Positions 1 to 64,000 of a stretch of DNA of 64,000 nt are shown one piece after another. Source of the DNA: Dulcicalothrix desertica PCC 7102 (GTDB lineage Bacteria; Cyanobacteriota; Cyanobacteriia; Cyanobacteriales; Nostocaceae); assembly GCF_003991905.1 (NCBI RefSeq), contig NZ_RSCL01000004.1:186001-250000 (forward strand), written 5' to 3'. The notes beneath the pieces were generated by a model. The model was not told where the DNA came from. It ran no database searches and was given only the letters and a program-made list of their open reading frames with translations. How positions within the stretch are numbered: position 1 is the stretch's first letter; every line of letters starts with the position of its first letter. The translations under genes and the position numbers were made by a program.

Positions 1-351
1 TCATTATTCGTCGGCGGTATTGGTATTATGAATATTATGCTTGTATCAGTAACCGAACGTACAAAAGAAATTGGTCTACGCAAAGCAATAGGCGCCCCTA
101 GTAATTCTATACTCACTCAATTTCTGATCGAAGCTATCATATTATCGGTTGGTGGTGGGTTAATAGGCACAACTATAGGAGTTGGTAGTGCCATGCTAGT
201 GAGCATTTTCACACCTCTAAAACCAAATGTACCAATAAGCGCAATTTTTTTAGCAACTAGTGTATCTGGTGGTATAGGATTACTATTTGGCGTGGCGCCT
301 GCACGTCAAGCTGCGCGGCTAGACCCCATTGTCGCACTTAGAAGTGATTAA
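1..351 (+). CDS. MacB/FtsX-type ABC transporter permease, C-terminal part (cut by window edge)
   Basis: The open frame runs in from base 1 without a start, so the gene begins outside the window; an internal ATG at 28 is not the true start. The visible 116 residues match the C-terminus of MacB-like permeases: the motif GGIGIMNIMLVSVTERTKEI and the following IGLRKAIGA are hallmarks of the cytoplasmic loop after the second transmembrane helix. Two more hydrophobic helices and an ARQAARLDP(I/V)VALR-type tail follow. Proteins of this family work with a MacA-like adaptor and an ATPase to export peptides, lipoproteins or small molecules across the envelope. The substrate cannot be told from this fragment. 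Confidence 0.9.
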   Translation, partial: SLFVGGIGIMNIMLVSVTERTKEIGLRKAIGAPSNSILTQFLIEAIILSVGGGLIGTTIGVGSAMLVSIFTPLKPNVPISAIFLATSVSGGIGLLFGVAPARQAARLDPIVALRSD

Positions 352-484
352 ATTTAAAATTAAAGATTTTGAGTTTTATAGGTTTAGCGTAGTACTACTC
401 AAAGACAGTGACTCAACTGCATTCACATAAATGTTTCCTGCATTCTGATATCATGTCCGGGAGCGTAACCATAATAAAATCATT

Positions 485-514
485 GTAGAGACGCGATGTT
501 CCTCGCGTCTCTAC
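485..514. repeat. GTAGAGACGCG/CGCGTCTCTAC palindrome
   Basis: A perfect 11-bp inverted repeat with an 8-base loop, lying between two convergent genes. The same palindrome family occurs at 5531, 15891, 30447, 50489 and 60590. Its position suggests a dispersed repeat that can also end transcription from both sides. Confidence 0.8.
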
Positions 515-885
515 GTGACGTGGTAATTATGGGTAATCAAGCGGACATGATATGACTTCCTCGGCTAAAGTAAACCCGACTCCCAGAATTAATGTTAAAT
601 TGAGTAAAACTATGAAATAAATTGCTACCGCGAGCGGCGCAGCCATAAATAAAGGCATTAGGTGAAATTAACCTACCTAGTCCCGAATATGGTAAAATTT
701 GCGCGCTTACAGGTAATTGAAATAGTCAAATTATAGAAAATAATCGCCAGTTCATAAATTTTAATATAAGTTTTCGGTATTGAGCCGCTGCAATTTTACT
801 GCTTTTGCAATAGGAGTTTTAATTGTAGAGAATTAGTAAATGTATAGGACTATCCAAATCAGTTGCTTGTGTAAATCCCCCCTAA

Positions 886-904
886 CCCCCCGAAATTCGG
901 GGGG
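886..904 (-). terminator. G/C hairpin after the CHAT gene
   Basis: Six C, a short loop and six G form a strong hairpin about 20 bases past the stop codon of the minus-strand CHAT gene. There is no clear T-run, so it may be a transcript-end stabiliser or a dispersed repeat instead of a classical intrinsic terminator. Confidence 0.4.
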
Positions 905-924
905 AACAAGAGAGATTGAAATGT

Positions 925-3489
925 TTACTGCCAGTTACCGACTAGTACGAAGGGAGACCAAATTGCTGGGTGTCCGTTGGCGTCGGAGATGATTTTGAGT
1001 TGCGCTTGACGAAGTGCTTCGGCTTTGTTTACTCCTGGTTTTTGAATTTGTTTGTAGAAGTTTTGAATTAATGGTACGGTGTCAGCGTCATTGACAAACC
1101 ATAAGCTTGCTAATGTACTTTGAACTCCTGCACGCAATGCAACTCCTGCTAGACCTAGTGTGGCACGACTGTCACCTGCGGCTGTTTGACAAGCGCTTAG
1201 TGTTAGTAAGTCAATTGGTTTTTTGCTGCGACGTAATACTGACTCGAATTCGTTGAGTGATACTCGTTGGTCGTAAAGTTGTAAAAAGGTGCTTTCGGTA
1301 TCGGCGCCAAATTTACCGTGAGTTGCGAGGTGAATGATAGGATAATCGTTTTTATCTATTTGTTTTTGTAGGTTTGCGAGAGTAAAGTCTTTGTCTAAGA
1401 AGCGTTTACCACCTAGTATTTTTTCTAAGCCCTCAGTTTCAAATTTGACATTTGGGAGAGGTGCAAATGGTGGAATTTCTACGCTTAAACCAAATATTGC
1501 GGCTCTAGCATCGCGTGCTATTGGAGTGTTATTAGGTGTTAGGTTTAACCCAAGTGTTGTAGCAACGGCATATTTCTCAATTAGGAATTGTTTACCGTCA
1601 TGTAGTGCAGCCATTGGGATGTTTCGCAGCACACCATCGCTAACAAAGACGAGTGTTTTCGGATTAGCTTGTGCTAAATCATCTGCCATTGGACGAATCA
1701 GCAAATCATAGACTTTTTGCGCTTCAGCAAGATATTCATCGGTGGAAATATCTTCGAGAGTATAGCGCAAGCGGTCAATATTTTTTGCTAATTCTTCAGC
1801 AGATATTGCAACTGGGTAGCTTTTAAGATTACCGTTGCTTAAACGCAGCAACATGTGAGTTTTTTGGTCAAGAACAACTGAGTGAATAAATGCTGTGTCT
1901 TTATTACTGTACGCAATTTCTGCACTAGATTTAGAATTACGTGCGACTTGAACACATTCGTCTCCAAAAAAGTTTTGCAGTTCGTTTAATTGCAGTAGTT
2001 CAGAGACTTGAAGCACTTCGGAGATTTTCGATTTTTGATTTCCGCTTTTGGATTCTTTTTCTTTGTCTCCATCTTCCAAGAGCAGTGCCATAAGTTCGCG
2101 ATATACGGGTTCTACTGAGTCACGCAAATCAAATTGTAGGTCTTTGCTGGCAACTGCAATATCTCCGCGAATGCTTTGCAATGAAGCAATGGCGCCTCGA
2201 TACGATGTGATAGCTGCTTCGCGTTCGCCTTGAGCATTATATATTCGTCCAGCTTGTGCTTGCGCGCGGTAAAGACTGTCGGTAGCATAAACTTGCTGTG
2301 CTGCAAATTGCGCTTGCTGGGTTAATTCCATTGCTTTACCCAGATTTCCCATTTTTTCGTAAATGGCGCCTAATGTAGTCAAAGCAAAAGATTCTGCCCG
2401 TTGGTCTCTTAGGCGCCGCGATGTTGCAATGGCTTTTTCTAAGTTTTGGACTTTTATATTTTGGGAATCTTCAGCACTTAAACTTTCTGCCAAGTTAATC
2501 AAAGCGTATGCTTTTGAACGAGAATCAGGAACAGCATCTAATAATGCCATTGCTTCCGAACGGTATTTATTAACTGTATTTTGTGAAGAAGGTTCGCTCT
2601 GTTCTAAGAAGCGGGCAAGATTAAGCATTGCTTTCGCTTGCTGAATTCCACCAATAGTTTTACTTATATCAATACTTTGCTCGTAAGCTTGTTTTGAGAA
2701 AGTAAAGTCTTGTTGCATCAAACCATTTAACCGCACAACTTCCTTATCATCGCCTTCAAGTTTTACTGAGTTTGCTTGCAGGGCATAACGTTGGTAGCGG
2801 TTGCTATATACATTACCAAGATTATTTAAAGCTGTGGCAATGAAACCAGAATTTTTTAAGTTTGTAGAAAATTCTAAGCTTTTTTTATTTGATGTAATGG
2901 CAGCATCAAATTCACCTAGTGCTAAATAAGCATTTCCCAAGGCGCCATTAGCTGCTGCCAAGGTATTTAAATCTTGGTACTTACTAGCTTTTTCAATAGC
3001 TTCTTCAAGCAAAGGTACAGCAGTTCGCGACTGTCCTAGTGCATTGTAAGCTTGTGCTTGTTCGGTTAGTACTTGTGCTAACAAACGATTTGATTCTTTG
3101 CCCTGACTCGATTTATAGATTTTGATTGCTTCATCCCAAGCTTGAATTGCTTGTCCTAAACTACCCACTTGGCGATAAGCAGAACCTAAATTTGTATAGA
3201 GAGTCGCTAGAACTTTTCTATCTGATGTTTGCTTTAATGCTTGACTCCACAGCTTTATCGCTTCTTGGTATTGTCCTGAGTTGTATTGGAACAATGCTTG
3301 GTCTTGCTGTGTTGTAGTTTCTTTGTCCAAAGCAACTACTGAACCAGATATTTCCTGATGATTGTTTGGTTGGGCAGCTTGTACTTCTTCTTCCCAGAAT
3401 AAGAAATGTGAGAGTAAGTAAGCTAGCAATCCTACACATAACGAGAGGCAAAAGCGGTATAGCCCCTTCTGTCGAATATTAAATCTCAT
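925..3489 (-). CDS. TPR-repeat CHAT-domain protein (caspase-like peptidase family)
   Basis: 854 residues. The N-terminus carries a hydrophobic segment (about residues 10-30), so it is exported or membrane-anchored. Residues about 55-440 are tandem tetratricopeptide repeats (A..LGxxY...G....A...), a protein-docking scaffold. The C-terminal ~290 residues are a CHAT domain, related to caspases and separases: the His of LATHGKFG (H724) and the Cys of LSACQT (C767) are the expected catalytic dyad, and both are present. TPR-CHAT proteins such as HetF in cyanobacteria act as proteases or scaffolds in cell signalling; the substrate here is unknown. It faces away from a block of DUF928, CHASE2-kinase and exoprotein genes with which it probably shares function. 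Confidence 0.9.
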   Translation of the reverse strand: MRFNIRQKGLYRFCLSLCVGLLAYLLSHFLFWEEEVQAAQPNNHQEISGSVVALDKETTTQQDQALFQYNSGQYQEAIKLWSQALKQTSDRKVLATLYTNLGSAYRQVGSLGQAIQAWDEAIKIYKSSQGKESNRLLAQVLTEQAQAYNALGQSRTAVPLLEEAIEKASKYQDLNTLAAANGALGNAYLALGEFDAAITSNKKSLEFSTNLKNSGFIATALNNLGNVYSNRYQRYALQANSVKLEGDDKEVVRLNGLMQQDFTFSKQAYEQSIDISKTIGGIQQAKAMLNLARFLEQSEPSSQNTVNKYRSEAMALLDAVPDSRSKAYALINLAESLSAEDSQNIKVQNLEKAIATSRRLRDQRAESFALTTLGAIYEKMGNLGKAMELTQQAQFAAQQVYATDSLYRAQAQAGRIYNAQGEREAAITSYRGAIASLQSIRGDIAVASKDLQFDLRDSVEPVYRELMALLLEDGDKEKESKSGNQKSKISEVLQVSELLQLNELQNFFGDECVQVARNSKSSAEIAYSNKDTAFIHSVVLDQKTHMLLRLSNGNLKSYPVAISAEELAKNIDRLRYTLEDISTDEYLAEAQKVYDLLIRPMADDLAQANPKTLVFVSDGVLRNIPMAALHDGKQFLIEKYAVATTLGLNLTPNNTPIARDARAAIFGLSVEIPPFAPLPNVKFETEGLEKILGGKRFLDKDFTLANLQKQIDKNDYPIIHLATHGKFGADTESTFLQLYDQRVSLNEFESVLRRSKKPIDLLTLSACQTAAGDSRATLGLAGVALRAGVQSTLASLWFVNDADTVPLIQNFYKQIQKPGVNKAEALRQAQLKIISDANGHPAIWSPFVLVGNWQ

Positions 3490-3760
3490 GTTTTATTAAA
3501 TAAGGCTTTTCCGACAATTGAACTTTTTATACTCGCTAAAAGTCAATCGTAAAACTATTGAATTATCTATACTTTTTTAGCTTGCCATCATTTTTATAAG
3601 TATTATTACTGATAAAAAGACCGTGAAGCTAAAATCATAAAACTTTGTTTTATTTATATAAAATTTATTGAATAATCGCACAAATACGGATTGCTGATTT
3701 ATTAACTGCGAATACGATTAATTGGTAGTAATGTTTATTTTAAACCTTATTACAAATTCT
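3490..3760. other. A+T-rich upstream region of the CHAT gene
   Basis: About 270 bases between the divergent CHAT and first DUF928 genes, before the repeat at 3761. It should hold both promoters, but I see no convincing -35/-10 pair and no small gene. Confidence 0.4.
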
Positions 3761-3829
3761 TAGAAACCGGGTTTTTTGTTCGATATCTTGCAATAAAAAG
3801 GCGATTTTGGATAGAAACCCGGTTTCTTT
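3761..3829. repeat. AGAAACC-ended short repeat (copy A)
   Basis: About 69 bp bounded by TAGAAACCGGGTTTTTT on the left and AGAAACCCGGTTTCTT on the right, themselves near-palindromic and inverted relative to each other. The middle contains TATCTTGCAATAAAAA. Similar elements lie at 25202, 27454 and 58878, so this is a dispersed MITE-like family. Confidence 0.75.
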
Positions 3830-3851
3830 AATTTAAGGGTTAATCACATAT

Positions 3852-4580
3852 ATGTTCAAACACAAACTTACGGTAGCTATAGGCGCCGCTTCATTATCGT
3901 TATCATTACTGGGTGCATTTTTACCTGTATTCATTAATGAGGCACCTGCACACGCACAACTTAATGGTTACAAGCCTCCTGGCGGTCGGGGAAGAATGCA
4001 GCGCACCGAAGGAAGTGGAGCGCGCGGTTGTACGAATTCAATTCCTGTAACGCTGAATTTAGTAACACCCAGCGACCACACTGCGCTTACAACCCAAGCG
4101 CGTCCAACCTTTTTGTGGCATATTTCAAATGCGACAACTGCACCAATGGTGTTCACTTTGACGGCGCCGGGTCAAAACAAGCCTATTCATCAAGAGTTTC
4201 TCAAGGCAAACAAAGCTGGAATTATGAAGCTTGAACTGCCTGCAAAAGTTCCAGAGCTAAAAGTTGGTCAAGAGTACCGTTGGACTGTAGCACTTGTGTG
4301 TAACGACAAACGTCCTTCTCAAAATATCAACGCGCGTGCTTGGATTGAAAGAGTTGCAACCAGTTCGCAGTTAAAGCAACAGTTGGCAGCAGCTAGGAAT
4401 GATAACGAACGCGCGCTTGCTTACACTCAGTCCGGTATTTGGTACGACGGAATGAGTATTTTAAACAATTTGCAATCTTCCAATTCAAATCCAAAAGCAA
4501 ATGAGTTATTTACATCATTGCTTAAACAAGTTGGTTTGAACAAAATTGCAACCGCAGGAAGTCAGCGTTCAAGCAACTAG
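3852..4580 (+). CDS. DUF928 family secreted protein (first copy)
   Basis: 242 residues with a signal peptide (hydrophobic core about residues 8-30, APAHAQ cleavage region). The mature part shows the DUF928 pattern: RGxxQRTEGxGxRGC near the new N-terminus, then RPTFLWHI, YRWTVALVCND, RPSQN and ARAWIERV. The last third is helical (LAYTQSGIWYDGMS). The family is almost confined to cyanobacteria and has no established function. The preserved cysteine pair (RGC and LVCND) suggests a periplasmic disulfide. The start ATG follows the signal-peptide logic. It sits 80 bases before a paralogue and is probably co-transcribed with it and the CHASE2 kinase. Confidence 0.85.
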   Translation: MFKHKLTVAIGAASLSLSLLGAFLPVFINEAPAHAQLNGYKPPGGRGRMQRTEGSGARGCTNSIPVTLNLVTPSDHTALTTQARPTFLWHISNATTAPMVFTLTAPGQNKPIHQEFLKANKAGIMKLELPAKVPELKVGQEYRWTVALVCNDKRPSQNINARAWIERVATSSQLKQQLAAARNDNERALAYTQSGIWYDGMSILNNLQSSNSNPKANELFTSLLKQVGLNKIATAGSQRSSN

Positions 4581-4660
4581 AAGTAGTGGTCAGAGGTTAG
4601 GGACTACTAATTTTCTAACCTCTTAATTTCCATTCCAAAACCCCTTAGCAAAGAGTCGCG

Positions 4661-5386
4661 ATGTTTTCTACCAAATTGACAAAAATTTTAGCGCTCACTA
4701 GTGTATTTACTATCCTCCAGTCTGTAGAGCTAAGTACCTCTTCATATGCTAGTACCTTTCAAGGTTATACTCCCCCAAAAGAACGCAGACCACTACAACG
4801 AACTGATGGTGCAGGTTCGCGCGGTTGTCCAGAAGGATTGTTTGGTTCTTTGAATTTGCTTGTGCCAAACGACCATGTAGGGTTAACTATTTCTGAACGT
4901 CCAACATTTTCTTGGCACGTCTCAGCAGTTCCCTCAACCCCGATGAAATTTGCTTTAGTTGAACCCGGAGTTGCAAAGCCATTATTCGTTAAAAAAATAA
5001 AGGTAGATAAACCTGGTTTAGTGCAACTGCAAATTCCTTCAGATATTAAAGGATTGACAGTTGGTAAGCAATACCGCTGGACAGTTTCGCTTGTATGTAA
5101 TACTAAACGTCCTTCACTAAGCATTTATGCACGAAGTTGGATAGCACGTGTTCCACTCACCGAAGTAAATAATTTCTCTAAAACAGCATCGGAACAGCAA
5201 GTTAGGGATAAAGCGATGTTTTACGCTCAACAAGGTATTTGGTACGATGCAGTAGCAACCATGACTAAAGCGTATTTAAGTAATCCAGATAGTCAGTTTT
5301 ACGCTACATACCTTCATGGTTTATTAAACCAAGTTGGGTTATCTGATGTTATGGCAAATGAATTACAGCGTCTTGCTGAAGGTTAA
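4661..5386 (+). CDS. DUF928 family secreted protein (second copy)
   Basis: 241 residues, a clear paralogue of the preceding gene: signal peptide, then QRTDGAGSRGC, RPTFSWHV, YRWTVSLVCNTKRPS, ARSWIARV and YAQQGIWYDAV. The two copies align along their full length but differ at many positions, so the duplication is not recent. Function is unknown; the secreted nature and the neighbours (CHASE2 sensor kinase, CHAT protein, haemagglutinin-type exoproteins) point to a role at the cell surface or in the periplasm. The next gene starts about 200 bases later. Confidence 0.85.
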   Translation: MFSTKLTKILALTSVFTILQSVELSTSSYASTFQGYTPPKERRPLQRTDGAGSRGCPEGLFGSLNLLVPNDHVGLTISERPTFSWHVSAVPSTPMKFALVEPGVAKPLFVKKIKVDKPGLVQLQIPSDIKGLTVGKQYRWTVSLVCNTKRPSLSIYARSWIARVPLTEVNNFSKTASEQQVRDKAMFYAQQGIWYDAVATMTKAYLSNPDSQFYATYLHGLLNQVGLSDVMANELQRLAEG

Positions 5387-5530
5387 GGCAACGGATACAA
5401 CGGATGTAACAGATAAATGTATGGTTCCTGATTTCTTTGAGAAATTGGGAATTTTATAATTTTATCAGTAAATAGTTTTTTTAATATGAAGATAGGCGAC
5501 TTTGTTTTGGGAATACTACAGAGAGGTAAG

Positions 5531-5568
5531 GACGTTACATGTGGAGACTAAACATGTAACGTCTCTAC
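5531..5568. repeat. GACGTTACATGT/ACATGTAACGTC palindrome
   Basis: A 12-bp inverted repeat with a 9-base loop that continues into CTCTAC on the right, a variant of the GTAGAGACG family. It lies just upstream of the CHASE2 kinase gene, unlike most copies, which follow genes. Confidence 0.7.
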
Positions 5569-5589
5569 TGGCTTTTATAAACGAAGACG

Positions 5590-7809
5590 ATGAAATTTTT
5601 TTATACCAAGCTTTTAAAGCATTTAGAGAAAGGCGCCAGTTCATCTGTTGGCGCCAGAAAAGTCAGTAAGATAGTCGGTAAAATCGCGAAAAATAGCCAA
5701 AAATGGCATGGAACACTGGTAATAGCACCAGGTGTTGCAGGGTTAATAATTGGCATTCGACTGTTGGGTTTTATACAACCTTTGGAATTAGCTGCTTTGG
5801 ATATAAGATTTCGGTTGCGTCCTGCTGAACCAGTGGATAAAAGGTTTGTAATTATAGGTATTGAAGAGTCTGATATTACGCGGTTTCAACAATGGCCCTT
5901 TTCTGACAAAGATTTGGCAAGGTTAATAAATAAGATTAAAGAACAACAGCCTAGAATTATTGGTTTAGATTTATACCGCAATTTGCCTGTTGAACCTGGT
6001 CATGCAGAATTATTAGAAGTTTATAAAACTACCCCTAATCTTTACGGTATTCAAAAAATAGTCGAAAACGGGTTTAATTCTAAAATTGGCCCTCCCCCAA
6101 TACTTGGTGAAAAAGGTCAAACAGGTTCAAATGATGTAACTGTTGATATCGATGGAGTGGTACGTCGTGGTGTGCTTTTTCCAGAACCAGGAAACCCACT
6201 ACCAAGTTTAGGTTTAGTTACCGCAGGAACTTATCTAGAAAAAGAAGGTATTAAACCCGAAGCTGCTCCTGATGGTTCAATAAAATTCAAAAATACTGTT
6301 TTTCGTCCTTTTGAAGCGTCAGATGGTAGCTATATTAATGCTGATGCAGGTGGTTATCAAATTATATTAAATTACCGTGGTCAGGCGAAGTCATTTAATT
6401 ATGTTTCGCTGATAGATGTTTTGGAAGGTCGCATTCCAAATGATTTAATGCGCGACCGTATTGTTTTAATCGGCGCCAAAGCAGCAAGTCTTAATGATGC
6501 TTTTTATACACCTTATAGCCGTGGATTTTCTAGTACGCCAGAAAGGACACCAGGGGTAGAAATTCAGGCAACCTTAGCGAGTCAAGTATTAAGTTCTGTG
6601 TTAGATGGGCGCCCGTCAATTTATGTATGGCATGACTCGTTAGAACACTTATGGATTTTTGTATGGGGTTTACTAATAGCCACTCTCGGTTGGAAATGGC
6701 GAAATATCACAGCTTTGCATTACCTGCTTCGTATGCTAACACTATTATTATTGAGTACTGTAAGTGTTGGTATTATTAGCTATGTTAGTTTTTTGTTTGG
6801 ATGGTGGATTCCTGTACTATCACCAGTACTAGCTTTAATTGCCTCGACAACTGGAATTTCTAGTTATGTTTATATTAGTAGATTACGCGAACTCAACTCA
6901 GAGCTTGAGAAAACCGTCAAAAATTTAGAAGATGCAATGGATGAGTTACAACAGTCTCAAATTCAACTTATTCAAAGCGAAAAAATGTCCACTTTAGGAC
7001 AATTAGTTGCTGGGGTAGCTCACGAAATAAATAACCCAGTTGGTTTTATATCAGGTAATCTTAAATGCTTAGAAGGGTATGTTCAAGATTTAGTCAATCA
7101 TATACAGCTTTATCATCAACATTTCCCTGAACCTGGTGAAGAAATTGAAGAAGATGCCGAAACAATAGATATTGAATATGTATTAGAAGATATGCCAAAA
7201 ATGGTCGCCTCAATGCACGTTGGAGTTACTAGAATCAAAGAAATTAGTATCTCTTTACGCACTTTTTCGCGCAGTGATACAGCGAGTAAAGTGGCTTATA
7301 ATATTCACGAAGGAATAGACAGTACAATATTAATTCTTAAACATAGATTAAAAGCCAATAGTGTTCGTCCAGATATACAAATTATTAAAGAATACGGCAA
7401 GTTACCAATGGTTAATTGCTATCCTGGGCAATTAAACCAAGTAATTATGAATTTAATTGCCAATGCTATTGACGCACTCGATGATTCTAATGAAGGTAAA
7501 ACGTTTACAGAGATTGAAAATAATCCAAATAAGATTATTATTACCACTGAAGTGGTTACAACGGTGGTTACAACGGTGGTTACAACGCAAGCTATTATCA
7601 AAATTAAAGACAATGGTCGTGGCATGTCAGACGAAGTTAAGCAAAAAGTATTTGAACACTTGTTCACAACAAAAGGTGTTGGCAAAGGTACTGGTTTAGG
7701 TTTATCTATTAGCCGTCAAATAGTCGAAGAAACCCACGGTGGTAAGCTGAGTTGCGCTTCTGAACCAGGTAACGGCGCCGAATTCCGGATTGAAATTCCT
7801 ATTTCTTAA
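5590..7809 (+). CDS. CHASE2-domain sensor histidine kinase
   Basis: 739 residues. After a short cytoplasmic N-terminus and one hydrophobic helix (about 48-65) comes an extracytoplasmic CHASE2 sensor domain (about 70-340; AALDIRFRLRP and IGIEESDITRFQQWPF are typical). Two or three transmembrane helices (about 350-430), a coiled coil and the HisKA domain follow, with the phospho-acceptor His of HEINNPVGF at about residue 478. The ATPase domain has an N box (NLIANAIDAL), G1 (DNGRGMS) and G2 (GTGLGLSIS), so it should be active. No response regulator is adjacent. Odd feature: three 12-bp direct repeats encode VVTTVVTTVVTT between the N and G1 boxes. The CHASE2 ligand is unknown. Confidence 0.92.
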   Translation: MKFFYTKLLKHLEKGASSSVGARKVSKIVGKIAKNSQKWHGTLVIAPGVAGLIIGIRLLGFIQPLELAALDIRFRLRPAEPVDKRFVIIGIEESDITRFQQWPFSDKDLARLINKIKEQQPRIIGLDLYRNLPVEPGHAELLEVYKTTPNLYGIQKIVENGFNSKIGPPPILGEKGQTGSNDVTVDIDGVVRRGVLFPEPGNPLPSLGLVTAGTYLEKEGIKPEAAPDGSIKFKNTVFRPFEASDGSYINADAGGYQIILNYRGQAKSFNYVSLIDVLEGRIPNDLMRDRIVLIGAKAASLNDAFYTPYSRGFSSTPERTPGVEIQATLASQVLSSVLDGRPSIYVWHDSLEHLWIFVWGLLIATLGWKWRNITALHYLLRMLTLLLLSTVSVGIISYVSFLFGWWIPVLSPVLALIASTTGISSYVYISRLRELNSELEKTVKNLEDAMDELQQSQIQLIQSEKMSTLGQLVAGVAHEINNPVGFISGNLKCLEGYVQDLVNHIQLYHQHFPEPGEEIEEDAETIDIEYVLEDMPKMVASMHVGVTRIKEISISLRTFSRSDTASKVAYNIHEGIDSTILILKHRLKANSVRPDIQIIKEYGKLPMVNCYPGQLNQVIMNLIANAIDALDDSNEGKTFTEIENNPNKIIITTEVVTTVVTTVVTTQAIIKIKDNGRGMSDEVKQKVFEHLFTTKGVGKGTGLGLSISRQIVEETHGGKLSCASEPGNGAEFRIEIPIS
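7552..7587 (+). repeat. three tandem 12-bp repeats inside the kinase gene
   Basis: GTGGTTACAACG is repeated three times without change, keeping frame and encoding (VVTT)3. It lies in the ATP-binding domain of the CHASE2 kinase. Exact nucleotide identity points to recent slippage expansion. Confidence 0.9.
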
Positions 7810-7913
7810 TTCTTGATTTCACCCAAAGCTAAAAAAAGTTCAAATATCTTGTACGGTGATAGCTTAAAATATAATTACATTGAAAAAATGAAAATTATTA
7901 TTATAATTACCAA

Positions 7914-10760
7914 ATGAAAAGTTTTTATTTCAAGATATCCCTGTATAGTAGCTTGATGCATGTCATATTTGTTCCAGGGGAAGTCATAGCTCAAATTGTT
8001 CCAGATACAACGCTACCAATAAATTCTCAAGTTACGCAACAGCAAAGCATTAATGCTATTGAGGGTGGAACGACAGCAGGAACTAGTTTGTTTCATAGTT
8101 TTGATTCGTTTTCAGTTCCGACAGGTAGCAGCGTTTTTTTTAACAATGCACAGAATATTCAGAATATATTATCACGGGTGACAGGTCAATCAATATCTAA
8201 TATTGATGGTTTAATTCGTGCTAACGGAAGCGCTAATTTATTTTTACTTAACCCGAACGGAATTACTTTTGGTAAAAACGCGCGTTTGGATATTGGTGGG
8301 TCATTTATTGGTAGTACTGCTTCGAGTTTAAAGTTTGCTAATGATACTACATTTAGTGCCAAAGCTTCTGAATCTACACCGTTGTTGACAATCGGTATTC
8401 CTGTTGGTTTGCAATATGGAGTAAATCCGGGAAAGATAGAAGCGCAAGAAAATACTTTACAGGTGCAACCAAATCAAACTTTAGCTTTTTTCGGTGGTGA
8501 AATTATTTTAAAAGGGTCAACACTAATGGCACCAGGGGGTCAAATCGAATTAGGAAGTGTGAGTGATAACAGTTTAGTTAAGCTGACTCCTGTAGAAAAG
8601 GGTTTAAATGTGGGCTACAGTGGGGTGCAAAATTTTGGAACTATTCAAGTTGAAAGTGGCTCAAACATTGATGCCAGTGGTATTGGTGGAGGTGATATTC
8701 GTTTAACAGCACGCAATTTACGAGTAAATGAAGGTTCTCGTCTTGCATCTTTTACTCTAGCATCAGGGACATCGGGTGATATCACTCTTAACGCTACCGA
8801 GTCAATTGAGTTAACTGGCACTGGTGGATATATAGAAGGTTTGGAGCAAGTTATCACCCCTACTAATATATTTGCACTACGCAATGGCATATATAACAGC
8901 AGTGTAGGTGAGAGTGGAAGTGGCGCCATTGAGATTAACACTCAAAAATTAAGCGCACGGGATGGATTTTTCATTCTCGCATCTCCTTTTGGTCGAGCAA
9001 ACGGTGGGTCTATAAATATTAATGCCTCTGAATCAATTGAAGTGATTAGCTCATTATTCTCGACAGGGGGAAGAATTGGAAGTACAGGAGACGGGAGCAA
9101 CTTTACTATAAACACTCGGAATATGTTGCTTTCGGATGCAGCAATAGTTTCAACTGCTGGTTTAGGTACTGGTAGATTTGGTAATTTGAGCGTTAGTGCT
9201 TCCGAAAGCTTGGAATTGATTGGTGGCAACTTAAAAATTCCTTTTTTTAATGACCTAAGAACACTTTTAACTACTGCCACAACTAGTTTATCAGATGCTG
9301 GAAATTTGGAGATTAACACCAAAATACTAACTGTTCGCGATGGTGCCCAAATTTCAGCCAGTACTGTAGGTCAAGGTAAAGGAGGAAATTTAACCATAAA
9401 TGCATCCTCGTTGGTGGAAGTTATTGGTATTTCATCGGATGGAATGATTTCTAGTGGTATATTTGTTCAGGCAGACCCAGGTACAACAGCTCCGGCAGGA
9501 AATTTAACGCTTAATACTCGTGAATTGTTAGTTAGTGATGGCGCCTTAATAGCAGCTACTGCATTTGGTGCAGGAAAGGGAGGCAATTTAACAGTTAATG
9601 CTACCGATATCAAATTGCTTGGTACAGCAAACGACCGTGTAACATTATCTCGTGGGTTATCTGCTCAAGCAGCTCCTAATTCAACAGGAGCGGCTGGAGA
9701 TTTAACAATAAATACTCGTAATTTGTTAGTACGAGATGGAGCGCAAGTTAATTCTGGTACTTTTGGCGTAGGTAAAGGTGGAAATTTGACGGTTAATGCG
9801 GATGGCACAGTAGAACTTATAGGCGCCTCTAAAGATGGTATTTTTGCGAGTGGCTTATTTGCTGAAGCAGGACTTGGAACAACAGGAGCAGCAGGAGATT
9901 TAAAGATTAACGTTAATAAATTGATTGTTCGGGATGGCGCAAGAGTTGCAGTTAGAAGTCAGGGAAAAGGTAACGCTGGTAATTTTACTGTCAACGCTCA
10001 CTCTATCCGTTTAGATAACAAAGCAACTTTTACAGCAGACACTCAAAGTATAAATATTGACCCTAGACAAGAGCAAGCTACTATTACTTTAAACACTGAA
10101 GATTTAATATTGCGTCGTGGTAGTAATATTACTACTAACGCCAAAGGACAAAATGTCATCGGTGGGAATATTAATATTAATACTCGTGTGTTAGCTGCAT
10201 TTGAAGACAGCGATATTGGCGCCAATTCCACAGACGGACGTGGTGGAAACATCAAAATCAAAACTCAAGGTATTTTTGGTACGCAGTTTCGTAATATACC
10301 AAGTATTAATAGTGATATTACCGCAACAGGCGCCAGTTCACAGTTAAGTGGAAATGTCGAAATTAATCAACCCGATGTTGACGCGACTTCAGGATTGTTT
10401 GAAATATCAGTTGATTTTGTAGACGCAAGTCATTTAATTGTTCAGGGTTGTCCAGCATATAAAGGTAATTCATTTATTATCACTGGACGTGGAGGTTTAC
10501 CATCTTTGCCTAACTCGATTGGGCGCAGTAATCTTGCTTTAGGTATTGATTGGGTTGAAAATAGAGTTTTGCAAGGAACAGAGACTATAAAACATAATAA
10601 TATCTCACGTTTCCCAATCAATTCATATATAAAGCAAAATCAAATAGTGGAAGCATCAAGTTGGCAAATTAATCAAAAAGGTGAAGTATTACTAACTGCC
10701 TCTAAACCTATAACTAAATTATTTTCATCTACTTCAGACTTAAGTATAAAATGTTATTAA
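7914..10760 (+). CDS. haemagglutinin-type exoprotein (two-partner secretion family), first copy
   Basis: 948 residues. A signal peptide (about 1-27) is followed by the two-partner secretion domain: NLFHSF-like LFHSFDSFSV, FFNNAQNIQNILSRVTG, SANLFLLNPNGITFGKNA and LDIGGSFIGSTA are the diagnostic motifs (residues about 30-150). The rest consists of repeated units of about 60 residues (AGDLTINTRNLLVRDGAQ, GKGGNLTVNA), predicted to form a beta-helix. Such proteins are passed through an FhaC/ShlB pore and displayed as adhesins or released. No ShlB-like gene is in the window. The C-terminal ~100 residues (CPAYKGNSFIITGRGGLP, WQINQKGEV) are a conserved cyanobacterial tail. It follows the CHASE2 kinase gene by about 100 bases. 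Confidence 0.9.
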   Translation: MKSFYFKISLYSSLMHVIFVPGEVIAQIVPDTTLPINSQVTQQQSINAIEGGTTAGTSLFHSFDSFSVPTGSSVFFNNAQNIQNILSRVTGQSISNIDGLIRANGSANLFLLNPNGITFGKNARLDIGGSFIGSTASSLKFANDTTFSAKASESTPLLTIGIPVGLQYGVNPGKIEAQENTLQVQPNQTLAFFGGEIILKGSTLMAPGGQIELGSVSDNSLVKLTPVEKGLNVGYSGVQNFGTIQVESGSNIDASGIGGGDIRLTARNLRVNEGSRLASFTLASGTSGDITLNATESIELTGTGGYIEGLEQVITPTNIFALRNGIYNSSVGESGSGAIEINTQKLSARDGFFILASPFGRANGGSININASESIEVISSLFSTGGRIGSTGDGSNFTINTRNMLLSDAAIVSTAGLGTGRFGNLSVSASESLELIGGNLKIPFFNDLRTLLTTATTSLSDAGNLEINTKILTVRDGAQISASTVGQGKGGNLTINASSLVEVIGISSDGMISSGIFVQADPGTTAPAGNLTLNTRELLVSDGALIAATAFGAGKGGNLTVNATDIKLLGTANDRVTLSRGLSAQAAPNSTGAAGDLTINTRNLLVRDGAQVNSGTFGVGKGGNLTVNADGTVELIGASKDGIFASGLFAEAGLGTTGAAGDLKINVNKLIVRDGARVAVRSQGKGNAGNFTVNAHSIRLDNKATFTADTQSINIDPRQEQATITLNTEDLILRRGSNITTNAKGQNVIGGNININTRVLAAFEDSDIGANSTDGRGGNIKIKTQGIFGTQFRNIPSINSDITATGASSQLSGNVEINQPDVDATSGLFEISVDFVDASHLIVQGCPAYKGNSFIITGRGGLPSLPNSIGRSNLALGIDWVENRVLQGTETIKHNNISRFPINSYIKQNQIVEASSWQINQKGEVLLTASKPITKLFSSTSDLSIKCY

Positions 10761-10889
10761 TTTTGTGGAGTTGCAGGTGAAGCAAAGACCTACTTACATT
10801 TCCAAATTAGGGATAAAAGGAAGATTTTATGGAAATATTTGGTTTAATAATGTAGTCTTTGTAAATACAAATATAATTACAGTAAAAGT

Positions 10890-11123
10890 ATGCCAAGCAA
10901 CATAATTATTTTAATCGCTGCATTAATTATTGCTTTTTTTGTCTTCAGAGCTTTACTTAATGTAACAAAAACACTTATTAGTACAGCTATTACGATTCTT
11001 GTCGTTGTAGTTATACTATCAGTTTTTGGTGTTGCTCCTCAAGACTTAATGCAGGAGCTAAAAAACTTACCTCAAATAATTGGACGCTCAATAACGGAAA
11101 TCAGGAAGCTGTTTGGATTTTAA
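10890..11123 (+). CDS. small two-helix membrane protein, unknown function
   Basis: 77 residues. Residues 4-22 and 32-50 are strongly hydrophobic and form two membrane helices with a short turn; the C-terminal ~25 residues (LMQELKNLPQIIGRSITEI) look amphipathic. I do not recognise a named family. It lies between two large exoprotein genes on its own, about 130 bases after the first. ATG start with only a weak ribosome-binding site. Confidence 0.65.
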   Translation: MPSNIIILIAALIIAFFVFRALLNVTKTLISTAITILVVVVILSVFGVAPQDLMQELKNLPQIIGRSITEIRKLFGF

Positions 11124-11249
11124 AGACTTTCTTCTTATTGGTACATCAAAATCCATAATTATACCCATGTCAGATTCGGTTTTGCGAAGTCAGGAAAGAT
11201 TTTATAGCAGAAGGTATAAATGTTTGAGCAGCGTTTAATTATTTATGCT

Positions 11250-14081
11250 TTATTTTGGGCAAACTGCTTTTATCGCACGCTCTTGTGATGGAGTGACAGT
11301 CGGCGCCGTTGCTACCAGTTCAACAGAACCATCTTCTGTTTTTATCCAACCTTGCGCTTCGACTATTGGGGAATTAAGTTGAGGTTGTTGAGGCATATTT
11401 GATACTTTAGCCTTTTCGTCTAAAGAAGCAAGCGCACGTTGTGTTGTTGTACCTGGCATCATGTCGAGAGGATTCGGTGGTAAGCTACCACGTCCTGTAA
11501 TAGTAAATTCGCCTAATGGTTTGGCGCCGGGAATTCTAGGACAAATTTGAGCAACTTGCCGAGTTGCATCAACAACTTCTTCGGGCAATTCTATTATTGC
11601 TTGAGTAGGCTGAACTTCAGGTTGCTGAATCAATATTTGACCTTGCACACCAAGTTCAGAACTCGCTGTAATATCGCTGCTATTCAGTAAATCTTCAGGA
11701 CGCGCTTCTATTCCAAATAATCCCTGTGTTTTGATGTTAATGTTACCACCATTACCTGTAAAAGCATTGGCGGTAATATTGCTATTTTCTTTACCTACTG
11801 CCACTATAAACGGGACATCAATGGTAATATTTCCGCCATTTCCACCTTGGTCAGATATGCCTGCTGTTGTTGAAATTCCACTATTACGACGCAGTAGTAA
11901 CAAATCTTTTAGCTGCAATCGAATGTTACCACCATTTCCAGATGTGGTAAAAGTGCCGATAGTACTATTGTTATCAAGCTGAAGCGAACGCGCGTTAATT
12001 TCTATATCATTGGCATTGCCGGTTTGAGATGGAAACAAACTAAGAGCTAGCTCAAGTTGCTGTAAGTCCTCTACTGTAGCACCAGACCGCTTGACTGTAT
12101 CAATATAATCCCTTAACGAGATTGCTGCAGCAAGAATACCGCTAGTTTTATCAAAGTAAATCGTACCGCCTGAATCAATCACGACTTTTCCAGCATTAAC
12201 TGGCCCGTAGGCTGCGGTTGATAATGCACTCTTATTCGCAAAGGTAATATCGCCACGAGTTTTCACAATTATGTCACCTGCGTTACCCCCTCCAAGACTA
12301 CTAGTAGTAACACCCATTCGATTGGTAATCGTTAGTGAGTCCGCATTAATCCTGATATCACCTCCTTCGCCCTTGGCTCTATTTGATACTATGCTAGCAA
12401 TTCCGCTAGCGTCAACGTTTTGGTTTGCACCATCAAGGACGATTTCGTTACGCGCGTTAATAGTGATGTCGCCAGCCGAACCTTTGCCGAAAGTACTCGT
12501 ATTGATATACGCTGTATTTCTAACAAAAAGCGAATCCGTATTAATATTGATATCTCCTGCTTTTCCTTCCGCATTAGGAGATACAGCGCTAGTAATAGTA
12601 GTTGGTTTTCCCATTCCATCCACCACCACCGTATCGCGCGCATCAATCTGTATATTTCCTGCGTCTCCTTTTGCATTAGTGGCAGAAGATATAGTTGACC
12701 CGTTTTTTACGTAGAGTGAGTTAGTTGTAATTTTGATATTCCCACCTTTGCCTTCTCTTCCAAATAGAGTGCTAAAGATTCCGCTAGGGATACCATCCAA
12801 ACCTTTTCCATCTACTACAATAGTATCGCGGGAATTAATAGTGACGTTGCCAGAAGCTCCAGTAGCAAAAGGTACGGAACCAAGCATCGACCCATTTTTT
12901 AGGAAAAGCGAACCTGTGTTAATATCCACGTTTCCAGCTTTTCCCACTGCTCCAACATCTGTGGTACTGGCAATTAATCCGCCTTCTACGGTAATGGCGC
13001 CGCGAGTATTAATGATGATATTACCAGCATCACCTTGTCCCAAGCTCACAGTTCCAATACTTGAATTTTGTTTCAAAGACAAAGAGTTAGCGTCAATAAT
13101 AATATCGCCACCCGGAATAACTGCATTTGAATTCGTTTGAGGTGCAAAGCTGTTGGCTAATTTAGCTTGAGTTAGTGAAATTGCACCTGTGGCATTAATA
13201 GTAATTTTTCCAGCTTGGCTTCGGGCTGTTGCTAATTCTTTAGTACTAGTTTGTAAGGAACTTTTGAAAATATCAATATTGCGTCCATAAAGTGAAATAT
13301 TTCCTTTATCGTTTGATACAACGTTTATTATTGAATTCGCAATCGAGGTATCCGCACGTGCAGTATCTTTAGGAAAATCAAGTCGGATACCATCCTGGTC
13401 AAAAACTAGTCCCACTGTTCCAGCTTCAGATAACCCACCAAGTTCGACTCGTCCTCCCGAATTTAATATTGCTGAATTGTTTAAATTTACCGCTCCTCCC
13501 ACTAACAAAAGACTGTTACCTAATTTGATAAGTCTTTGTGCTTGACTTTGAATTGGTTGTGGATTGATTTGATTATATAGTAATGCTGATGGATTCACTG
13601 TTAACAACGCTGGTGCTTCTGGATTTGTCGCACTAAAAAATCCTTGCTCACCAAATTGAACTTTGTTTGCTGTTGTCCCAACAAATGAGCCACGTATATC
13701 CAACCGTGCATCCTTGCCAAAAATAATACCTGAAGGGTTAATTAAAAATAAATTTGCGGCGCCATTAACTCCCAACGTTCCCAAAATTGTTGATGCGTTT
13801 CCACCTGTTACGCGCGTCATTATATTTTGCACCCCAGTGGGATTGCTAAAATACACGCTTTGACCACTACCAATATTAAACTGACCAAAACTATGGAATA
13901 GGTTATTACCACGTTGGGCGCCACCATTTATCAAATCTATACCATTACCAATTGGTGTAATGACGGAATTTTCTTTACCAAGCGAATCGTCACGAGTAAC
14001 CTGAGCATGTGAAGACGGCGCCCATGCCATGATTACAAGGCTAGTAAATAGGAAACATGATGTGGATATTCGCGTAACCAT
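11250..14081 (-). CDS. haemagglutinin-type exoprotein (two-partner secretion family), second copy
   Basis: 943 residues, converging with the preceding genes. Signal peptide (about 1-27, cleavage near SHAQ), then the two-partner secretion domain with NLFHSFGQFNI, GVQNIMTRVTG, AANLFLINPSGIIFGKDARL and IRGSFVGTTA. The body is a long run of beta-helix-type repeats (GNIxINxRxxIxVxG; KGGNIKITTNSLYV). Near the C-terminus ICPRIPGAKPLGEFTITGRG and WIKTEDGSVELVA match the conserved tail also seen in the copy at 7914. Likely a surface adhesin or filament secreted through an outer-membrane FhaC-like pore encoded elsewhere. Confidence 0.9.
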   Translation of the reverse strand: MVTRISTSCFLFTSLVIMAWAPSSHAQVTRDDSLGKENSVITPIGNGIDLINGGAQRGNNLFHSFGQFNIGSGQSVYFSNPTGVQNIMTRVTGGNASTILGTLGVNGAANLFLINPSGIIFGKDARLDIRGSFVGTTANKVQFGEQGFFSATNPEAPALLTVNPSALLYNQINPQPIQSQAQRLIKLGNSLLLVGGAVNLNNSAILNSGGRVELGGLSEAGTVGLVFDQDGIRLDFPKDTARADTSIANSIINVVSNDKGNISLYGRNIDIFKSSLQTSTKELATARSQAGKITINATGAISLTQAKLANSFAPQTNSNAVIPGGDIIIDANSLSLKQNSSIGTVSLGQGDAGNIIINTRGAITVEGGLIASTTDVGAVGKAGNVDINTGSLFLKNGSMLGSVPFATGASGNVTINSRDTIVVDGKGLDGIPSGIFSTLFGREGKGGNIKITTNSLYVKNGSTISSATNAKGDAGNIQIDARDTVVVDGMGKPTTITSAVSPNAEGKAGDININTDSLFVRNTAYINTSTFGKGSAGDITINARNEIVLDGANQNVDASGIASIVSNRAKGEGGDIRINADSLTITNRMGVTTSSLGGGNAGDIIVKTRGDITFANKSALSTAAYGPVNAGKVVIDSGGTIYFDKTSGILAAAISLRDYIDTVKRSGATVEDLQQLELALSLFPSQTGNANDIEINARSLQLDNNSTIGTFTTSGNGGNIRLQLKDLLLLRRNSGISTTAGISDQGGNGGNITIDVPFIVAVGKENSNITANAFTGNGGNINIKTQGLFGIEARPEDLLNSSDITASSELGVQGQILIQQPEVQPTQAIIELPEEVVDATRQVAQICPRIPGAKPLGEFTITGRGSLPPNPLDMMPGTTTQRALASLDEKAKVSNMPQQPQLNSPIVEAQGWIKTEDGSVELVATAPTVTPSQERAIKAVCPK

Positions 14082-14567
14082 CAGCTTTTGCCTCTAACGC
14101 AGGTAGATGCGTGTTCTTATTAAACTATTTCTGATAGTAAAGAACTTATGCGATTTTACAAAAATAAATATATTAACCTAAACTTACTAATTATGTTGCT
14201 ATTTAACTAAGTATTTTTATGATGCTTTCGTCACTTTATGTGTTTTTAAATACTGCAACCAATATATTAGCTAGGAAAAGAAAACTTCAAAGTTATTAAA
14301 TAACAGTATAAATTTTTATAACTAGCAACTAGCTAGCTGTATTAATTATCGTTTATGGACGCATCTACCAAATAACAGTTTTTAGTATAGTTACTACTTA
14401 AACGGCGCCTAAAATTGTTATATAGTAAATTATTTTTGACAAACCATGACAACTTATGCATCTTTTTAATTGACAGGCGCTATGAAACGAAATGCCAGGA
14501 TTTTCGTACTATTAATTCATTACCTATTTTTGATCAATTAGTCCAGGCAGCATTTGTCAAATGCAAA
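14082..14567. other. A+T-rich gene-free region upstream of the second exoprotein
   Basis: About 490 bases holding the promoter side of the minus-strand exoprotein gene and, at its right end, the psbA terminator. Several short direct motifs (CTAGCTAGC, TAACAGT) occur. No coding frame and no RNA gene recognised. Confidence 0.5.
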
Positions 14568-14593
14568 AAGCGCCCCCTGTAAAGGGAGCGCTT
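14568..14593 (-). terminator. intrinsic terminator of psbA
   Basis: On the minus strand, AAGCGCTCCCTT, a 3-base loop and the complementary arm form a long G+C-rich stem followed by T residues, about 25 bases after the psbA stop codon. This is the usual form of a strong Rho-independent terminator for a highly expressed gene. Confidence 0.85.
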
Positions 14594-14616
14594 AAGCGTT
14601 GGTTATTCAACTAGAA

Positions 14617-15714
<1,098 letters not shown>

Positions 15715-15732
15715 CTATGTGATGAATAATTT

Positions 15733-15754
15733 AAGCGAGTCGTTTGACTTGCTT
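15733..15754 (-). promoter_or_regulatory. inverted repeat in the psbA upstream region
   Basis: AAGCGAGTC and GACTTGCTT (one mismatch) flank a four-base loop, about 35 bases upstream of the psbA start codon. It could fold in the leader RNA. A candidate promoter (TTTACA and, 17 bases on, TAACTT on the minus strand) lies just upstream at about 15765-15800. Both are sequence-pattern inferences. Confidence 0.4.
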
Positions 15755-15890
15755 AATAACTAAGTTAAATCTTTTATTGAGTTTTGTAAAGGTATTTAAC
15801 TTAACATTTTGTTATATATGAGTGAGTATTTATATAGTTTACATTATGAAATGTAAATAAATTGGTTAAATATTTTACGTGTATAAAAAT

Positions 15891-15918
15891 GTAGAGACGC
15901 GACATGTCGCGTCTCTAC
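15891..15918. repeat. perfect 28-bp GTAGAGACG palindrome
   Basis: A perfect 14-bp inverted repeat without loop, with arms GTAGAGACGCGACA and its complement. It lies between the stop of the HIT gene and the psbA upstream region, both on the minus strand, so it may end HIT transcription. Confidence 0.85.
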
Positions 15919-15982
15919 AAAAATCGGCGCCTTCTATAAAAACCTTACACAGCAATGATTCCAGCACATTAACTATTGATGC

Positions 15983-16360
<378 letters not shown>

Positions 16361-16424
16361 TCATTCGCCAATTTCCAATGATAAGACAAAGGAATATTGC
16401 TATAACAAAAGGCCATAAATATAA

Positions 16425-17954
16425 ATGCTTGCAAGGGTTTGGAGTGCTTCTGTAGTTGGAATTGATGCTGTAAAAGTGGGTGTAGAGGTAGATGTTTCAG
16501 GGGGATTACCTGGAATAATTATTTTAGGCTTACCAGATGCTGCGGTATTAGAGGGAAAAGAAAGAGTCAGAGCAACATTAAAAAACGCTGGGTTTGGATT
16601 TCCGACTAAAAAGATTGTAATTAATTTGTCCCCTGCTGATTTACGTAAGGAGGGGCCTAGTTTTGATTTACCCATTAGCGTGGGGATTTTAGCTGCATCC
16701 GAACAAGTCGGTGCTGCAAAACTAGGTGATTATTTATTCTTAGGTGAAGTTAGTCTTGATGGGAGCTTGCGTCCAGTTGCGGGAGTATTACCAATAGCAG
16801 CATCTGCACACAGTATGGGCATAACAGGTTTAGTTGTACCAGCAGATAACGCTCAAGAAGCAGCAGCAGTTGATGGATTAAAAGTTTATGGTTTTCATAA
16901 TTTGCTGGAAGTTACAGATTTCTTAAATAACCCATCTCGCTACAAACCTGTACAAGCTACACATAATATAGAAGCATTCGCAGCTTCGGACGTTGATTTA
17001 ATTGATTTAAAAGATATAAAAGGACAAGCTCATGCACGACGAGCGCTAGAAATTGCCGCAGCAGGAGGACATAATCTTATATTTGTGGGGCCACCAGGAA
17101 GTGGAAAAACCATGCTCGCACGACGTTTACCCGGTATTTTACCACCACTAGATTTTGCTGAATCATTAGAAGTAACCCGCATTCATTCAGTTGCGGGTAT
17201 GTTAAAAAATCGTGGAACATTAGTAAGAGAGCGTCCTTTTAGAAGTCCACATCATTCAGCTTCGGGTCCCTCCTTGGTGGGTGGTGGTAACTATCCTCGT
17301 CCTGGAGAAATTTCTCTAGCTCATACTGGTGTGCTTTTTCTCGACGAATTAACAGAATTCAAACGCGACGTATTGGAATTTTTACGTCAACCACTTGAAG
17401 ATGGTTATGTCGCAATATCTAGAGCAAAGCAGTCGGTAAACTTTCCAGCGCAGTTTACATTAGTGGCAAGTACAAACCCATGTCCATGCGGATATTACGG
17501 TGATGTAATTCAACAATGCTGCTGTACACCCCGAAAACGTGAAGATTACTGGGCAAAACTTTCGGGGCCACTAATGGATAGAATTGACTTACAAGTAGCA
17601 GTCAACCGATTAAAAGCAGAAGAAATTACCCAGCAACCCACAGGTGAATGTTCTTTAGAAATACGTAAAAGAGTTATCAAAGCGCGCGACATAGCAACCC
17701 ACAGATTTAAAAAAGAGCAAAATATACGCTGTAACGCGCAAATGCAAAGTCGTCATTTACAAAAACATTGTAAACTCGACGACTCAAGCAAAAGACTACT
17801 AGAAGGCGCCATTCAAAAGTTAAGTTTATCAGCAAGAGCCAGCGACCGCATTCTCAAAGTCGCACGTACCATAGCAGACCTAGCAGGAGACGAGCAATTA
17901 AAACCGCACCACGTAGCAGAAGCCATCCAGTACCGCACAATAGATAGAATGTAG
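16425..17954 (+). CDS. comM: ComM/YifB-type AAA+ ATPase (Mg-chelatase-like)
   Basis: 509 residues, full length. The N-terminal ChlI-like domain (MLARVWSASVVGIDA, GLPGIIILGLPDAAV, RKEGPSFDLPISVGIL) resembles Lon-type folds. The AAA+ core has Walker A GPPGSGKT (residues 222-229), Walker B LFLDEL, and a four-Cys zinc-type patch (NPCPCGYYGD ... CCCTP). The C-terminal Mg-chelatase-type domain (RASDRILKVARTIADLAG) is present. In transformable bacteria ComM is a hexameric helicase that drives branch migration during natural transformation. It starts 94 bases from the divergent HIT gene. Confidence 0.93.
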   Translation: MLARVWSASVVGIDAVKVGVEVDVSGGLPGIIILGLPDAAVLEGKERVRATLKNAGFGFPTKKIVINLSPADLRKEGPSFDLPISVGILAASEQVGAAKLGDYLFLGEVSLDGSLRPVAGVLPIAASAHSMGITGLVVPADNAQEAAAVDGLKVYGFHNLLEVTDFLNNPSRYKPVQATHNIEAFAASDVDLIDLKDIKGQAHARRALEIAAAGGHNLIFVGPPGSGKTMLARRLPGILPPLDFAESLEVTRIHSVAGMLKNRGTLVRERPFRSPHHSASGPSLVGGGNYPRPGEISLAHTGVLFLDELTEFKRDVLEFLRQPLEDGYVAISRAKQSVNFPAQFTLVASTNPCPCGYYGDVIQQCCCTPRKREDYWAKLSGPLMDRIDLQVAVNRLKAEEITQQPTGECSLEIRKRVIKARDIATHRFKKEQNIRCNAQMQSRHLQKHCKLDDSSKRLLEGAIQKLSLSARASDRILKVARTIADLAGDEQLKPHHVAEAIQYRTIDRM

Positions 17955-17982
17955 GTTGGGTGTAGGCTTTACGTAACCCAAC
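17951..17982. repeat. GTAGGTTGGGT...ACCCAAC repeat
   Basis: Inverted GTTGGGT and ACCCAAC around a short centre, overlapping the comM stop codon (TAG of GTAGG) and ending 6 bases before the P450 start. Related elements occur at about 20390-20430, 23290-23320 and 34858-34893. Confidence 0.6.
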
Positions 17983-17988
17983 AATCTT

Positions 17989-19383
17989 ATGATGAATCAA
18001 CAAATGAAACCACTTAACCCCATAAAATCACCTGCATTTCTTCAAAAACTACAATGGGTCGCCAATCCTGTAGGATACATGGAAAATGCGGTTCTTGAAT
18101 ATCCAGATATTTTTAGCGCTAATATTTTTAACTCTGAGAATAAACTTGTATTCGTTAACCACCCTCAAGCTATCCAAGAAATTCTAACTAATGACCGAAA
18201 GAAATTCAGTGCCCCAGGAGAATATAACGGTATATTAAAACCTATAATTGGCGATTATTCGGTGATTATGCTTGATGGTGAAAATCATCGCAAACGGCGC
18301 CAGTTAGTAATGCCATCATTTCATGGTGAGCGAATGAAAGCATATGGCGATTTAATTGTTAATCTGACCAAAAAAGTGATGGACTCAATTGCATTGAACC
18401 AGCATTTTTTGGCACGGTCGGCAATGCAAGAAATATCAATGCAAGTTATTCTTCAGTCAGTTTTTGGCTTGTATGACGGTACACGCTGCCAGCAACTCAA
18501 AGATTTAATGGGAAAAATGTCAGAAATTTTTAAATCCCCTTTTTCCTCAAGCTTCCTATTTTTCCCTTTTCTACAAAAAGATTTAGGCGCCGCAAGTCCT
18601 TGGGGTAGTTTTTTACGTCAGCGCTCCTCAGTTGACCAATTAATATATGCTGAAATTGCCGAACGCCGAGAAAACCCAGACCCAAACCGGATTGATATTT
18701 TATCATTATTAATGTCCGCGCGCGATGAACAGGGACAAGGTTTAACTGATAAAGAATTACGCGACGAATTAATGACGCTGTTATTTGCTGGGCATGAGAC
18801 AACAGCCACCGCAATGGCATGGAGTTTATACTGGAGTCAACATGTACCTGAAACTAGCGAAAAAATCCTCAATGAGATTAATACGTTAGGTGATAATAAT
18901 GACCCAGTAAGTCTTTCTAAATTACCTTATTTAACAGCATTCTGTAACGAGACATTACGAATTAATCCAGTTGCAATGCTGACATTTCCGCGTGTTGCCC
19001 AAGAACAAGTAGAAATTTTAGGGTATCAAATAGAACCTCAAACTATTATAATGGGCTGCATATATCTTGTACATCATCGTGAAGAATTATACCCCCAGTC
19101 AAAACAATTTAAACCAGAGCGTTTTCTAGAACGTCAGTTTTCCCCCTATGAATTCATGCCTTTTGGTGGTGGTGTACGTCGCTGTCTGGGTGAAGCTTTA
19201 GCTATATTCGAGATGAAATTGGTTATCGCTACAATTTTGTCTAATTACCAATTATCACTCGTTGACTCAAAACCAGAAATTCCCCGTCGTCGTGGTGTAA
19301 CTCTGGCGCCTGCAAAGGGAGTCAAAATGGTTATAACAGGAAAACGCGCGCGTCAAGAACGAGTAATGGTTACTACTGCGTAA
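17989..19383 (+). CDS. cytochrome P450, CYP110-like
   Basis: 464 residues. The haem-binding loop FGGGVRRCLGEALA places the thiolate ligand at Cys399. The oxygen-activating I-helix motif AGHETTATAM and the K-helix ExxR motif (NETLRINP) are present. No membrane anchor is seen, which fits a soluble bacterial P450. Overall motifs resemble CYP110, a class common in filamentous cyanobacteria and linked to fatty-acid or terpenoid oxidation; the substrate is not predictable here. Two adjacent ATGs (17989 and 17992) could both serve as start. It follows comM by 34 bases. Confidence 0.93.
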   Translation: MMNQQMKPLNPIKSPAFLQKLQWVANPVGYMENAVLEYPDIFSANIFNSENKLVFVNHPQAIQEILTNDRKKFSAPGEYNGILKPIIGDYSVIMLDGENHRKRRQLVMPSFHGERMKAYGDLIVNLTKKVMDSIALNQHFLARSAMQEISMQVILQSVFGLYDGTRCQQLKDLMGKMSEIFKSPFSSSFLFFPFLQKDLGAASPWGSFLRQRSSVDQLIYAEIAERRENPDPNRIDILSLLMSARDEQGQGLTDKELRDELMTLLFAGHETTATAMAWSLYWSQHVPETSEKILNEINTLGDNNDPVSLSKLPYLTAFCNETLRINPVAMLTFPRVAQEQVEILGYQIEPQTIIMGCIYLVHHREELYPQSKQFKPERFLERQFSPYEFMPFGGGVRRCLGEALAIFEMKLVIATILSNYQLSLVDSKPEIPRRRGVTLAPAKGVKMVITGKRARQERVMVTTA

Positions 19384-19435
19384 TTTCTACTAATATAGAT
19401 ATATTACTTCACATTAGTTAACAAAAGTCAAAGTT

Positions 19436-19567
19436 ATGCAGTCTGACCGTCAAAAGAAAATCATGGAACACTTAAGCCGCAGTAAGGGTGATTTTATCAA
19501 CCCCAAGCTTGACTCAGCTTCTCGTAAGCAGCAAATTATGGATCATGTCCGGTTAAGTAAAGGTTAG
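19436..19567 (+). CDS. 43-residue protein with an internal repeat, unknown function
   Basis: A short frame ATG...TAG: charged, with two similar halves, RQKKIMEHLSRSKG and RKQQIMDHVRLSKG. The duplicated pattern R(K/Q)xxIMxHxxxSKG argues that it is translated and selected. It lies 50 bases after the P450 gene on the same strand; there is no strong ribosome-binding site. I do not recognise a named family. It may be a small regulator or an adaptor. Confidence 0.6.
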   Translation: MQSDRQKKIMEHLSRSKGDFINPKLDSASRKQQIMDHVRLSKG

Positions 19568-19572
19568 GCAAC

Positions 19573-19640
19573 GGATGAGAGCGGATGTAACGGATAAAAG
19601 AATCAACTATTCGTTACATCCGTTTATGATTCTTTGCTAA
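19573..19640. repeat. GTAACGGAT-type repeat with inverted arms
   Basis: CAACGGATGA, GCGGATGTAACGGAT and then, inverted, TTCGTTACATCCGTTTATGATTCTTTGC. The two arms can pair into a long imperfect hairpin following the 43-residue gene. Same family as 20432-20530, 40624-40660 and 54850-54877. Confidence 0.65.
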
Positions 19641-19729
19641 GGCGCCTTGGTTCGTACCCATACATTCTCAGGGCGATTTTTAGTAATATTTTTTAGTAAT
19701 ATATTTATATTATCGTAGGTGAACCTAGT

Positions 19730-19969
19730 ATGAGTCCAGAACAAGAGTTATTAGAAAAGTGGCGTTCTCTCCCTGAAAATAAACAAGAAGAAGTACTAGA
19801 TTTTGTGGACTATCTTCATTTGAAAAATTCAGCAACGAAACCTCCATTAGGTGAACGTCTACGAAAAATTCGTGAAAAGATTGTTGCTTCAGGTAAACCT
19901 TTATTAGATGAGGATGAAATAGAAAGAGAACTTGCTAGTCGTAGAGGTGGATTACAAAGTAGAGAATAA
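19730..19969 (+). CDS. antitoxin-like protein (DUF2281-type) of a PIN toxin pair
   Basis: 79 residues. The N-terminus (LLEKWRSLPENKQEEVLDFVDYL) has the pattern of DUF2281-like small antitoxins, and the charged C-terminus would bind the toxin. Its stop codon overlaps the start of the PIN-domain gene by one base (TAATG), the typical translational coupling of toxin-antitoxin pairs. Identification rests mostly on that arrangement and on the N-terminal motif. Confidence 0.75.
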   Translation: MSPEQELLEKWRSLPENKQEEVLDFVDYLHLKNSATKPPLGERLRKIREKIVASGKPLLDEDEIERELASRRGGLQSRE

Positions 19970-20373
19970 TGAGCATAGCTTATATTGATTCAGGGGTATT
20001 ATTGAGTGCTACAGATGGCACGAGTAGAATTGCTGAGAAAGCTTTACAAGTTTTGGGGGATTCAAATCGTAAGTTTGCTTCAAGTCAATTTGTTAAGTTG
20101 GAAGTAATTCCTAAAGCTGTTTATAACAAGCAAACAGAAGAATCTGAATTTTATGAAGAATTTTTTAGTGATGTTACTTATTGGGCACGGGATTTAGAAC
20201 AAGTAGTTCAAGATGCTTATAATATTGGCTGTAACTACGGTTTAGCTGCAATGGATGCTTTACATATTGCAGCAGCACTGTCAGTTGATGCGGATGAGTT
20301 TATAACTACTGAGAAGCCAACAAAGCCGATGTTTAGGGTTACAAGCATTAGAGTCACTTCTATTTTTAGTTAA
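19969..20373 (+). CDS. PIN-domain ribonuclease toxin
   Basis: 134 residues. PIN-fold acidic residues are visible: Asp in AYIDSGVLL, Glu in VKLEVIPKA, Asp in AAMDALHIAAAL, and the late DEFITTEKPT. PIN toxins cleave RNA, often tRNA, when freed from their antitoxin. The start overlaps the antitoxin stop. The C-terminus ends with a small duplication (RVTSIRVTSI) that may be a recent in-frame repeat. Confidence 0.82.
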   Translation: MSIAYIDSGVLLSATDGTSRIAEKALQVLGDSNRKFASSQFVKLEVIPKAVYNKQTEESEFYEEFFSDVTYWARDLEQVVQDAYNIGCNYGLAAMDALHIAAALSVDADEFITTEKPTKPMFRVTSIRVTSIFS

Positions 20374-20431
20374 TGTTGTATGGTGGAACCAGTTAATAAC
20401 CCAACAAAGCCTAAATTGTTGTTGGGTTGGT

Positions 20432-20530
20432 TAGCAACGGATAAAGCGGATGTAACGGATGACTTATTCGTAAAACAAAGTTTAGTTAATTAAAGTAACT
20501 TATCCGTTACATCCGTTTATCATCCGTTGC
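20432..20530. repeat. GTAACGGAT-type inverted repeat overlapping a gene end
   Basis: GCAACGGATAAAGCGGATGTAACGGATGA on the left pairs with TTATCCGTTACATCCGTTTATCATCCGTTGC on the right. The right arm includes the stop and last codons of the acyltransferase gene on the minus strand. It sits between convergent genes and may end both transcripts. Confidence 0.7.
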
Positions 20531-21929
20531 TAATCATGGTTTGTAAAGCTTTGTGTAGGTCTTGGGTTAGTTCGGTGACGGTTTTTCTGGCTGACTGACG
20601 GTCTTGTTTGTAGCTTTGCCAATATTGGGTTACCGAAATTGGTGTGCCAACTTTTACTGTTGACTGGCGCCAACCTAAGTTAGGGCGCCCAGGAAATGTG
20701 TCATCCTGGAGACGTGACATCATGTCATATATTAATAGTGTTGTTTCAGCGAAGCGCTCAAATGTTGGTTTATCTTTTATGTATGTGGCTGTAACAGCGA
20801 CAAAACTCTCTACCAAACGCATATGCTGCAAGCGTTTTGCTGCTTCTGTTGCTGCCCAGTCAGCAAGTCCGCGCGTAAGTGGGGTTAAAGTATCTAAAGA
20901 AGGTAAATCTTCGCGGTAAATATAACTCCAACCAGCTTCTTCTAAACGACGACAGCGGTCTATAAAGTTTCCTTGCGGTTGTAAACCGAAGTGTTGCTCG
21001 CTAACACGCAAGGCTATATCCTGCAAACGGTGAAGACGAGCAATGATAATTTGGTTAGCTTCTGCTTCTGAGTCTAAGTCAATTGGCACAAGGGTTTGAT
21101 GATAAAAACGTTGATAAAAATCTTCTATTTCTGAAAGTATTTTTTCAGCAAGACGCAGTATGCGCTGGTAATAAATTTCTTCGCGCTTCAATGAAGAGTC
21201 TACTGCGGACTCAAGTCCACTCATCGCTTCTAATTTACTCAACAGCCAATCAAGCTTTTTCCAAGGTGGGTTAGGGTAACTGTATTGAATGGTAATGGGG
21301 ACTATAAATACTTCTTCCGAACGATTGGCTTTTTGTAAATCTTCTACACACCAAAATCCTAGCTGGGCAACACCAGGTTCTAACGGACTAACTTTACCAC
21401 TGTGTCCATTAGTGGCGCCTTCTGGGGCAACAGATATGGGTATATTACTGTTGAGAAATAATTCGCGCGCTGTTTGTAAACCAGTTTTATCAACTCGTTT
21501 ACCGCGACGAATAGGGAATCCACCTAAAAACGAGAAAAATTCTCCCAACCAGTTACCTGCCCATATCGTCATCCCTCGTTCGTAGATAAAGTGGCTATGA
21601 ACAGGTTCTTTTAATTTAATTCCATGCTGACGCGCGCTCTTGGGAACACCGCGCGAGATTAAATAAAGCATTGATAGCGGGTCATCGACTTCAGGATGAC
21701 GAAATGCCATCAAGAAACGAACTTTACCCGCTTGGAACTGTTCGTATAGTTTAGCTAATTCCAAAGCGTTCTCGGTTTCAACTCGAATGATCTTCGCAGG
21801 TAGCCAGCGTCGAAGACGAAAGCGCAATAGTATGGGTAATGACCATTGAACAATCTGGAGGAAAAATCGATTGAAACGTGGGGCTATAAATTTTAATGGC
21901 GGTTGAACGCTTTTAATTTCTTCAGACAA
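20520..21929 (-). CDS. 1-acyl-glycerol-phosphate acyltransferase family protein
   Basis: 469 residues. The acyltransferase (PlsC-like) core lies in the first half: HPEVDD fits the HxxxxD catalytic motif (residues about 80-85), followed by GGFPIRRGKRVDKTG and the PEGATN substrate motif. The C-terminal half is helical and specific to a cyanobacterial group. These enzymes transfer acyl chains to glycerol-phosphate lipids at the membrane, but the exact acceptor is unknown. The start ATG at 21929 is the first in frame; upstream is a 232-base gap to the divergent gluconokinase gene. Confidence 0.82.
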   Translation of the reverse strand: MSEEIKSVQPPLKFIAPRFNRFFLQIVQWSLPILLRFRLRRWLPAKIIRVETENALELAKLYEQFQAGKVRFLMAFRHPEVDDPLSMLYLISRGVPKSARQHGIKLKEPVHSHFIYERGMTIWAGNWLGEFFSFLGGFPIRRGKRVDKTGLQTARELFLNSNIPISVAPEGATNGHSGKVSPLEPGVAQLGFWCVEDLQKANRSEEVFIVPITIQYSYPNPPWKKLDWLLSKLEAMSGLESAVDSSLKREEIYYQRILRLAEKILSEIEDFYQRFYHQTLVPIDLDSEAEANQIIIARLHRLQDIALRVSEQHFGLQPQGNFIDRCRRLEEAGWSYIYREDLPSLDTLTPLTRGLADWAATEAAKRLQHMRLVESFVAVTATYIKDKPTFERFAETTLLIYDMMSRLQDDTFPGRPNLGWRQSTVKVGTPISVTQYWQSYKQDRQSARKTVTELTQDLHKALQTMISNG

Positions 21930-22161
21930 GGCTATTCTCCAGATTTAGTCAATCTTGCCTACTGACCCAAAGATATAAAAGTATACATTACTTTGGCTTC
22001 TTTGACGCAGTAGCTTGCTCTAAACATCTCTAATTTTAGAATTTTGCCTGAATTTTTGCTTGAACGCCAAAATTAAGAGCGAAAAATAGGCTTAAAAAAA
22101 TTGCTGAACGGTTACAGGCTAGTTTAGTTACACTATATTTAGTGAAGCCATCACGAGAAAA

Positions 22162-22644
22162 ATGATAATTATTGTCATGGGTGTATCAGGTTCGGGCAAA
22201 TCAACGATTGGTAAACAGCTAGCGGATTCGTTAGGCTATGAATTTCACGATGCCGATGATTATCATCCTCAATTCAATGTCAGTAAAATGCAGCAAGGTA
22301 TTCCGCTTACAGATGCAGATAGAATACCTTGGTTAGAAATATTGCAAGCTTTAATTCATAAATGGTTATTAGAACACCGTTCGACAGTACTAGCTTGTTC
22401 AGCATTAAAAGCTACTTATCGTCAATATCTTAACGGCAACGATGAGATTCAACTAGTTTATCTCAATGGCTCATTTGAAACTATTGAAGCACGATTGAGA
22501 CGGCGCCAAAATCATTTTATGTCATCTGGTCTTCTTCAAAGCCAATTTGAAGCGCTCGAAGAACCAGTAAACAGCATCAAGGTAGATATCTCATCTTCCC
22601 CCGAAATTATTGTTCAGCAAATACGCGCGCAGTTAAAAATTTAA
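22162..22644 (+). CDS. gntK: gluconokinase
   Basis: 160 residues, normal for the GntK family. The P-loop GVSGSGKST lies at residues 7-15. FHDADDYHP, NVSKMQQGIPLTDADRIPWL and LACSALKATYRQYL are gluconokinase signatures. It phosphorylates D-gluconate to 6-phosphogluconate, feeding the oxidative pentose phosphate pathway. A carbohydrate kinase gene lies about 0.7 kb downstream on the other strand. Confidence 0.93.
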   Translation: MIIIVMGVSGSGKSTIGKQLADSLGYEFHDADDYHPQFNVSKMQQGIPLTDADRIPWLEILQALIHKWLLEHRSTVLACSALKATYRQYLNGNDEIQLVYLNGSFETIEARLRRRQNHFMSSGLLQSQFEALEEPVNSIKVDISSSPEIIVQQIRAQLKI

Positions 22645-22659
22645 GTTAATAATTAATAC

Positions 22660-23049
22660 TTATTTAGTGGTAGAAATCTGACATCGTTTTAGTGGTTGAC
22701 CTTTGACAAAGTGACTTTCAACAATGGCGCCGACATCTTCAGGAGTTAGATGACCATATACATAACGCTTCGGAAATAGCAATCGTCTAAGTTTTACCTG
22801 TAGTTTAGTAGGTAGCCAAGAAAACTCGTTTCGATTAGGCTGATAAACCATTGCGACTGCTCCAGTTTCACAATGATCTAGGCACCCAGAACGACGAACT
22901 TCAACGCGCTTATGCAACATTCGTGTTTGAATTTCATCTTGAAACGTTTGGTAAACATCCAGCCCACCTGCATTACAACAACACCCTTCCTCTGCATTCT
23001 CTGGGCGCCGTTTAGTACAAACAAAAACACGGTATTGAGGTGAATCCAT
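22660..23049 (-). CDS. thioredoxin-like [2Fe-2S] ferredoxin
   Basis: 129 residues from the ATG at 23049 (an upstream in-frame start at 23109 would add 20 residues unlike the family). The cluster ligands are CTKRRPENAEEGCCCNAGG and, later, SGCLDHCETGAV; this fits thioredoxin-fold 2Fe-2S proteins, where the spacing varies. The C-terminal YGHLTPEDVGAIVESHF is typical. Likely a small electron carrier or iron-sulfur sensor; partner unknown. It converges with gntK, leaving 15 bases. Confidence 0.88.
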   Translation of the reverse strand: MDSPQYRVFVCTKRRPENAEEGCCCNAGGLDVYQTFQDEIQTRMLHKRVEVRRSGCLDHCETGAVAMVYQPNRNEFSWLPTKLQVKLRRLLFPKRYVYGHLTPEDVGAIVESHFVKGQPLKRCQISTTK

Positions 23050-23315
23050 AACGTTTTGCTCTTCAACAGTTATTACTCGTATGGTAAGAGCAAATATTCG
23101 TATTGCCAACTCACTTTTGATCTTGGTGCTTCAATGCCTAAATAAAGGTCAACAATGTATAAAAAGTATAAGTTTAAAGGTGAATGAATCTGTATTTGTT
23201 AAAGAAGTTGGGCGTCTTGAGTAATATATAAAAAAACTCTTGTGGGATGCAAGTCCCCTTGCGTCCCTTAAATGTGGCAAATATTTATGTTGGGTTCATG
23301 ACGCCTCCACCCAAC

Positions 23316-24293
23316 CTACGATATTTGGGAGGCGAGGAATGCTTCTACTTCGGCGAGAGTGGGTTGGGAAGCAATGGCGCCAGGTTTCAAGGTAGTTAAT
23401 GCACCAACTGCACTTGCATATCGTACAATTCCACGAGCGGTTTCTTTATCTTTAAGACTTGGAATACCGTGAGTTAATAGTTGATGAATAAAGCCAGCTA
23501 GAAAACTGTCTCCGGCGCCTGTTGTGTCAACTACGGGTACTGAAAAAGAAGGTAATTTGCCTTCGTTTTCATCTAAGCAGTATGCACAACCGTTTTCACC
23601 GTCTGTTACTAACACACCTTCAACTGAGTCGAGACGATAGTTAATTGCACCTGCATCGCTGGTATCAAATAACCATTCTGCTTCTTCTTTAGCAAGCTTA
23701 ACAAAATCTACTTTTTTAAAGATTTTACGAATTATATCTGGTGCTATTGCTGGATTATGCCAAAATACTGGGCGCCAGTTCACGTCAAGAATAATTTTCA
23801 TGTCGTATTTTTCCGCCAAGTCCAAAGCGTGATGTACAGCTTTGCCGCTTTCGGGATAGGCTAACTCTAAAGTGCCTAAAACTAAAATATCTGCTGCTTC
23901 AAATAATGATGGTGGTAATTCTTTTGCGTTGAAGCGTGTATCCGCAAACTCGCTAGTGTCGTAATTACCGAACCCCGCAAAAGTCCGGTCGCCGCTTAAA
24001 CTTCTTGTTACATAAACTTGCCGCGTTGGCGCCGACTCAGACCGTTGTAAACCAGTTGTGTCAACCCCAACATCATTTAAAAGCTTTACTAATTCATTAC
24101 CTGGTTGATCTTCACCCACACAACCAACGAAACCCGCAGGTATTCCCAACTTGACTAACGCACAAGCAACATTAGCTGGCGCCCCCCCTGGATAGGGAGT
24201 CCATGACTCAACTGAAGAGAGGTCACGTCCTAGTTGGTCAGCTAAGAGGTCAAATAAAACTTCGCCGAGACACAATACACGGGGATTACTCAT
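23316..24293 (-). CDS. PfkB-family sugar kinase, fructokinase-like
   Basis: 325 residues. Motif 1 YPGGAPANVACALVKLG and motif 2 DTTGAGDSFLAGF (with the catalytic Asp) are the two PfkB signatures. FVGCVGEDQPGNELVKLL and NYDTSEFADTRF fit fructokinases. It should phosphorylate fructose (or a similar sugar) at the expense of ATP in sucrose use. The start is the first ATG; divergent from pedR across 359 bases. Confidence 0.88.
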   Translation of the reverse strand: MSNPRVLCLGEVLFDLLADQLGRDLSSVESWTPYPGGAPANVACALVKLGIPAGFVGCVGEDQPGNELVKLLNDVGVDTTGLQRSESAPTRQVYVTRSLSGDRTFAGFGNYDTSEFADTRFNAKELPPSLFEAADILVLGTLELAYPESGKAVHHALDLAEKYDMKIILDVNWRPVFWHNPAIAPDIIRKIFKKVDFVKLAKEEAEWLFDTSDAGAINYRLDSVEGVLVTDGENGCAYCLDENEGKLPSFSVPVVDTTGAGDSFLAGFIHQLLTHGIPSLKDKETARGIVRYASAVGALTTLKPGAIASQPTLAEVEAFLASQIS

Positions 24294-24652
24294 GCGCTCC
24301 TGTCCGTTTCTTTAGAAGGACAATTCCATCTAGAAAATTTACAACTAAAAATTTACAATAATTTTGACCCACGGTCGGCAGTTGTTCACACAAATCTACA
24401 AGAACTTTTATTACTGATTTCACTTTGTATGAATTAAAAACAACATTTCACCTTTGAATGCGCTGGTATTTTCTTCATATATAGCGTATAATAAAAAACT
24501 AAGTAACACAAAAATGTGCTACGGCTAACTGGCCAATTAAAGAATTCTTTATTATCGTATTACCGCTAACAGTTGAAACACCGACTAGACAAAGAATCTT
24601 CTAGAATGAGAAAGAGCGATTGAGTACATATACTAGGAGGATTCAGTAAAAC
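24294..24652. other. divergent promoter region between fructokinase and pedR
   Basis: A gene-free stretch of 359 bases. A strong ribosome-binding site AGGAGG (24635-24640) lies 12 bases before the pedR start. The region is A+T-rich, with ATATATAGCGTATAATAAAA around 24475-24495 as a possible -10 box (TATAAT). No RNA gene is recognised. Confidence 0.5.
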
Positions 24653-24922
24653 ATGGCTAGTGGCGAGTCACAAACCCCTGTAAGTCTTTCAGACAGAGAA
24701 CTGCAAATTATCGACTTAGTAGCCGCTGGCTTAACTAACCAAGATATTGCAGGCAAGCTTGAAATTAGCAAGCGCACAGTTGATAACCACATCAGCAACA
24801 TTCTTACCAAAACGCAAACCGATAACCGTGTCGCGCTTGTGCGTTGGGCAATGCGCTGGGGCAAAGTTTGCCTAAATGATGTGAACTGTTGTACTTTGCC
24901 AAACCCAAACCAACCTGATTGA
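24653..24922 (+). CDS. pedR: small LuxR-type DNA-binding regulator, PedR-like
   Basis: 89 residues, essentially only a GerE/LuxR helix-turn-helix domain (SDRELQIIDLVAAGLTNQDI, KLEISKRTVDNHISNIL). The C-terminal VCLNDVNCC carries the cysteines that, in Synechocystis PedR, respond to thioredoxin and so to photosynthetic electron flow. PedR senses the redox state of photosystem I acceptors and controls chlorophyll and stress genes. The name is by resemblance in length, domain and cysteine tail. A strong AGGAGG precedes the ATG. Confidence 0.75.
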   Translation: MASGESQTPVSLSDRELQIIDLVAAGLTNQDIAGKLEISKRTVDNHISNILTKTQTDNRVALVRWAMRWGKVCLNDVNCCTLPNPNQPD

Positions 24923-25201
24923 ATACATATTCGCTTCTTTCAACTTTTAAACACGACTCAGCAATTATGGCTGGTTGCTGTCCGTTCTCCTCACGTCGCA
25001 GCTTGTGTGTCAACCAGTCAGAAAGCAACTTCAATTTCTCTCTTCTTGGTTATACGTAGCTTTTGGCGAACAGGTGTTGCATTATTACGCTATCTCCGTA
25101 AAAAACACAGACAACTTCAAACCTGCTAACATTCGCGCGCAAGCGCACTCTCTATACAGACCGGAGTTTAAAAGCTTCGGTCTAATTTTTTCCCAAATCT
25201 T
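24923..25201. other. gene-free stretch after pedR
   Basis: No credible coding frame. GACCGGAGTTTAAAAGCTTCGGTCT (about 25159-25183) forms a hairpin followed by AATTTTTT and may be the pedR terminator. The repeat copy B begins at 25202. Confidence 0.5.
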
Positions 25202-25271
25202 TAGAAACCCGGTTTCTTGTTCGATAGCTTGTAATAGAAACGACAATTTTGCATAGAAACCGGGTTTCTTT
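25202..25271. repeat. AGAAACC-ended short repeat (copy B)
   Basis: About 70 bp, starting TAGAAACCCGGTTTCTTG and ending TAGAAACCGGGTTTCTTT, with TCGATAGCTTGTAATAGAAA in the middle. Same architecture as the copy at 3761. Confidence 0.75.
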
Positions 25272-25376
25272 GTTTCTCAGCAAAACTCAATAAAAATTTG
25301 TAGTTATTTGATTGATACAAGAGTTAAATTAAAAATATCTTCAATACTCCATTAATTCTAAGAGGGCGGTGTTTTA

Positions 25377-26039
25377 ATGAATACCTCTGTTCCTGTACAG
25401 GGTAACTCCAATTCCCTTGATTTTGTAAATCTTGATTTGTTGGATTTTATTACTCCTCAGCCTAACCAAGATAAGGAGTTGCTTGCACTGCTGCATTTTG
25501 TACCTGGCTTAAAAGAAATTTTGATGTTACGTCAGGTTCATGCACTTGAACACGCTACTGTGTGGCTTTTGAGTCAACCCCGTTCTTCCCGGTTTATTTC
25601 GCTGCTACCTCGTAATTTTCAGGTAGATAACGAATCACTTGGAGGATTATCTACCGAACAAGGCTTTTTTCTCTACGGTGATGTTAATATCAGTGATTTA
25701 CGTCGCGCTGTTACCAACGGTCTTCAACGTTTAAAAGACGGTGAGTGGAATTTAGCTGTTCATCCTCGGTGTGGTACTAATGTATCGACATCAATGTTAC
25801 TGACTGCGGGATGTGCAGTAGGAATGCATTTAATTATGCCACGCGGATTAATCGAACAGTTGTTTGGGTTGGGAATAGCTACCACTCTTGCTGGTGAGTT
25901 GGCGCCTTATGTCGGCGCTTTAGCACAGCGTTACTTAACGACATCTGTACCTTTTAATCTCAGTATCGAGAGTATTACCAAAACTAGGGATATGTGGGGA
26001 CGTGAAGCGCATTTCGTGAAGGTTCAATGGCAAAGTTAG
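25377..26039 (+). CDS. conserved protein of unknown function (DUF6391-like)
   Basis: 220 residues. LRQVHALEHATVWLLSQ, GFFLYGDV and HPRCGTNVSTSMLLTAG are the striking motifs; they suggest the DUF6391 group found in cyanobacteria, though I cannot verify that here. HALEHA and the CGTN cysteine could bind metal. A hydrophobic stretch about residues 138-178 may be a membrane hairpin. The next gene overlaps its end by 13 bases and so is co-translated. Confidence 0.7.
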   Translation: MNTSVPVQGNSNSLDFVNLDLLDFITPQPNQDKELLALLHFVPGLKEILMLRQVHALEHATVWLLSQPRSSRFISLLPRNFQVDNESLGGLSTEQGFFLYGDVNISDLRRAVTNGLQRLKDGEWNLAVHPRCGTNVSTSMLLTAGCAVGMHLIMPRGLIEQLFGLGIATTLAGELAPYVGALAQRYLTTSVPFNLSIESITKTRDMWGREAHFVKVQWQS

Positions 26040-26434
26040 AAAGAAATTTTTTTAGGTATCGTGTAGCGCTACTTATTAGCATTATATTTATTGTGCCACT
26101 GGGTTATTTTGTACGCTTTGCACAAGGATTTGGATATCCTGAACTGTATGATTTTTTGGGGAGCGTTGCTTATGAGATATTTTGGATTTTATTAGTTGGT
26201 TTTGTTTATCCGAAAGCTTCTCCTTTATGGACTGCGGTTGGAGTTTGTGTTGCTACTTGTGGAATAGAGTTTTTACAGCTAGTGAAATCTCCTTTTCTTG
26301 AAGCTGCACGCGCGACGTTGCTAGGGAGGCTTGTTTTGGGTAATACTTTTGTTTGGTCTGATTTTATTTCTTATTTTTTTGGTAGCTTTGCTGGGTGGTT
26401 TTGGATGCGCTGGTTAGTTAAAATTCGTAAGTGA
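26027..26434 (+). CDS. DUF2809-type membrane protein
   Basis: 135 residues with four predicted membrane helices. Family-type features: LGYFVRFAQG, the loop YDFLGSVAYEIFW, then FLQLVKSPFLEAARATLLGRLVLGNTFVWSDFISY. Function is unknown. It overlaps the preceding gene by 13 bases and the following glycosyltransferase by 4, making a tight three-gene operon. Confidence 0.8.
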   Translation: MAKLERNFFRYRVALLISIIFIVPLGYFVRFAQGFGYPELYDFLGSVAYEIFWILLVGFVYPKASPLWTAVGVCVATCGIEFLQLVKSPFLEAARATLLGRLVLGNTFVWSDFISYFFGSFAGWFWMRWLVKIRK

Positions 26435-27444
26435 ACCCGCCCATACAAAATATGCGAAAACTTTATTTTTTGTTGCCTGGTACGGATGCTAAATTTACTT
26501 GTGGTGGTTTGTTTGCGGAACTGAAGACGCTTAGTATTGCTCAAAATATTTGTGATGCGGAGGTTGTTACTTACCGTCAACGCGAACCTAATAAGCTTTT
26601 TTTGGATGATGTTCTTAAAGCATCTAGTCTTGAGGATGTTATTTTTGTTGTTAGTTGGGGATTTGATGTTCCTAAACTGGCGCCTTCTTTAAAGTCTCAT
26701 AACGTTATATATCATGCTCATAGTGCGGGTTACGGATTTAAGCTTCCGGCGAGTATTCCAATTATCACCGTTAGCCGTAATACAATGGGGTACTGGGGAC
26801 AGTTGGCGCCTAACTCTCTAATTTACTACTTACCAAATCAAATTAGCGACGAATTTACAAATTTAGATATAACGCGCGATATTGATGTACTAGTACAAGC
26901 GCGTAAATCTTCAAGTTACTTAATAAAAGATTTAATCCCAGCTTTACAAGAAAAATGTAATGTGTATATCGTTGAATCTTTTGTAAAAGATTTGACAAGT
27001 TTGTTTAATCGGGCAAAAGTATATTTATACGACTCGGCAGAATATTGGGCACTCCAAGGTGTTACCGAAGGTTTTGGCTTACAACCACTTGAAGCAATGG
27101 CTTGTGGATGTCATGTTTTTTCTAGTCTAAATAATGGACTCTCTGATTTTTTAGACCCAGGATTTAATTGCTATAAAATTGCCGGATATTCTAAAGAGTA
27201 TGACATGGAACGTATATTAAAGGTAACTGCGACTGAGCAACCCTTTAATTTATCTCAAGATTTCTTGACTGAATACCGATTAGATAATATTACCAGGCGC
27301 CTGCAAGTAATTCTCAGTGAGTTAAACGAATTCTTTGACCATAAACAAAAATACCCTGGCAATATCCCAGATTTTAGTAATATTCGCCTAACTCAGCTAA
27401 AAATACAGCAAGTATTAAGCAAAGTTAAAAAAAAGCTGAAATAA
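26431..27444 (+). CDS. glycosyltransferase, family 4-like
   Basis: 337 residues from GTG at 26431, which overlaps the previous stop by four bases (GTGA); ATG at 26452 (MRKLYFLLPG) is the alternative and gives the more typical N-terminus. The C-terminal GT-B half has VTEGFGLQPLEAMACGCHVF, the E(x7)E-type donor site of GT4 enzymes. The N-terminal half (KFTCGGLFAELKTL, VISWGFDVP-like VVSWGFDVP, NVIYHAHSAGYG) fits acceptor binding. Likely makes a surface polysaccharide or glycolipid. A broken rfbB lies just downstream. Confidence 0.85.
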   Translation: MNPPIQNMRKLYFLLPGTDAKFTCGGLFAELKTLSIAQNICDAEVVTYRQREPNKLFLDDVLKASSLEDVIFVVSWGFDVPKLAPSLKSHNVIYHAHSAGYGFKLPASIPIITVSRNTMGYWGQLAPNSLIYYLPNQISDEFTNLDITRDIDVLVQARKSSSYLIKDLIPALQEKCNVYIVESFVKDLTSLFNRAKVYLYDSAEYWALQGVTEGFGLQPLEAMACGCHVFSSLNNGLSDFLDPGFNCYKIAGYSKEYDMERILKVTATEQPFNLSQDFLTEYRLDNITRRLQVILSELNEFFDHKQKYPGNIPDFSNIRLTQLKIQQVLSKVKKKLK

Positions 27445-27453
27445 TTAGAAACC

Positions 27454-27520
27454 AGAAACCCGGTTTCTTTACTGAAATATTGTAATAAAAATAAAGATTT
27501 GACGTAGAAACCGGGTTTCT
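27454..27520. repeat. AGAAACC-ended short repeat (copy C)
   Basis: AGAAACCCGGTTTCTTTACTG on the left, TAGAAACCGGGTTTCT on the right, with AATATTGTAATAAAAA between. It lies right after the glycosyltransferase and before the rfbB remnant; its insertion or recombination may be tied to the loss of the downstream gene. Confidence 0.75.
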
Positions 27521-27545
27521 AGAATATTACACTCAGGTAAAACGA

Positions 27546-27701
27546 ATGAGTTATCGGTTGCTGGTTACTGGTAGTGCTGGGTTTATTGGCGCCAATTTTG
27601 TGAACCATTGGTTCACAAATTATCCTAATGACCGAGTGGTGGTGTTGGATGCTTTGACGTATGCTGGCAACCGTAGTAATTTGGCGCAATGGGAAATATA
27701 A
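27546..27701 (+). pseudogene. rfbB: truncated rfbB (dTDP-glucose 4,6-dehydratase), N-terminal remnant
   Basis: A 51-residue frame encodes the N-terminus of RfbB: MSYRLLVTGSAGFIGANFVN with the NAD-binding GxxGxxG loop, then VVVLDALTYAGNRSNL. The normal protein is about 350 residues; here it ends after LAQWEI with TAA, and none of the catalytic region follows. The next gene is a kinase on the same strand. A deletion has removed the remaining ~85 per cent. Any product would be inactive. Confidence 0.85.
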
Positions 27702-27835
27702 GAAGGTTTAAGCTTAACAGTACAATTGTATATTAGTAATCGTGATTGGTAGAAATCGTTACTTTCTGACGTTTTTTAATATTGTAGCTAACATAGTAGT
27801 ACTGATACGCTCCACCCGCAGTTGCTCGCTTTATA

Positions 27836-29026
27836 ATGATGCTGCAAGTAGAACAAGTATTACAAGACCGTTACCAGTTACAACGCTTACTAGGTAATAA
27901 CGGTATCCGTCAAACTTGGTTGGCCAAAGATTTACAAGCTGCTGATGTTGACTCACGAGTTGTAGTCAAATTATTAGCGTTTGGAGGCGCCATACAGTGG
28001 GATGATTTAAAGTTGTTTGAACGCGAAGCGCAAATACTCAAGCAACTAAAGCATCCTAGAATTCCTCAATATATAGACTATTTCTGTGTTGACGACCGCA
28101 GCTTATGGTTCGGTTTGATTGAACAGTATATACCTGGGGAGTCTCTGAAAGAAAAACTTGCTACTTGTCATCGGTTTAGTGAAAAGCAAGTACGTAAGAT
28201 AGCTGTTGATGTTTTAAATATTTTAATTTATCTACATGAGTTAAATCCCTTGGTGCTGCATCGCGATGTTAAACCCAGTAATTTGATATTGGGTGAAGAT
28301 AATCGTGTATATTTAGTCGATTTCGGCGCCGTTCAAGATAAAGCAGCTTCATCTGGTGTTACTTTTACCGTTGTCGGAACATACGGTTATGCACCAATGG
28401 AACAATTTGGTGGTAAAGCTGTTCCTGCATCAGATTTATATGCATTGGGTGCAACTTTAATTCATTTGTTAACTGGTATGTCACCTGCGGAGTTACCCCA
28501 AAGGTCATTAAGAATTGAGTTTAGTCATTTGGTTAATGTAACTCCTGAATTTAAGGAATGGTTACAAAAGTTAACTGAACCTGCACCAGAAGACCGTTTT
28601 GCAACTGCCGCACTTGCATTAAAAACTTTAAAAGAAGGTGCTTCTTTAAAAGTAGTAAAACCGTCACACATACAACAAGTACCAGATATTAATAACTCTG
28701 GATGTGGAATTAATAGTACGGCGCCTGTTCCTGAAGAAGTTTTAGGATGGAATTGGGGCGCCTTTTTAATGCCTTATTTATGGCCGTTTACAAATAAAGT
28801 CTGGGTAGGTTTATTATATTTTGTGCCCTCAATCGGAATTCTTATGACTGTTGTTCTTGGCGCCAAAGGTAATGAATGGGCATGGAAAAGTAGACGTTGG
28901 CGCAGTATTGACCATTTTAAACGTCATCAACGCGGTTGGGCAATTGCAGGACTTTTTGTGGGAGCGCCTATCAGTTTAATGATTTGGTGGCTTGCTATGA
29001 TGATAATTTCAGGTTTTTTTAATTAG
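27836..29026 (+). CDS. membrane-attached Ser/Thr protein kinase (first of tandem pair)
   Basis: 396 residues. A complete Hanks-type kinase domain (about 10-275): VVVKLLAF with the ATP-binding Lys, FEREAQIL, catalytic HRDVKPSNLIL, VDFGAVQDK as DFG, and the APMEQF activation-loop motif. The C-terminus has two hydrophobic blocks (GLLYFVPSIGILMTVVLG and the last ~25 residues) separated by a Trp/Arg-rich loop, so the kinase is tethered to the membrane from the C-terminal side. ATG at 27836 is followed at once by a second ATG. Target unknown. The next gene is a close paralogue 35 bases away. Confidence 0.9.
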   Translation: MMLQVEQVLQDRYQLQRLLGNNGIRQTWLAKDLQAADVDSRVVVKLLAFGGAIQWDDLKLFEREAQILKQLKHPRIPQYIDYFCVDDRSLWFGLIEQYIPGESLKEKLATCHRFSEKQVRKIAVDVLNILIYLHELNPLVLHRDVKPSNLILGEDNRVYLVDFGAVQDKAASSGVTFTVVGTYGYAPMEQFGGKAVPASDLYALGATLIHLLTGMSPAELPQRSLRIEFSHLVNVTPEFKEWLQKLTEPAPEDRFATAALALKTLKEGASLKVVKPSHIQQVPDINNSGCGINSTAPVPEEVLGWNWGAFLMPYLWPFTNKVWVGLLYFVPSIGILMTVVLGAKGNEWAWKSRRWRSIDHFKRHQRGWAIAGLFVGAPISLMIWWLAMMIISGFFN

Positions 29027-29061
29027 AAATCTATAATTTATATTTTTAGTAATTTAATGAA

Positions 29062-30450
29062 ATGCTCCAACCAGAACAAATAATCCAAAATCGTTATAAA
29101 CTTGAGCGTCAACTTGGTAATAATGCAGCGCGTCAAACTTGGTTGGCAACATATTTAAGTGTTGATGATGGCAAAGATTCACATGTAGTCGTGAAGTTGC
29201 TTGCTTTTGGCGGTACAGTTCAATGGGATGATTTAAAGTTATTTGAACGTGAAGCTCAGATTCTTAAGCATCTTGAACATGCAAAAATTCCCAAGTATAT
29301 AGATTATTTTTCCATTGATGACCGGGTGCTATGGTTTGGACTCGTCGAAGAGTATATTCCTGGTAATTCTTTGAAAGACTTGTTAGTGCAAGGTAAAAGA
29401 TTTACAGAGAAAGAAGTACATAAAATTGCCACCGAAGTCTTAAATATCTTAATATATTTACATAATTTAAATCCGGCTGTTTTACATCGAGATATTAAGC
29501 CGAGTAATTTAATTTTAGGAGAAGATAAAGAGATTTATTTAGTTGATTTTGGCGCCGTTCAAGATAAAGCAGCAAAAGAAGGTGTTACCTTTACTGTTGT
29601 CGGAACATATGGTTATGCACCAATGGAACAGTTTGGAGGTAAAGCTGTACCTGCTTCTGACTTATATGGACTAGGTGCAACTATTATTCATTTGTTAACA
29701 GGTATTCCTCCTGCTGATTTGCCTGTTCGTGATTTAAAAATACAATTTCACGATAAGGTTAATATAAATGATAATTTTTTAGCTTGGATAGAAAAAGTAT
29801 TAGAACCATCAGTAGAAAGACGCTTAAGTAATGCCACTGAAGCATTAAAAGCACTTGAATCTAATAGTTTGAGTAACAAAGCTGCAAGCAATATTTTCCA
29901 ACCCTTTCGCAAACCTAATTATAGTTTAGTCAAAATCAAAAAAACTTTTAATAAATTAAACATAGTTCTTCCTAGAAAAGAAATAGATAACATTAGAGTC
30001 ATTGCTTTAATAGTTAAGTACTTAATCATATCAGGATTTGGGCTAGCCTTTTTTTCTCTGTCAGGAATAGGACTAGTAACAGGAATGTTACCCACACTTG
30101 GAATTACTGTTCCCCTGCTTTTAATTTGGCTAGCAGCTATAGACCAGTGTATAATTTCAGACTTTGCTAATCACAGAATATGTTTTAATGAAGATGATTT
30201 TCGGATAGAACTATGGATATTTACGTTTCGCCGCAGTATAAAAAGTGGCAAAATTAGAGATATTAGAGACGTATTTCAAAGTATTATCCGTTTAGGCAAA
30301 GAAGATAACCTTCAGCTTGAAAGTCATCAAGAAAAGGAAATGATTACTATTCAAACCGTAAATAAACGATTCTCATTCGGTATTGGACTAAGTGCCCAAG
30401 AATGTTTATGGATAGCGCAGGAAATTAAAGACTGGTTACGTGGAAGGTAG
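29062..30450 (+). CDS. membrane-attached Ser/Thr protein kinase (second of tandem pair)
   Basis: 462 residues. The kinase domain (about 8-280) is highly similar to that of the preceding gene (HRDIKPSNLILGEDKEIYLV, VDFGAVQDKA, TYGYAPMEQFGGKAVPASDL). The C-terminal part is different: two transmembrane helices (about 318-355) and then a beta-rich soluble domain (CIISDFANHRICFNEDDF to the end) that resembles a membrane-protein PH-like fold. The pair looks like a tandem duplication with exchange of the sensor end. The stop codon lies in a GTAGAGAC repeat (30447-30475). Confidence 0.9.
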   Translation: MLQPEQIIQNRYKLERQLGNNAARQTWLATYLSVDDGKDSHVVVKLLAFGGTVQWDDLKLFEREAQILKHLEHAKIPKYIDYFSIDDRVLWFGLVEEYIPGNSLKDLLVQGKRFTEKEVHKIATEVLNILIYLHNLNPAVLHRDIKPSNLILGEDKEIYLVDFGAVQDKAAKEGVTFTVVGTYGYAPMEQFGGKAVPASDLYGLGATIIHLLTGIPPADLPVRDLKIQFHDKVNINDNFLAWIEKVLEPSVERRLSNATEALKALESNSLSNKAASNIFQPFRKPNYSLVKIKKTFNKLNIVLPRKEIDNIRVIALIVKYLIISGFGLAFFSLSGIGLVTGMLPTLGITVPLLLIWLAAIDQCIISDFANHRICFNEDDFRIELWIFTFRRSIKSGKIRDIRDVFQSIIRLGKEDNLQLESHQEKEMITIQTVNKRFSFGIGLSAQECLWIAQEIKDWLRGR

Positions 30451-30475
30451 AGACTAAACATGTAACGTCTTTATA
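30447..30475. repeat. GTAGAGAC/GTAACGTCTTTA palindrome variant at a stop codon
   Basis: GTAGAGACTAAACATGTAAC and the following GTCTTTA resemble the element at 5531-5568; the kinase TAG stop is part of the repeat. It fills the 30-base gap between two convergent genes. Confidence 0.6.
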
Positions 30476-30480
30476 TAACA

Positions 30481-30906
30481 TCAAGATAAACAGGCGCCGA
30501 GTTTTGTTTCTAACTCTTCTATGAGTGTATCAACATCTTTACCTAGTTGCTCAAAACTTTGAGGTGGCGCCGTTTCTGGTTCAAAATAAATAAGTTTAAC
30601 TTGGTCTTTACCAATACCTATCATCAAAACTTCCACTTCGGGTTTATGGTGCTTAATAAGTCCTAAAATTTCTTGAAGTCGATTCTCTACTCTGTCGTTT
30701 AAGCTTTCAACTGCTGTCGGTGGACAGTATACAAAGTGCGGTGTAGGCTGTAAATCTATGCCTATGGTTCCTTGACTGTTACCATTTTCTAGCCATAGTC
30801 CCCATGACAAAGCCGCTAGCTCTATTTTATGGTCTTTAACGAATTTGTCTAGCCGATGGCGCCATTCGTTTTCTGGAGATGAAGGTTGAGATGACGTAGT
30901 AAACAT
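30481..30906 (-). CDS. conserved cyanobacterial protein, CcmS-like (possible carboxysome assembly chaperone)
   Basis: 141 residues, soluble. Typical stretches: ENEWRHRLDKFVKDHKIELA, ALSWGLWLENGNSQGTIGID, PTPHFVYCPPTAVESLN, VEVLMIGIGKDQVKLIYFEP. From memory these match the family now named CcmS, a chaperone for the CcmK1 shell protein of beta-carboxysomes, but I cannot check it. No carboxysome gene is nearby. Without that match it would be a conserved protein of unknown function. Confidence 0.6.
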   Translation of the reverse strand: MFTTSSQPSSPENEWRHRLDKFVKDHKIELAALSWGLWLENGNSQGTIGIDLQPTPHFVYCPPTAVESLNDRVENRLQEILGLIKHHKPEVEVLMIGIGKDQVKLIYFEPETAPPQSFEQLGKDVDTLIEELETKLGACLS

Positions 30907-30965
30907 AATTTAGCTCCTGACTGTTTTGGCAAGGTAACTTTTAAAGATTGGCGCCGCCCATTATT

Positions 30966-31417
30966 TTAAACCACTAATGAGACGTTCTTGATAATTGGGA
31001 ATCTATTTTTGTAAGCAAAAGTAATATTGTTTAACTCAACTTCTCCTCTGACCTTTTCGGGAGATATGCGTGTATCTCCTGTATGAATCGTGATAGGAGT
31101 ATCTAATAAATCCATAATACCGACTCTAATACCCAGACAATCACTGTAAAAAACGCTAAAATAAGGAACTGTCCGAATATATCGGTAATTCCCAAACGTG
31201 CGATGACTGAATCTTGCTTTTTGACCACCACATCAACTGCCGTACCAATTAGTACAGGTGGCGCCAAATCGAAAACTTTGTTTAAAACCGAACAAATGGC
31301 TGCTTGCCAGATTTGTTTGCGATAATGAATATCGTAACTTGACAAGCGCGCTTTGTGGATGTACTGAACCAGTGCGAGTATTGGATACCCTAAAATTTTT
31401 TGATAGCGTAACCACAG
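30966..31417 (-). pseudogene. eroded ABC exporter (permease-ATPase fusion), two joined remnants
   Basis: Two pieces of one gene in the same direction but different frames. The first (31417 to 31103, no ATG) reads HYRKQIWQAAICSVLNKVFD and LAPPVLIGTAVDVVVKKQDS, the N-terminal permease helices of an ABC-type exporter, and then stops. About 10 bases before its stop the frame changes to IMDLLDTPITIHTGDTRISP and FAYKNRFPIIKNVSL, which is the linker that precedes the ATPase domain in such exporters, ending with TAA at 30966. The rest of the permease (about 200 residues) and the whole ATPase domain with Walker motifs are missing. This is an internal deletion plus 3' loss. Confidence 0.85.
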
Positions 31418-31507
31418 CTATTTTTTGAAGTGTGAATTATATTTTACTACGTTTGCCTTAATAGAACGCAAACGAGTATAGATAACGGAAATAAAAGGAG
31501 AGGAGAA

Positions 31508-32353
31508 TTGAAAAATACGCAATCTACCAGTTGGCAAAGCGCTGCACTAGGTATAGCACTAGGTATAATTGTACTGTTGAGCTTAAATTCCTTTATCATA
31601 ATAAATCCTGGACAAGCAGGGGTGATTAGTATATTAGGTAAAGCGACAGATGGAGCATTACTGGAGGGAATTCACGTTAAACCACCTTTTATTTCAGTGG
31701 TAGATGTATATGATTTGACGGTGCAAAAATTTGAAGTGCCTGCCGAAAGTTCAACGAAGGATTTGCAAACGCTGTCCGCAAGATTTGCGATTAATTTTCA
31801 AATAGATTCCTCAGAAGTAGTACAAATACGTAGAACACAGGGTACTCTAGAGAACATAGTAGCAAAGATTATTGCACCACAGACTCAGGAATCATTTAAA
31901 ATAGCAGCAGCACGCAGAACAGTAGAAGAAGCTATCACCCGGCGAACTGAACTTAAGGATGACTTTGATTTAGCATTAAGCCAACGATTAGATAAATATG
32001 GAATAATTGTCTTAGACACCAGCGTCGTAGACTTAACATTCTCTCCTGAATTCGCAAGAGCCGTAGAAGAGAAGCAAATTGCCGAACAGCGGGCACAACG
32101 AGCGGTCTATATAGCTAGAGAAGCAGAACAAGAAGCTCAAGCAGAAATTAATCGTGCCAAAGGTAAAGCCGAAGCTCAAAGACTTTTAGCTGAAACATTA
32201 AAAGCTCAAGGAGGACAGTTAGTGTTACAAAAGGAGGCAATTGAAGCATGGAAGACTGGTGGCGCCCAAATGCCAAAAGTTCTTGTTATGGGGAACGATA
32301 AGACTAGCAGTGTGCCATTTCTATTTAACGTAGGTAACATCCAATCACCTTAA
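31508..32353 (+). CDS. prohibitin-family (SPFH/PHB) membrane protein
   Basis: 281 residues from a TTG start at 31508, preceded by AAGGAGAGGAG, and there is no ATG in the first part of the frame. One N-terminal membrane helix (about 12-32) is followed by the PHB domain (NPGQAGVISILGKATDGALL, EGIHVKPPF, FEVPAESSTKDLQTL) and a coiled coil (EKQIAEQRAQRAVYIAREAE, RAKGKAEAQRLLAETL). The family forms ring-like assemblies on membranes that control FtsH-type proteases or membrane domains. A second SPFH protein is encoded at 52421. Confidence 0.9.
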   Translation: MKNTQSTSWQSAALGIALGIIVLLSLNSFIIINPGQAGVISILGKATDGALLEGIHVKPPFISVVDVYDLTVQKFEVPAESSTKDLQTLSARFAINFQIDSSEVVQIRRTQGTLENIVAKIIAPQTQESFKIAAARRTVEEAITRRTELKDDFDLALSQRLDKYGIIVLDTSVVDLTFSPEFARAVEEKQIAEQRAQRAVYIAREAEQEAQAEINRAKGKAEAQRLLAETLKAQGGQLVLQKEAIEAWKTGGAQMPKVLVMGNDKTSSVPFLFNVGNIQSP

Positions 32354-32423
32354 AGTGAAATAAAACACGAAGAGTAACGCGCTATCTCACCAACAAAGCA
32401 CACAACTAGCAACCAGCAGGTAT

Positions 32424-32840
32424 ATGACAAGTCAAAACCAAACCAATCTCACACTTCAAGACGCAAAAAAAATCCTAAACAAATTCAATTGCGTCGATAT
32501 TGCTCCGATAGTTAAGAGTTCTGAAAAAGCTTTAGTTCGTAAAGCAATACTAGCTTTTGCTAGACTTTCAGATTACCAAATCTTAGGTATTTGTGCCGAT
32601 ACAGCCGAAGAAGGTTTGGCAGCGATGAAAGGTTACTCCTTGGCATTCGGCTATGAGCCACCTAGCAATTTGCCTATTATCGAGGGACCTGTTTACATCA
32701 AATTAAACGGCAAAAATGGTTTGTGCTACCTTGATTCATATTCAGGACACCATCGCGGCGTTTTAGTATCGTGCCAGTCCCACACCCAAAGCGGAATTAA
32801 TGAAATGTATGGTCACCTACCCCTAGACCTATTTGATTAA
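32424..32840 (+). CDS. DUF1824 family protein
   Basis: 138 residues. LTLQDAKKILNKFNCVD, LRKAILAFARLSDYQILGIC-like ALVRKAILAF and DYQILGICAD, then KGYSLAFGYEP, GPVYIKLNGKNGLCYLDSY and YSGHHRGVLVSCQS match the cyanobacterial DUF1824 family. Structure and function: a soluble small protein, no known role. It ends before a repeat-filled 91-base gap. Confidence 0.88.
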   Translation: MTSQNQTNLTLQDAKKILNKFNCVDIAPIVKSSEKALVRKAILAFARLSDYQILGICADTAEEGLAAMKGYSLAFGYEPPSNLPIIEGPVYIKLNGKNGLCYLDSYSGHHRGVLVSCQSHTQSGINEMYGHLPLDLFD

Positions 32841-32847
32841 TCTTAAT

Positions 32848-32898
32848 CTTGTGGACTCTCTTGTGGAGCCTCTTGTGGAGCGGGCATCCCTGCCCGCC
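32848..32898. repeat. CTTGTGGA tandem and GGGCATCCCTGCCC palindrome
   Basis: CTTGTGGACT, CTTGTGGAGC and CTTGTGGAGC lead into GCGGGCATCCCTGCCCGC, a near-perfect palindrome. Related composite elements occur at 35078-35147 and 52335-52406. Confidence 0.7.
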
Positions 32899-32931
32899 TA
32901 AATATAAAAATTTGCCCAATATTTATCAGTT

Positions 32932-34860
32932 ATGAGTCTCGTTACATTACAATCAGTCAAAAAAGATTTTGGCATTAAAGAAATCTTAAAAGAAGCTAGT
33001 TTTAGCGTTGATGCGAACGATAAAGTTGGTTTAATTGGTACAAATGGTTCGGGAAAATCAACATTATTAAAAATGATAGCTGGTATCGAGTCAATCGATG
33101 CTGGACAAATCATAACTAACTCCGGCGCCAAAGTTATATATTTACCACAGCAACCCGACGTTGATGAAAGTCGTACTGTTATTGAGCAGGTTTTTGCTGA
33201 CAGTGGTGAGCAAATGACCTTAGTACGCGAGTATGAAGAAATCTCAGAGAAATTAGCGCATTATCCAGAAGATAGTCAGTTGATGTCACGTTTATCGAGC
33301 GTTATGCAGCGAATGGACACAACAGGCGCCTGGGAATTAGAGACAAATGCTAAAATTATTCTCACCAAGTTAGGTATCACTGACTTTAATGTAAAAGTTG
33401 GTACATTATCTGGAGGTTATCGTAAGCGGATAGCATTAGCAACAGCTTTACTTGCCGAACCAGATTTACTATTAATGGACGAGCCAACTAACCATTTAGA
33501 TGCACTTTCGGTAGAATGGTTACAAAGTTATTTAAATCGATACCGTGGCGCCTTATTATTAATTACTCACGATAGATATTTTCTGGATAAAGTCACAAAT
33601 CGAATTATTGAAATAGACAGAGGCGATATTTATACTTATTCTGGTAATTACTCATATTACCTAGAAAAAAAAGCTGCTGCTGAAGACTCTGCCGCAAGTA
33701 CACAACGTAAATTCCAAGGTGTATTACGACGCGAGTTAGAATGGTTAAAGCGTGGACCAAAAGCACGCAGTACGAAACAAAAAGCGCGTATTCAACGTGT
33801 TGAAGCAATGCGCGAAACCGAATTTAAACAAGGAATTGGCAAAGTTGAAATTTCTACCGTTAGTAGACGCATCGGTAAAAAAGTTATTGAGCTAGAGCAT
33901 GTTTCTAAAGCATATAACGAGCGAACACTAATCAAAGACTTTACCTACGAATTTAGTCCTGAAGATCGTATTGGTATAATTGGTGGAAACGGCGCCGGCA
34001 AATCCACTTTAATGAATATTATCACCGGAAAAGTACAACCTGATTCAGGTAAGGTAGATATTGGCGCCACAATTCATATAGGGTATTTCGACCAACATTC
34101 CGATGACTTACTAGCAGCACTCAACGATTCGCAGCGTGTAATTGATTACATCAAAGAAGAAGGAGAGTTCATCAAAATATCTGATGGAACTCAAATTAGT
34201 GCTTCCCAAATGTTAGAACGATTCTTATTCCCAGGTAATCAACAATATGCACCAATAAGTAAACTATCAGGAGGAGAAAAAAGGCGCCTATTTTTGCTGC
34301 GTATACTAATTAGCGCACCAAACGTATTAATACTAGACGAACCGACAAACGATTTAGACGTACAAACACTAGCAATACTAGAAGAATACCTAGAAGACTT
34401 TACAGGCAGTGTAATCGTAGTATCGCACGACCGTTATTTTCTAGACCGCACCGTAGACACAATTTTTGCCTTAGAAGAAGGTGGAAATATTCGTCAATAC
34501 CCAGGTAACTACTCTGTATACCTCGACTATAAAGCACAAGAGGAAGCACAACAAACATCGGAAGTCAAAGAAAAACCTAAAAGCACCTCAGCAGAAACAA
34601 AAGAAATAAAAACATCGGCGCCATCAGAAACATCCAAAAAGCGTAGACTATCAACATGGGAAAAACGAGAATTTGACTCTCTCGAAGGAAAAATAGCAAA
34701 ATTAGAAACCGAAAAAGCCGAAACCGAAAAAGCAATGGGTAATGTACCAGCAGGAAACTACACCCAAGTACAAAAATTATACGACCAAGTAGAAGAAATC
34801 AAACGCGCAATCGACAAAGCCACAGAACGCTGGATGGAGCTAGCAGAAATCGAATCGTAG
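32932..34860 (+). CDS. ABC-F family ATP-binding protein (Uup/EttA-like)
   Basis: 642 residues with two ATPase halves and no membrane segment. First half: Walker A GTNGSGKST, signature LSGGYRKR, Walker B LLLMDEPTNHLDA. Second half: GGNGAGKST, LSGGEKRR, VLILDEPTNDLD. The inter-domain linker (about 240-310, RELEWLKRGPKARSTKQKAR) and the C-terminal coiled coil (FDSLEGKIAKLETEKAETEK) place it in the Uup branch, which acts on ribosomes or DNA structures and not in transport. The Glu in each Walker B is present. Confidence 0.93.
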   Translation: MSLVTLQSVKKDFGIKEILKEASFSVDANDKVGLIGTNGSGKSTLLKMIAGIESIDAGQIITNSGAKVIYLPQQPDVDESRTVIEQVFADSGEQMTLVREYEEISEKLAHYPEDSQLMSRLSSVMQRMDTTGAWELETNAKIILTKLGITDFNVKVGTLSGGYRKRIALATALLAEPDLLLMDEPTNHLDALSVEWLQSYLNRYRGALLLITHDRYFLDKVTNRIIEIDRGDIYTYSGNYSYYLEKKAAAEDSAASTQRKFQGVLRRELEWLKRGPKARSTKQKARIQRVEAMRETEFKQGIGKVEISTVSRRIGKKVIELEHVSKAYNERTLIKDFTYEFSPEDRIGIIGGNGAGKSTLMNIITGKVQPDSGKVDIGATIHIGYFDQHSDDLLAALNDSQRVIDYIKEEGEFIKISDGTQISASQMLERFLFPGNQQYAPISKLSGGEKRRLFLLRILISAPNVLILDEPTNDLDVQTLAILEEYLEDFTGSVIVVSHDRYFLDRTVDTIFALEEGGNIRQYPGNYSVYLDYKAQEEAQQTSEVKEKPKSTSAETKEIKTSAPSETSKKRRLSTWEKREFDSLEGKIAKLETEKAETEKAMGNVPAGNYTQVQKLYDQVEEIKRAIDKATERWMELAEIES

Positions 34861-34948
34861 GTTGGGTGGGGGAACGGAACCCAACACCCAACACAACATT
34901 CGCGCAGAAAATCTCATGTGGCGCCTCCAAACTAAAATTAGAATAATC

Positions 34949-35039
34949 TTTTACTGGGGGATATAATAAACAAACCCCAGTAAAAAACAAAATAAAAATC
35001 ATAACCACCAGTAAAAACAGCCCCAGTAATTCAAATAAA
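34949..35039. repeat. 91-bp direct repeat, left copy
   Basis: Starts TTTTACTGGGGGATATAATA and ends CAGTAATTCAAATAAA. It contains TTTACTGGGG and CCCCAGTAAA as a hairpin and then ACCACCAGTAAAA. An almost identical copy begins at 35230; the spacing is about 190 bases. Confidence 0.85.
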
Positions 35040-35077
35040 TACTGTATACAGATGTATAAAAATTAATTCTCCATATT

Positions 35078-35147
35078 GTGGAATGGGCATCTTGCCCGTT
35101 CCATTACAAGGGCGGGCAATGATGCCCACCCCACAAGAAAATTTTGA
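35078..35147. repeat. TGTGGAATGGGCATCTTGCCC-type palindrome pair
   Basis: TGTGGAATGGGCATCTTGCC with TTCCA closes one hairpin; GGGCGGGCAATGATGCCCACC plus CCACAAG closes the outer one. It lies between the two 91-bp copies and belongs to the family seen at 32848 and 52335. Confidence 0.6.
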
Positions 35148-35229
35148 ATATTTTATTACTTGGAAGTCCCTAATCACTAACTTGACTAATAAAGATGTAG
35201 TGGCGCCTGAACCTGAAGTTAAAATCATG

Positions 35230-35319
35230 TTTTACTGGGGGATATAATAAACAAACCCCAGTAAAAAATAACATAAAAATCATAACCACCAGTAAAACAG
35301 CCCCAGTAATTCAAATAAA
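35230..35319. repeat. 91-bp direct repeat, right copy
   Basis: Same sequence as 34949-35039 except a few changes (AAAAAATAACATAAA for AAAAAACAAAATAAA, one A fewer in AGTAAAACAG). It lies 125 bases before the Uma2 start. The two copies flank a palindrome. Confidence 0.85.
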
Positions 35320-35444
35320 CAAGCTTATCAAATCTCTGTAGTAAAAAAAAACTATATCATTGCACAGGCTAGAAGCCTATGCTACAACTTACCAATTTTG
35401 CAACAGTCTGCGAAAATAAAAGTACAGTCTTCTTCCAAGTGACT

Positions 35445-36023
35445 ATGACACAGCTTCAAACAAAGCGCTTTACCATAGAAGAGTATCATCGTTTAACACA
35501 GCTTGGTTTTCTGACAGAAGGAGACAGGGTAGAGTTGATACGAGGAGAACTTATACAAATGGCAGCGAAAGGAACTCCTCATTCAGTTTGTAATACAAAA
35601 TTAATCAGAGAGTTAGAAAAACTACTCTGTGAAACAGCAGTTGTACGCTGTCAAGAACCAGTAACGCTTTATCCTAATAGCGAACCAGAACCAGATGCAG
35701 TAATTGTCAGAGGACAACCCGATGACTATTTAGTAAACCATCCTCAACCAGAGGATATTTTTCTTTTAATCGAGGTTTCCGACTCAACTTTGAAATACGA
35801 CCAAACCGAAAAGTTATCTTTATACGCAGAAAACCAAATACAGAATTATTGGATTTTGAATTTGGTAACATACGAACTTGAACGCTACAGTCAACCATAT
35901 CGAGATACTCAGGGTAAGTATAATTACCGGAATAAACAAATTTCGTTAACGACTGAAACAGTCTTGCTCCCAGGTTTTGCTAATTTGTCATTAAATTTAA
36001 ATAGTGTGTTTCCAAGTATTTAA
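35445..36023 (+). CDS. Uma2-family (DUF820) endonuclease-like protein
   Basis: 192 residues from ATG 35445 (MTQLQTKRFTIEEYHRLTQL); an upstream in-frame ATG at 35379 would add 22 residues that do not fit the family. Core: ELIRGELIQMAAKGTPHS, EPEPDAVIV, IFLLIEVSDSTLKYDQTEKL, LYAENQIQNYWILNL. The EPD and E-V-S-x(2)-T-L motifs are the PD-(D/E)XK-type signature. Uma2 proteins are very numerous in cyanobacteria and behave like selfish or defence-related nucleases; target unknown. Confidence 0.88.
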   Translation: MTQLQTKRFTIEEYHRLTQLGFLTEGDRVELIRGELIQMAAKGTPHSVCNTKLIRELEKLLCETAVVRCQEPVTLYPNSEPEPDAVIVRGQPDDYLVNHPQPEDIFLLIEVSDSTLKYDQTEKLSLYAENQIQNYWILNLVTYELERYSQPYRDTQGKYNYRNKQISLTTETVLLPGFANLSLNLNSVFPSI

Positions 36024-36276
36024 CAATTTCTCTTAATTCCTACTAGTGGTTCATCCATTTGGGTGAATACATTTGCCCTGGTTAGAATTTAATCTAAGTA
36101 ATAGGGGTGAGGACTAAGGACAACAGGGATGAGTAAATGTGAAAAGAGATTAATGATTTGTGTTATGAGCAGATAAATAAGGGATATTCATAATAGGGTT
36201 CTTTTATAATAAACTTGTACTCAGGCGCCTTTCGATTCGTTTCCCTAGTTCTTAGTCCTAACCTCTTTATATAGTA

Positions 36277-38388
36277 ATGGTTCACAGAGTGAATGAAACT
36301 GCAAAAGTACAAATGCACACTCGCATTAATGGATTATCGTTACTAGAGAAAATTACAGCTAGTTTGCCTGGGGTAATTTTCACGTGTATTCAACGTCCTG
36401 ATAACTCGAATGTAATAACCTATATCAGTTCGGGTTGTCAAGAACTATTTGAATTAAAACCAGAAACTGTGCAAGCAAACTTTTTGGTTTTGCTTAATCT
36501 CATTCATCCAGAGAATGTTCAGACTTTTACAGAATCATTTTTAGTATCAAGCAATACTCTGTCTCCTTTGTATTGGGAAGGTCGAATTGTCACCGCAAGC
36601 AACAAAAGTAAGTGGGTACAAGTCACTTCTCACCCAAGTAAACAAGCAAACGGGGATATTTATTGGGAAGGTTTGGTTATGGATATTACAACTCGCAAAT
36701 TAGCGGAGGAAAATTTGCGTGTCAGTGAAGCACGATATAAAGCGATTTTAAATGCTATTCCTGATTTGATTTTTAGAATAAATGCCAATGGTGAGTATAT
36801 AGACTTTAAAGGAGAAGGGGCAAACATTACAATTCCTCGTGAGCAAATTATTGGTAAAAACCTATGGGATTTATTACCACAGGATGTTGCCAACAGTAGT
36901 TATGCTGCAATTCATAAAGCTTTAGCATCAAGAAGCGTACAAACTTGTGAGTACAAATTGCTTACACCAATAGGTTTACGCGATTATGAAGCACGCTTAG
37001 TAGTTAGTGGACACGAAGAAATTTTAGCAATCGTCAGGGATATAACCGAACGTAAACAAGCAGAAGCGCAATTACATATAAGTGTATCGCGTAATCGCTT
37101 GCTAGCAGAAACCTTGGCAAGAATTCGCAAGTCCCTTCATCTCGATGAAATTCTACAAACGACTGTCACCGAAGTGCGGAAATTTCTTCAAGCAGACCGA
37201 GTGTTTATTGCGTTGCATGAAAATAAAAATCAAAACAACGCACAGTGTAGAGTTTTAGCTGAGTCAGTAAATCCGTGTTATCCAGCGGTATTAGATTGGA
37301 AAGACGATAATCCTGACGAGTGTTTATTTAACGAGCTAAAAACTTCATTATTAATAAATAACGTTCGCGTTGTCGAAGATATTACAAAAATCGAAGCATC
37401 TGCGAGTTTGAAAGGATTATATCAGGCATTTCATACGCAGGCAACATTAGCGGTGCCAGTTATTCTGGGTGATGAATTATTTGGTGTATTAATTGCAAAT
37501 CAATGTTCCAGTCCTCGTTATTGGCAACCAGTAGAAATAGATTTACTTCAACAAATATCTGAACAGTTAGCAATTGCTATCCAACAAGCCAAACTTTATC
37601 AAGAACTTGCACAGCTTAACTTTAACCTAGAAGGGCAAGTTGAGGAAAGAACTGTTCAATTACAGCAAAAAGTCCAGGAAATTCAAGAGCTAAGTCGTAT
37701 TAAAGATGTTGTATTAGATACAGTGTCTCATGATTTACGTACTTCAGTAATGGGTAATTTGATGGTACTTAATAACTTGCTCAAAGCAGATAGAGAAATT
37801 CCTAGTTCTATAATTGAACGCATGATTCAAGGTAATGAACGACAGCTAGGAATGATTAATTCTTTATTAGAAATCAATTCTAGTGATGCAAAAGATATGA
37901 TAATGCATCAGGAAATAGTAAATTTTACTACATTGATTGAAGCAATACTTCAAGACTCAACGTCATTACTGACTCGTTATCAAGCACAATTAGTTACACA
38001 GTTAAAAAACTTAGACCGTAAAAATTCTGTTATAGTAAAAGCCGACCAAGAATTATTACGTAAAGTATTTGTATCTTTCTTAACTTATAGCTGCCAAAAT
38101 AATCCACCCGGACTAAATTTTAGTATAAAAGCTAAGATGGATGGAGATAAAATTCGATGCATAATTCAAGATTCGGGGGTGGGGATGAACAAATCGGAGT
38201 GCGATAGTTTCTTTGATTTACACGTGCGTGACCCACAAAACCGTTTATCAACGAGTCTGTGTTTGAAACTATATATGTGTCGGCAAATTATTAAAGCACA
38301 CGGTGGTGATATTGGTGTAAATTCTAATCGCAAACAAGGAGTAACTTATTGGTTTACACTACCCATCCAACAAACGATAACCTCGTAA
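36277..38388 (+). CDS. PAS-PAS-GAF sensor histidine kinase with degenerate catalytic domain
   Basis: 703 residues, no membrane segment. Two PAS domains (about 25-145 and 150-265, each ending in D-I-T-x-R-K), a GAF domain (about 285-445: RVFIALHENKNQN, LAVPVILGDELFGVLIANQ), a coiled coil and a HisKA helix with VSHDLRTSVMG (His at about 485). The ATPase domain departs from consensus: the N box reads FVSFLTYSCQNNPPG with no NxxxNA pattern, and the G2 box is STSLCLKLYMC without the GLGL glycines, although G1 DSGVGM remains. ATP binding is doubtful. It lies 76 bases upstream of an intact relative. Confidence 0.9.
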   Translation: MVHRVNETAKVQMHTRINGLSLLEKITASLPGVIFTCIQRPDNSNVITYISSGCQELFELKPETVQANFLVLLNLIHPENVQTFTESFLVSSNTLSPLYWEGRIVTASNKSKWVQVTSHPSKQANGDIYWEGLVMDITTRKLAEENLRVSEARYKAILNAIPDLIFRINANGEYIDFKGEGANITIPREQIIGKNLWDLLPQDVANSSYAAIHKALASRSVQTCEYKLLTPIGLRDYEARLVVSGHEEILAIVRDITERKQAEAQLHISVSRNRLLAETLARIRKSLHLDEILQTTVTEVRKFLQADRVFIALHENKNQNNAQCRVLAESVNPCYPAVLDWKDDNPDECLFNELKTSLLINNVRVVEDITKIEASASLKGLYQAFHTQATLAVPVILGDELFGVLIANQCSSPRYWQPVEIDLLQQISEQLAIAIQQAKLYQELAQLNFNLEGQVEERTVQLQQKVQEIQELSRIKDVVLDTVSHDLRTSVMGNLMVLNNLLKADREIPSSIIERMIQGNERQLGMINSLLEINSSDAKDMIMHQEIVNFTTLIEAILQDSTSLLTRYQAQLVTQLKNLDRKNSVIVKADQELLRKVFVSFLTYSCQNNPPGLNFSIKAKMDGDKIRCIIQDSGVGMNKSECDSFFDLHVRDPQNRLSTSLCLKLYMCRQIIKAHGGDIGVNSNRKQGVTYWFTLPIQQTITS

Positions 38389-38464
38389 GGGCGGGTTAAC
38401 CCATAACATACAATAGTACAGCAGATTTCGTAAACCCACCCCCCTATTTATAGTCCCTAATCTA

Positions 38465-40636
38465 ATGGTTGACGTACTTAGAACCGTACAACGGAGATGG
38501 AGACAAGCCGTTTCTACATACATTCTACCCAAAACCGATATTTTAACTGTTAAATATGAAACTTGGCGCCGTCATTTTTTGTGGCAGCGTCTACAGTTAT
38601 GGTTATGGCTAGCACTTTTCTGTGTTCTAAGTTTTGTCGTTCGCGATGTTTACAACTTCTTTTTTCCTTTAAAAGAACTTGCTAATCTTCCACAACAATT
38701 AATGCGTCATGCATTGCTTGTAGACGGCGCCATGTTATCAAGTATCAGTATATCATTACTAGTACATCGAACCTCATTTGGGCGCCGTCATCCAGGAGTA
38801 CTATTTTTAGCCTCATCTTGGTCAATAAGTCTTGGGCAACAAATATTTAGTACTCTTAAAGGGTTTGCAATACCTGATATTGTCACTTGGTCACTGCTGT
38901 TTCTTGGTCAAGCAGCTTTTATGCCAGTACGCTGGAGACTGCATCTAGTCTCCCAAGTCGTATTATTAATTTATTACTTCGGTGTAAATCTGAGTCTCGG
39001 TTTTAAACTTCCAAGACCAGCACTAGGTCAAGAGTCTATATATAGTGTGACGCTACTTTTATATATATTTTGGTTCTGTGCTATATGTAACTTTAGCGTT
39101 TATTTATACGACAGACTACAATCGCGTGAATTTAACGCACGTAAACAGCTTGAGAAAACCAATAATAAACTAAAAATAGCCGAAAATAAATACCGCAGTA
39201 TATTTGAGAACGCAGTCGAAGGTATTTTCCAAAGTACAATCGATGGACGCTACATCACCGTCAACCCTGCACTTGCACAAATTTTAGGCTTTTCCACACC
39301 CGAAGAAGTTATTGATTATTATACCGATATTGGTAAACAGCTTTATGTCAATCCAAATCGACGTACAGAATTTATTAATTTAGTCGAGAAGCATGGTAAT
39401 GTCTCCGAGTTTGAATCTCAAATTTACCGACATCATAATTCTTCAAATAACATTGTTTGGATTTCCGAAAAAGCATATGCCGTTCGCGACTCCCTAGGTA
39501 ATATACTATATTACGAAGGAATTATTGAAGATATAACCAAACGTAAACGCGCAGAAGAAGCACTCCAAGAGCAATTTGACTTTTTACAAGTTCTTATCGA
39601 CACAATTCCGGCGCCTGTATATTATCAAAATGCTCAAGGACTGTATGTAGGATGCAACAAATCTTTTGAAACGTCAATTGGTTTAAGTCGAGCAAGCATT
39701 ATTGGTAAAAAGGTGTATGAAATCGCACCAAAAGAACTCGCAGAAGAATATTATCAAGCAGATATTAAGCTATTATCCAAGCGAGGAATTCAAACTTATG
39801 AAAGTTCTATAATCTATGCTGATAACAAAAAGCACAGTGTAATATTTTACAAAGCAACATATGATAAAGCAGATGGCGCCTTGGGTGGTATAGTAGGGGT
39901 AATATTAGATATTAGCGAGAGAAAACGCACCGAAGAAGCACTACGAGTATTCATTCACGCAGTTTCCCACGACTTACGTAACCCAGTATTAGGAACATTG
40001 ATGGTTTTGAAAAATTTACTAGGGGATAAACAAGAATCATCGTCGGTTACAGTGCCTCGTGCAATAATTGAAAGAATGCAGCAAAGTAGTGAACGTCAGT
40101 TAAATTTAATCAACTCATTAATGGAAGCACACGTTAGTGAAGTCCAAGGTATAGCACTACAATTACAACCAATATATTTAAACAAAGTCGTAGAAGATGC
40201 AGTTGCCGACTTACAACCAATGCTTACAGAAAATGAAGCAACCCTTATCAACTTAATTCAATCTGACTTACCCCAAGTTAACTCAGATGCAACACAACTA
40301 TGGCGAGTCTTCTCTAATATAATCGCCAACGCCGTCAAACATAACCCTCCCGGTTTAAATATAATACTCAACGCGACTATCAAAGATAATAATAGTAAAA
40401 TTTTCTGTACAGTTTCCGATAACGGAGTTGGGTTAACGCAACAGCAAAGCGAACATCTATTTGACTTATATTTTCGCGGTACCAACGCACGTAACTCTCT
40501 TTCATTAGGACTGGGATTATACTTGTGTAAACAAATTATTGAAGCACATGGTGGTGAAATAGGTGTTAATAGTACCCCAAATGCAGGCGCCACTTTTTGG
40601 TTCACATTACCAGTATATAATTGGCAACGGATGTAA
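38465..40636 (+). CDS. membrane PAS-domain sensor histidine kinase
   Basis: 723 residues. The N-terminal ~220 residues hold about six membrane helices (LWLWLALFCVLSFVV onwards). Two PAS domains follow (about 235-365: IFENAVEGIFQSTIDGRYIT; about 375-490: NAQGLYVGCNKSFETSIGL), then HisKA with VSHDLRNPVLG (His at about 501). The ATPase domain is complete: N box FSNIIANAVKHNPPG, G1 VSDNGVG, G2 SLGLGLYLCKQI. It should be an active kinase. The catalytic part is clearly related to that of the preceding gene, but the sensor part is different. No response regulator lies nearby. Confidence 0.92.
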   Translation: MVDVLRTVQRRWRQAVSTYILPKTDILTVKYETWRRHFLWQRLQLWLWLALFCVLSFVVRDVYNFFFPLKELANLPQQLMRHALLVDGAMLSSISISLLVHRTSFGRRHPGVLFLASSWSISLGQQIFSTLKGFAIPDIVTWSLLFLGQAAFMPVRWRLHLVSQVVLLIYYFGVNLSLGFKLPRPALGQESIYSVTLLLYIFWFCAICNFSVYLYDRLQSREFNARKQLEKTNNKLKIAENKYRSIFENAVEGIFQSTIDGRYITVNPALAQILGFSTPEEVIDYYTDIGKQLYVNPNRRTEFINLVEKHGNVSEFESQIYRHHNSSNNIVWISEKAYAVRDSLGNILYYEGIIEDITKRKRAEEALQEQFDFLQVLIDTIPAPVYYQNAQGLYVGCNKSFETSIGLSRASIIGKKVYEIAPKELAEEYYQADIKLLSKRGIQTYESSIIYADNKKHSVIFYKATYDKADGALGGIVGVILDISERKRTEEALRVFIHAVSHDLRNPVLGTLMVLKNLLGDKQESSSVTVPRAIIERMQQSSERQLNLINSLMEAHVSEVQGIALQLQPIYLNKVVEDAVADLQPMLTENEATLINLIQSDLPQVNSDATQLWRVFSNIIANAVKHNPPGLNIILNATIKDNNSKIFCTVSDNGVGLTQQQSEHLFDLYFRGTNARNSLSLGLGLYLCKQIIEAHGGEIGVNSTPNAGATFWFTLPVYNWQRM

Positions 40637-40660
40637 CGGATGTAACGGATGTAACGGATG
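40624..40660 (+). repeat. (GATGTAACG) tandem repeats after the kinase
   Basis: GCAACGGATGTAACGGATGT and two further 9-base units (GTAACGGAT in total three perfect copies). The array begins in the last codons of the kinase gene (NWQRM), so the kinase C-terminus is written in the repeat. Confidence 0.85.
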
Positions 40661-40666
40661 AAATAT

Positions 40667-40824
40667 GTCATGCTGAGGTACGTTAACGCAGTTTTCCCGT
40701 AGGGTAGCATCTCATATGCATTGTCATGCTGAGGTACGTTAACGCAGTTTTCCCGTAGGGTAGCATCTGTTATGTATTGTCATACTGAGGTACGTAAACG
40801 TAGTTTTCCCGCAGAGTAGTATCT
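40667..40824. repeat. three tandem copies of a 56-bp unit
   Basis: Units start at 40667, 40723 and 40779, each with GTCATGCTGAGGTACGTTAA then GCAGTTTTCCCGTAGGGTAG; the last copy is cut to about 46 bases and has more changes. No gene. The period is exactly 56 bases. Confidence 0.9.
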
Positions 40825-40993
40825 TCAAGCATATGCTACGTGTCAGTACAATAAGTGTCACAACCCAAAAATTAATAGATATATTTTTTATAGTACTATA
40901 GTGCAGTAATACGGTGGGAGTATCCCATCTATCAGCAATAATAGCTAGACGAGGCACCCTCATCTATATGAATCATTGGGTTAAAAATATTAT

Positions 40994-41293
40994 ATGCATC
41001 TAATAAGCATTCGTTATTTACGTAATGATGCAGCGATATATCCAGACGTAGCTGAACAAATAGAAGTTTGGTATCGGGTTGTTAGAGATGCATCATGGCA
41101 AAGTTTACAAGATGTAAAAGAAATTTATCCATCAACTGATGCTGTGGGAAATTTTACAGTATTCAATATAAAAGGTAATGCATATAGATTAATTGTTGAT
41201 ATTGACTATGAAACTCAAACAATCTATTACAAATACTTTTTGAGTCATGGTGAGTACGATAAAGAAAGATGGAAAAAAAACCCTTATTTTTAA
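40994..41293 (+). CDS. higB: HigB-type mRNA interferase toxin
   Basis: 99 residues. HLISIRYLRNDAAIYPDVAE, VRDASWQSLQDVKEIYPSTD, AVGNFTVFNIKGNAYRLIVD and FLSHGEYDKERWKKNPYF are the features of the HigB/RelE-like toxin branch in cyanobacteria (YPDxxxxIxxWY..V..A.W). HigB cuts mRNA on the ribosome. The antitoxin gene follows 121 bases later in the usual toxin-first order. Confidence 0.88.
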   Translation: MHLISIRYLRNDAAIYPDVAEQIEVWYRVVRDASWQSLQDVKEIYPSTDAVGNFTVFNIKGNAYRLIVDIDYETQTIYYKYFLSHGEYDKERWKKNPYF

Positions 41294-41414
41294 TAAATAG
41301 CTAATTTAAAAAAGTTTTTGAGGGTCAAATAGGTAAATATATATAAACATTTTAAAAGCAAAGTACTATACTAGTAATAAATGAGTCGCCGTTCGAGGCG
41401 AAAGGGCAAATATA

Positions 41415-41813
41415 ATGTCTCTAGCTTTTGATAAAAATGCTTACGGTGAACTACTTGCTGAATATCAACCTCAAGTTATCACATCAGAATCGGAGTATGA
41501 TAGTATGCTAGCTAATGCTGAAAGACTTATAGGAAATAAAAACCGTTCACCAGAACAAACCGCTTTATTAAAAATTTTGGTGAGATTAATAGAGGAATAT
41601 GAAAGCAAAAATTATCCAATGAGTAAACCCTCTCCTCATGCAATTATTCAACATTTAATGGAAGCACGAGAACTTGAGCAAGCGGATTTAGTAGAAATTA
41701 TTGGCTCATTAGATGATGTATCAGAGCTTATTAATGGTAAACAAGCAATTAGCAAAGAGCAAGCAAAAGCATTAGGAGAATTTTTTCACCTATCTGCGGA
41801 ATTATTTCAGTAA
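41415..41813 (+). CDS. higA: HigA-type antitoxin with helix-turn-helix
   Basis: 132 residues. The C-terminal half is an XRE-type helix-turn-helix (HLMEARELEQADLVEIIGSL to LGEFFHLSAELF), typical of HigA, preceded by a helical toxin-binding region. It pairs with higB upstream, and would bind the shared promoter and neutralise the toxin. The last 12 bases overlap a small gene on the other strand. Confidence 0.88.
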   Translation: MSLAFDKNAYGELLAEYQPQVITSESEYDSMLANAERLIGNKNRSPEQTALLKILVRLIEEYESKNYPMSKPSPHAIIQHLMEARELEQADLVEIIGSLDDVSELINGKQAISKEQAKALGEFFHLSAELFQ

Positions 41814-41948
41814 AGACTCTAAAATTTCTGGTGTTAAACCTCGTCGTTCAGCTTCAGCACTAATTTCATCCATTATTTGCATAATTCTAGCAATAGCTTC
41901 CTTTTTAGTTTGGATAGCAATATCTTTTTTATTTGTTTCATTTGTCAT
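41802..41948 (-). CDS. 48-residue antitoxin-like protein
   Basis: A short frame from ATG at 41948 to TAA at 41802. It is helical and charged: KKEAIARIMQIMDEISAEAE then RRGLTPEILESLLK. The RGLTPEILE ending is a pattern I know from small VapB-like antitoxins of cyanobacteria. It overlaps the end of higA by 12 bases in convergent direction. No toxin gene follows on its strand, so it may be an orphan. The frame uses only ordinary codons. Confidence 0.55.
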   Translation of the reverse strand: MTNETNKKDIAIQTKKEAIARIMQIMDEISAEAERRGLTPEILESLLK

Positions 41949-41985
41949 AATCAATTATATGTATGTAGATATTTAACAGATATAT

Positions 41986-42653
41986 TTAATTTATCAATTC
42001 AGCATTGGCAGCATCAAAAACTTGCTGTGCGGTAATATTAAGGTCAGGAAAAGATGGGGAAATTATGCGGTCATTGCCTTGAAACCGCCTAACTTGATAT
42101 TCTTCGTCTATTAATTGATACACTGAGAACGTGGGTTGTTTGGGATTTCCTGTAAACTTTTTGGCGCCTAATCCCAGATAGTCAACAATCCAATATTCAG
42201 GAATTCCCATAGCTTCATATTTTCCCTGCTTCATGTAGTAATCATCATCCCAGTTAGTTGATACAACTTCTACAATTAAAGGAATTGAAGCACCATATAT
42301 TACAGTTGATGTTTTTCGCCATAGGGATTCATTTACCAGATTTTTTCGTTTATTACTAATACATCTGGCTCATAACCTGATTGATTTTCAGTCGGTTTTA
42401 CTAATACTTTTCTAGGTATAAAATATGGAAGATTAAGAAAGTCGAACGCGACAGTTACCTTACGAGCTAAAAATCCTGTAACCAGTTCATGTCCACCTAA
42501 CGGTTGTGCCATTTCAACAATTACTCCATCATGTAGTTCATAACGTCCGTTTTCTGGGCGCCAAGCAGCAAATTCTTCAAAGGTTACTTGTTTGGTTTGA
42601 GCTTCGGCAGCATCTGATGGAATCTGAACCGTAATCTGTTGTTTGTTTATCAT
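41986..42653 (-). pseudogene. Uma2-family gene with a frameshift
   Basis: The first 106 residues (QVTFEEFAAWRPENGRYELH, DGVIVEMAQPLGGHELVTGF, YEPDVLVINEKIW) end at a premature stop. Another frame just after continues with NLVNESLWRKTST, SIPLIVEVVSTNWDDDYYMK and KYEAMGIPEYWIVDYLGL to 41986. Adding one A to the A6 run (T6 at 42341-42346 on the plus strand) joins the two into a normal full-length Uma2 protein. Either a recent inactivating slip or a sequencing error in a homopolymer. Confidence 0.85.
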
Positions 42654-42856
42654 GATGCCATTTTCTTAGGGCTTTTATTCAATTATCATAACTCTGTTTA
42701 ATATAGCTATCGGTTATCTGTATATATTAGTAACGGCTATCTTCATAACCTGTTTTACAAGTATTGTTAAGATATATAAAGATATGGTACATACCCCAGG
42801 TTGCGGAACTCAGGCGCCGCTTGGATATAGCACTGGTAGCATTGGAGAGGGAACGT

Positions 42857-43279
42857 ATGACAGCTTCTAAGAATCAAGAACAATACGAAATTGTAAAGAC
42901 AGATGGGGAATGGCAAAGTATCTTGACACCAGAACAGTACCGTGTGTTGAGAAAACACGGTACTGAAAGGGCTGGAACTAGTCCACTTGACAAAGAGTAC
43001 GGGGAAGGCACTTACTATTGTGCCGGATGTGGGCAAGCTTTGTTCACGTCTGATACAAAGTTTAACAGCGGTACTGGATGGCCTAGTTTCTTTAACCCGA
43101 TAGAAGGTGCTATTGCGACTACTGTCGATAAGTCGTTATTTATGACGCGCGTTGAAGTACATTGCAGTCGTTGCGGTGGACATTTAGGACACGTGTTTGG
43201 TGATGGGCCAAAACCTACTGGTCAACGCTATTGTATGAATGGTGTCTCATTAAAGTTTGAACCAGCTACAAAAGCCTAA
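42857..43279 (+). CDS. msrB: peptide-methionine (R)-S-oxide reductase MsrB
   Basis: 140 residues from ATG 42857, with GGAGAGGG before it; an upstream in-frame start at 42764 adds 31 residues not typical of the family. Zinc ligands: YYCAGCGQALF and HCSRCGGHLG. The catalytic site GQRYCMNGVSLKF carries the resolving/catalytic Cys. FNSGTGWPSFFNPI is the classic substrate pocket. It reduces the R-form of methionine sulfoxide in proteins, a defence against photosynthetic oxidants. An intrinsic terminator follows. Confidence 0.96.
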   Translation: MTASKNQEQYEIVKTDGEWQSILTPEQYRVLRKHGTERAGTSPLDKEYGEGTYYCAGCGQALFTSDTKFNSGTGWPSFFNPIEGAIATTVDKSLFMTRVEVHCSRCGGHLGHVFGDGPKPTGQRYCMNGVSLKFEPATKA

Positions 43280-43288
43280 TTAACAAAC

Positions 43289-43319
43289 AAACCCGACTTA
43301 TCTAACGAGTCGGGTTTTT
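43289..43319 (+). terminator. intrinsic terminator of msrB
   Basis: AAACCCGACT and AGTCGGGTTT form a 10-bp stem with a 9-base loop, ending in TTTTT, 10 bases after the msrB stop codon. Confidence 0.9.
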
Positions 43320-43409
43320 GGTTCAATTAAAATGTGAACCGTGGTTCACAGAAGAACTTAAGTGCTTGTGAATAATGTGAACCAATAGCTCAAGCTAAGA
43401 AAATACTGT

Positions 43410-43686
43410 TTATTGGCTACTCAATCTTTTTCTTAACTCAGCCTCTAACTGTTCACCTGTACTAACTATAACTCGATTTGGTCTTGCTCTAACAATTGTA
43501 AGGTAATATTGAAAAGCTTCTTCCAGAGCGGGGATGACGCTTTACATAATCTCTCAATTGAGCTTCAGTTAATTGTTTATAATTTAAATCAGTCATTGTA
43601 TTATTCGCTCTCATTCGTACACACAAGTCATAGAAAGCTTTTATCTGTTCAATGGTGGGACCTACTGGTTGATCACTTCTAGTCAT
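43410..43686 (-). pseudogene. small DUF6887-like gene with a frameshift
   Basis: The frame from 43686 (possible true start MTDLNYKQLTEAQL at residue 31) runs to LRDYVKRHPRSGRSF and then stops at 43489. Reading CATCCCC as CATCCC gives RDYVKRHPALEEAFQYYLTI and a continuing frame to TAA at 43410 (VRARPNRVIVSTGEQLEAEL, RKRLSSQ). The repaired start resembles the small DUF6887 proteins of cyanobacteria, which usually sit beside DUF6888 partners. One extra C in a C-run is the only defect. Confidence 0.7.
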
Positions 43687-43879
43687 GTATCTTAAAAGTT
43701 TTAGCGTTTTTAGATGCCACTTAATAACATATCAGAATGTGAAGCGTGGTTCACATAAGAGCTTTTATCCGTAAATTTTTGTTTAAGAATGTAACTGAAG
43801 TTACATATTACAAGTTTGGCGCCGTTGTTTTATCTTCTTAGGGTAACTTATATATAAGTGTTCCATAGCTCAAATAAAG

Positions 43880-45865
43880 ATGTGTGTTAATTTCGGGCGA
43901 GAAATCTGTGGTACTCTTGAAACCGCAGAAACAAGGGAATGGCTAGTCACTAATGGGATTGGTGGTTATGGTTCGGGAACGGTAGCAGGTTTGTTAACTC
44001 GTCGTTATCACGGGTTATTAGTTGCAGCACTCAAACCTCCACTCGGTCGAACTTTGTTGCTTACGAAGCTTGATGAGACTGCTGTATATGATGACCATAC
44101 TTACCCGTTACACGCTAACCGTTGGGCTGATGGTATTGTAAGTCCACAGGGTTTTCGTCATATTGAGCGTTTTAGTCTTGAGGGTACTATTCCAACGTGG
44201 GAGTATGCTTGTGCTGATGCGCTGTTAGAAAAGCGTATCTGGATGCAGCAAGGAGAAAACACTACATATATTCAATACCATCTGCGTCGCGCGACTCAAC
44301 CGTTAAAATTAACTATCAAAGCGATGGTTAATTATCGCGATTATCATAGTGATACGCAAGGTAATGGTTGGCAAATGACAGTTGAGGAAATATCAGGGGG
44401 AGTTCGTGTACTAGCATATCCTGATGCGGCGCCGCTTTATTTGTTAACTGACCGTGGTAATGTATCACCAGTTCATAATTGGTATTATGGTTTTGATTTA
44501 GCGGTGGAACGTTATCGAGGATTGAATGATAAGGAAGACCATCTTCATGCGGCAACATTTCAAGTTACCCTAGAAAAAGGCGAATCAATCACGTTTGTTG
44601 CTAGTACAGAAGATTTAAAGCAATACGATGGTGAAGCTGCTTTAAAGTTACGGCGCCAAAACGAGAATAAATTATTGGGACTATGGAAAAATCATAATTC
44701 TGCTTTATTTAAAGACTCCCCAGCTTGGATAAAACAATTAGTACTTGCAGCAGACCAATTTATAGTCGAACGTCCGGCGCCTGATGAACCGTATGGTAAA
44801 AGTATAATTGCGGGTTATCCTTGGTTTGGCGATTGGGGACGCGATACCATGATAAGTGTACCAGGACTCACGCTCGCTACAGGAAAACCAGAAATTGCTC
44901 GCTTAATTCTGCGTACTTTTGCTAAATATATAGATAAAGGAATGTTACCTAACCGCTTTCCTGATGCGGGTGAAGTACCTGAATATAATACTGTTGATGC
45001 GACGTTATGGTATTTTGACGCATTGCGCGCGTATCATAAAGATACCGAAGATGACGATTTAATAGAAGAACTTTTTGGCGCCCTTGCAGATATTATCGAC
45101 TGGCATTGTCGCGGAACTCGATATAATATTCATCTTGATGCTGCGGATGGGTTATTGTATGCAGGTGAACAAGGAACACAACTAACATGGATGGATGCGA
45201 AAGTTAATAACGAAGTAATTACACCACGTATTGGTAAGCCAATTGAAATAAACGCACTGTGGTACAATGCTTTACGAACAATGGCTTTGTTTGCACGTCG
45301 CATTAATAAGCCACATCAAGAATATACAGCAATGGCAGACCGTACTCAATTACGATTTGCACGCTTTTGGAATTCTGAAAAAAACTATTGTTATGATGTT
45401 TTGGATACACCCAACGGTGATGATATAACACTACGTCCCAACCAACTTTTCGCTGTTTCCTTACCTGAACCTTTACTGTCACAACTCCAACAACGTTCTA
45501 TTGTAGATATTTGTGGGCGCCAATTACTAACTTCTTACGGTTTACGTTCCTTAAATCCTGATGATACTCATTATCATGGTAATTATGGAGGTAATCAGTA
45601 TCAAAGAGATAATGCATATCACCAAGGAACAACCTGGGGATGGTTGCTAGGTACATTTATATCAGCACACTTGCGCGTGTATGGAAACCGCACTGCTGCT
45701 CGCGAATTTTTAGAACCTATGGCAAATCATGTTTGTAATCATGGTATTGGTAGTTTAAGCGAAATCTTTGACGGTGAGGCGCCTTTGACTCCCCGTGGAT
45801 GTATTGCCCAAGCTTGGACAGTTGCAGAAGTTTTACGACTATGGCTAGCAACTCCTAACTCCTAA
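43880..45865 (+). CDS. amylo-alpha-1,6-glucosidase (glycogen debranching type)
   Basis: 661 residues. The N-terminal domain has EWLVTNGIGGYGSGTVAG and RRYHGLLVAA, the mark of archaeal/bacterial-type debranching enzymes. The C-terminal (alpha/alpha)6 catalytic domain has AGYPWFGDWGRDTMIS, where the Asp residues act in catalysis, AEVPEYNTVDATLWYF-like GEVPEYNTVDATLW and QGTTWGWLLG. It removes alpha-1,6 branches from glycogen. Start ATG at 43880 with no strong ribosome-binding site. Confidence 0.92.
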   Translation: MCVNFGREICGTLETAETREWLVTNGIGGYGSGTVAGLLTRRYHGLLVAALKPPLGRTLLLTKLDETAVYDDHTYPLHANRWADGIVSPQGFRHIERFSLEGTIPTWEYACADALLEKRIWMQQGENTTYIQYHLRRATQPLKLTIKAMVNYRDYHSDTQGNGWQMTVEEISGGVRVLAYPDAAPLYLLTDRGNVSPVHNWYYGFDLAVERYRGLNDKEDHLHAATFQVTLEKGESITFVASTEDLKQYDGEAALKLRRQNENKLLGLWKNHNSALFKDSPAWIKQLVLAADQFIVERPAPDEPYGKSIIAGYPWFGDWGRDTMISVPGLTLATGKPEIARLILRTFAKYIDKGMLPNRFPDAGEVPEYNTVDATLWYFDALRAYHKDTEDDDLIEELFGALADIIDWHCRGTRYNIHLDAADGLLYAGEQGTQLTWMDAKVNNEVITPRIGKPIEINALWYNALRTMALFARRINKPHQEYTAMADRTQLRFARFWNSEKNYCYDVLDTPNGDDITLRPNQLFAVSLPEPLLSQLQQRSIVDICGRQLLTSYGLRSLNPDDTHYHGNYGGNQYQRDNAYHQGTTWGWLLGTFISAHLRVYGNRTAAREFLEPMANHVCNHGIGSLSEIFDGEAPLTPRGCIAQAWTVAEVLRLWLATPNS

Positions 45866-45902
45866 CTCCGCGCCTCCTAACACGAATCCGTTTCGGCGCC
45901 TC

Positions 45903-46742
45903 CTACTCGACTTCTTTAATAGTAGTTTTCTTTTCGAGAATATCCTTCAACACTAAAGTCACTAAAGCTAATAACCCTAAAACTACTGCTGCTGAATATG
46001 CTGCCTCAGTTTGATACTGTTTGTAAGTTTCTTCTACAAATAAAGGTAAACTTTGAGTTTTACCTATTATGTTGCCTGATACTACCGAGACGGCGCCAAA
46101 TTCACCCATTGCCCTTGCATTGGTTAATAGTAAACCATATAATAAACCCCAACGAACATTTGGTAAGGTAACACGCCAAAATATTTGCCAATCTTTGGCG
46201 CCTAATGTTCGAGCAGCTTCTTCTTGGTCGTGTCCTAACTCTTCTAACACTGGTATAACTTCGCGTGCAACAAATGGCATACTTATAAACGCCGTTGCTA
46301 TTACCATTCCTGGAAAAGCAAAGACTATTCTAATGTCATGGTCGAAGAGCCATTCACCAAACCATCCATTACGCCCATAAAGCAATACAATCATTAAACC
46401 TGCTACGACTGGTGAAATCGAAAATGGTAGGTCAATAATACTAAGAATAAAAGCACGTCCAGGAAAATTATTGTTACGAGTCAATGCCCAAGCGGCACAT
46501 AAACCAAATACAGTATTTACTGGTATAGTAACTAACGCTAGGGTCAAAGTCAGCCAAGCAGCATAGAGAAAGTCTGGTTGAGTTAGGTTAGAAAGAAAGG
46601 GTCCAAAACCTTTTCTAAAAGCATAAAAAAATACATTAGCGGCTGGGATATACAAAACTAATCCTAAATACAGTAAAGCTATCCCTATCAAAATTTTAGG
46701 CGCCCAACCACCTTTTTTTTGAGACAAATTATTTCTGGTCAT
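45903..46742 (-). CDS. cysW: sulfate ABC transporter permease CysW
   Basis: 279 residues, six membrane helices. The binding-protein-dependent permease signature EEAARTLGAKDWQIFWRVTL is present, and ARAMGEFGAVSVVSGNI and PLFVEETYKQYQTEAAYSAA are typical of CysW. It forms the sulfate channel with CysT in the inner membrane. The start overlaps the end of cysT by 14 bases, so the two are co-translated. The ATPase gene cysA, often next in such operons, is not here. Confidence 0.96.
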   Translation of the reverse strand: MTRNNLSQKKGGWAPKILIGIALLYLGLVLYIPAANVFFYAFRKGFGPFLSNLTQPDFLYAAWLTLTLALVTIPVNTVFGLCAAWALTRNNNFPGRAFILSIIDLPFSISPVVAGLMIVLLYGRNGWFGEWLFDHDIRIVFAFPGMVIATAFISMPFVAREVIPVLEELGHDQEEAARTLGAKDWQIFWRVTLPNVRWGLLYGLLLTNARAMGEFGAVSVVSGNIIGKTQSLPLFVEETYKQYQTEAAYSAAVVLGLLALVTLVLKDILEKKTTIKEVE

Positions 46743-47610
46743 AGCGTCTTCCCCAAGCCTGTAAAAGATTAATTCCTATTAACAAAACTAATGAAATAAC
46801 TAACAGTACGATACCAATTACCGTTGCACCCGCATAGTCATATTGTTCTAATCGTTGGAAAATAAGTACTGGTGCAATCAAATCTTTAAAAGGTGTATTA
46901 GAAGCGATAATTACCGTTGAACCAAACTCTCCTACTGCCCGCGCGAAACCTAGAGCGACTCCAGTTAAAATTGCTGGAAACAAAGGAGGTAAAATCACTC
47001 GCCAAAAAGTTTCAAACTCACTGGCACCAAGTGACCAAGCTGCCTGTTCAACTTCACTTTCCATTTCTTGTAGCACTGGTTGTACTGTTCGCACAACAAA
47101 AGGTAGCGATATCAATGTCATTGCTACTCCTACTCCTAACCGGGTAAAAGATATCCTAATTCCAAATGGTGCAAATATTGAACCAATCCAACCATTTTCG
47201 CTATATACCGTGGCTAAGGTTAAACCTGCTACAGCAGTCGGCAACGCAAAAGGTATATCTACTGAAGCATCTACTAGCCTTTTTAATGGAAAATCATAGC
47301 GAATTAATACCCAAGCAATTAAAGTTCCAAATACTCCATTTACTAATGCACTAATAATCGAAGTTGTAAAAGTTACATCATAAGCTGATAAAGCAACTGG
47401 ACTTGTTGCAATTTTCCAAAACTGCTCAGGAGGTACTGTTGCTGCTTTGAAAAACATCGCACTTATTGGTACAAGTAGCATTATTACTAGATATACCGCC
47501 GTTACTACCCACGTTATATGAATTTTTGGTAACAGCGATAGCAATCCTTTCCTATTTGGTGCTTTTCTCGGATTTAACTGCTGGTATGAAGAAGGAGAAG
47601 ATACTGCCAT
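46729..47610 (-). CDS. cysT: sulfate ABC transporter permease CysT
   Basis: 293 residues, six membrane helices. EQAAWSLGASEFETFWRVIL is the permease signature and ARAVGEFGSTVIIASNTPFK with LIAPVLIFQRLEQYDYAGAT identify CysT (CysU). Together with CysW it moves sulfate delivered by SbpA. It starts 139 bases after the sbpA gene, across a heptamer repeat array. Confidence 0.96.
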   Translation of the reverse strand: MAVSSPSSYQQLNPRKAPNRKGLLSLLPKIHITWVVTAVYLVIMLLVPISAMFFKAATVPPEQFWKIATSPVALSAYDVTFTTSIISALVNGVFGTLIAWVLIRYDFPLKRLVDASVDIPFALPTAVAGLTLATVYSENGWIGSIFAPFGIRISFTRLGVGVAMTLISLPFVVRTVQPVLQEMESEVEQAAWSLGASEFETFWRVILPPLFPAILTGVALGFARAVGEFGSTVIIASNTPFKDLIAPVLIFQRLEQYDYAGATVIGIVLLVISLVLLIGINLLQAWGRRYDQK

Positions 47611-47617
47611 ATATTAA

Positions 47618-47735
47618 GTAATGAGTGCTGAGTAATGAGTGCTGAGTGCTGAGTGCTGAGTAATGAGTTGTGAGTTAAAAAGCAATGAGTACTGAGAGTA
47701 ACCAATCATCAGTAAAACTTTTTACTCAGCACTCA
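47618..47735. repeat. heptamer-type short tandem repeats (AGTGCTG/AGTAATG)
   Basis: A run of AGTAATG and AGTGCTG units (TGAGTGCTGAGTAATGAGTG and so on), ending with the inverted ACTCAGCACTCAGCACTTTC. This is the short tandemly repeated repetitive sequence type of filamentous cyanobacteria. It fills most of the sbpA-cysT gap and could fold into a hairpin in the mRNA. Confidence 0.85.
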
Positions 47736-47748
47736 GCACTTTCAACTT

Positions 47749-48897
47749 TTATCTTGTTTGTGATTGAATTTGGTCAAAAATGGCGCCGTCTTCAAAGAAT
47801 TTTTTCTGAACTTGGCTCCATCCACCAAAGTTTTCAACTGTACCCAAGGTTTTTACGGTTGGATATTTATCTTTGATTTCTTTGGTTTGTGCGACTGTTT
47901 CGTTGGTTGGACGGAAACCAACTTTTGCAAACTCTTGCTGTGCTTCTGGTGTAAATAGAAACTTCGTAAATGCTTCTACAACTTCGCGATTACCGTGTCT
48001 ATCAACATTTTTGTCTACTATTGCGATTGGATTATCAATAGATATATTTACATCGGGAACAGTATAATTAACTTGTTCTCCTTTTTGTTTTGCAAGAATA
48101 ACTTCGTTTTCGTAGTTAATTAAAACGTCTCCTTGCCTTTGTTTGAAAAATGCGTCACTTGCTTCACGAGCATCTCTAGCCAATATTGGTACATTCTTAG
48201 TATAAATTGTGGTGACAAAATCTAAAGCTTTTTTCTCGTCTCCACCTGTTTTAATAACAGAATTCCATAATGATAAGAAATTCCAGCGCGCGACTCCTGA
48301 TGTTTTAGGGTCTGCTGTAATTACTTTAATTCCTTCTCTGCTCAAATCAGCCCATGTTTTAATATTTTTAGGATTACCGGGACGAGTTACTAATGCTGCA
48401 ACTGATTTGGAAACAATGCCATTATTAGGAAATTCTTTTTCCCATCCTGGTTCTATTAAGCCAGCTTTTTGAATTCTTTGCGTGTCTAATGCAAGCGCTA
48501 GGTGAACTACATCAGCATCAAGTCCATCTATGACTGCGCGCGTTTGTGAGCCAGAACCACCATATGCTCTTTTGAAGGAGACATTTTGATTTTTTTCTTG
48601 CTTCCATTTCTCTACAAACTTTGGAATTATAGCTTCGTGGGCAGACCTAGTAACTGCAAAAGAAACTAAAGTTACTTCTATATCTTTGCTATTCGCTACA
48701 ACCTGACTTGCACGAACACTTGGCGCCAACGCTTCACCGCTTCTATCCCCAAAAGAACAAGCGGCAACAGCCAAACTCAAAAATGCTCCTAGCAAAAATA
48801 AAGGTAAGAACCCTTTCACTGAACTGGCCCTAAACTTAAATGGGACATGTTTTGCTACATTTTGCCAAGCTGCGTGAAAGCGGCGCCATGAGTTCAT
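47749..48897 (-). CDS. sbpA: periplasmic sulfate-binding protein
   Basis: 382 residues. The N-terminus has a hydrophobic segment ending in the lipobox-like LAVAAC, so it may be a lipoprotein (mature Cys at about residue 47). SbpA-like motifs: RAYGGSGSQTRAVIDGLDAD, LARDAREASDAFFKQRQGDV, VNISIDNPIAIVDKNVDRHG. It captures sulfate and delivers it to CysT-CysW. First gene of the sulfate uptake group; upstream is about 300 bases of non-coding DNA. Confidence 0.95.
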   Translation of the reverse strand: MNSWRRFHAAWQNVAKHVPFKFRASSVKGFLPLFLLGAFLSLAVAACSFGDRSGEALAPSVRASQVVANSKDIEVTLVSFAVTRSAHEAIIPKFVEKWKQEKNQNVSFKRAYGGSGSQTRAVIDGLDADVVHLALALDTQRIQKAGLIEPGWEKEFPNNGIVSKSVAALVTRPGNPKNIKTWADLSREGIKVITADPKTSGVARWNFLSLWNSVIKTGGDEKKALDFVTTIYTKNVPILARDAREASDAFFKQRQGDVLINYENEVILAKQKGEQVNYTVPDVNISIDNPIAIVDKNVDRHGNREVVEAFTKFLFTPEAQQEFAKVGFRPTNETVAQTKEIKDKYPTVKTLGTVENFGGWSQVQKKFFEDGAIFDQIQSQTR

Positions 48898-49192
48898 CTA
48901 AATGCACTCCTTAATCTACTGTTTTTTGATAGAGTATTTGGAATATATATCTATAGTCATACATTACACAGAAGACGATAAAAACGCAATAGAGAATCTA
49001 CACATAGTTTATCGAATAAATGTGGATTTGAGAACAAAGCTTATTTTACAAGGGTTTTGTCGGCGCCGGAATCTGTAAAAATCATAAATACCTCAACAAA
49101 GCAACAATTTATTCTCCCAAAAGTTAGTCCGCTTTTAACATCAATGCCTGGGAGAATTTTAATTGTAGGGTGGGCAGTGCCCACCTTACTCT
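48898..49192. other. gene-free region upstream of sbpA
   Basis: The sbpA promoter side plus a GGTGGGCAGTGCCCACC palindrome (about 49168-49187). I see no CysR/NtcB-type site I would defend. Confidence 0.4.
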
Positions 49193-49993
49193 CTAGACTG
49201 AAAGTAAAGCTGCTGTGCGGGCTGGGGTTAAATCTTGGACGTTGCAAAAAACAACTTCGGCGCCTGCATTTATTAATAATTCCGCATAAGCTTCGCGTCG
49301 TGAGGGTGTTTTTTGGACATGGGGTGGTAGTACACCGACACCAATAAATTTGCGCTGTGGTTCTAGTTCTCTTGCTTTAATAACGGTGTACATGTCAGCT
49401 ACTGTATCACCTACATATATAACGGTATTACTCGTATTATTTTGTCCTGCTTCCAGGTGCCTAACTGTATCAAATAATCCTGTAGGGTCTGGTTTACCTG
49501 GTGCATCTTCCATTGCTAATAGTACAGGTGCTTTTAAACCGAGGCGTTTTTCTAACACATAATTTGCAGAACCACGAGTGGCGCCGCTAAAAAATCCCCA
49601 TAAAATACCGGATGACGTTAAATGTTCTAAATATGTGGGATGCAATAACAATGGCTCATCACAAATATAGCCATTCCAGTTGTTAGGGTCAGTACCTCTG
49701 TAACGTGATTGAAAAAATGCTACTATCGCTTGATAGTCTAATTGGACTTGATTACGGTGTTTTCCTTGAGCCTCAAAGTGTCTAAATATCAACTCCTGCG
49801 AAGCTTCCCAATCATTATTCCAAATGCCTTCCGATTTAAGTTTATCAATATCTACTGGTGTTGGACGATACGCAAAATCTGTAAAATGCTCGACAGTATC
49901 AGCTAATGCGCGACGGTAGGAACCACCAACATCGCGAATAACGCCATCGATATCAAAAACAATAATAGCGTTTACTGGGGATTGTTCAGTCAT
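49193..49993 (-). CDS. HAD-superfamily hydrolase (TIGR01548 type)
   Basis: 266 residues. Motif I is VFDIDGVIRDVGGSYRRAL with the nucleophile Asp; motif II-like SGATRGSANYVL (Ser); motif III with Lys in MEDAPGKPDPTGLF; motif IV VIYVGDTVADMYT. The overall pattern is that of TIGR01548, a cyanobacterial and plant HAD group of unknown substrate. Start ATG at 49993. Confidence 0.85.
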   Translation of the reverse strand: MTEQSPVNAIIVFDIDGVIRDVGGSYRRALADTVEHFTDFAYRPTPVDIDKLKSEGIWNNDWEASQELIFRHFEAQGKHRNQVQLDYQAIVAFFQSRYRGTDPNNWNGYICDEPLLLHPTYLEHLTSSGILWGFFSGATRGSANYVLEKRLGLKAPVLLAMEDAPGKPDPTGLFDTVRHLEAGQNNTSNTVIYVGDTVADMYTVIKARELEPQRKFIGVGVLPPHVQKTPSRREAYAELLINAGAEVVFCNVQDLTPARTAALLSV

Positions 49994-50163
49994 GGAGTGT
50001 GAGTCGCGTTCAAAAGTTCCTGAACTACTTTATCTCAATTTTTTAGCTGTGCGAGTCTAATTATTTATGATGATTTGCTCAAGTGGTGGATTATTAAGTT
50101 AAAATAGGCAATCGTCTGTCTGATTGATTGTAAAGTTCGCCCGGATGCGTCCCGGAGGTGTGA

Positions 50164-50463
50164 TTGTCCAAATTTCTCTTAAAGATTCTCTGGTTAGATG
50201 AGAATGTAGCCCTAGCAGTTGACCAAATTGTGGGCAAAGGCACGAGTCCCTTGACAAAGTACTTCTTTTGGCCCAGAAATGATGCCTGGGAAGAACTAAA
50301 AAAAGAACTAGAGTCTAAACACTGGATTACAGATGTAGATAGAGTCGAGTTGCTCAACAAAGCTACAGAAGTAATTAACTACTGGCAAGAAGAAGGCAAA
50401 AATCGACCTATGGGTGAAGCTCAGTTGAAATTTCCTGAAGTCACCTTCACTGGTAGCGCTTGA
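50164..50463 (+). CDS. ribosomal protein PSRP-3 (Ycf65)
   Basis: 99 residues: [60 protein letters not shown] are diagnostic for PSRP-3, the 30S ribosomal subunit protein found in cyanobacteria and plastids. The start must be TTG at 50164: the codon just before it in frame is TGA, and no ATG occurs before the last quarter of the gene. A good GGAGG lies 5 bases upstream. A palindromic repeat follows the stop. Confidence 0.93.
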
Positions 50464-50488
50464 TATTTCAGCGTTTCCTGAAACGTTT

Positions 50489-50516
50489 GTAGAGACGTTA
50501 CATGTAACGTCTCTAC
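50489..50516. repeat. perfect 28-bp GTAGAGACGTTACA palindrome
   Basis: A 14-bp inverted repeat without loop, lying 25 bases after the PSRP-3 stop and 2 bases before the end of the convergent kinase-WD40 gene; probably a shared terminator. Confidence 0.85.
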
Positions 50517-50518
50517 AT

Positions 50519-52240
50519 CTAATGGGAAATATCTAATTCCCAAATTTTAATTGTTTTGTCCTTGCTACTACTGACAATAATTTGTGTGTCAGAGTTAGCA
50601 ATGGCAATGTTTGTAACAGAATCTGTATGACCTGAAAGCGTGGTTACTTCTTCAGCGTTGCTAACTTGCCACAGCTTAACTGTTTTATCTTTACTAGCGC
50701 TTATTAACAAAGTTCCATCAAAACTAAATACTAGTGCTGTAATTGACCAAGAATGTCCTGTAAGTGTGGCGAATTCTTCACCAGTATTTACATTCCATAG
50801 TTTGATGGTGTTATCGTCGCTACCTGTAGCTAAAATTTTCCCGTCTGAACTAAATGCTACGGCAGTAACCGCCCATGTATGACTCGATAATATATTAGAT
50901 AGTGAATATGATAAAGAATCGGCGCCATTTTTCCACAAGCGAACTGTTTTATCAAAGCTTGCACTAGCTAAATTACCATCTGCACTAAATGTGACTAGAC
51001 TAACTTGAAGCTTATGTCCAGTCAGTACGGCAACTTCTTTACCTGTAGTCACATCCCAAAGTCTAATCGTTTTATCCCAACTTCCACTAGCCAATATCTC
51101 TCCATTTGGATGAAATGCTACTGACTTGACGACGTGTTGATGTCCTACCAAGGTATAAATTTCTTTATAATCTTGATTCCATAATTTGATTGTTTTATCA
51201 TCGCTACCTGTTGCCAATATTTGAGCATTAGGACTAAATGCTACTGATGTAACTGGTTTATTATGACCGTGAAGTGTATGTAATAATTGTTGTGTTTTAC
51301 AATCCCATATACATACATCTTTGTTACTATGGGTACTCGCAATAATATTTTTATCCAAACAAACTGCAACTGCGTTTACTTCTGAAGTCGAATGTATAGT
51401 TTTATGCTCCGCAGGCGCCTGCCAACTTTGTTCATGCGTAGTATATGCTGAAATACCCATCATCATTAATACTTCATCAACTGACATAAAACGCTGATTT
51501 ATATCTTGGTTGATAAGCTTATCAAGAATCTTACCCAACCGCACACTAATAGGTGTTTGTAAATAATGACGCCATGCCCATTGATTATTCGCGGTGTCAT
51601 ATAAATCAAAAGGTCTTACTTGAGTGAGTAAATAAATACAAGTAACACCCAAGCTGTAAAGGTCACTGCTAAATATTGGTTTAGATAAAGCAAGCTCTGG
51701 CGCCGTATATTCTGGACTACCTGTAATAATATTATTAGCTTGATAATAAGCAGCAGCTACCTGAGAAGCAGCAAAATCAACTAAAACAAAATCTTGGCTG
51801 CCATTCCTACATATAATATTTTCTGGCTTGATGTCACAATGAATTAATTTATGACTATGTACTAATTTTAAAGTGGTTAAAATATCTGTCAGTATTTGCC
51901 AAATTTTATTTTCGCTTAAAGTACCTTGTTCTGCGAGTAACGTATTTAAATTTATACCTTCAATATGTTCAAATACTAAATAGATACAATCGTTGCCGCA
52001 GTGGTAATCTATTAACTTAGGAATTTGAGAAGACTTGCTTAACTGTTGTAATATTTTTAACTTATGTTCAAAGTTTCTTGGTTGTGGTGATAATATTTTT
52101 TGAATAACGCAGGGTATAAAAGGATATTCTTCTTCATTAACAGCGAAAAAAGTTTGTGTATATTTACCGTAACTAATTAGCTTAAATAAACGGTACGCGG
52201 GTTCTAAAAAAATCGGCAGTACTACATTAGAATTGTACAT
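50519..52240 (-). CDS. Ser/Thr protein kinase with C-terminal WD40 propeller
   Basis: 573 residues. The kinase domain (about 15-275) has the catalytic loop HCDIKPENI, with Cys instead of the usual Arg, and the metal-binding loop VDFAASQ, where Ala replaces Gly of DFG; the nucleotide-binding Asp is kept. Then seven WD40 repeats (about 280-573), each ending in LW-type strands (TGSDDKTIKLWN, ASGSWDKTIRLWD, SASKDKTVKLWQ), close one propeller. No membrane helix. The propeller is a protein-docking platform for kinase targets; the replaced residues hint at low or altered activity. Confidence 0.92.
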   Translation of the reverse strand: MYNSNVVLPIFLEPAYRLFKLISYGKYTQTFFAVNEEEYPFIPCVIQKILSPQPRNFEHKLKILQQLSKSSQIPKLIDYHCGNDCIYLVFEHIEGINLNTLLAEQGTLSENKIWQILTDILTTLKLVHSHKLIHCDIKPENIICRNGSQDFVLVDFAASQVAAAYYQANNIITGSPEYTAPELALSKPIFSSDLYSLGVTCIYLLTQVRPFDLYDTANNQWAWRHYLQTPISVRLGKILDKLINQDINQRFMSVDEVLMMMGISAYTTHEQSWQAPAEHKTIHSTSEVNAVAVCLDKNIIASTHSNKDVCIWDCKTQQLLHTLHGHNKPVTSVAFSPNAQILATGSDDKTIKLWNQDYKEIYTLVGHQHVVKSVAFHPNGEILASGSWDKTIRLWDVTTGKEVAVLTGHKLQVSLVTFSADGNLASASFDKTVRLWKNGADSLSYSLSNILSSHTWAVTAVAFSSDGKILATGSDDNTIKLWNVNTGEEFATLTGHSWSITALVFSFDGTLLISASKDKTVKLWQVSNAEEVTTLSGHTDSVTNIAIANSDTQIIVSSSKDKTIKIWELDISH

Positions 52241-52306
52241 TCACACTCCTTTTCTTTGTAGACTTTATGCAATTAAATAATATCTTCGCCAATTTTTCTA
52301 GACATG

Positions 52307-52406
52307 CGACATATAAAGATATATAAAGATATATAATCTTGTAAGATAGTCTTGTGGGATAGTCTTGTGGGATAGTCTTGTGGGATGGGCATCCCTGCCC
52401 GTCCCA
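52307..52406. repeat. AAAGATATAT tandem and GATAGTCTTGTGG tandem, then palindrome
   Basis: ATATAAAGATATATAAAGAT, then three units of GATAGTCTTGTGG and finally GGGATGGGCATCCCTGCCCG. The last part is the same palindrome family as 32848 and 35078. It lies between the stop of the flotillin gene and the kinase start. Confidence 0.75.
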
Positions 52407-52420
52407 AATATTAAACGCTC

Positions 52421-54580
52421 TTATTGACTATCTGTTGGAATATCAAGATTTAAAGGTATATGAGCATTCCCGTTACCATTCTTCGGCGCCATTACAGGCA
52501 CTCTAGGATAAATTGGTTGGTTGCTTACATTACCATTTTGCTTAGTACTAGTTTGATTCCATAAAATCATGGATAGTAAACCGTCAACTAAACCATTGGC
52601 GCCACCACCACTGTTACCACCAACTAATATATCGGGTATTAAGCGGACGTTACTTTCACCAACTATTTGCATCATTTGCATTGCGGTGTAACCATTTTCA
52701 CCTAGTGCTTCCACACCTGCACGATATGTTTCTGCTTTCGCGTTACCTGTGGCACGAATACCTTCAGCTTCAGCTATGGCTTTTAGTTTAATCGATTCTG
52801 CTTCACCAGTTGCTTCTTGAATTCTGGCATTAGCTTTTAATTGAGCAATTTTAACTCCTTCTTCAGATGTAACTAATGAGTCTTGGATATCTGCTAATGA
52901 TGTTTCTCTTACCAACATTTGACGCTGAGTTTGCGCCATTTGTTGAACTTCGTAGGTTTTGCGTTGTTCTTCAGCAATTTTACGGTCGGTAAGTGTATGC
53001 ATTAACTCTGGCGGTGGGGTAATTAAACCTATCAAAGAGTCTACTGCTTGAACATCATACGCACGTAAAGCTGATTTAACGTATTCTGATGCTTCGACTT
53101 GACGCTCGCTCCGGGCAATTAGAAAATCTAAAATTGTGTACTCTTGCGCGGAGTTACGAAAATAGTTTCCAACTATTGGACGCAGTACTTGGTCGATGAC
53201 GTTTTGCATCGAACCTAAGCGCGATATCACTTTAGGTGCATCACTGGCGCCGATATGAATAATTTGGAATATTTCTAAATCAAAAGTAAAACCGTCAAAC
53301 GATAATAGTTTTAAGGCTGTGAGTTTACTATCATAGCCATGTTGACCCATGATTCTATCGGTAAAGTTTAAGACGATATTAGTCGTTGGCACTAACTCGA
53401 CTTTCATTACTTTAGTATTTAAAGGATGTTTACCAGGATATAACGGCTCTACCCATACACCTTTATGTCCTTGGTTCACCAACTGACCATGAGTAAACGA
53501 GGCGCCACTAACATCTTCTTGTTCTTTACCTACGAAAGAAATAACCACTCCCACATAACCGATAGGTATTTCGGTCATTGGTACTTGTTCAACGTTTACA
53601 AGCCAGGGGTTAAGATTCCACGAACCCGATAATAATACCTGCTCTTGCAAACCCCTTTGCCCACCACCATCAAGAAACCTCTGACCGTTTTGGAAGTTAT
53701 CGTGTCCAGGAATTGTATGTCCGGCTATTTCTCCTGTCCGAATAGGTGAACCATCTAAAGTTGTAACAATACCAACTTTTTCTGGCTCTATCTGATATAT
53801 ACGCAACTGCTCCGCGCGCATCTCGTGCTGATTAGCATTACTTGCCGTAATTACTTTAAACAAAGCAGTATTTATACGGTAAGTACCTGCCGTTAAAAAA
53901 CCAATTTGTCGTCCTTTCTCTCCACCGTTCAGCAAAAACTTACGCGCGTCTTGAAAGTTATCGGAATCAACTATTTTACCCAAGATTCTCTCAGGTGGTA
54001 CTTGTGAACCATCAGCAGCGACTATGAGCGCAATTTCACCTTGTGGCACCATTACTACAGTTTCTTTTTTCACAGAAAACTGCCAAGGAAAGTAACCCCA
54101 ATGCCAACCAGGCGCCAGAGTATCTGCCTGCAAACCAGCTTCACCATTAAGAGCAATTAACCCACCAGGAGGAAGTCCTTTTCCAGAAACAGCGAATTTT
54201 TTAACAACAATTCCAACTTCGCGTTCACCAATAACTACCAGTCCGCCAAAGAACAATGGCACAAAAATAACCAAACCGCCAACTACAGCAATAGGAATTA
54301 AGCCCCAACCAAGACTCATTTGTAATTGGCTAGCTTTAAGTGTTTTTACTGATATAACTTGATTTTCGGTCGCAGGCACCGTTACATTTGTCGTTACAGA
54401 CTTAGTAACATTAGCAACATTATTATATTCGACTTGATTAACCGACTTATTTACTTGATTAACTTGGGCGCCAGCAACACTAACACTACCAGCAACTGCT
54501 AAAGAAGCCGCAACCGATGCAACAAAACTAAGTATTTTACTTGACTTACGCTTACGATTAAAGCTTTGTAAGGTTCTCAT
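52421..54580 (-). CDS. flotillin-like SPFH-domain membrane protein
   Basis: 719 residues from ATG at 54580 (an upstream start at 54676 adds 32 residues with no membrane or family signal). A signal-like segment (about 15-40), a membrane helix (IPIAVVGGLVIFVPLFFGGL), then two beta-rich modules of about 100 residues that resemble each other (GSQVPPERILGKIV..DNFQDARKFLLNGGEKGRQ and GSPIRTGEIAGHTI..DNFQNGQRFLDGGGQRGLQ). The SPFH core and coiled coil (ERQVEASEYVKSALRAYDVQ, ATGEAESIKLKAIAEAEGIR) follow. Such proteins form membrane scaffolds that control protease access and lipid domains. Confidence 0.88.
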   Translation of the reverse strand: MRTLQSFNRKRKSSKILSFVASVAASLAVAGSVSVAGAQVNQVNKSVNQVEYNNVANVTKSVTTNVTVPATENQVISVKTLKASQLQMSLGWGLIPIAVVGGLVIFVPLFFGGLVVIGEREVGIVVKKFAVSGKGLPPGGLIALNGEAGLQADTLAPGWHWGYFPWQFSVKKETVVMVPQGEIALIVAADGSQVPPERILGKIVDSDNFQDARKFLLNGGEKGRQIGFLTAGTYRINTALFKVITASNANQHEMRAEQLRIYQIEPEKVGIVTTLDGSPIRTGEIAGHTIPGHDNFQNGQRFLDGGGQRGLQEQVLLSGSWNLNPWLVNVEQVPMTEIPIGYVGVVISFVGKEQEDVSGASFTHGQLVNQGHKGVWVEPLYPGKHPLNTKVMKVELVPTTNIVLNFTDRIMGQHGYDSKLTALKLLSFDGFTFDLEIFQIIHIGASDAPKVISRLGSMQNVIDQVLRPIVGNYFRNSAQEYTILDFLIARSERQVEASEYVKSALRAYDVQAVDSLIGLITPPPELMHTLTDRKIAEEQRKTYEVQQMAQTQRQMLVRETSLADIQDSLVTSEEGVKIAQLKANARIQEATGEAESIKLKAIAEAEGIRATGNAKAETYRAGVEALGENGYTAMQMMQIVGESNVRLIPDILVGGNSGGGANGLVDGLLSMILWNQTSTKQNGNVSNQPIYPRVPVMAPKNGNGNAHIPLNLDIPTDSQ

Positions 54581-54849
54581 AGATTTTGCCCTCTGGGCAA
54601 TAAGTATCTTACCTATTACTTCCCATCCACCCAGGTGAGTTTCTGCATTCGTTACAAAACTTAATATTTTAATCAAATTAGCAAAAAATGTAAATAATCT
54701 CTTAAATCTTGCTTATTCTTGCCTTTAAGTGCATTTACTGAACACAAGAGAATAAAACAATGCCATATTGTGTAAAGGCAGTATAAACGCAAGATAAAGT
54801 ATAAACAAATACTAAAAGTCGTATATGTTTAACCTGATATAAAGCGTTT

Positions 54850-54877
54850 ATCCGTTACATCCGTTAAATCCGTTGCC
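54850..54877. repeat. ATCCGTTAC repeats upstream of the switch cassette
   Basis: ATCCGTTACATCCGTTAAAT and CCGTTGCC, the reverse of the GTAACGGAT family seen at 19573, 20432 and 40624. It lies 20 bases before the first gene of the partner-switching cassette. Confidence 0.7.
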
Positions 54878-54897
54878 AATTTTTATACAGCACTACC

Positions 54898-55476
54898 ATG
54901 ACGCAGATTTTCGGGGACTTCATAGAAAAACCGCAGACCAAGGAAAAATTAATGTTGGAGTTTCTGCCTGATTCAATATCGGTGCAGGAATTTTGGCGCA
55001 ATAATGATTACGCGGCAAATTTTATTGCTGACTTTTTGGCGACCCTTATTACTAAAAATGGTTCCGAAGACAGTGATTTAAAACGTTCTACAAAAATTAA
55101 GAGTGCTACTAGCTATATTGCTAATGAACTTTTAGAGAATGCCGTTAAGTACTCACATCAAGCTTCGCAAATACCTATTAAAGTTAAATTGTATTCCAAC
55201 AAAGGTAAAACTCAGTTTTTTATTACGAATAGCTTGAGTCACCTTCGGTCGGCAAATCTTCAGGGCGTTATTTATCAACTGTCAAATAATAACCATGAAG
55301 AATTATATTTAAACCAGTTAGAAAAAAATGTTGATGATGAATATAGCTTTAAGTCGGGGCTAGGTTTTTTAAGCATGATAAATGACTATTCGGCGAAGCT
55401 TGCTTGGAAGTTTGAGGCAGTCCCTGATAAACCAGCAATAATGATTGTGACGACAATGGTTGAATTCACTATGTAA
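54898..55476 (+). CDS. ATP-binding partner-switch regulator, slr1658-like (first copy)
   Basis: 192 residues. The GHKL-type N box is YIANELLENAVKYSHQ, the short Gly-rich part is FKSGLGFLSMINDYS. TQIFGDFIEKP and LMLEFLPDSISVQEFWRNND give the N-terminal module. This matches the cyanobacterial slr1658 family, which binds and modifies the STAS-like partner in a partner-switching cascade (like RsbW or SpoIIAB). Start ATG at 54898. The stop lies 31 bases before the paralogous gene; all six genes to 60576 probably form one operon. Confidence 0.82.
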   Translation: MTQIFGDFIEKPQTKEKLMLEFLPDSISVQEFWRNNDYAANFIADFLATLITKNGSEDSDLKRSTKIKSATSYIANELLENAVKYSHQASQIPIKVKLYSNKGKTQFFITNSLSHLRSANLQGVIYQLSNNNHEELYLNQLEKNVDDEYSFKSGLGFLSMINDYSAKLAWKFEAVPDKPAIMIVTTMVEFTM

Positions 55477-55507
55477 GGTAAATATTTTTAAATTAAGTAA
55501 GGTTGAT

Positions 55508-56083
55508 ATGAAAGAGATATTTGGATATTACGTTGATAAACCACTCAATAATGACCAATTAACGCTAAAGTTCTCACCGTCTTCTATTTCAATAAAAGAC
55601 CGCTGGAGAAATAATGGTCTATCCGCAGATTTTATGGCGGATTATTTGACTACTTTTTTTCCTAAAGATGATAGCGATGTTGGCGCCCAAAAGCAAGCTG
55701 AAATTAAAAGTACTGCTAGCTATATTGCAAATGAGTTATTAGAAAACTCAATGAAGTATTGTGATTACAGTGTGCGATTACCAATTACCATTCAGCTTCA
55801 ACTCGATGCTGACCAAATTAGATTTTTTGTTACTAATAGCATAAATAAAGACTCTATCGAAGGATTTAAAGCCTTTATTGAAGAGTTAGTAGTTGCTGAC
55901 CCAGACTCACTATATTTTAATCAGTTAGAAAAAAATGCCGAAAATCCAGATAATACAGCTTCTGGTTTAGGTTTACTGAGCATGATTAATGATTATTCAG
56001 CAATGCTGGGTTGGAAATTTGAAATTATTCAGGAAAAACCAGAAATACTTGCTGTAACTACAATGGTACAAGTAAGCATCTAG
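55508..56083 (+). CDS. ATP-binding partner-switch regulator, slr1658-like (second copy)
   Basis: 191 residues from ATG 55508 (MKEIFGYYVDKPLNNDQLTL); an in-frame ATG at 55460 would add 16 residues and overlap the preceding gene. N box YIANELLENSMKYCDYS, C-terminal TASGLGLLSMINDYSAML. About half identical by eye to the first copy. Expected role: kinase/anti-sigma-like partner of a STAS protein. The two copies may work with the two STAS-like proteins downstream in separate pairs. Confidence 0.82.
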   Translation: MKEIFGYYVDKPLNNDQLTLKFSPSSISIKDRWRNNGLSADFMADYLTTFFPKDDSDVGAQKQAEIKSTASYIANELLENSMKYCDYSVRLPITIQLQLDADQIRFFVTNSINKDSIEGFKAFIEELVVADPDSLYFNQLEKNAENPDNTASGLGLLSMINDYSAMLGWKFEIIQEKPEILAVTTMVQVSI

Positions 56084-56139
56084 ATTTACATACGATTTTT
56101 TTGATTTTTAATTATTTGTTTATTGCGCGAATCAAAACT

Positions 56140-56484
56140 ATGGAAATTTTAGGCGATAACTATAAAGTTTGTTACGAGACTACTTCTGCAACCATTAACT
56201 TTCATGGCAGTTTACGTTTGAACGGAATGGAAGAATATGCACCCATTTTAAAATTATTAAATGATGTAGTTGATAGTAACCCAGCACGAATTACGCTCAA
56301 CTTAATGCATCTCGATTTTTTGAACAGTTCTGGTATTACCATGCTATCTAAGTTTGTAATTGGAATGCGAACCAACAAAAGTATGCATATGATGATTCTT
56401 GGCGCCAATTCAATTCCTTGGCAAAGTAAGTTACTCAAAAACTTACAAAAATTAATGCCAAATTTAAATTTGAAAATGGTTTAG
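56140..56484 (+). CDS. STAS-like partner-switch regulator, slr1659-like (first copy)
   Basis: 114 residues from ATG 56140 (MEILGDNYKVCYETTSATIN). The centre LDFLNSSGITMLSKFVIGMR holds the Ser-Ser-Gly (S or T) expected to be phosphorylated in STAS anti-sigma antagonists; NSIPWQSKLLKNLQKLMPNL closes the family motif. This is the substrate side of the switch: the ATP-binding protein phosphorylates it and the PP2C protein dephosphorylates it. Confidence 0.82.
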   Translation: MEILGDNYKVCYETTSATINFHGSLRLNGMEEYAPILKLLNDVVDSNPARITLNLMHLDFLNSSGITMLSKFVIGMRTNKSMHMMILGANSIPWQSKLLKNLQKLMPNLNLKMV

Positions 56485-56536
56485 TTAAGATTTAATTATT
56501 TTTTTAATCTTTATATCAGGTTGCAGGTGCATAATT

Positions 56537-56884
56537 ATGTCGAATATTCAGGGTGACAACTACCGTGTGTGGTACGAAGAAACAAATAAAACAGTTCATT
56601 TTGAAGGGACATTAAGGTTAGGAACAGTAGCAGAGTATTCTCCAATCATACAGTTACTTAGTAACATTGCGAATAGCCCAATAAATCTAGTTAATTTAAA
56701 TTTTAAAAGTTTATATGCTCTTAATAGCTCTGGAATTAGTATGCTTTCTAAATTTATTATAGATATAAGAGATAAATCAAAATTGCAAGTAATCGTTAAA
56801 GCATCAAATAATATACCTTGGCAACCAAAATCATTAAAAAATTTACAAAGATTAATGCCAAATATAATATTAAAATATGAATAA
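56537..56884 (+). CDS. STAS-like partner-switch regulator, slr1659-like (second copy)
   Basis: 115 residues. The same layout as the preceding gene: IQGDNYRVWYEETNKTVHFE, LYALNSSGISMLSKFIIDIR with Ser-Ser-Gly, then NNIPWQPKSLKNLQRLMPNI. The first copy's SSGIT site is replaced by SSGIS. It ends 12 bases before the PP2C gene, so they are likely co-translated. Confidence 0.82.
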   Translation: MSNIQGDNYRVWYEETNKTVHFEGTLRLGTVAEYSPIIQLLSNIANSPINLVNLNFKSLYALNSSGISMLSKFIIDIRDKSKLQVIVKASNNIPWQPKSLKNLQRLMPNIILKYE

Positions 56885-56896
56885 ATTTTTAAACAT

Positions 56897-58879
56897 ATGA
56901 AACAACTACAAAAAGTATTTCGTCCGGCGATTACTTTAATGAATCGCCTTAAATATCCACAAAAATTTACTTTAATTAGTAGCATTTTTGTGCTGCCGTT
57001 AAGTTTGGTAATGTATTTACTGATTTCAGAAATTCAATCGCGAAATGACTTTGCAGAAAAGGAAAAAATTGGTAACACTTACCTACGTCCTTTGCGTCAA
57101 CTATGGTCAGATGTTTCACTTGCACAAATCACTAACAACGACCAAACAAAACAAAACGAGTTAAAAGAACTCAAGGCAAGAATTAATAATCAAATGCGGT
57201 CATTAGAGGATGTTGATAAAAAATATGGTAATATCTTACTAACGACTAGTAAATTTAATTTGATAAAAGAAAAATGGCGCCAAATAGAAAATCAAAATAA
57301 TAACAACATAGAAGAGAAAAATCAAACATACAATACGTTACGACAAGAAATCGATGAGTTAAGGAATAAAGTTGGAGACCAATCTAACTTAATTCTTGAC
57401 CCTGACATAGATAGTTACTATTTAATGGATGCAACTTTGTTAAAGCTGCCCGAAATGCAGTATATTTTAACAGACATTCAACTTATAACTCAAAAAAGTA
57501 TCCTAACTAAACAAGATACGGTTGAATCACGTATTAAGTTAATAAAATACTTAGCAAAACTCGAAGGATATAATAGCGAGTTAAAGAAAAACATGCAGAA
57601 TGCATTTAAATTTAATCCTGCTGGAAATACACGTCCAAAGCTTGAAAAGTTTTTAAATGACTATACAAATAAAATTGACTTACTTATTGATACAGCAGTA
57701 CCTTTAACTGAAAATAGTAATACTTTAAGTAGCCAAGTATTTTACACAGCGGCAGCAGAAAACTTAAAATTAAGTTATATTCTTTGGGATAAAGCAATTG
57801 TCGAATTAGATGTGCTTTTGCAAAACCGTATTAATGGTTTTGTACAGAGACAAGTATTACTATGCCTTTTTGTCTCAATCATTTTAATATTAGTATTGTA
57901 TTTATATATTGCGTTTTATTTAGGTGTAAAACAAACAGTATCTAGCTTAAGTACAGCATCAAAACAAATGATTGATGGAACTGTCACCGAAAGCATTATT
58001 TTAGAAAACCGCGATGAATTGGCAGAAGTTGTCAAATCATTTAACGATATTGCACTTGCTTTAGTTAAAGCCAACAAAGAAGTCAATCTATTGAACCAAT
58101 GCCTAACCGATGAAAATATTCGTATGGGCGCCGAATTAGAGGTAACTAGCAAACTTCAAAAAATGATTTTACCACCAAAGCACGAACTTGAACAGATACC
58201 AGATTTAGAAATAGCTGGGTTCATGCTTTCTGCTACCGAAGTAGGTGGTGACTACTATGATGTAATTTACCACAACGGCAAAGTAAAAATTGGAATTGGT
58301 GACGTTACAGGACATGGACTAGAAAGCGGTGTGTTAATGATAATGGTTCAAACTGCGGTACGTACCTTATTAGAACATAACGAAACCGACCCCAAAAAAT
58401 TCCTCGACACTCTCAACCGCACTATTTACCAAAACGTGCAGCGAATGAACTCAGATAAAAATATGACGCTGTGCTTACTCGACTACGAAGATGGTAAAGT
58501 TCGAGTATCAGGACAACATGAAGAAATGCTCGTTGTTCGACGTGGTGGTTTAATACAAAGAGTCGATACAGTAGATTTAGGCTTTCCAATTGGTTTAGAA
58601 GAAGAAATTTCTGATTTTATCGGTTATGCAGATATTCAACTATATCCAAATGATGTTGTAGTTCTTTATACCGATGGTGTTACCGAAGCTGAAAATCCTG
58701 AAGGAGAGCTATATGGACTCAAGCGTTTAACAGAAATAATAAAAGAAAACTGGCAAAATTCAGCTCATGACATAAAACAAGCTATAGTTGATGACCTATA
58801 TAAATATATGGGACAAGGAAAACTTTTAGATGATATTACTCTAGTAGTTTTAAAACGCAAACAATTAGAAACCTCTTAG
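56897..58879 (+). CDS. membrane SpoIIE-type PP2C phosphatase with HAMP-like linker (first copy)
   Basis: 660 residues. Two membrane helices (about 25-48 and 315-340) bracket a helical extracytoplasmic sensor; the following linker (about 345-400) is HAMP-like and coiled. The C-terminal phosphatase domain has ATEVGGDYYDVIYHNGKVKI, GIGDVTGHGLESGVLMIMVQ, VVVLYTDGVTEAENPEGELY and DDITLVVLKR, with the metal-binding Asp residues. It dephosphorylates the STAS-like partner. Its last codons lie next to a tandem AGAAACC repeat. Confidence 0.9.
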   Translation: MKQLQKVFRPAITLMNRLKYPQKFTLISSIFVLPLSLVMYLLISEIQSRNDFAEKEKIGNTYLRPLRQLWSDVSLAQITNNDQTKQNELKELKARINNQMRSLEDVDKKYGNILLTTSKFNLIKEKWRQIENQNNNNIEEKNQTYNTLRQEIDELRNKVGDQSNLILDPDIDSYYLMDATLLKLPEMQYILTDIQLITQKSILTKQDTVESRIKLIKYLAKLEGYNSELKKNMQNAFKFNPAGNTRPKLEKFLNDYTNKIDLLIDTAVPLTENSNTLSSQVFYTAAAENLKLSYILWDKAIVELDVLLQNRINGFVQRQVLLCLFVSIILILVLYLYIAFYLGVKQTVSSLSTASKQMIDGTVTESIILENRDELAEVVKSFNDIALALVKANKEVNLLNQCLTDENIRMGAELEVTSKLQKMILPPKHELEQIPDLEIAGFMLSATEVGGDYYDVIYHNGKVKIGIGDVTGHGLESGVLMIMVQTAVRTLLEHNETDPKKFLDTLNRTIYQNVQRMNSDKNMTLCLLDYEDGKVRVSGQHEEMLVVRRGGLIQRVDTVDLGFPIGLEEEISDFIGYADIQLYPNDVVVLYTDGVTEAENPEGELYGLKRLTEIIKENWQNSAHDIKQAIVDDLYKYMGQGKLLDDITLVVLKRKQLETS

Positions 58880-59009
58880 AAACCAGGTTTCTTTACTGAT
58901 ATCTTGTAATCAAAACAATATTTTTACATAGAAACCTGGTTTCTTCACTAACAGGTTTCTTTACTGATATCTTGTAATCAAAACAATATTTTTACATAGA
59001 AACCTGGTT
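58878..59009. repeat. two tandem AGAAACC-ended short repeats (copy D, duplicated)
   Basis: D1 from 58878 (AGAAACCAGGTTTCTTTACT, TGATATCTTGTAATCAAAAC, ATAGAAACCTGGTTTCTT) and D2 from about 58951 with the same middle part and the same right end. Both lie between the two PP2C genes; D2 ends about 10 bases before the next start codon. The stop of the first PP2C gene is at the left border. Confidence 0.85.
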
Positions 59010-59019
59010 ATTCACTAAT

Positions 59020-60576
59020 ATGAAAAAAATTAAATTAAATTCATCATATTTAAATAAACTAATTGCATCAAATCTCATGCTCGTGATTGGAGTTGCTATC
59101 ATTATTAGCATGATGCTAGTTGCTTCTGTGGGTTGGAACGTTTGGAATATGCATAGTGATTTCAAAACAGTTGTTTCAACAGAATTTCAACTACAAAGCT
59201 TGAGTGGTAAAATTATTCATCTTGATGAAGTTTTAACAATGTCTGCTCGAATGGCTGCTAGTACAGGTGATTTAGAATGGGAAAAACGTTATAAGAAGTT
59301 TGAACCCGAACTAGATGCAGCGATTAAAAAAGTTATTCAAATTGCTCCCGAATTTCAAGCAGCTAATGCTTTTGAAACTGATGCAGCAAATCTTAAATTA
59401 GTTCAAATGGAGCAGCAAGCATTTGAATTAGTACGTAAAAACAAATCTCAAGAAGCTCTAAATTTGCTTAATAGTCAAAATTACAACACTCAAAAGCAAA
59501 TTTATGCAAATGGCATGATTAAAACGACTACTGCATTAAATACTAGGATTCAATCAAACCTTGAATCCTACAGACAGCGTTTATTTTTGTCTAGTTTATT
59601 CTGCATTATTAGCTTTCCAATTCTTACATTAGCTTGGCTAGCTGTTTTTGGCTTAGTAAAATGGTATATTACTCAACGTCAGCGTGCAGAGAATGCACTA
59701 TATTTTGCAAAAGCTGAACTTGAACAAGTTAACACGACATTAGAAACTAAAGTTGAAGAGCGAACCTTTGAACTTGAAGCAGCAAATGTAAAGATAGTTG
59801 GACTAAACGAGTCATTAAACAAAGAAAATATTCGCATGAAAACAGAGTTGGACTTAACAAGACAAGTTCAACAAACCATTTTACCCAAACAAGAAGAACT
59901 AGCACAAATTAAAAACTTAGATATTGTTGGTTTTATGCAACCTGCTACTGAAATTGGTGGTGACTATTATGATATAATCTCCCACGATGGAAAAGTAAAA
60001 ATTGGTATTGGTGACGTTACTGGACATGGTTTGGAAAGTGGAATGTTAATGCTTATGGTGCAAACCGCAGTACGTACTCTTTTAGAAAATAATGAAACTA
60101 ATCCTCAAAAGTTTTTAAATACTTTGAATCGAGCGATTTATAATAATGTACAGCGAATGGAGTCTGATAAAAATATGACTCTTTGTTTGTTAGATTATGA
60201 TAATGGAAAAGTACGAGTTTACGGACAACATGAAGAGGTCATAATCATTCGTAGAGGAGGATTGTTACAAAGAATCGATACAACAGATTTAGGATTCGCG
60301 ATTGGTTTAGAAGAAGAAATTAGCCATCTTGTGGCTTACGCTGATATACAATTATTACCAGATGATGTAATTGTCCTTTATACCGATGGTATTACAGAAG
60401 CTGAAGATATAAACGGCGCCTTATACGGATTGAAGCGATTAATACAAGTCATTAAACAAAATTGGCACCTATGTGCAGAAGAAATTAAACAAGCTATTAT
60501 TCAAGACTTGTGGGAATTTATTGGCGCCAAACAGTTTTTAGACGATGTAACATTAGTTGTACTGAAACAAAAATAA
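59020..60576 (+). CDS. membrane SpoIIE-type PP2C phosphatase (second copy)
   Basis: 518 residues. A shorter sensor than the first copy: one helix near the N-terminus (LMLVIGVAIIISMMLVASVG), a helical domain, a second helix (about 188-213), then a coiled coil and the phosphatase: ATEIGGDYYDIISHDGKVKI, GIGDVTGHGLESGMLMLMVQ, IVLYTDGITEAEDINGALYG, DDVTLVVLKQK. All metal Asp residues are kept. The phosphatase halves of the two copies are strongly similar, the sensors are not. Last gene of the cassette. Confidence 0.9.
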   Translation: MKKIKLNSSYLNKLIASNLMLVIGVAIIISMMLVASVGWNVWNMHSDFKTVVSTEFQLQSLSGKIIHLDEVLTMSARMAASTGDLEWEKRYKKFEPELDAAIKKVIQIAPEFQAANAFETDAANLKLVQMEQQAFELVRKNKSQEALNLLNSQNYNTQKQIYANGMIKTTTALNTRIQSNLESYRQRLFLSSLFCIISFPILTLAWLAVFGLVKWYITQRQRAENALYFAKAELEQVNTTLETKVEERTFELEAANVKIVGLNESLNKENIRMKTELDLTRQVQQTILPKQEELAQIKNLDIVGFMQPATEIGGDYYDIISHDGKVKIGIGDVTGHGLESGMLMLMVQTAVRTLLENNETNPQKFLNTLNRAIYNNVQRMESDKNMTLCLLDYDNGKVRVYGQHEEVIIIRRGGLLQRIDTTDLGFAIGLEEEISHLVAYADIQLLPDDVIVLYTDGITEAEDINGALYGLKRLIQVIKQNWHLCAEEIKQAIIQDLWEFIGAKQFLDDVTLVVLKQK

Positions 60577-60589
60577 TATATACGTGTGT

Positions 60590-60617
60590 GTAGAGACGCG
60601 ATTCATCGCGTCTCTAC
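60590..60617. repeat. GTAGAGACGCGAT palindrome
   Basis: A 13-bp inverted repeat with a 2-base centre, between the convergent PP2C and atpC genes (14 and 5 bases away), probably a two-way terminator. Confidence 0.85.
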
Positions 60618-60621
60618 AATG

Positions 60622-61035
60622 TTATACCATACCACCAGCAGCTTGAAAACGAGCGCGCGCACGTTTAAAAGCTTGAGTAGCTTGAATTGTTGCCTGTCTA
60701 TCGTCAGCAGAAACAGAGTTTAGACGAGTTTGAGCTTCGTTAAAGGCAGAACGTGCTTCTTCCAAGTTGATTTTATCGCCACGTTCGCCACCATTAACGA
60801 GAATCGTAACTTCATCTTCTTCAACTTCCACAAAACCACCTTGCAAAGCTATAGCTACCCAAGGTTGATTTTTGCTAGGACGCACACGCATGACACCTGT
60901 ATCTAACGCAGATAACAGTGGTGCGTGTCCAGTAAGAATACCTAGTTGTCCAGTTGTACTAGGCAAAATAACTTCTTCAGCAGAAGCATCCCAGACTGTT
61001 TTATCTGGAGAAAGTACACGAACGGTTAAAGTCAT
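60622..61035 (-). CDS. atpC: ATP synthase epsilon subunit
   Basis: 137 residues. [40 protein letters not shown] and [20 protein letters not shown] are the beta-sandwich of F1 epsilon; the C-terminal helical hairpin ([20 protein letters not shown]) follows. It inhibits ATP hydrolysis and couples rotation of F1. In cyanobacteria this gene is often called atpE. Downstream of the beta subunit gene, separated by 135 bases of short repeats. Confidence 0.97.
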
Positions 61036-61039
61036 AGGA

Positions 61040-61166
61040 TTTTAGATTGTCGATTTTAGATTTTAGATTTTGCTTTCCTGCTGAACACTTCGTGAACGCA
61101 TATGAATTGATTTCAGATTTTGGATTATCATACTCAATCCAAAATCCAAAATCCGAAATCCAAAAT
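61040..61166. repeat. heptamer-like ATTTTAG / CCAAAAT repeats in the atpD-atpC gap
   Basis: GGATTTTAGATTGTCGATTT and TAGATTTTAGATTTTG on one side, and CAATCCAAAATCCAAAATCC, GAAATCCAAAATCAAA on the other, so the two halves are inverted and can pair in the mRNA. Classic short tandem repeat of filamentous cyanobacteria, placed inside an ATP synthase operon. Confidence 0.85.
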
Positions 61167-61170
61167 CAAA

Positions 61171-62908
<1,738 letters not shown>

Positions 62909-62946
62909 AAAAAAAATACTCTCGCCTTCAGTTGAGTGCGAGAGTA
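62909..62946 (-). terminator. orphan intrinsic terminator on the minus strand
   Basis: TACTCTCGC and GCGAGAGTA pair into a 9-bp stem; on the minus strand the 3' side continues into eight T residues. No protein gene ends there on the minus strand. It implies a transcript coming from about 62950-63100, possibly a small RNA, or protection of the atp promoter from read-through. Confidence 0.65.
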
Positions 62947-63132
62947 CTGCCATGCCATTTCACTTAAATCTTGACTACAGGCGCAATTACTGCCTTTTCG
63001 GACGTAAAAGCAATTTTGAGGCGTTTATTTTTACGGTAAAATAATATTTGTAGAATTTTCGGCGCCGCCTGCTAAGGATTTAGTATAGAAATAAGAATTA
63101 TTTTATCCGGCTTATTGTTTTAGCATCAGCTT

Positions 63133-63951
63133 ATGAACTACGTATCGGCACGGCAATATTTTTATCAAGAGATTCAGCAAGTTGATGAAAATATAGACTT
63201 AGCCAAAGCAGCTTTATATATAGCGACTGAAGAGTACCCCGACTTGGACTGTGACGAGTATCTCAACGCATTAGATACAATGGCATTTGAGCTACAGGAA
63301 CGTTTACCCGACACGCGGTATCCAATGCGAGTAGTTAAATGTATTAACGAATACTTGTACAGAGATTTAGGATTTGCAGGTAACACCGAAAACTATTATG
63401 ACCCGCGCAACAGCTTTTTAAATGACGTAATCGAGCGGCGCCTGGGAATTCCAATTACATTAGCGCTAGTATATTTAGAAGTCGCGCGTCGTATAGATTT
63501 CCCAATGGTGGGAGTGGGAATGCCGGGACATTTTTTGATACGTCCAGATATTCCCGATATGGATATATATATAGATACTTTCCATGAGGGTGAAATATTG
63601 TTCCCGCAAGATTGCGAGTTGCGGTTGAGCCAAATTTATCAACAACCCGTACAGTTACAACCCGAACATCTACCAAGGGTGACAAAAGCTCAGTTTTTAA
63701 TACGCTTGCTATCGAATTTAAAACATATTTATTTGAACAAGCAAGAATTAGAACTTGCTTTAGCAGCAGTTGAGCGAATTTTACTGGTGGCGCCAGATTC
63801 CATCATCGATACTCGCGACCGTGGTTTACTATCTTACCAACTAGGACGCTTTACACAAGCAACACAAGATTTAGAAACTTATTTGTACCGTACACCCGAC
63901 GCACGCGATGCTTCAGTCATTCGGCGCCTGCTTTTAAAGCTAAAAGGATAA
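63133..63951 (+). CDS. SirB1-family transglutaminase-like protein with TPR end
   Basis: 272 residues. NYYDPRNSFLNDVIERRLGI, PITLALVYLEVARR and VGMPGHFLIRP are the SirB1 signatures; the His of PGHF is part of the transglutaminase-like fold. The C-terminal third is TPR-like (ALAAVERILLVAPDSIIDTR, RGLLSYQLGRFTQATQDLET). The exact activity is unknown; in other bacteria SirB1 genes accompany peptide-release-factor methylation and osmolyte genes. ATG start at 63133, 187 bases from the terminator stem. Confidence 0.88.
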   Translation: MNYVSARQYFYQEIQQVDENIDLAKAALYIATEEYPDLDCDEYLNALDTMAFELQERLPDTRYPMRVVKCINEYLYRDLGFAGNTENYYDPRNSFLNDVIERRLGIPITLALVYLEVARRIDFPMVGVGMPGHFLIRPDIPDMDIYIDTFHEGEILFPQDCELRLSQIYQQPVQLQPEHLPRVTKAQFLIRLLSNLKHIYLNKQELELALAAVERILLVAPDSIIDTRDRGLLSYQLGRFTQATQDLETYLYRTPDARDASVIRRLLLKLKG

Positions 63952-64000
63952 TTTTCCGTATCACAACAGTATTTTTACGTAAAACAACATAATTACAGTA

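Follow-up and report, generated by a model that had tools for sequence, protein, structure and literature searches.

The gene block near the start of the 64,000-nucleotide stretch of the Dulcicalothrix desertica PCC 7102 genome analyzed here (the window) is, on balance, best read as a single instance of a modular cassette for envelope sensing, in which a CHASE2-DUF928 pair and a CHAT-TPR protein are joined by an exchangeable cargo of TPS exoproteins. DUF928 genes are linked to CHASE2 genes and co-evolve with them, often beside CHAT and surface proteins, and they likely mark a family of surface-sensing cassettes in cyanobacteria. The genes named in the original prediction were all found in place through Pfam domain matches (Table 1), and the 77-aa membrane protein had nothing above a curated cut-off in the Pfam scan.

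TABLE 1 Features of the block, with positions counted from the first nucleotide of the window
Feature	Position	Strand	Length and evidence
CHAT-TPR protein, candidate exported	925..3489	-	854 aa; Pfam CHAT 1.3e-55, TPR families
Intergenic region between the divergent CHAT-TPR and DUF928 genes	3490..3851	.	Sequence
DUF928 protein 1, candidate exported	3852..4580	+	242 aa; Pfam DUF928 6.8e-47, 160 bits
DUF928 protein 2, candidate exported	4661..5386	+	241 aa; Pfam DUF928 3.7e-42, 144.6 bits
CHASE2 sensor histidine kinase	5590..7809	+	739 aa; CHASE2 2e-65, HATPase_c 4.2e-22, HisKA 2.7e-6
TPS exoprotein 1, filamentous-haemagglutinin type	7914..10760	+	948 aa; Pfam TPS (secretion domain) 3.5e-64
Small membrane protein	10890..11123	+	77 aa; sequence
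TPS exoprotein 2	11250..14081	-	943 aa; Pfam TPS (secretion domain) 6.3e-52

Both DUF928 proteins score above the curated cut-off of the family (PF06051, 26 bits), and the second is a diverged tandem paralogue of the first (39% identical). The region separating them from the CHAT-TPR gene presumably holds putative promoters for both directions, and the same divergent layout recurs in loci L028, L029, and L030, all of which retain both tandem DUF928 copies. N-terminal export signals were assigned to the CHAT-TPR protein, both DUF928 proteins, and both TPS proteins by visual inspection rather than by a predictor; in the CHAT-TPR protein the candidate signal peptide is followed by a TPR array and a C-terminal CHAT domain. 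A defense assignment of the window proteins was set aside, with PADLOC returning only TPR and weak BovA models, as was GGCGCC as a novel repeat, which PMC4390886 already describes for Calothrix PCC 7103.

Within the genome of the window, linkage is strongest for CHASE2. Against a null of uniform placement over the genome length with contig ends ignored, CHASE2 lies within 5 kb of 17 of the 20 DUF928 matches (random mean, 0.50), a strong CHAT match of 13 (0.52), TPS of 10 (0.87), and ShlB of 1 (0.16), where "strong" denotes at least 140 bits (29 of 70 CHAT matches), a threshold chosen after the list was seen. Within 10 kb the counts rise to 19 for CHASE2, 16 for strong CHAT, and 13 for TPS, with about 1 to 2 expected.

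The same pairing is seen across cyanobacterial loci. Of 67 DUF928 loci, 60 contain a CHASE2 gene, versus 0 of 20 control regions; the two genes are on the same strand in 53 of the 60 and have no intervening open reading frame (ORF) in 47. The CHASE2 gene lies 5.8 to 7.5 kb from DUF928 in loci L019, L034, L035, and L098; CHAT-TPR genes occur in 41 of the 67 loci and TPS genes in 35. These loci are a nonrandom sample, with two sets of 20 taken from high-scoring matches among those listed and 8 further loci being relatives of the window protein. ORFs were called from the longest start, families were called by HMMs built from the window's own genome, and contig ends clip some stretches (e.g., L036, L053, L055, and L135). 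Co-occurrence better than chance, the test set by the original prediction, holds chiefly inside the order of the window genome and is much weaker farther out. In a set of 20 DUF928 loci picked from ten genomes outside the window's family (four of these genomes in its order), CHASE2 was found within about 10 kb in just 6. The pairing is therefore not universal, and DUF928 may work in another setting or by itself.

At the level of whole genomes, CHASE2 was found in all 37 DUF928-bearing genomes of the class versus 5 of the 12 that lack DUF928, and the copy numbers of the two families correlate across these 49 genomes (r = 0.92; 0.86 on ranks after genome size). This correlation bears on a reading in which the linkage reflects variable islands that accumulate defense or surface genes with no single shared function. 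DUF928 cassettes are indeed variable in content and commoner in large genomes, 2 of the 7 genomes examined from the genus carry the window-type DUF928, and cassettes occur on plasmids, some of them conjugative or mobilizable (22 plasmid records with DUF928, 20 of them listed, and 44 with CHASE2, 40 of them listed). Such islands, however, would not be expected to keep DUF928 and CHASE2 adjacent in a fixed orientation or to yield tree agreement within output classes (see below), and the copy-number correlation persists after genome size is taken into account; we therefore regard this reading as very unlikely.

The trees of DUF928 and CHASE2 agree (mirror-tree r = 0.67, rank 0.63, n = 60; 0 of 1,000 permutations as high), and they do so among the paralogues of the window's genome alone (r = 0.64, rank 0.60, n = 17). 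The tie stands at 0.69 when CHAT is allowed for (n = 37) and at 0.62 when TPS is allowed for (n = 29), and it is present within output classes, at r = 0.82 for the CHAT type (n = 23) and 0.69 for one kinase type (n = 18); agreement in a second kinase type with n = 6 was not significant, with 84 of 2,000 permutations as high. Short domain pieces were dropped from the trees, which kept 40 of 41 CHAT and 31 of 35 TPS sequences, and TPS-CHAT fusions were excluded from the CHAT set. Agreement between DUF928 and CHAT trees is r = 0.36 with a rank value of 0.58, or 0.47 on ranks when CHASE2 is allowed for (n = 37). On ranks, then, CHAT comes close to CHASE2, which is the leading partner candidate without being the only one. 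The evidence thus ties DUF928 first to the CHASE2 sensor and second to the CHAT-TPR protein. Matching trees can also arise from the common history of a gene pair without binding.

The output of the receptor varies: the CHASE2 gene directly adjoining DUF928 encodes a kinase, a kinase with receiver, CHAT, AAA_35, GGDEF-EAL, or TIR. The window version is a complete histidine kinase, with HisKA and HATPase_c both above cut-off. No match to RR5, the island-type regulator model, was found in the window locus (L021), and the nine scanned proteins flanking the kinase contained no receiver domain.

DUF928 itself looks exported, judging from a hydrophobic N terminus in 84 of 97 proteins. The AlphaFold model of window protein 1 (mean pLDDT, 78.7) combines an Ig-like beta-sandwich with TPR-like helices, and that of protein 2 has a mean pLDDT of 76.5. 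The top structural match of both predicted models is MtxA (PDB 4Z29), with Z scores of 10.7 and 8.9 (runners-up, 7.0 and 6.3) over alignments of 156 and 159 residues that cover both subdomains, at an rmsd of 4.5 to 4.9. The match comes from a second aligner that re-aligns Foldseek candidates; Foldseek by itself gave mostly long or partial matches, and MtxA was absent among the best 50 listed. A 19-sequence DUF928 profile did not find 4Z29 among PDB sequences at E values up to 10, and for these predicted models the match is one of fold only, without detected sequence relation. The structural matches also include several Ig-like folds of adhesins, in which such folds are frequent, and together with the apparent export of DUF928 they would suit a surface protein with an adhesive or binding role, encoded by an output gene under CHASE2 control. 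We give this little credence, since a regulated output gene has no need to co-evolve with a sensor domain and DUF928 is a small, single-module protein unlike repeat adhesins. We conclude that DUF928 probably serves CHASE2 as its exported partner and that CHAT-TPR would be a third core component.

The CHAT-TPR protein of the window carries HLATHG at residue 719 and LSACQTA at residue 764, whose His and Cys we take to be the catalytic residues, and both motifs are kept in 39 of the 41 CHAT-TPR proteins of the fetched loci. The N terminus is likewise hydrophobic in 39 of 41. We presume that the protein is a caspase-like cysteine protease. TPS and CHAT share one open frame in two loci, and the protease step that had been proposed for the CHAT domain is plausible on these grounds.

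The two TPS genes, which had been counted as members of the block, fall outside the conserved unit. The nearest relative, Calothrix sp. NIES-4105, retains CHAT, DUF928, DUF928, and kinase (88, 79, 75, and 88% identity) and a psbA 99% identical to that of the window, with no TPS gene in the kinase-psbA interval; both exoproteins are absent from the syntenic interval of L028, and the best matches of TPS exoprotein 1 in G003 are partial and at most 58% identical. Because the nearest relative keeps the other four genes without TPS at this locus, both window TPS genes are probably optional cargo. Both carry the secretion domain of two-partner secretion (type Vb), but a profile search found no ShlB/TpsB gene on the contig of the window. 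We know of no exported CHAT protein or sensor pair among the components of the classical system. ShlB matches do occur elsewhere in the genome (9, of which 7 exceed 100 bits) and in 10 of the 67 loci, so that a ShlB-like pore is a rarer companion than the original prediction implied.

A direct role for DUF928 in exoprotein biogenesis would make it a chaperone or assembly factor that serves TPS proteins in the periplasm, or a partner of CHAT-TPR in processing them, with CHASE2 merely controlling expression. The frequency of TPS and CHAT-TPR genes at DUF928 loci fits such a role, as do the rank agreement with CHAT, including the part left when CHASE2 is allowed for, the Ig-like chaperone PapD among the weak Foldseek matches of DUF928, and a locus (L106) in which DUF928 immediately precedes a TPS-CHAT gene. 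Yet allowing for CHASE2 reduces the DUF928-TPS tie to 0.08, no TPS gene lies at the locus in the window-type unit of NIES-4105, 27 of the 47 TPS matches in the genome have no DUF928 inside 20 kb, and linear DUF928-CHAT agreement among own-genome paralogues is 0.16 (n = 13). We consider this explanation quite unlikely. Nor did the proposed action of DUF928 on exoprotein tails, considered here as targets of either CHAT or DUF928, find clear support: a strict tail motif is present in 23 of 27 DUF928-linked TPS proteins from several genomes and in 8 of 20 unlinked ones from the window's genome only (20 of 27 unlinked matches fetched), but visual inspection recovers the latter half of this tail in most of the 20 unlinked proteins. 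The motif count therefore does not establish an island-specific tail, and a similar tail can be read in many DUF928-distant TPS proteins. The broader idea of an outside-sensing system with DUF928 as its undescribed part fits the data, minus a special link between DUF928 and the exoproteins.

For the envelope-sensing cassette, we envision a constant heart made up of an inner-membrane CHASE2 receptor and exported DUF928, with DUF928 most likely docking on the extracytoplasmic CHASE2 domain or presenting a ligand to it. Exported CHAT-TPR, the presumed protease, would complete the core, while the TPS exoproteins would be exchangeable surface cargo. Cleavage of a protein at the surface or in the periplasm could then be read by DUF928-CHASE2, and the kinase would signal to a response regulator encoded elsewhere, which would in turn adjust surface genes. 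Since the window receptor is a histidine kinase and its DUF928 gene is duplicated, two co-sensors may feed one kinase.

Several described systems resemble parts of this arrangement. In Magnetospirillum, the mtxA gene is followed by a CHASE2-adenylate cyclase gene (PMC4439547); MtxA, the best DUF928 match, has a predicted signal peptide and a C-terminal part in which five TPR helices come after an Ig-like domain, but it exceeds DUF928 in size and has a separate N-terminal part, and its CHASE2 neighbor has a cyclase output. The BiofilmReg-type operons of Burkholderiales, as outlined in PMC5192318, comprise a response regulator, a LysM-FecR protein, and a CHASE2 kinase, and likewise place an exported partner gene immediately beside the CHASE2 gene, the partner being LysM-FecR instead of DUF928. 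FecR lies directly upstream of CHASE2 in all 4 annotated plasmid records examined, one alphaproteobacterial record having FecR without LysM, and the four stretches carry no CHAT or TPS annotation. The two partners appear distinct: Pfam finds DUF928 alone and no FecR domain in the window proteins, and a profile comparison of 97 DUF928 proteins with the C-terminal parts of six FecR proteins detected no sequence relation (two of the six are almost the same; L140 left out for a missing cutting motif, and L146 without a FecR ORF).

PMC10581220 and PMC5192318 call the ligands or factors of CHASE2 domains unknown, and a named, adjacent, co-evolving exported partner makes the question directly testable by binding and deletion, while giving the little-studied DUF928 its first functional assignment. 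It is conceivable, and in our estimate unlikely, that CHASE2 receptors generally use an exported co-receptor, with DUF928 filling this role in cyanobacteria, MtxA in magnetotactic species, and LysM-FecR in further proteobacteria, and that the cyanobacterial signal comes from an exported caspase-like protease cutting exoproteins; if true, the CHAT-generated signal would be a bacterial counterpart of protease-activated receptors. The TPS proteins may also matter in phage contact, given a phage-resistant Nostoc 7120 substrain with a mutation in a TPS-type gene, for which a table of PMC10811720 lists adsorption as "not determined."

The EACC2-caspase-CHASE2 systems, which PMC8195603 describes with an ECF sigma factor and DUF1822, are matched by sister cassettes in the window's own genome that pair DUF928 with CHAT-CHASE2, DUF1822, and a sigma-70-like gene (matches below curated cut-offs). 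The window unit differs in being a histidine kinase, with no DUF1822 or sigma model match in L021, and the passages of PMC8195603 consulted do not name DUF928, TPS, or exported CHAT-TPR. Cassettes with DUF928 abound in cyanobacteria that have large genomes, as the DUF928 complement of D. desertica illustrates, and a conjugative Nostoc plasmid carries a co-directional run of DUF1822, CHAT-CHASE2, DUF928, TPS, ShlB, and CHAT.

On balance, we favor the view that DUF928 is an exported protein partnering CHASE2 in cassettes that sense the envelope, and that CHAT-TPR completes the core as its third component. Every member of the originally predicted block (a CHAT-TPR protein, two DUF928 proteins, a CHASE2 kinase, and two exoproteins) was found by Pfam and ORF scans, and no receiver domain was detected in nine proteins flanking the unit. 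The 11.4-Mb genome of Dulcicalothrix desertica PCC 7102 has 20 DUF928 matches (19 above the cut-off), 27 CHASE2, 70 CHAT, 47 TPS (46 above the cut-off), and 9 ShlB matches; the 29 CHAT matches of at least 140 bits, a line we chose, are termed strong. CHASE2 lies within 10 kb of 19 of the 20 DUF928 matches, strong CHAT of 16, and TPS of 13, versus ∼1.0, ∼1.0, and ∼1.7 expected under uniform placement, bearing out the predicted co-occurrence above chance. The proposed ShlB secretion pore is less common than suggested, being within 10 kb of 3/20 matches (∼0.3 expected) and in 10 of 67 DUF928-centered loci. The one paper that a full-text search for DUF928 turned up describes a Nostoc genome with a DUF928 gene next to CHASE2 and WD40 genes (PMC5587647), and among the titles and abstract openings listed for the combined family names none concerned the whole gene set.

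Features of the block and of compared genomic stretches (L-numbers)
Feature	Stretch	Position	Strand	Basis
CHAT-TPR protein	window	925-3489	-	Pfam + ORF scans
DUF928 protein, first	window	3852-4580	+	Pfam + ORF scans
DUF928 protein, second	window	4661-5386	+	Pfam + ORF scans
CHASE2 histidine kinase	window	5590-7809	+	Pfam + ORF scans
TPS exoprotein, first	window	7914-10760	+	Pfam + ORF scans
Membrane protein, 77 aa	window	10890-11123	+	
TPS exoprotein, second	window	11250-14081	-	Pfam + ORF scans
psbA, next after block	window	14617-15699	-	
TPS-CHAT single open frame, 1565 aa	L046	2590-7287		
TPS-CHAT single open frame, 1655 aa	L106	4733-9700		
AAA_35 output, CHASE2 directly beside DUF928	L033			
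GGDEF-EAL output, CHASE2 directly beside DUF928	L046, L100			
TIR output, CHASE2 directly beside DUF928	L142			

DUF928 is present in 55 of 60 genomes of a set of relatives (D. desertica counted) and in 37 of 117 genomes sampled across the phylum, all 37 among the 49 in the window's class versus 0 of the 68 outside it, 65 of which encode CHASE2 without DUF928. Within the class, CHASE2 occurs in 37/37 genomes with DUF928 versus 5/12 without (Fisher P = 9e-6, optimistic given that the genomes are related), and copy numbers of the two correlate across the 49 genomes (r = 0.92, with D. desertica CHASE2 entered as 27 since the class-wide count had scored 20 candidates there). The 67 loci contained CHASE2 in 60 cases, CHAT-TPR in 41, and TPS in 35; these families and ShlB each matched 0 of 20 control regions (fixed coordinates, ten genomes), some of which were matched by general kinase, ABC, and TPR models. 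Twenty DUF928 loci of more distant genomes had CHASE2 in 6, CHAT-TPR in 2, and TPS in 3, and on plasmids a by-eye reading placed a CHASE2 match within ∼6 kb in 16 of 20 DUF928 records, among the matches listed.

DUF928 and CHASE2 share a strand in 53 and are adjacent in 47 of the 60 loci having both. Their tree distances agree (r = 0.67, rank 0.63, n = 60; 0/1000 permutations as high), also among D. desertica paralogues alone (r = 0.64, rank 0.60, n = 17). Values were 0.36 (rank 0.58, n = 40) for DUF928-CHAT, with 0.16 (rank 0.41, n = 13; 195/1000 permutations reaching the linear value) among own paralogues, and 0.28 (rank 0.24, n = 31) for DUF928-TPS. Allowing for CHAT left the CHASE2 agreement at 0.69 (rank 0.55, n = 37), while allowing for CHASE2 left CHAT at 0.26 (rank 0.47) and TPS at 0.08 (rank 0.08, n = 29). 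CHASE2 is therefore the best partner of DUF928. By rank correlation CHAT-TPR is a second partner, whereas no independent tie is left for TPS. DUF928-CHASE2 agreement was also seen within the CHAT-CHASE2 output class (0.82, n = 23), one kinase type (0.69, n = 18), and the mixed remaining outputs (0.88, n = 13); within a second kinase type it was not significant (0.79, n = 6; 84/2000 permutations as high).

CHASE2 genes directly beside DUF928 carry histidine kinase, kinase with receiver, CHAT, AAA_35, GGDEF-EAL, or TIR outputs. The persistence of DUF928 alongside varying cytoplasmic outputs would best be accounted for by an extracytoplasmic contact. Linkage, orientation, tree agreement, and fold are observed, while physical binding of the two proteins is inferred, as are which way the signal runs and what it acts on. 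In four stretches (L019, L034, L035, and L098) the CHASE2 gene is 5.8 to 7.5 kb from DUF928, with AAA_35 outputs in L019 and L034 and a Ser/Thr kinase in L098. A Nostoc NIES-3756 plasmid (L141:5384-9645) carries anti-sigma-antagonist, ATP-binding, and PP2C phosphatase genes followed by CHASE2 and DUF928, a possible partner-switch output. On a Kovacikia minuta plasmid, a gene divergent from a DUF928 gene encodes a protein that combines three TIR stretches with CHASE2 (L142:4024-7173). The CHAT-CHASE2 form often has DUF1822 upstream, joined at some loci by a sigma-70-like gene; this resembles the EACC2-caspase systems of PMC8195603, in the passages on which neither DUF928 nor TPS is named, nor any exported CHAT protein.

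For both DUF928 proteins of the window, models with mean pLDDT of 78.7 and 76.5 predict a β-sandwich and C-terminal helices, and both match MtxA best (4z29; Z 10.7, 156 aligned, rmsd 4.5, runner-up Z 7.0; and Z 8.9, 159 aligned, rmsd 4.9, runner-up Z 6.3). The gene after mtxA is reported to encode CHASE2 together with adenylate cyclase domains (PMC4439547). Sequence searches found no link between MtxA and DUF928, and we thus regard the match as a resemblance in modeled fold and gene setting rather than as proof of homology. The gene directly upstream of CHASE2 in proteobacteria is annotated FecR in 4/4 annotated records examined; FecR proteins from three of these records and three more showed no sequence relation to DUF928.

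Window-type DUF928 occurs in only 2 of 7 genomes of the genus, D. desertica counted (E 1e-30). In Calothrix sp. NIES-4105, the CHAT, two DUF928, and kinase genes are syntenic with the window, and the kinase-psbA interval contains a PIN-domain ORF and no TPS gene. Of two further stretches with the unit, L029 has all four core genes plus a TPS gene, and L030, at a contig end, has three and a partial CHAT gene. The core therefore comprises CHAT-TPR, the pair of DUF928 proteins, and the CHASE2 kinase; the TPS genes, which the original prediction joined to it in one sensing and adhesin-processing system, are probably cargo.

CHAT is presumed to act proteolytically, and its His and Cys motifs are retained in 39/41 CHAT-TPR and 25/26 CHAT-CHASE2 proteins. 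A hydrophobic N-terminal stretch is found in 39/41 CHAT-TPR, 84/97 DUF928, and 29/39 TPS proteins, versus 0/14 sigma-like proteins, 1/6 response regulators, and 6/23 DUF1822. At two loci in different genomes (L046 and L106), a TPS secretion domain and a CHAT domain with both motifs share one open frame, so that at these loci CHAT is located with the exoprotein. In Nostoc sp. UHCC 0302, a conjugative plasmid carries co-directional DUF1822, CHAT-CHASE2, DUF928, TPS, ShlB, and CHAT genes separated by no more than 168 bases. In two stretches where no DUF928 was found (L059 and L066), ShlB and CHAT-TPR frames overlap terminally (longest starts) beside a TPS gene, which suggests that CHAT-TPR is a third partner in some TPS systems.

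The whole window contains 121 copies of GGCGCC, versus 5.1 expected from shuffles, and lacks the usual cyanobacterial palindrome GCGATCGC. Nearly the same pattern is seen in other D. desertica loci and NIES-4105; of the 14 other locus groups compared, 12 have GCGATCGC as the frequent palindrome. GGCGCC has already been reported in Calothrix PCC 7103 (PMC4390886).
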